Of a stretch of 9,596 nt of DNA, positions 1 through 9,596 are shown piece after piece. A program made the translations under genes and the position numbers. The stretch spans positions 1 to 9,596 of the forward strand of contig VAYE01000159.1 in assembly GCA_005883235.1 (NCBI GenBank), written 5' to 3'. Under the pieces are notes generated by a model. That model saw nothing but the letters and a program-made list of their open reading frames with translations, was not told where the DNA came from and made no database searches. The stretch comes from Actinomycetota bacterium. GTDB taxonomy: Bacteria; Actinomycetota; Thermoleophilia; Gaiellales; Gaiellaceae. Numbering within the stretch: the stretch's first letter is position 1; the number at the start of each line of letters is the position of its first letter.

Positions 1-339
1 CGGCGAAGAGCGCCTGCTCGACCTATGCCGTTGTCAGCTCGAGCGCGACGGCGATCTCAGCGATGCGAAGGCCGCGGACCTCGCGCAGCAGATAGGCGTA
101 GCGCTGCCGCTCCGGGAGGGCGGTGAGCGCGCCCACGAGCATCCCGCGCGCCGTCGAGCGCTCCTGCGGGTCGTCGGCCGGCTCCTCGACCCCGGAGGCG
201 CCGAGCAGCCGCGCGCCGTAGGCGGCGAGCCGGTGCGAATAGCGCCGGTAGAGCTCGTCGAACGACGCCGCCGCCTCCCCGAGGCGAGGCGGCGGCTCAG
301 CTCTTCGTCCGACAGCCGTCTGCGGAGCAGCGGGCTCAC
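1..339 (-). pseudogene. decayed ECF-type sigma-70 factor, partial at left edge
   Basis: This is the remnant of an extracytoplasmic-function sigma factor, normally a promoter-recognition subunit of RNA polymerase. From a GTG at 337-339 the frame reads MSPLLRRRLSDEELSRRLASG. Homology then continues one frame over as EAAASFDELYRRYSHRLAAYG, typical sigma region 2. Restoring one G to the G-run (CCCC on plus, 277-280) would join the two. After RLLGASG (about 185-195) the sequence passes almost at once to DDPQERSTARG and region 4 (LPERQRYAYLLREVRGLRIAEIA), so most of region 2 and the linker, roughly 50-60 residues by family expectation, are missing. An amber codon at 23-25 follows ELTTA, and the same frame continues VEQALFA, as intact homologues do after a Gln there. 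CAG to TAG is the simplest reading. The start lies 8 nt after the stop of the secreted-protein gene, so the two probably shared a transcript. I see no function left. Confidence 0.75.
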
Positions 340-347
340 GGGAGGGG

Positions 348-977
348 CTAGTCGTCGCCACCGCTGCCGGACCCGCTGTCGCCCGATCCGCCGGCGGGGG
401 CACTCGAAGCTCCGTCGTCACCGGACTGGTCGTCGCCGGACTGATCGTCGTTCTCTGCCTGCTGGTCGTCGTCGTTCTCGGCCTGGTCGTTGTTGTCGAC
501 CTCCTGGACGTCGTCGGCCTCCAGCGTGTCGTCGTCCTGGACGGAGGCCGTGACCGTCACGTCGCTGCCGACCTTGGGCGGCGGCGAAGAGGCCATGAAG
601 GTCCGCCTGGCGGCGAGCTTCATCCGAAGGGTCGCTCCGCCTGCCGACAGCGTGATCGTCTGCTTCCGGGAGTTGAACGCGCGGACCGTGCCGTGGATGG
701 TTAGGCGGCTCGCGCGTCCGGCGACGCGGAAGGCGCTGCCCGCGACGGTGCCGTTGCGCAGCTGCCGCGCAGCGAACGAGAGCCGCTGACCGATGCGGAA
801 GGGCTTTGACAGCGCCCGGGGGGTGTGTACCCGGACGACGCTGCCGCCGCGCTCGGCGACTGCGACGAGATGCGCCTGCCGGTCGACCTTGACGACGACG
901 CCGCGCTCGCGGGCCGCTGCGGCCGTACCCGGCGCCGCAAGCGCCGCGACCGCGACGAGGAGGGAGAGCTTCTTCAC
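348..977 (-). CDS. secreted DUF5666-like protein with acidic low-complexity tail
   Basis: A 209-residue exported protein of unknown function. Residues 1-22 form a signal peptide (MKKLSLLVAVAALAAPGTAAAA, broken here as MKKLSLLVAV then AALAAPGTAAAA), with likely cleavage after the Ala run. Residues about 25-88 and 93-160 look like two tandem copies of a small beta-rich module of the DUF5666/OB type: each has GxVxxxxxxxxxxxxL, a central V/L-R-V/M strand and a late 'IG/VGxxVT' turn (FRIGQRLSFAA; VGSDVTVTASV). From about 153 to the end the chain is Asp/Asn/Gln/Ser/Gly-rich with short repeats (QAENDD twice, DQSGDD twice), hence disordered and strongly acidic. The start is GTG at 975-977 with a clear AAAGGAG (plus 984-990) six bases upstream. 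A decayed sigma factor follows 8 nt after its stop. The pairing suggests an envelope or stress unit, but this is inference. DUF5666 is recalled from pattern, not searched. Confidence 0.7.
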   Translation of the reverse strand: MKKLSLLVAVAALAAPGTAAAARERGVVVKVDRQAHLVAVAERGGSVVRVHTPRALSKPFRIGQRLSFAARQLRNGTVAGSAFRVAGRASRLTIHGTVRAFNSRKQTITLSAGGATLRMKLAARRTFMASSPPPKVGSDVTVTASVQDDDTLEADDVQEVDNNDQAENDDDQQAENDDQSGDDQSGDDGASSAPAGGSGDSGSGSGGDD

Positions 978-1009
978 GGGACGCTCCTTTCGAGGGGACG
1001 TACCTCTAA

Positions 1010-1036
1010 AGAGCGGCCGTAGATTCCAGAACTTGA
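1010..1036 (-). promoter_or_regulatory. possible sigma-28 (FliA-like) promoter
   Basis: On the minus strand TCAAGTTC (plus 1029-1036) and GCCGCTCT (plus 1010-1017) are separated by exactly 11 bases. The textbook sigma-28 pattern is TAAAGTTT-N11-GCCGATAA, so 6 of 8 and 5 of 8 bases match, including the GCCG core. The elements sit about 33 bases upstream of the GTG of the secreted DUF5666-like gene, a sensible distance given its ribosome binding site at 984-990. A weak sigma-70 reading (TTTAGA just downstream as a -10) is the alternative. The match could be chance in GC-rich DNA. Confidence 0.3.
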
Positions 1037-1070
1037 CTGTGCGGCTCGGAAATTCCCCCGTGTGAGGGAG

Positions 1071-1835
1071 CTATGCGCAGCGGCTGTGAGACCTCGCAGG
1101 CACGAGCTTGGCATGCTCGGGGGGATCGAAGACGACGAGCTCCGGGATCGTCACCGCCGTCAGATGGCGGCGCCGCACCGCGCGGAGGATGCGGGGCAAC
1201 GCGGCCACCGTCCAGGGATGGATGTCGTGGAGGAGGACGATCGCGCCGGGTCGGAGACCCGCTGTCACCCTCCGCACCACCGAGCGGACGGTCGCCCCGG
1301 GCCGGGCGTCGAGCGAATCGACGCTCCAGCGGACGTCGACGAGCCCGAGCGCGCGGACGGCGTCCGCCTCGGCCGGTGTCCCGACGCCGTAGGGCGGCCG
1401 GAAGAGGAGCGGCCTCACGCCCTGCGTCGCGCGCACGACGGCGGACTGGGTCCGCAGGAGCTGGCCGATCACGTCGCGACGCCCCAAGCCCGCCAGGCGC
1501 GGGTGGCTCCAGGTGTGGTTGCCGACCGCGCCGGCCCGCTCCTCGGCGCGGACGAGTCCCGGCCAGGCGGCGACGCGGCTGCCCACCACGAAGAAGGTTG
1601 CACGCGCGCCCGCGCGCGCGAGGAGCCGCAGCGCGCGAGCGGTGTACGGGCCGGGCCCGTCGTCGAAGGTGAGCGCGACGTAGCGGCCGTGCCGCCCGCC
1701 GCAGTAGAGCGGCACCGCGTGCCGGGCCAGCGCGCCGAGCGTGCTCCGCGTGCCGCCGTCCTCGCCGGGCACGCTCGTCCGGGCCGCGCTCGGAACGACC
1801 AGCGCGAGCACGAGAACGAGGACGGCGCGGCGCAC
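1071..1835 (-). CDS. secreted polysaccharide deacetylase (NodB domain)
   Basis: A 254-residue carbohydrate esterase family 4 enzyme, expected to remove N-acetyl (or O-acetyl) groups from a cell-wall or extracellular polysaccharide with a divalent metal. The N-terminus MRRAVLVLVLALVVPSAA is a hydrophobic signal segment. All NodB motifs are present: TFDDGP at 56-61 (D58 base, D59 metal ligand), NHTWSH at 106-111 (H107 and H111 metal ligands), RPPYG at 146-150, the W170-SVDS strand, and LLHDIH at 201-206. The GTG start (1833-1835) directly abuts the TAG that ends the residual ybaK frame, with no clear Shine-Dalgarno sequence, so it was probably translated by coupling to the now broken upstream gene. 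A second NodB enzyme lies at 6279-6914 but lacks a signal peptide. The substrate cannot be told from sequence. Confidence 0.88.
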   Translation of the reverse strand: MRRAVLVLVLALVVPSAARTSVPGEDGGTRSTLGALARHAVPLYCGGRHGRYVALTFDDGPGPYTARALRLLARAGARATFFVVGSRVAAWPGLVRAEERAGAVGNHTWSHPRLAGLGRRDVIGQLLRTQSAVVRATQGVRPLLFRPPYGVGTPAEADAVRALGLVDVRWSVDSLDARPGATVRSVVRRVTAGLRPGAIVLLHDIHPWTVAALPRILRAVRRRHLTAVTIPELVVFDPPEHAKLVPARSHSRCA

Positions 1836-2122
1836 CTACGACTCGGTCACGTCTTGCTCGGAGGCTTCCGGGACCGCCGCGAGCAACGCGTCGAGCCGCG
1901 TCTCGAAGACCGCGTGCGGGGTTCCGGCCGCGCACCAGACCGTGTCGAAGCGGCAGGCTCTCCGTCCGCCACGAAGCCGGGCGACTTCACGATCTCGGCC
2001 CCGACCGCCGCGGCGGCCTCGGCGGCGGTGCGGGTCGAGTCGGCGAGCTCTCGGACCTCGACCGCGAGGCCTGCGTCGCGAAGCCGCTCCTGCACCTTGG
2101 CCGCGGTTGGGTGAAGAGGCAT
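1836..2122 (-). pseudogene. ybaK: decayed YbaK/EbsC-type aminoacyl-tRNA deacylase
   Basis: YbaK-family proteins hydrolyse mischarged tRNA(Pro). The ATG at 2120-2122, behind an AAGG, opens a frame whose first ~56 residues look like the family N-terminus (MPLHPTAAKVQERLRDAGL, STRTAAEAAAAVGAE, IVKS, FVADGEP). It lacks about three residues normally found between GAE and IVKS, and has SPGF where SLVF is usual. The family resemblance stops at about 1955. From 1949 to the TAG at 1836-1838 a different frame gives FDTVWCAAGTPHAVF and the rest of a typical YbaK C-terminus. Everything between, including the conserved 'SGANRVD' region, is absent. The uninterrupted first frame runs 91 codons to a TGA at 1847-1849 but is nonsense after the join. 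An internal deletion with frame change is the simplest explanation. It is divergent from cofG by 50 bp. Confidence 0.8.
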
Positions 2123-2172
2123 CGCCTTACGGTACTGCGGGCGGCGCTCTGCTCTCGGCGAAGCCGTAGCGA

Positions 2173-3396
2173 GTGCGTAAGCTCACAGCCGTGGAGGCCC
2201 GCGCCCTGCTCGACGCGCCGCTCGACGAGCTCTGCGTAGAGGCGCGCCGGCTCCGGGAGGCCGGGCACGGGACGCTCGTCACCTACTCGCCGAAAGTCTT
2301 CGTCCCGCTCACGACGCTCTGCCGCGACGTCTGCCACTACTGCACCTTCGCCCGGCCGCCGCGACGCGGTGAGCGCGCGTACCTCACGCCGGACGAGGTG
2401 CTCGAGATCGCGCGCGCGGGCGCCGCGGCCGGCTGTCACGAGGCTCTCTTCACCCTCGGCGACAAGCCCGAGCTCCGCTACCGCGTCGCGCGCGAGGAGC
2501 TCGCCGAGCTCGGCTGCGAGACCACCCTCGAGTACCTGGCTCGGGCGGCGCGAGCGGTCCTCGACGAGACCGGCCTGCTCCCGCACCTGAACCCCGGGGT
2601 CATGACGCGCGGCGACCTGGCCGGCCTTCGCCGCGTCTCCGCGTCGATGGGGATCATGCTCGAGACGGCCTCGGTGCGGCTCTCGCGCCGCGGCGGTCCG
2701 CATTTCGGCTCGCCGGACAAGCTCCCGGCCCGCCGCCTGGAGACGATCGCGGCCGCGGGCGCGCTCGCGATCCCCTTCACCACCGGGATCCTGATCGGGA
2801 TCGGAGAGACGCGGGCCGAGCGGCTCGAGGCGCTGCTCGCCATCCGGGAGCTCGGCGAGCGCTACGGACACGTCCAGGAGGTGATCGTCCAGAACTTCCG
2901 CGCGAAGCCGGGGACGAAGATGGCGCAGGCGCCGGAGCCTCCGCTCGAGGAGCTCCTGTGGACCGCCGCCGCGGCGCGGATCCTGCTCGGCCCCGAGGCG
3001 AGCGTCCAGTGTCCGCCGAACCTGAGCTACGACGACTTCCCGCGCCTCCTCGAGGCGGGAATCGACGACTGGGGCGGCGTCTCGCCGGTGACGATCGACC
3101 ACGTCAATCCCGAGGCTCCGTGGCCCGAGGTCGAGCGGCTCGAGCGCGCGACGCGTGCTGCTGGGCTTGGGCCGCCGGCGCCGGAGCCCCAGTCCCTCGC
3201 CTCCCGAACGGGCACGGACCGGTCAGAGATACGGCCGTTCTCGCCGCCCTCGCGAAGGCGCGCGAGGAGATCGAGCTCGACGAGGACGACGCGACCGCGC
3301 TCCTCCGCGCCCGCGGCGCCGCCTTTCAGGCGGTCGTGCGAGCCGCGGACGGCCTCCGCCGCGAGGTCTGCGGCGACACGGTCACGTACGTCGTGA
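2173..3396 (+). CDS. cofG: FO synthase subunit CofG (radical SAM), with out-of-frame tail
   Basis: CofG is the radical SAM half of 7,8-didemethyl-8-hydroxy-5-deazariboflavin (FO) synthase. It closes the deazaflavin ring of the CofH product in coenzyme F420 biosynthesis. The cluster-binding C50-x3-C54-x2-C57 (TLCRDVCHYCTFA) is intact, followed by family motifs FTLGDKPELRY, HLNPGVMT, GIMLETAS, GGPHFGSPDK, ILIGIGETRAER, VIVQNFRAKPGT, PPNLSYDDFPRLL and GGVSPVTIDHVNPEAPWPE. True CofG sequence ends near residue 331 (base 3165). The last 76 residues (SRRRARRSSSTR and onward) are Arg/Ser-rich frame-shadow of cofH, which is read one frame over. The usual RLP-x-YP-type end of CofG is missing in this frame. 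The GTG start has no strong Shine-Dalgarno; a second GTG lies at 2191. In Actinobacteria cofG is commonly fused to cofH as fbiC, and this looks like that fusion broken by an indel in the linker. The CofG catalytic core looks complete. Confidence 0.9.
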   Translation: MRKLTAVEARALLDAPLDELCVEARRLREAGHGTLVTYSPKVFVPLTTLCRDVCHYCTFARPPRRGERAYLTPDEVLEIARAGAAAGCHEALFTLGDKPELRYRVAREELAELGCETTLEYLARAARAVLDETGLLPHLNPGVMTRGDLAGLRRVSASMGIMLETASVRLSRRGGPHFGSPDKLPARRLETIAAAGALAIPFTTGILIGIGETRAERLEALLAIRELGERYGHVQEVIVQNFRAKPGTKMAQAPEPPLEELLWTAAAARILLGPEASVQCPPNLSYDDFPRLLEAGIDDWGGVSPVTIDHVNPEAPWPEVERLERATRAAGLGPPAPEPQSLASRTGTDRSEIRPFSPPSRRRARRSSSTRTTRPRSSAPAAPPFRRSCEPRTASAARSAATRSRTS

Positions 3397-4457
3397 CGCG
3401 GAACGTGAACTACACGAACGTCTGCTACTTCCGGTGCGGCTTCTGCGCGTTCTCGAAGGGCAAGCTGGCCGCGAACCTGCGCGGGGCGCCGTACCTCGTC
3501 CCGATCGAGGAGATCGTCCGCCGCGCCGAGGAGGCGTGGGAGCGCGGGGCGGTGGAGATCTGCCTCCAGGGCGGCATCCACCCGGCCTTCACGGGGCAGA
3601 CCTACCTGGACGTGTGCGCGGCGATCAAGCACGCGGTGCCCGACCTCCACGTGCACGCGTTCTCTGCGCTCGAGGTCTGGCAAGGGGCGGCGACGCTCGG
3701 CCTGCCGCTCGACGAGTACTTGGCGCAGCTGCGCGGCGCGGGGCTCTCCTCGCTTCCCGGGACGGCGGCCGAGATCCTCGACGACGAGGTCCGCCGCGTG
3801 ATCTGCCCCGACAAGGTGACGACGGGGCAGTGGCTCGAGGTGCACGAGACGGCGCACCGCGCCGGGCTGCGCTCCACCGCGACGATCATGTTCGGGCACG
3901 TCGAGGGGCCCCGGAGCTGGGCCCGCCATCTGCTGGCGGTTCGAGACCAGCAGCGGCGGAGCTGCGGCTTCACGGAGCTCGTACCGCTCCCGTTCGTCCA
4001 CATGGAGGCGCCGATCTACCTGCGCGGGCGCGCGCGCCCGGGACCGACCTTCCGCGAGGCGCTCCTCGTGCACGCGGTCGCGCGGCTCGCGCTTCACCCC
4101 TGGATCACGAACGTCCAGGCGTCCTGGGTGAAGCTCGGCCCGGACGGGGCGCGGGCGGCGCTCGCGGCCGGCTGCAACGACCTCGGCGGGACGCTCATGA
4201 ACGAGTCGATCTCGCGGGCGGCCGGGGCGACCTACGGGCAGGAGCTCCCGCCCGAGGCGATGGAGGGGCTGATCCGCTCGGCCGGCCGAGTGCCGCGGCA
4301 GCGGACGACGCTCTACGGGGCGCCGCCGGTGGAGCGGACGCGTGCCTCCTTCGGCGCGCCGCCGCTCGCGGAGCCCCGGAACCCGAGCGTGAACGACGCG
4401 GGCCTGCGGGCGCCGAAGCGCCTGCTCCGCCCGGGCCTGGCCGCCACGGCGAGCTGA
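3120..4457 (+). CDS. cofH: FO synthase subunit CofH (radical SAM), start uncertain
   Basis: CofH joins the 4-hydroxybenzyl group of tyrosine to 5-amino-6-ribitylaminouracil, giving the substrate of CofG. Recognisable CofH sequence begins about 3216-3230 (VRDTAVLAALAKAREEIEL) and runs to the TGA at 4455-4457. The cluster motif CYFRCGFC (first Cys codon at 3423) gives C-x3-C-x2-C. VTRNVNYTNV, CLQGGIHP, HVHAFSALEVWQGA, LPGTAAEILDDEVR, IMFGHVEGPRSW, ELVPLPFVHMEAPIY and GGTLMNESISRAAGA are all typical. The frame differs from cofG. The start given is GTG 3120, inside cofG (445 residues); its first ~32 codons do not look like real CofH. The next start in frame, GTG 3336, would cut into the N-terminal helix (VVRAADGLRREV). 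No ATG, GTG or TTG lies at the expected place, which argues that the gene arose from an fbiC fusion that lost its frame. The catalytic part itself looks undamaged. Confidence 0.88.
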   Translation: MARGRAARARDACCWAWAAGAGAPVPRLPNGHGPVRDTAVLAALAKAREEIELDEDDATALLRARGAAFQAVVRAADGLRREVCGDTVTYVVTRNVNYTNVCYFRCGFCAFSKGKLAANLRGAPYLVPIEEIVRRAEEAWERGAVEICLQGGIHPAFTGQTYLDVCAAIKHAVPDLHVHAFSALEVWQGAATLGLPLDEYLAQLRGAGLSSLPGTAAEILDDEVRRVICPDKVTTGQWLEVHETAHRAGLRSTATIMFGHVEGPRSWARHLLAVRDQQRRSCGFTELVPLPFVHMEAPIYLRGRARPGPTFREALLVHAVARLALHPWITNVQASWVKLGPDGARAALAAGCNDLGGTLMNESISRAAGATYGQELPPEAMEGLIRSAGRVPRQRTTLYGAPPVERTRASFGAPPLAEPRNPSVNDAGLRAPKRLLRPGLAATAS

Positions 4458-4486
4458 CGGCGGGCGACCACGTGGCGCTTCCGTCA

Positions 4487-4508
4487 CGGTGTCTGACACC
4501 GGGACACG
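4487..4508 (+). repeat. dyad motif copy 1
   Basis: CGGTGTC-T-GACACCG is a perfect inverted repeat of 7-bp arms around one base (4487-4501), followed by GGACACG. It lies 29 bp past the cofH stop in the convergent gap between cofH and the acetyltransferase gene. The same 22-bp unit recurs 110 bp further on in the same orientation. The single-base centre makes an RNA hairpin of the core unlikely without opening pairs, so a dimeric-protein site or a dispersed REP-like element fits better. Confidence 0.65.
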
Positions 4509-4596
4509 TCTGCAGCGCGGGCGCGTAGGCCCGCTCCTGGAGCCTCGGAGCCGCGCACCTGCGATCTCTCGTCACGCTCTCGTCACTCCTGCGCGC

Positions 4597-4618
4597 TGGT
4601 GTCTGACACCAGGACATG
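4597..4618 (+). repeat. dyad motif copy 2
   Basis: This is the second copy of the unit at 4487-4508. Here the dyad is CTGGTGTC-T-GACACCAG (8-bp arms, 4596-4612) followed by GGACATG, ending one base before the acetyltransferase stop codon. The copies differ at the seventh arm position on both sides: C/G in copy 1, T/A here. Symmetry is therefore kept although the sequence changed. Just upstream the decamer CTCTCGTCAC occurs twice (4566-4575, 4577-4586). The rest of the 160-bp gap shows no gene. Confidence 0.65.
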
Positions 4619-4619
4619 G

Positions 4620-5042
4620 CTACCGCAGCGGGTAGACGAGCTTCGTCGAGGTCGCCTCGAACCCGCAGCGGCGGTAGAACGCTCGCGCTCGTTCGCGGCG
4701 CTCGTGCGTCGTCACCTCGACAACGTCCGCGCCACGCCGACGGCCCTCGTCGAGCACGGCCTCGACGAGCCGCTCGCCGATCCTGCGCCCGCGGCGCGCC
4801 TCGTCGACCACGAGCTCGTCGATCGTCCCCACCGGTGCGAGATGGTGGAGCTGAGGGCGGAAGTTCGCGTTCACGAAACCGACGACCTCGCCATCGTCCT
4901 CCGCGACGAGTACGTGGTGCGCCGGGTCACTAAGCAGCTCCGCCAGCGCCGGCGCGAGCTCCGCGCTCCCGAACGGGTAGCCGAGCTGCGCGAGGAGCGG
5001 CGCGAGCGCCTCGGCGTCCGTCTCCCGAGCCGGGCGGATCAC
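4620..5042 (-). CDS. GNAT-family N-acetyltransferase
   Basis: A 140-residue Gcn5-related acetyltransferase that would move an acetyl group from acetyl-CoA to an unknown amine. It opens with the typical beta-1 VIRPARETDAEAL. It has beta-2/3 HHVLVAEDDGEVVGFVNANF, beta-4 GTIDELVVDEARRG leading into the CoA pyrophosphate loop RRGRRIGERLVE (83-94), and the C-terminal VTTHERRERARAFYRRCGFE with the usual Y-x2-C-GF. Length matches a single stand-alone GNAT domain. The GTG start (5040-5042) overlaps the lysA TGA in a GTGA junction, so translation is probably coupled to lysA. It is the last gene of the operon, and its stop almost touches dyad motif copy 2. Its place after lysA hints at an amino-acid or small-molecule role, but the substrate is not deducible. 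Confidence 0.87.
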   Translation of the reverse strand: MIRPARETDAEALAPLLAQLGYPFGSAELAPALAELLSDPAHHVLVAEDDGEVVGFVNANFRPQLHHLAPVGTIDELVVDEARRGRRIGERLVEAVLDEGRRRGADVVEVTTHERRERARAFYRRCGFEATSTKLVYPLR

Positions 5043-6277
5043 GGCTCGAGCGCGAGCAGGTCGTCGATCGTCTCGCGCCTCCGGATCACCGTCGCGACTC
5101 CGTCCGCGACGAGCACGGCGGCGGGACGCGGCACGCCGTTGTAGTTCGAGGCCATGCTCAGCGTGTACGCGCCGGTGGCGGGCACGGCGAGCAGATCGCC
5201 GCGGTGCGGGCGGGGCAGCGCGATCCGGTCGATGAGGACGTCCCCCGACTCGCAGTGCTTGCCCGCGATGCGGAACTCGCCCTCGGCAGGCCCGTCGCGG
5301 TTGGCGAGGCGGGCGTCGTAGCGTGCACCGTAGAGCTGCGGTCGCGGGTTGTCCGACATCCCGCCGTCGATCGCGGCGTAGTCGACGCCGCCGCTTCGCT
5401 TCGTCGCTCCGATCCGGTAGAGCGTGACGCCGGCGCGCCCGACGAGCGAGCGGCCGGGCTCGAGCGCCACGCGGGTCGGCTCGGGCCAGGCGCTTCGGAG
5501 CCGCTCGACGAGCGCCCGCGCGAACTCGTGCGGCTCCGGTACCCGCTCCTCCGCCGAGTGCCTGATCCCCGGTCCCCCGCCGAGGTCGACGAGCCGAGGC
5601 GCCCAGCCGAGCTCCTCCCGGCATCTCCGGCAGAACGCCACGAGCCGGTCGACGGCGAGGAGGCTCTCGTCGACGCGCGCGAGCTGCGAGCCGATGTGGA
5701 CGTGGACGCCCACGGGCTCCAAGATCTCGAGCGCCTCGCGAAGGGCGGCGAGCGCACCGTCCGGGTCGAGCCCGAACTTCGACTCGTCGTGCGCGGTCTG
5801 GATCGACTGGTGCGTCCGCGCCTGGATGCCGGGCGTGAGCCGGACGAGCACGCGGCGGACCCCGGCCCGCGCAGCGCGCGCGACCTCCTCGCCGGAGTCG
5901 AGCACCACCAGGGCCTCCGCCGCCGCGGCGGCCTCGAGCTCCTCGTCCGACTTGTTGTTCCCGTGGAAGAGGAGCTGCTCGCCTCGCACGCCCGCACGCA
6001 GCGCGAACTGGAGCTCGCCGAGCGTCGAGACGTCCGCGCCGAGCCCCTCCTCCCGCAGCAGCCGCAGGACGGCGACGTTCGGGAAGGCCTTGACGCCGAA
6101 CGCCACGAGCGCGTCGGGGTCGATCGCGCGGAACGCCCTCGCCTGCGCGAGGATCGTCTCGCGGCAGTAGACGACGAGCGGCGTCCCGTGCTCGGCCGCG
6201 AGGTTCGAGGCCCGAACGCCTCCGACCACGAGCTCGCCCTCGACGAGCTCGGCGGTATCCGGGAAGAGCTCGAGCAC
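5039..6277 (-). CDS. lysA: diaminopimelate decarboxylase
   Basis: LysA is the PLP enzyme that decarboxylates meso-diaminopimelate to L-lysine, the last step of the DAP pathway. The 412-residue length is normal. The alanine-racemase-like barrel carries the PLP lysine in LVAFGVKAFPN (K63; the FGVKAFPN form, rather than YAxKAN, is familiar from actinobacterial members), HGNNKSDEEL (105-114), VHIGSQ with H195, the phosphate loop DLGGGPGI (231-238) and EPGRSLVG (273-280). The C-terminal beta domain has HCESGDVL (341-348; Cys of the active site from the partner subunit) and GAYTLSMASNYNG (369-381). The GTG start (6275-6277) comes one base after the TAG of the upstream deacetylase gene, and its stop overlaps the GNAT start, so all are likely co-translated. 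An ornithine/arginine-type decarboxylase of the same fold is less likely given the CESGD and SNYNG motifs. Confidence 0.93.
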   Translation of the reverse strand: MLELFPDTAELVEGELVVGGVRASNLAAEHGTPLVVYCRETILAQARAFRAIDPDALVAFGVKAFPNVAVLRLLREEGLGADVSTLGELQFALRAGVRGEQLLFHGNNKSDEELEAAAAAEALVVLDSGEEVARAARAGVRRVLVRLTPGIQARTHQSIQTAHDESKFGLDPDGALAALREALEILEPVGVHVHIGSQLARVDESLLAVDRLVAFCRRCREELGWAPRLVDLGGGPGIRHSAEERVPEPHEFARALVERLRSAWPEPTRVALEPGRSLVGRAGVTLYRIGATKRSGGVDYAAIDGGMSDNPRPQLYGARYDARLANRDGPAEGEFRIAGKHCESGDVLIDRIALPRPHRGDLLAVPATGAYTLSMASNYNGVPRPAAVLVADGVATVIRRRETIDDLLALEP

Positions 6278-6278
6278 C

Positions 6279-6914
6279 CTACGCCGCGAGCAGCTCCGAC
6301 ACGGTCACGAGCTCGTAGCCGTCCCGGCGGAGTGCGGGGAGGATCTCCCCGAGCGCCGCGACCGTTCCCGCACAATCCCGTCGCTCGTCGGGCGGCACGC
6401 CGTCGTGCAACAGGACGATCGCGCCCGGCTCGGCGCCGCGCAGGACGTCGGTCGCGATCTGGTCGGGCGGCGGCTCGGCCCAGTCCCAGGCCTGCACGGA
6501 CCAGAGGATCGTCGGCGAGAGACCCTGCTCCGAGGCGAGGCGCGCGACCCTGCAGGCGTCCTTCCCGTACGGCGGTCGCATCAGGTGGGTCTGCGCCCCG
6601 GCCGCCCGGATCGCCTCGGTCGTGCGGGCGATCTGGTCGCGCAGCACGGCTTCGTCTCGCTCGTGGGCCGCGTCCACGTGGTCGAACGTGTGGTTCCCGA
6701 CCTCGTGTCCCTCGCGCGCCATTCGCTCGACGACCTCGGGCCGCTCCTCCGCGTAGCGCCCCACGACGAAGAACGTCGCGCGAGCCTCCTGCTCCCCGAG
6801 CAGGTCGAGCACCGCCGGCGTCCAGCGTGACGGACCGTCGTCGAAGGTCAGTGCGAGGACACGCCGCTCGAGGTCGTCACGGCGGCAGATGACCGGACAG
6901 GTCAGTCGCTCCAC
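6279..6914 (-). CDS. polysaccharide deacetylase (NodB domain), no signal peptide
   Basis: A 211-residue CE4 deacetylase that is little more than the NodB domain. Motifs in order: LTFDDGPSRWT at 22-32 (D25 base, D26 metal), GNHTFDH at 73-79 (H75, H79), RPPYG at 113-117, the WSVQAWDW strand at 138-145, and IVLLHDG at 166-172. The first usable start is GTG 6912-6914, which overlaps the 3' end of the cupin gene by 13 nt; no Shine-Dalgarno is visible, as expected for coupled translation. From this start there is no signal peptide or membrane segment, unlike the NodB protein at 1071-1835, so it may act in the cytoplasm or leave by another route. Only one base separates its TAG from lysA. Substrate unknown: a wall precursor, a sugar conjugate or a small acetylated amine are all possible. 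Confidence 0.87.
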   Translation of the reverse strand: MERLTCPVICRRDDLERRVLALTFDDGPSRWTPAVLDLLGEQEARATFFVVGRYAEERPEVVERMAREGHEVGNHTFDHVDAAHERDEAVLRDQIARTTEAIRAAGAQTHLMRPPYGKDACRVARLASEQGLSPTILWSVQAWDWAEPPPDQIATDVLRGAEPGAIVLLHDGVPPDERRDCAGTVAALGEILPALRRDGYELVTVSELLAA

Positions 6915-7297
6915 CAGCCGGGAACGGTATCCCCGTCGCCCGGCCCGGTGCTCGGGGCGCCGATCGCGATCAGCTCTGCGCCCTCGGGACCCGCCTCGAC
7001 GGACCGCATCGTCTCGGGTGGGATGCGGACAGCCGTCCATGGCTGCAGGTCGACGACGTCGTCGTCGAGCTTGATGCGACCGCTTCCGGCGACGAGGACG
7101 TAGATCTCCTCCTGCCGCTTGTGCTTGTGCCCGAAGGGCTCGCGGAAGCTCGGGGCGAGCCGCTTGTAGCTCACGCCACAGTGCTCGCACTCCAAGCCGA
7201 CCCGCGCCATTCGGATCTCGTAGTCGCGCTCGTCGAGACCGAAATGCACGCCCTGGTTGTCGACCTCCTTGAGGTTCGCAACCGCGTATCCCGCCAT
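6902..7297 (-). CDS. cupin-domain protein
   Basis: A 131-residue single-domain cupin. The first cupin motif is GHKHKRQEEIYVLVAGSG (56-73: H57, H59 and E63/E64 as metal ligands). The second is weak: after LQPWTAVRIPPETMRSVE the usual His is missing, so metal binding may be altered. C37 and C40 (CEHC) form a small pair that could hold a metal or a disulfide. Function cannot be assigned; cupins of this size include isomerases, dioxygenases and sensors. The ATG start (7295-7297) has a strong GGAAGGAG with AAGGAG at plus 7305-7310, 7 bases away. It is the first gene of the four-gene operon (cupin, NodB, lysA, GNAT) and is divergent from leuS; its promoter must lie in the 7298-7460 gap, but I see no convincing -10 on this strand. 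Confidence 0.8.
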   Translation of the reverse strand: MAGYAVANLKEVDNQGVHFGLDERDYEIRMARVGLECEHCGVSYKRLAPSFREPFGHKHKRQEEIYVLVAGSGRIKLDDDVVDLQPWTAVRIPPETMRSVEAGPEGAELIAIGAPSTGPGDGDTVPGWWSD

Positions 7298-7337
7298 CTA
7301 CCGTCTCCTTCCGTCTGTGGCTCGACGCAGAACCCGC

Positions 7338-7346
7338 TGCTAAAGT
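7338..7346 (+). promoter_or_regulatory. extended -10 promoter for leuS leader
   Basis: TGCTAAAGT is an extended -10 element (TGn followed by TAAAGT, 4 of 6 to TATAAT). No good -35 is visible at 16-18 bases upstream. Counting 6-7 bases from the -10 puts transcription start at about 7352-7354, at or one base before the ATG of the Leu-rich leader frame. The leader would then be leaderless or nearly so, a common mode in Actinobacteria. Confidence 0.45.
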
Positions 7347-7353
7347 CACGGTA

Positions 7354-7374
7354 ATGCAGGAGCTGCTTCTGTAG
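7354..7374 (+). CDS. leucine leader peptide of leuS attenuator
   Basis: ATG CAG GAG CTG CTT CTG TAG encodes M-Q-E-L-L-L, three consecutive leucine codons before the stop. It sits directly at the predicted transcription start, 86 bases ahead of leuS, and is followed by a strong hairpin and an intrinsic terminator. This is the layout of a ribosome-mediated attenuator, in which shortage of Leu-tRNA would stall the ribosome at the Leu codons and favour readthrough into the leucyl-tRNA synthetase gene. There is no Shine-Dalgarno sequence because the 5' end seems to be the ATG itself. A six-codon frame can occur by chance, but a Leu run exactly here, before leuS, is hard to dismiss. Confidence 0.6.
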   Translation: MQELLL

Positions 7375-7378
7375 CGCA

Positions 7379-7411
7379 GGAAGCGAACGCGGCGCCGCCG
7401 CGGCAGCTTCC
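7379..7411 (+). promoter_or_regulatory. leader hairpin upstream of attenuator terminator
   Basis: Two nested perfect stems: GGAAGC (7379-7384) with GCTTCC (7406-7411), and CGCGGC (7388-7393) with GCCGCG (7397-7402) around a GCC loop, separated by a 3x3 internal loop (GAA/GCA). It begins four bases after the leader stop codon. Competing pairings exist: GGAGCTGC in the leader codons (7359-7366) with GCAGCTTC (7403-7410, one G-U), and GCCGCGG (7397-7403) with CCACGGC (7411-7417, one C-A mismatch). The last would reach into the terminator stem and is a candidate antiterminator. Confidence 0.5.
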
Positions 7412-7415
7412 CACG

Positions 7416-7442
7416 GCCTCTCCCGAAGCGAGAGGCTTTTTT
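7416..7442 (+). terminator. intrinsic terminator in leuS leader
   Basis: GCCTCTC (7416-7422) pairs with GAGAGGC (7430-7436) around a 7-base loop, followed at once by six T residues (7437-7442), then G and three more T. This is a textbook Rho-independent terminator, unusual in such GC-rich DNA and placed only 18 bases before the leuS start, so it must be conditional. It supports transcription attenuation controlled by the Leu-codon leader. Confidence 0.75.
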
Positions 7443-7460
7443 GTTTCCGGAGGACGAGCG

Positions 7461-9596
7461 ATGGAGCGATACGACCCGAAGACGATCGAGCCGAAATGGC
7501 AGCGCGTGTGGGCCGAGGAGAAGGCGTTCTCGACGCCGAACCCGCCGCCCGACGAGCTGAGCGCGCACCGCAACAAGACGTACGTGCTCGAGATGCTTCC
7601 GTACCCGTCCGGCGAGCTCCACATGGGGCACGTGCGGAATTACATGCTCGGCGAGGTCGTCGCCCACTTCCGCCGCCGCCACGGCTTCGCCGTCCTGCGC
7701 CCGATGGGCTTCGACTCCTTCGGCCTGCCGGCCGAGAACGCGGCGATCACCGCCGGCCGTCATCCGCGTGAGCTGACGGAGGAGAACATCGCGCGGATCC
7801 GCGGCCAGATGGGGCGCATCGGCTGGGCGATCGACTGGAACCGGATGCTGTCGTCGCACGAGCCGGACTACTACCGCTGGACCCAGTGGCTCTTCCTGCG
7901 GTTCTTCGAGCGCGGCCTCGCCTACCGGAAGAACGTTCCGGTCAACTGGTGCCCGAACGACCAGACCGTGCTCGCGAACGAGCAGGTGATCGACGGGCGT
8001 TGCGAGCGCTGCGGGGCCGAGGTCGAGGCGCGCAACCTCGAGCAGTGGCTCTTCCGCATCACCGCCTACGCCGACCGGCTGCTCGACGAGATGGAGCTGC
8101 TCGAGTCGTGGCCGGAGCGCGTGCTGACGATGCAGCGCAACTGGATCGGCCGCTCGGAAGGCGCCGAGCTCGTCTTCCGCGTCGACGGCCTCGACGTCGA
8201 CATTCCCGTCTTCACGACCCGGCCCGACACGATCTTCGGGGCCACGTTCTTCGTGCTGGCGCCCGAGCACCCGCTCGTCGAGACGCTCGCGGAGGGCACG
8301 TCGCACGCGGACGAGGTGCGGAACTACGTGCTCCACGCGGCCGCGCGGTCGGCCGTCGAGCGCGAGACGAAGGAGAAGGACGGGATTCCAACCGGCCGGT
8401 TCGTCGTCAACCCGGCGAGCGGCGCCCGCATCCCCGTGTGGGTCGCCGACTACGTCCTGATGGAGTACGGGACCGGCGCGATCATGGCCGTCCCGGCCCA
8501 CGACGAGCGGGACTATGCGTTCGCGCAGCGCTACGACCTCCCCGTCAAGACGGTCGTCGCGCCGGCCGAGGGCGAGGAGCCCGAGGGGGAAGGCGCCTTC
8601 GTCGCGCACACCGACAACGAGTGCCTCGTCAACTCGGCGCAGTTCTCGGGGCTGCCGAGCCCCGAGGCGAAGCGCGCGATCGTGACGTGGCTCGAGGAGC
8701 GTCACGCGGCCCGGCCGGCGGTCAGCTACCGCCTCCGCGACTGGCTGCTCTCCCGACAGCGCTACTGGGGATGCCCGATCCCCGTCGTCCACTGCGAGCG
8801 CTGCGGCATCGTCGCGGTCCCGGACTCCGATCTGCCCGTGCTCCTGCCCGAGATCGAGGACTACCTGCCGAAGGGCCGCTCCCCGCTGGCCGCGGCGGAG
8901 GACTGGGTTCGGGTCGACTGCCCTTCCTGCGGCGGCTCCGCCCGCCGGGAGACCGACACGATGGACACCTTCGTCGACTCCTCGTGGTACTTCCTCCGCT
9001 ACGCGGACGCCCGCAACGCCGAGGCGCCGTTCGCACGCGAGATCGTCGACTACTGGCTTCCGGTCAACCAGTACATCGGCGGCATCGAGCACGCGATCCT
9101 GCACCTGCTCTACGCGCGCTTCTTCACGAAGGTGCTGAACGACATCGGCCTCGTCGGCTTTCGCGAGCCCTTCGCGCGCCTCTTCACGCAGGGGATGGTC
9201 TTCTACCGCGGAGCGAAGATGTCGAAGTCGAAGGGCAACGTGGTCGATCCAGACGAGTACATGGATCGCTACGGCGCCGACGCGTGCCGCCTCTACCCGG
9301 TCTTCCTGGGCCCCGTCGACCAAGACGCCGAGTGGCAGGACTCCGGCTTCGAGGGGATGGTGCGCTTCCTGAACAAGCTCTGGCGGGTGGGACTCGCGGC
9401 GGTCGAAGCCCCGGCCGGGACGACCACGGGGACTCCGCTCGCCCGCAAGGCGCACGCGACGATCGCGAAGGTCACCGACGACATCGGGCGCCGCTTCACC
9501 ATGAACACGCCGATCGCGGCCGTGATGGAGCTCGTCAACGAGGTCTCGCGCTCGCCGGAGGATCCAGCGCAACGCTTCGCCGTCGAGACTGCGGTC
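7461..9596 (+). CDS. leuS: leucyl-tRNA synthetase, 3' end beyond window
   Basis: LeuRS charges tRNA(Leu) with leucine in the cytoplasm. The 712 codons present cover most of a bacterial LeuRS. The class I HIGH motif is HMGH at 54-57 (YPSGELHMGHVRNY). A zinc-type insert follows (NWCPNDQTVLANEQ... CERCG). The CP1 editing domain has TTRPDTIFGATF and GTGAIMAVPAHDERDYAFA, with the catalytic Thr/Asp features that clear mischarged tRNA. RQRYWGCPIP and a second Cys pair set (HCERCG, CPSCGG) come next, then DTFVDSSWYFLRY and KMSKSKGN at 586-593. The anticodon-binding domain has begun when the window ends. The ATG is preceded by GGAGGA (7449-7454) at 6 bases. No frameshift is visible. Expression is probably set by the leader at 7354-7442. 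Confidence 0.97.
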   Translation, partial: MERYDPKTIEPKWQRVWAEEKAFSTPNPPPDELSAHRNKTYVLEMLPYPSGELHMGHVRNYMLGEVVAHFRRRHGFAVLRPMGFDSFGLPAENAAITAGRHPRELTEENIARIRGQMGRIGWAIDWNRMLSSHEPDYYRWTQWLFLRFFERGLAYRKNVPVNWCPNDQTVLANEQVIDGRCERCGAEVEARNLEQWLFRITAYADRLLDEMELLESWPERVLTMQRNWIGRSEGAELVFRVDGLDVDIPVFTTRPDTIFGATFFVLAPEHPLVETLAEGTSHADEVRNYVLHAAARSAVERETKEKDGIPTGRFVVNPASGARIPVWVADYVLMEYGTGAIMAVPAHDERDYAFAQRYDLPVKTVVAPAEGEEPEGEGAFVAHTDNECLVNSAQFSGLPSPEAKRAIVTWLEERHAARPAVSYRLRDWLLSRQRYWGCPIPVVHCERCGIVAVPDSDLPVLLPEIEDYLPKGRSPLAAAEDWVRVDCPSCGGSARRETDTMDTFVDSSWYFLRYADARNAEAPFAREIVDYWLPVNQYIGGIEHAILHLLYARFFTKVLNDIGLVGFREPFARLFTQGMVFYRGAKMSKSKGNVVDPDEYMDRYGADACRLYPVFLGPVDQDAEWQDSGFEGMVRFLNKLWRVGLAAVEAPAGTTTGTPLARKAHATIAKVTDDIGRRFTMNTPIAAVMELVNEVSRSPEDPAQRFAVETAV

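What the first reader, a model, noticed from the sequence alone, without database searches (positions are those of the whole stretch)
7338..7460. Leaderless Leu-Leu-Leu leader peptide and terminator ahead of leuS
Between an extended -10 (7338-7346) and leuS lie, in order, a frame reading M-Q-E-L-L-L-stop whose ATG is at the predicted +1, a strong hairpin, an intrinsic terminator with six T, and the leuS Shine-Dalgarno. Ribosome-mediated attenuation by a leader with runs of the cognate codon is established for amino-acid operons such as leu and his. Controlling an aminoacyl-tRNA synthetase this way, with a leader whose start codon is the mRNA 5' end, is less usual, since synthetases in many bacteria use T-boxes. 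The mechanism here is inferred.
Basis: partly seen in the sequence, partly recalled or inferred. Interest (0 to 1): 0.72.

Follow-up and report, generated by a model that had tools for sequence, protein, structure and literature searches.

The report
Six-codon leucine sensor before leuS
A tiny six-codon frame rich in leucine codons, a hairpin and a transcription stop signal sit in front of the leucyl-tRNA synthetase gene and are conserved in related bacteria, so the gene is very probably switched by leucine supply; the kind of switch is known from Streptomyces, but this version is unusually short and the expected rival hairpin was not found.

Summary
In detail: TGcTAAAGT (7338-7346), ATG at 7354, M-Q-E-L-L-L-stop, a hairpin (7379-7411), a terminator with six T (7415-7442), a Shine-Dalgarno and leuS (7461). 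It is no accident. I collected 72 such leaders (window plus 71 loci of related genomes); 55 of 72 encode exactly six residues. In a control that ignores the leader, a leaderless tandem-Leu frame lies upstream of leuS in 50 of 57 sequences with the terminator and 1 of 53 without it. New details: the codon two before the stop is CTT or CTC in 67 of 68 short leaders, never CTG; P1 most often starts 10 nt after it; the hairpin's outer stem coevolves. No antiterminator that excludes the terminator was found. Leucine-sensing attenuation of leuS is already described for Streptomyces (PMC1262725), with a leaderless leader peptide in S. lividans (PMC8079986), so the kind is known. My specific proposal, unproven: a ribosome stalled at the CUY codon sits against the hairpin, which folds away the spacer and brings it against RNA polymerase, so the terminator cannot form. 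New variant of a known kind; no expression data.

The parts
7338..7346 (+). extended -10 promoter element TGcTAAAGT
   Evidence: sequence; TAnnnT starting 13-17 nt before the leader start in 71 of 72 leaders, with TGn before it in 52 of 71. I chose start codons partly for this distance; the control that is free of that choice is
7354..7374 (+). leader frame ATG CAG GAG CTG CTT CTG TAG (MQELLL), start codon at the predicted mRNA 5' end
   Evidence: six residues in 55 of 72, two or more consecutive Leu codons in 70 of 72
7366..7368 (+). sensor codon CTT (inferred), second codon before the stop, 10 nt before the hairpin
   Evidence: CTT 51 and CTC 16 of 68 short leaders at this place, CTG none
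7379..7411 (+). hairpin P1: outer stem 7379-7384/7406-7411, inner stem 7388-7393/7397-7402
   Evidence: fold; outer stem coevolves, z -6.6, 0 of 2000 permutations; pair counts; not drawn by RNAalifold
7415..7442 (+). intrinsic terminator: stem GGCCTCTC/GAGAGGCT and six T
   Evidence: 99.1% of cells paired in 43 sequences, which had been picked for CCTCT...AGAGG
7449..7453 (+). Shine-Dalgarno GGAGG of leuS
   Evidence: sequence
7461..9596 (+). leuS, leucyl-tRNA synthetase, runs off the window
   Evidence: TIGR00396

Best explanation
A leucine-sensing, ribosome-mediated transcription attenuator of leuS. Transcription starts at or next to the A of ATG 7354 and a ribosome starts directly on the 5' end (inferred). 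If charged tRNA-Leu is plentiful, the ribosome reaches the stop codon, where it covers the 5' arm of P1, and then leaves; the terminator folds and transcription ends before leuS. If charged tRNA-Leu is scarce, it stalls with the CUY codon in the A site. Its front edge then lies about one nucleotide before P1, so P1 folds against it. P1 in turn ends only about 3-5 nt before the terminator, so ribosome, P1 and RNA polymerase are packed together and the terminator hairpin has no room: leuS is transcribed. P1 may also act as a pause hairpin. Shown here by comparison: the elements, their spacing, the pairing of P1 and terminator, and their link to leuS. Inferred: the response to leucine, and that crowding rather than an antiterminator does the switching. 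The confidence given is for leucine-sensing attenuation as such; for the crowding step alone I give about 0.35.
For: Leaderless Leu frame, P1, terminator and leuS together in 72 leaders, none identical; control 50 of 57 against 1 of 53. CTY at the second codon before the stop in 67 of 68 short leaders, although CTG makes up 330 of 740 Leu codons of leuS in 22 of these loci. CTT is 92 of 174 leader Leu codons against 24 of 740 in leuS. Spacing: 10 nt from the last CTY codon to P1 in 40 of 72, range 6-11, and 3-5 nt from P1 to the GCC of the terminator in 50 of 72, range 0-6; stop to the first GG 4 nt in 53 of 68. In the four 11-residue leaders the frame runs on past the Leu codons, yet P1 starts 10-11 nt after the last CTT, so the Leu codon rather than the stop seems to set the register. 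With the CUY codon in the A site a median of 5 nt stay unpaired between ribosome and terminator; with the stop in the A site 12 (17 in the window), and the fold weakens from -21.7 to -11.8 kcal/mol (medians, 72 leaders; the ribosome front edge 9 nt past the A-site codon is recalled, not from a call). The P1 outer stem coevolves (z -6.6).
Against: No expression, 5'-end or starvation data. The terminator arms pair with mean probability 0.85 or more in every full-length state computed, stalled states included, so thermodynamics alone predicts no switch. Leader and terminator 3' arm are complementary beyond what leuS codon usage predicts (z -5.5), which the crowding model does not need. Two rival pairings have weak permutation signals: Leu codons with terminator 3' arm (46 of 2000) and Leu codons with P1 3' arm (93 of 2000). 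In the Streptosporangium, Thermoactinospora, Nonomuraea, Microlunatus and L063 leuS leaders the last CTT lies only about 5 nt before the hairpin (by eye), so the 10-nt register is not general. Five leuS loci kept the terminator without a Leu leader frame (L122, L140, L153, L166, L224).
Confidence: 0.8

Rival explanations
1. Classical attenuator (same leucine logic, other switching step): P1 is the antiterminator and takes a few bases of the terminator's 5' arm, as the boundary GCC does in the C. glutamicum ilvBNC attenuator.
For: P1 and terminator are adjacent; ilvBNC uses overlapping bases GCC (PMC11857589, passages); in the window two pairs (7375-7415, 7376-7414) can extend P1 onto the first terminator base.
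Against: The flank of P1 pairs with the gap and terminator 5' arm worse than permuted partners do (z +2.9; 1999 of 2000 permutations at least as stable); a ribosome stalled at the CUY codon would cover that flank; the terminator still folds in that state.
Confidence: 0.25
2. The untranslated leader itself is the antiterminator: its CUUCU stretch pairs with the terminator 3' arm GAGAGGC, so leuS is read when the leader is not being translated.
For: Leader-terminator duplex stronger than with Leu codons resampled from leuS usage (z -5.5); it appears in the lowest-energy fold of L090 and L003; weak permutation signal (46 of 2000).
Against: Would turn leuS off when the ribosome stalls on Leu codons; the local terminator hairpin should form first; in the full ribosome-free RNA the terminator 3' arm pairs with its own 5' arm at 0.85 and with the last three leader codons at 0.11; CTT is also present in the five leuS leaders of other groups with different terminator stems that I looked at (by eye).
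Confidence: 0.1
3. Constitutive terminator with a small leaderless frame that only serves translation initiation or mRNA stability; no leucine response.
For: No functional data exist here; the leader can be lost while the terminator stays.
Against: Leu codons are kept while other leader residues vary, CTY is fixed at one place, and the same layout stands before ilvB-like and leuA-like genes elsewhere.
Confidence: 0.08
4. A T-box, or LeuS or another protein binding P1.
For: Many synthetase genes of other bacteria use T-boxes (recalled; also said of Firmicutes in PMC1262725).
Against: No Rfam family at its gathering score in the window; a lax search of 7290-7480 gave six sub-threshold matches, no T-box; P1 is variable in sequence.
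Confidence: 0.04

Closest known systems
Candidate attenuators before leuS in Streptomyces coelicolor and S. avermitilis (PMC1262725); LeuL2 of S. lividans, MRAVRLLLSEPR, leaderless (PMC8079986)
   Same: same gene, Leu-codon leader, leaderless start (S. lividans), terminator before leuS
   Different: 12 residues in S. lividans against six here; antiterminator proposed in the 2005 paper, none found here; different class
ilvBNC attenuator of Corynebacterium / ilvB-II motif (PMC11857589, PMC10272879)
   Same: leader peptide without 5' leader (C. glutamicum), CUU among the control codons, adjacent hairpins before an intrinsic terminator
   Different: other gene, usually 15-17 residue leader, terminator and antiterminator overlap by GCC, mutational support
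pheST attenuator of gamma-proteobacteria
   Same: a synthetase operon under leader-peptide attenuation (named in PMC1262725)
   Different: longer leader with ribosome binding site and mutually exclusive hairpins (recalled)
LEU element before actinobacterial leuA (PMC1262725)
   Same: leucine codons in a leader of a leucine gene
   Different: conserved pseudoknot, base stem of Leu codons with the Shine-Dalgarno, not a terminator switch

Membership tests
ribosome-mediated transcription attenuator (leader-peptide type) | short frame with codons of the regulated amino acid | tested here: met
   70 of 72 leaders have consecutive Leu codons
ribosome-mediated transcription attenuator (leader-peptide type) | intrinsic terminator between leader and gene | tested here: met
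ribosome-mediated transcription attenuator (leader-peptide type) | antiterminator that excludes the terminator | tested here: inconclusive
   none found by masked folding (45 leaders) or clearly by coevolution (68 leaders); invariant pairs would escape the second test
ribosome-mediated transcription attenuator (leader-peptide type) | readthrough rises when the amino acid is scarce | not testable with these tools
   needs expression data
actinobacterial leuS attenuator as in Streptomyces | Leu leader at leaderless distance from a -10 and terminator before leuS | tested here: met
   same layout by eye in Streptosporangium, Nonomuraea, Thermoactinospora and Microlunatus loci, though model R1 matched the first three only weakly (16.9-23.1 bits) and not the fourth
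T-box | T-box covariance model match | tested here: not met
LEU element | pseudoknot of Leu codons with the gene's Shine-Dalgarno | not tested
   no model at hand

The most novel reading that the evidence does not exclude
Attenuation without an antiterminator: a hairpin of fixed place but free sequence folds away the spacer so that a ribosome stalled at one CUY codon is pressed against RNA polymerase and blocks the terminator by crowding. The sensor is one codon read by one tRNA-Leu isoacceptor (GAG anticodon, recalled), in a leader peptide shorter than any named in the papers I read.
Probability: 0.3. Interest if true: 0.72.

Novelty: new variant of a known kind. Interest (0 to 1): 0.45.

Why it matters
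It extends leader-peptide control of a tRNA synthetase gene from Streptomyces to a good part of another actinobacterial class (77 of 399 genomes matched), and reduces the leader to six codons starting at the presumed mRNA end. If crowding replaces the antiterminator, attenuators could work with two independent hairpins, which searches for mutually exclusive hairpins would miss. The conserved CUY codon and its spacing make that directly testable.

Tried and rejected
Antiterminators tried and not clearly supported: P1 flank with terminator 5' arm (z +2.9), P1 5' arm with terminator 5' arm (z -0.5), leader Leu codons with P1 5' arm (z +1.5), P1 3' arm with terminator 3' arm (z +0.1), leader Leu codons with P1 3' arm (z -1.7) and with terminator 3' arm (z -2.0). 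A pairing of CACGGCC before the terminator with GCCG of the inner stem looked good in L003 but is not kept in others (by eye). T-box and other Rfam families: no. RNAalifold on the MAFFT alignment drew only the inner stem and terminator, not the outer stem; the outer stem rests. The CTT excess may reflect a rare codon, an open 5' end (leaders are less self-structured than codon-resampled ones) or pairing with the terminator; one search does not settle it.

Limits: the 110 upstream regions are the window, 20 of the 80 loci and 89 stretches (29 loci, 60 fetched) chosen from the best-scoring leuS matches of 299 genomes, so 57 of 110 is no estimate of frequency; 77 of 399 is nearer. The 57 were picked with a pattern CCTCT...AGAGG, so the near-constant terminator stem is partly selection; 20 further leaders came from a model built on them (of 26 stretches fetched; L222-L226 and L246 were not used). 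Of the 52 first leaders I gave 43 to the alignment; left out were the four 11-residue leaders, L104, L105, L120 and the near-copies L098 and L101. One search used 45 short leaders. In the tree L094 and L018 count as 'none' although L094 is a leader cut by a contig end and L018 has a divergent leader-like frame and terminator. In one search the stretch 3200-4457 was read in the wrong frame and says nothing. Papers: passages only of PMC1262725, PMC8079986, PMC11857589, PMC10272879; search listings otherwise. Searches for prior print: open-licence papers only.

Full report
What is there. The window holds leuS (7461 to the end; TIGR00396) next to a divergent cupin-like gene (6902-7297, minus strand; PF07883 below its cut-off). 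Between them stand, in order, an extended -10 TGcTAAAGT, ATG CAG GAG CTG CTT CTG TAG, a hairpin P1 at 7379-7411, a terminator at 7415-7442 and a Shine-Dalgarno. From one sequence alone this is only suggestive: total folding energy is as in shuffles (z -0.57) and one terminator was found against 0.3 expected.

Conservation. leuS loci came from named contigs (80 loci, of which 20 were used) and from 299 genomes of the class of one relative; 60 further stretches were fetched. The class holds records titled Thermoleophilia (L007, L018); the window's own genome is not held. Of 110 upstream regions, 57 hold the terminator pattern and 53 do not. Ignoring the leader in that choice, a frame with tandem Leu codons at leaderless distance from TAnnnT lies upstream in 50 of 57, and in 1 of the other 53; mononucleotide shuffles give 0.18%. 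The one exception, L171, has leader and P1 but no terminator or leuS start in that sequence. Adding 20 loci found with the model R1 gives 72 leaders, window included, none identical: 6 residues in 55, 7 in 11, 8 in 2, 11 in 4. R1 matched 77 of 399 genomes of the class at E 0.001 and 13 of 296 of the phylum at E 0.01. In the class the 65 places of 64 bits or more and the next 7 lie before leuS; of the last six, one is a leuS without a leader and five lie elsewhere, two of them before leuA-like genes. In a LeuS tree of 45 rows the leader label needs 4 changes against 15.3 for shuffled labels, so it is mainly inherited, with some losses.

Anatomy. Most leaders read M-x-Q/E-L-L-x-stop. Of 68 leaders of up to 8 residues the second codon before the stop is CTT in 51 and CTC in 16, never CTG; leuS genes of 22 of these loci use CTC 353, CTG 330, CTT 24, TTG 23, CTA 10 times. 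P1 starts 10 nt after the last CTY codon in 40 of 72 (range 6-11) and ends 3-5 nt before the GCC of the terminator in 50 of 72 (range 0-6). The four 11-residue leaders keep 10-11 nt from the last CTT to P1. The outer P1 arms pair better with their own partners than with those of other species (mean -9.58 against -8.11 kcal/mol, 0 of 2000 permutations), as do the terminator arms (0 of 2000). Permutation ignores kinship, so these figures are not probabilities. In pair counts on 43 leaders, 7 of 20 pairs have a change on both sides against 3.2 in shuffles. RNAalifold itself did not draw the outer stem.

Mechanism. I looked for an antiterminator. Folding 45 leaders with the 5' part masked at several ribosome positions leaves the terminator arms paired at 0.85-1.00. 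Of nine other segment pairings none comes near P1 or the terminator; the strongest are Leu codons with the terminator 3' arm (z -2.0, 46 of 2000) and with the P1 3' arm (z -1.7, 93 of 2000). What does change with ribosome position is P1: with the CUY codon in the A site the front edge, 9 nt past that codon (recalled), stops just before P1, which folds (median -21.7 kcal/mol) and leaves a median of 5 unpaired nt up to the terminator; with the stop codon in the A site the 5' arm of P1 is covered, and 12 nt (17 in the window) stay unpaired. I therefore propose that stalling matters because P1 then packs ribosome and RNA polymerase together and denies room to the terminator. This is inference. Rivals are a minimal base overlap as in ilvBNC (PMC11857589) and pairing of the untranslated leader with the terminator, for which the codon choice gives some support (z -5.5).

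Known or new. Attenuators before leuS were predicted in two Streptomyces species in 2005 (PMC1262725) and a leaderless LeuL2 peptide with terminator was listed for S. lividans (PMC8079986). By eye the same layout stands before leuS in Streptosporangium, Thermoactinospora, Nonomuraea and Microlunatus (R1 matches the first three weakly and not the fourth), and before ilvB-like and leuA-like genes in other genomes of the phylum. So this is a known kind. New here, as far as my searches go: its spread in this class, its six-codon form, the fixed CUY sensor with its spacing, and the lack of a detectable antiterminator. Searches for leuS with uORF and attenuation, for Thermoleophilia with leader peptide, and for stalled ribosome with terminator hairpin and steric returned no paper, within open-licence papers.

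Noticed in passing
L213, L217, L218 (ilvB-like) and L210 (leuA-like): The same layout - a frame with CTT/CTC runs (ending LLLVSR or LLLT), stop, hairpin, 3-4 nt, a terminator starting CCTCTC - lies before an acetolactate synthase-like gene and a 2-isopropylmalate synthase-like gene in other genomes of the phylum (genes named by eye from their sequences).
   Followed up: partly
L122, L140, L153, L166, L224; and L171: Five leuS loci keep the terminator but have no Leu leader frame; L171 is the reverse, leader and P1 without terminator and leuS start. Real deletions or assembly faults not decided.
   Followed up: no
L214, L225: Before a leuA-like gene, a TATCAT-ATG start is followed by an intrinsic terminator inside the same frame (MASVFVDNPVSQEPASPAGGFFVLP...SLLSLLLLP...), with a run of Leu codons after the terminator.
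   Followed up: no
window 2173-4457: Two overlapping frames that look like radical SAM enzymes (PF04055 for the first; the second by eye only).
   Followed up: no
window 1071-1835 and 6279-6890, minus strand: Two polysaccharide deacetylase genes (PF01522), with a diaminopimelate decarboxylase gene lysA at 5039-6277.
   Followed up: no
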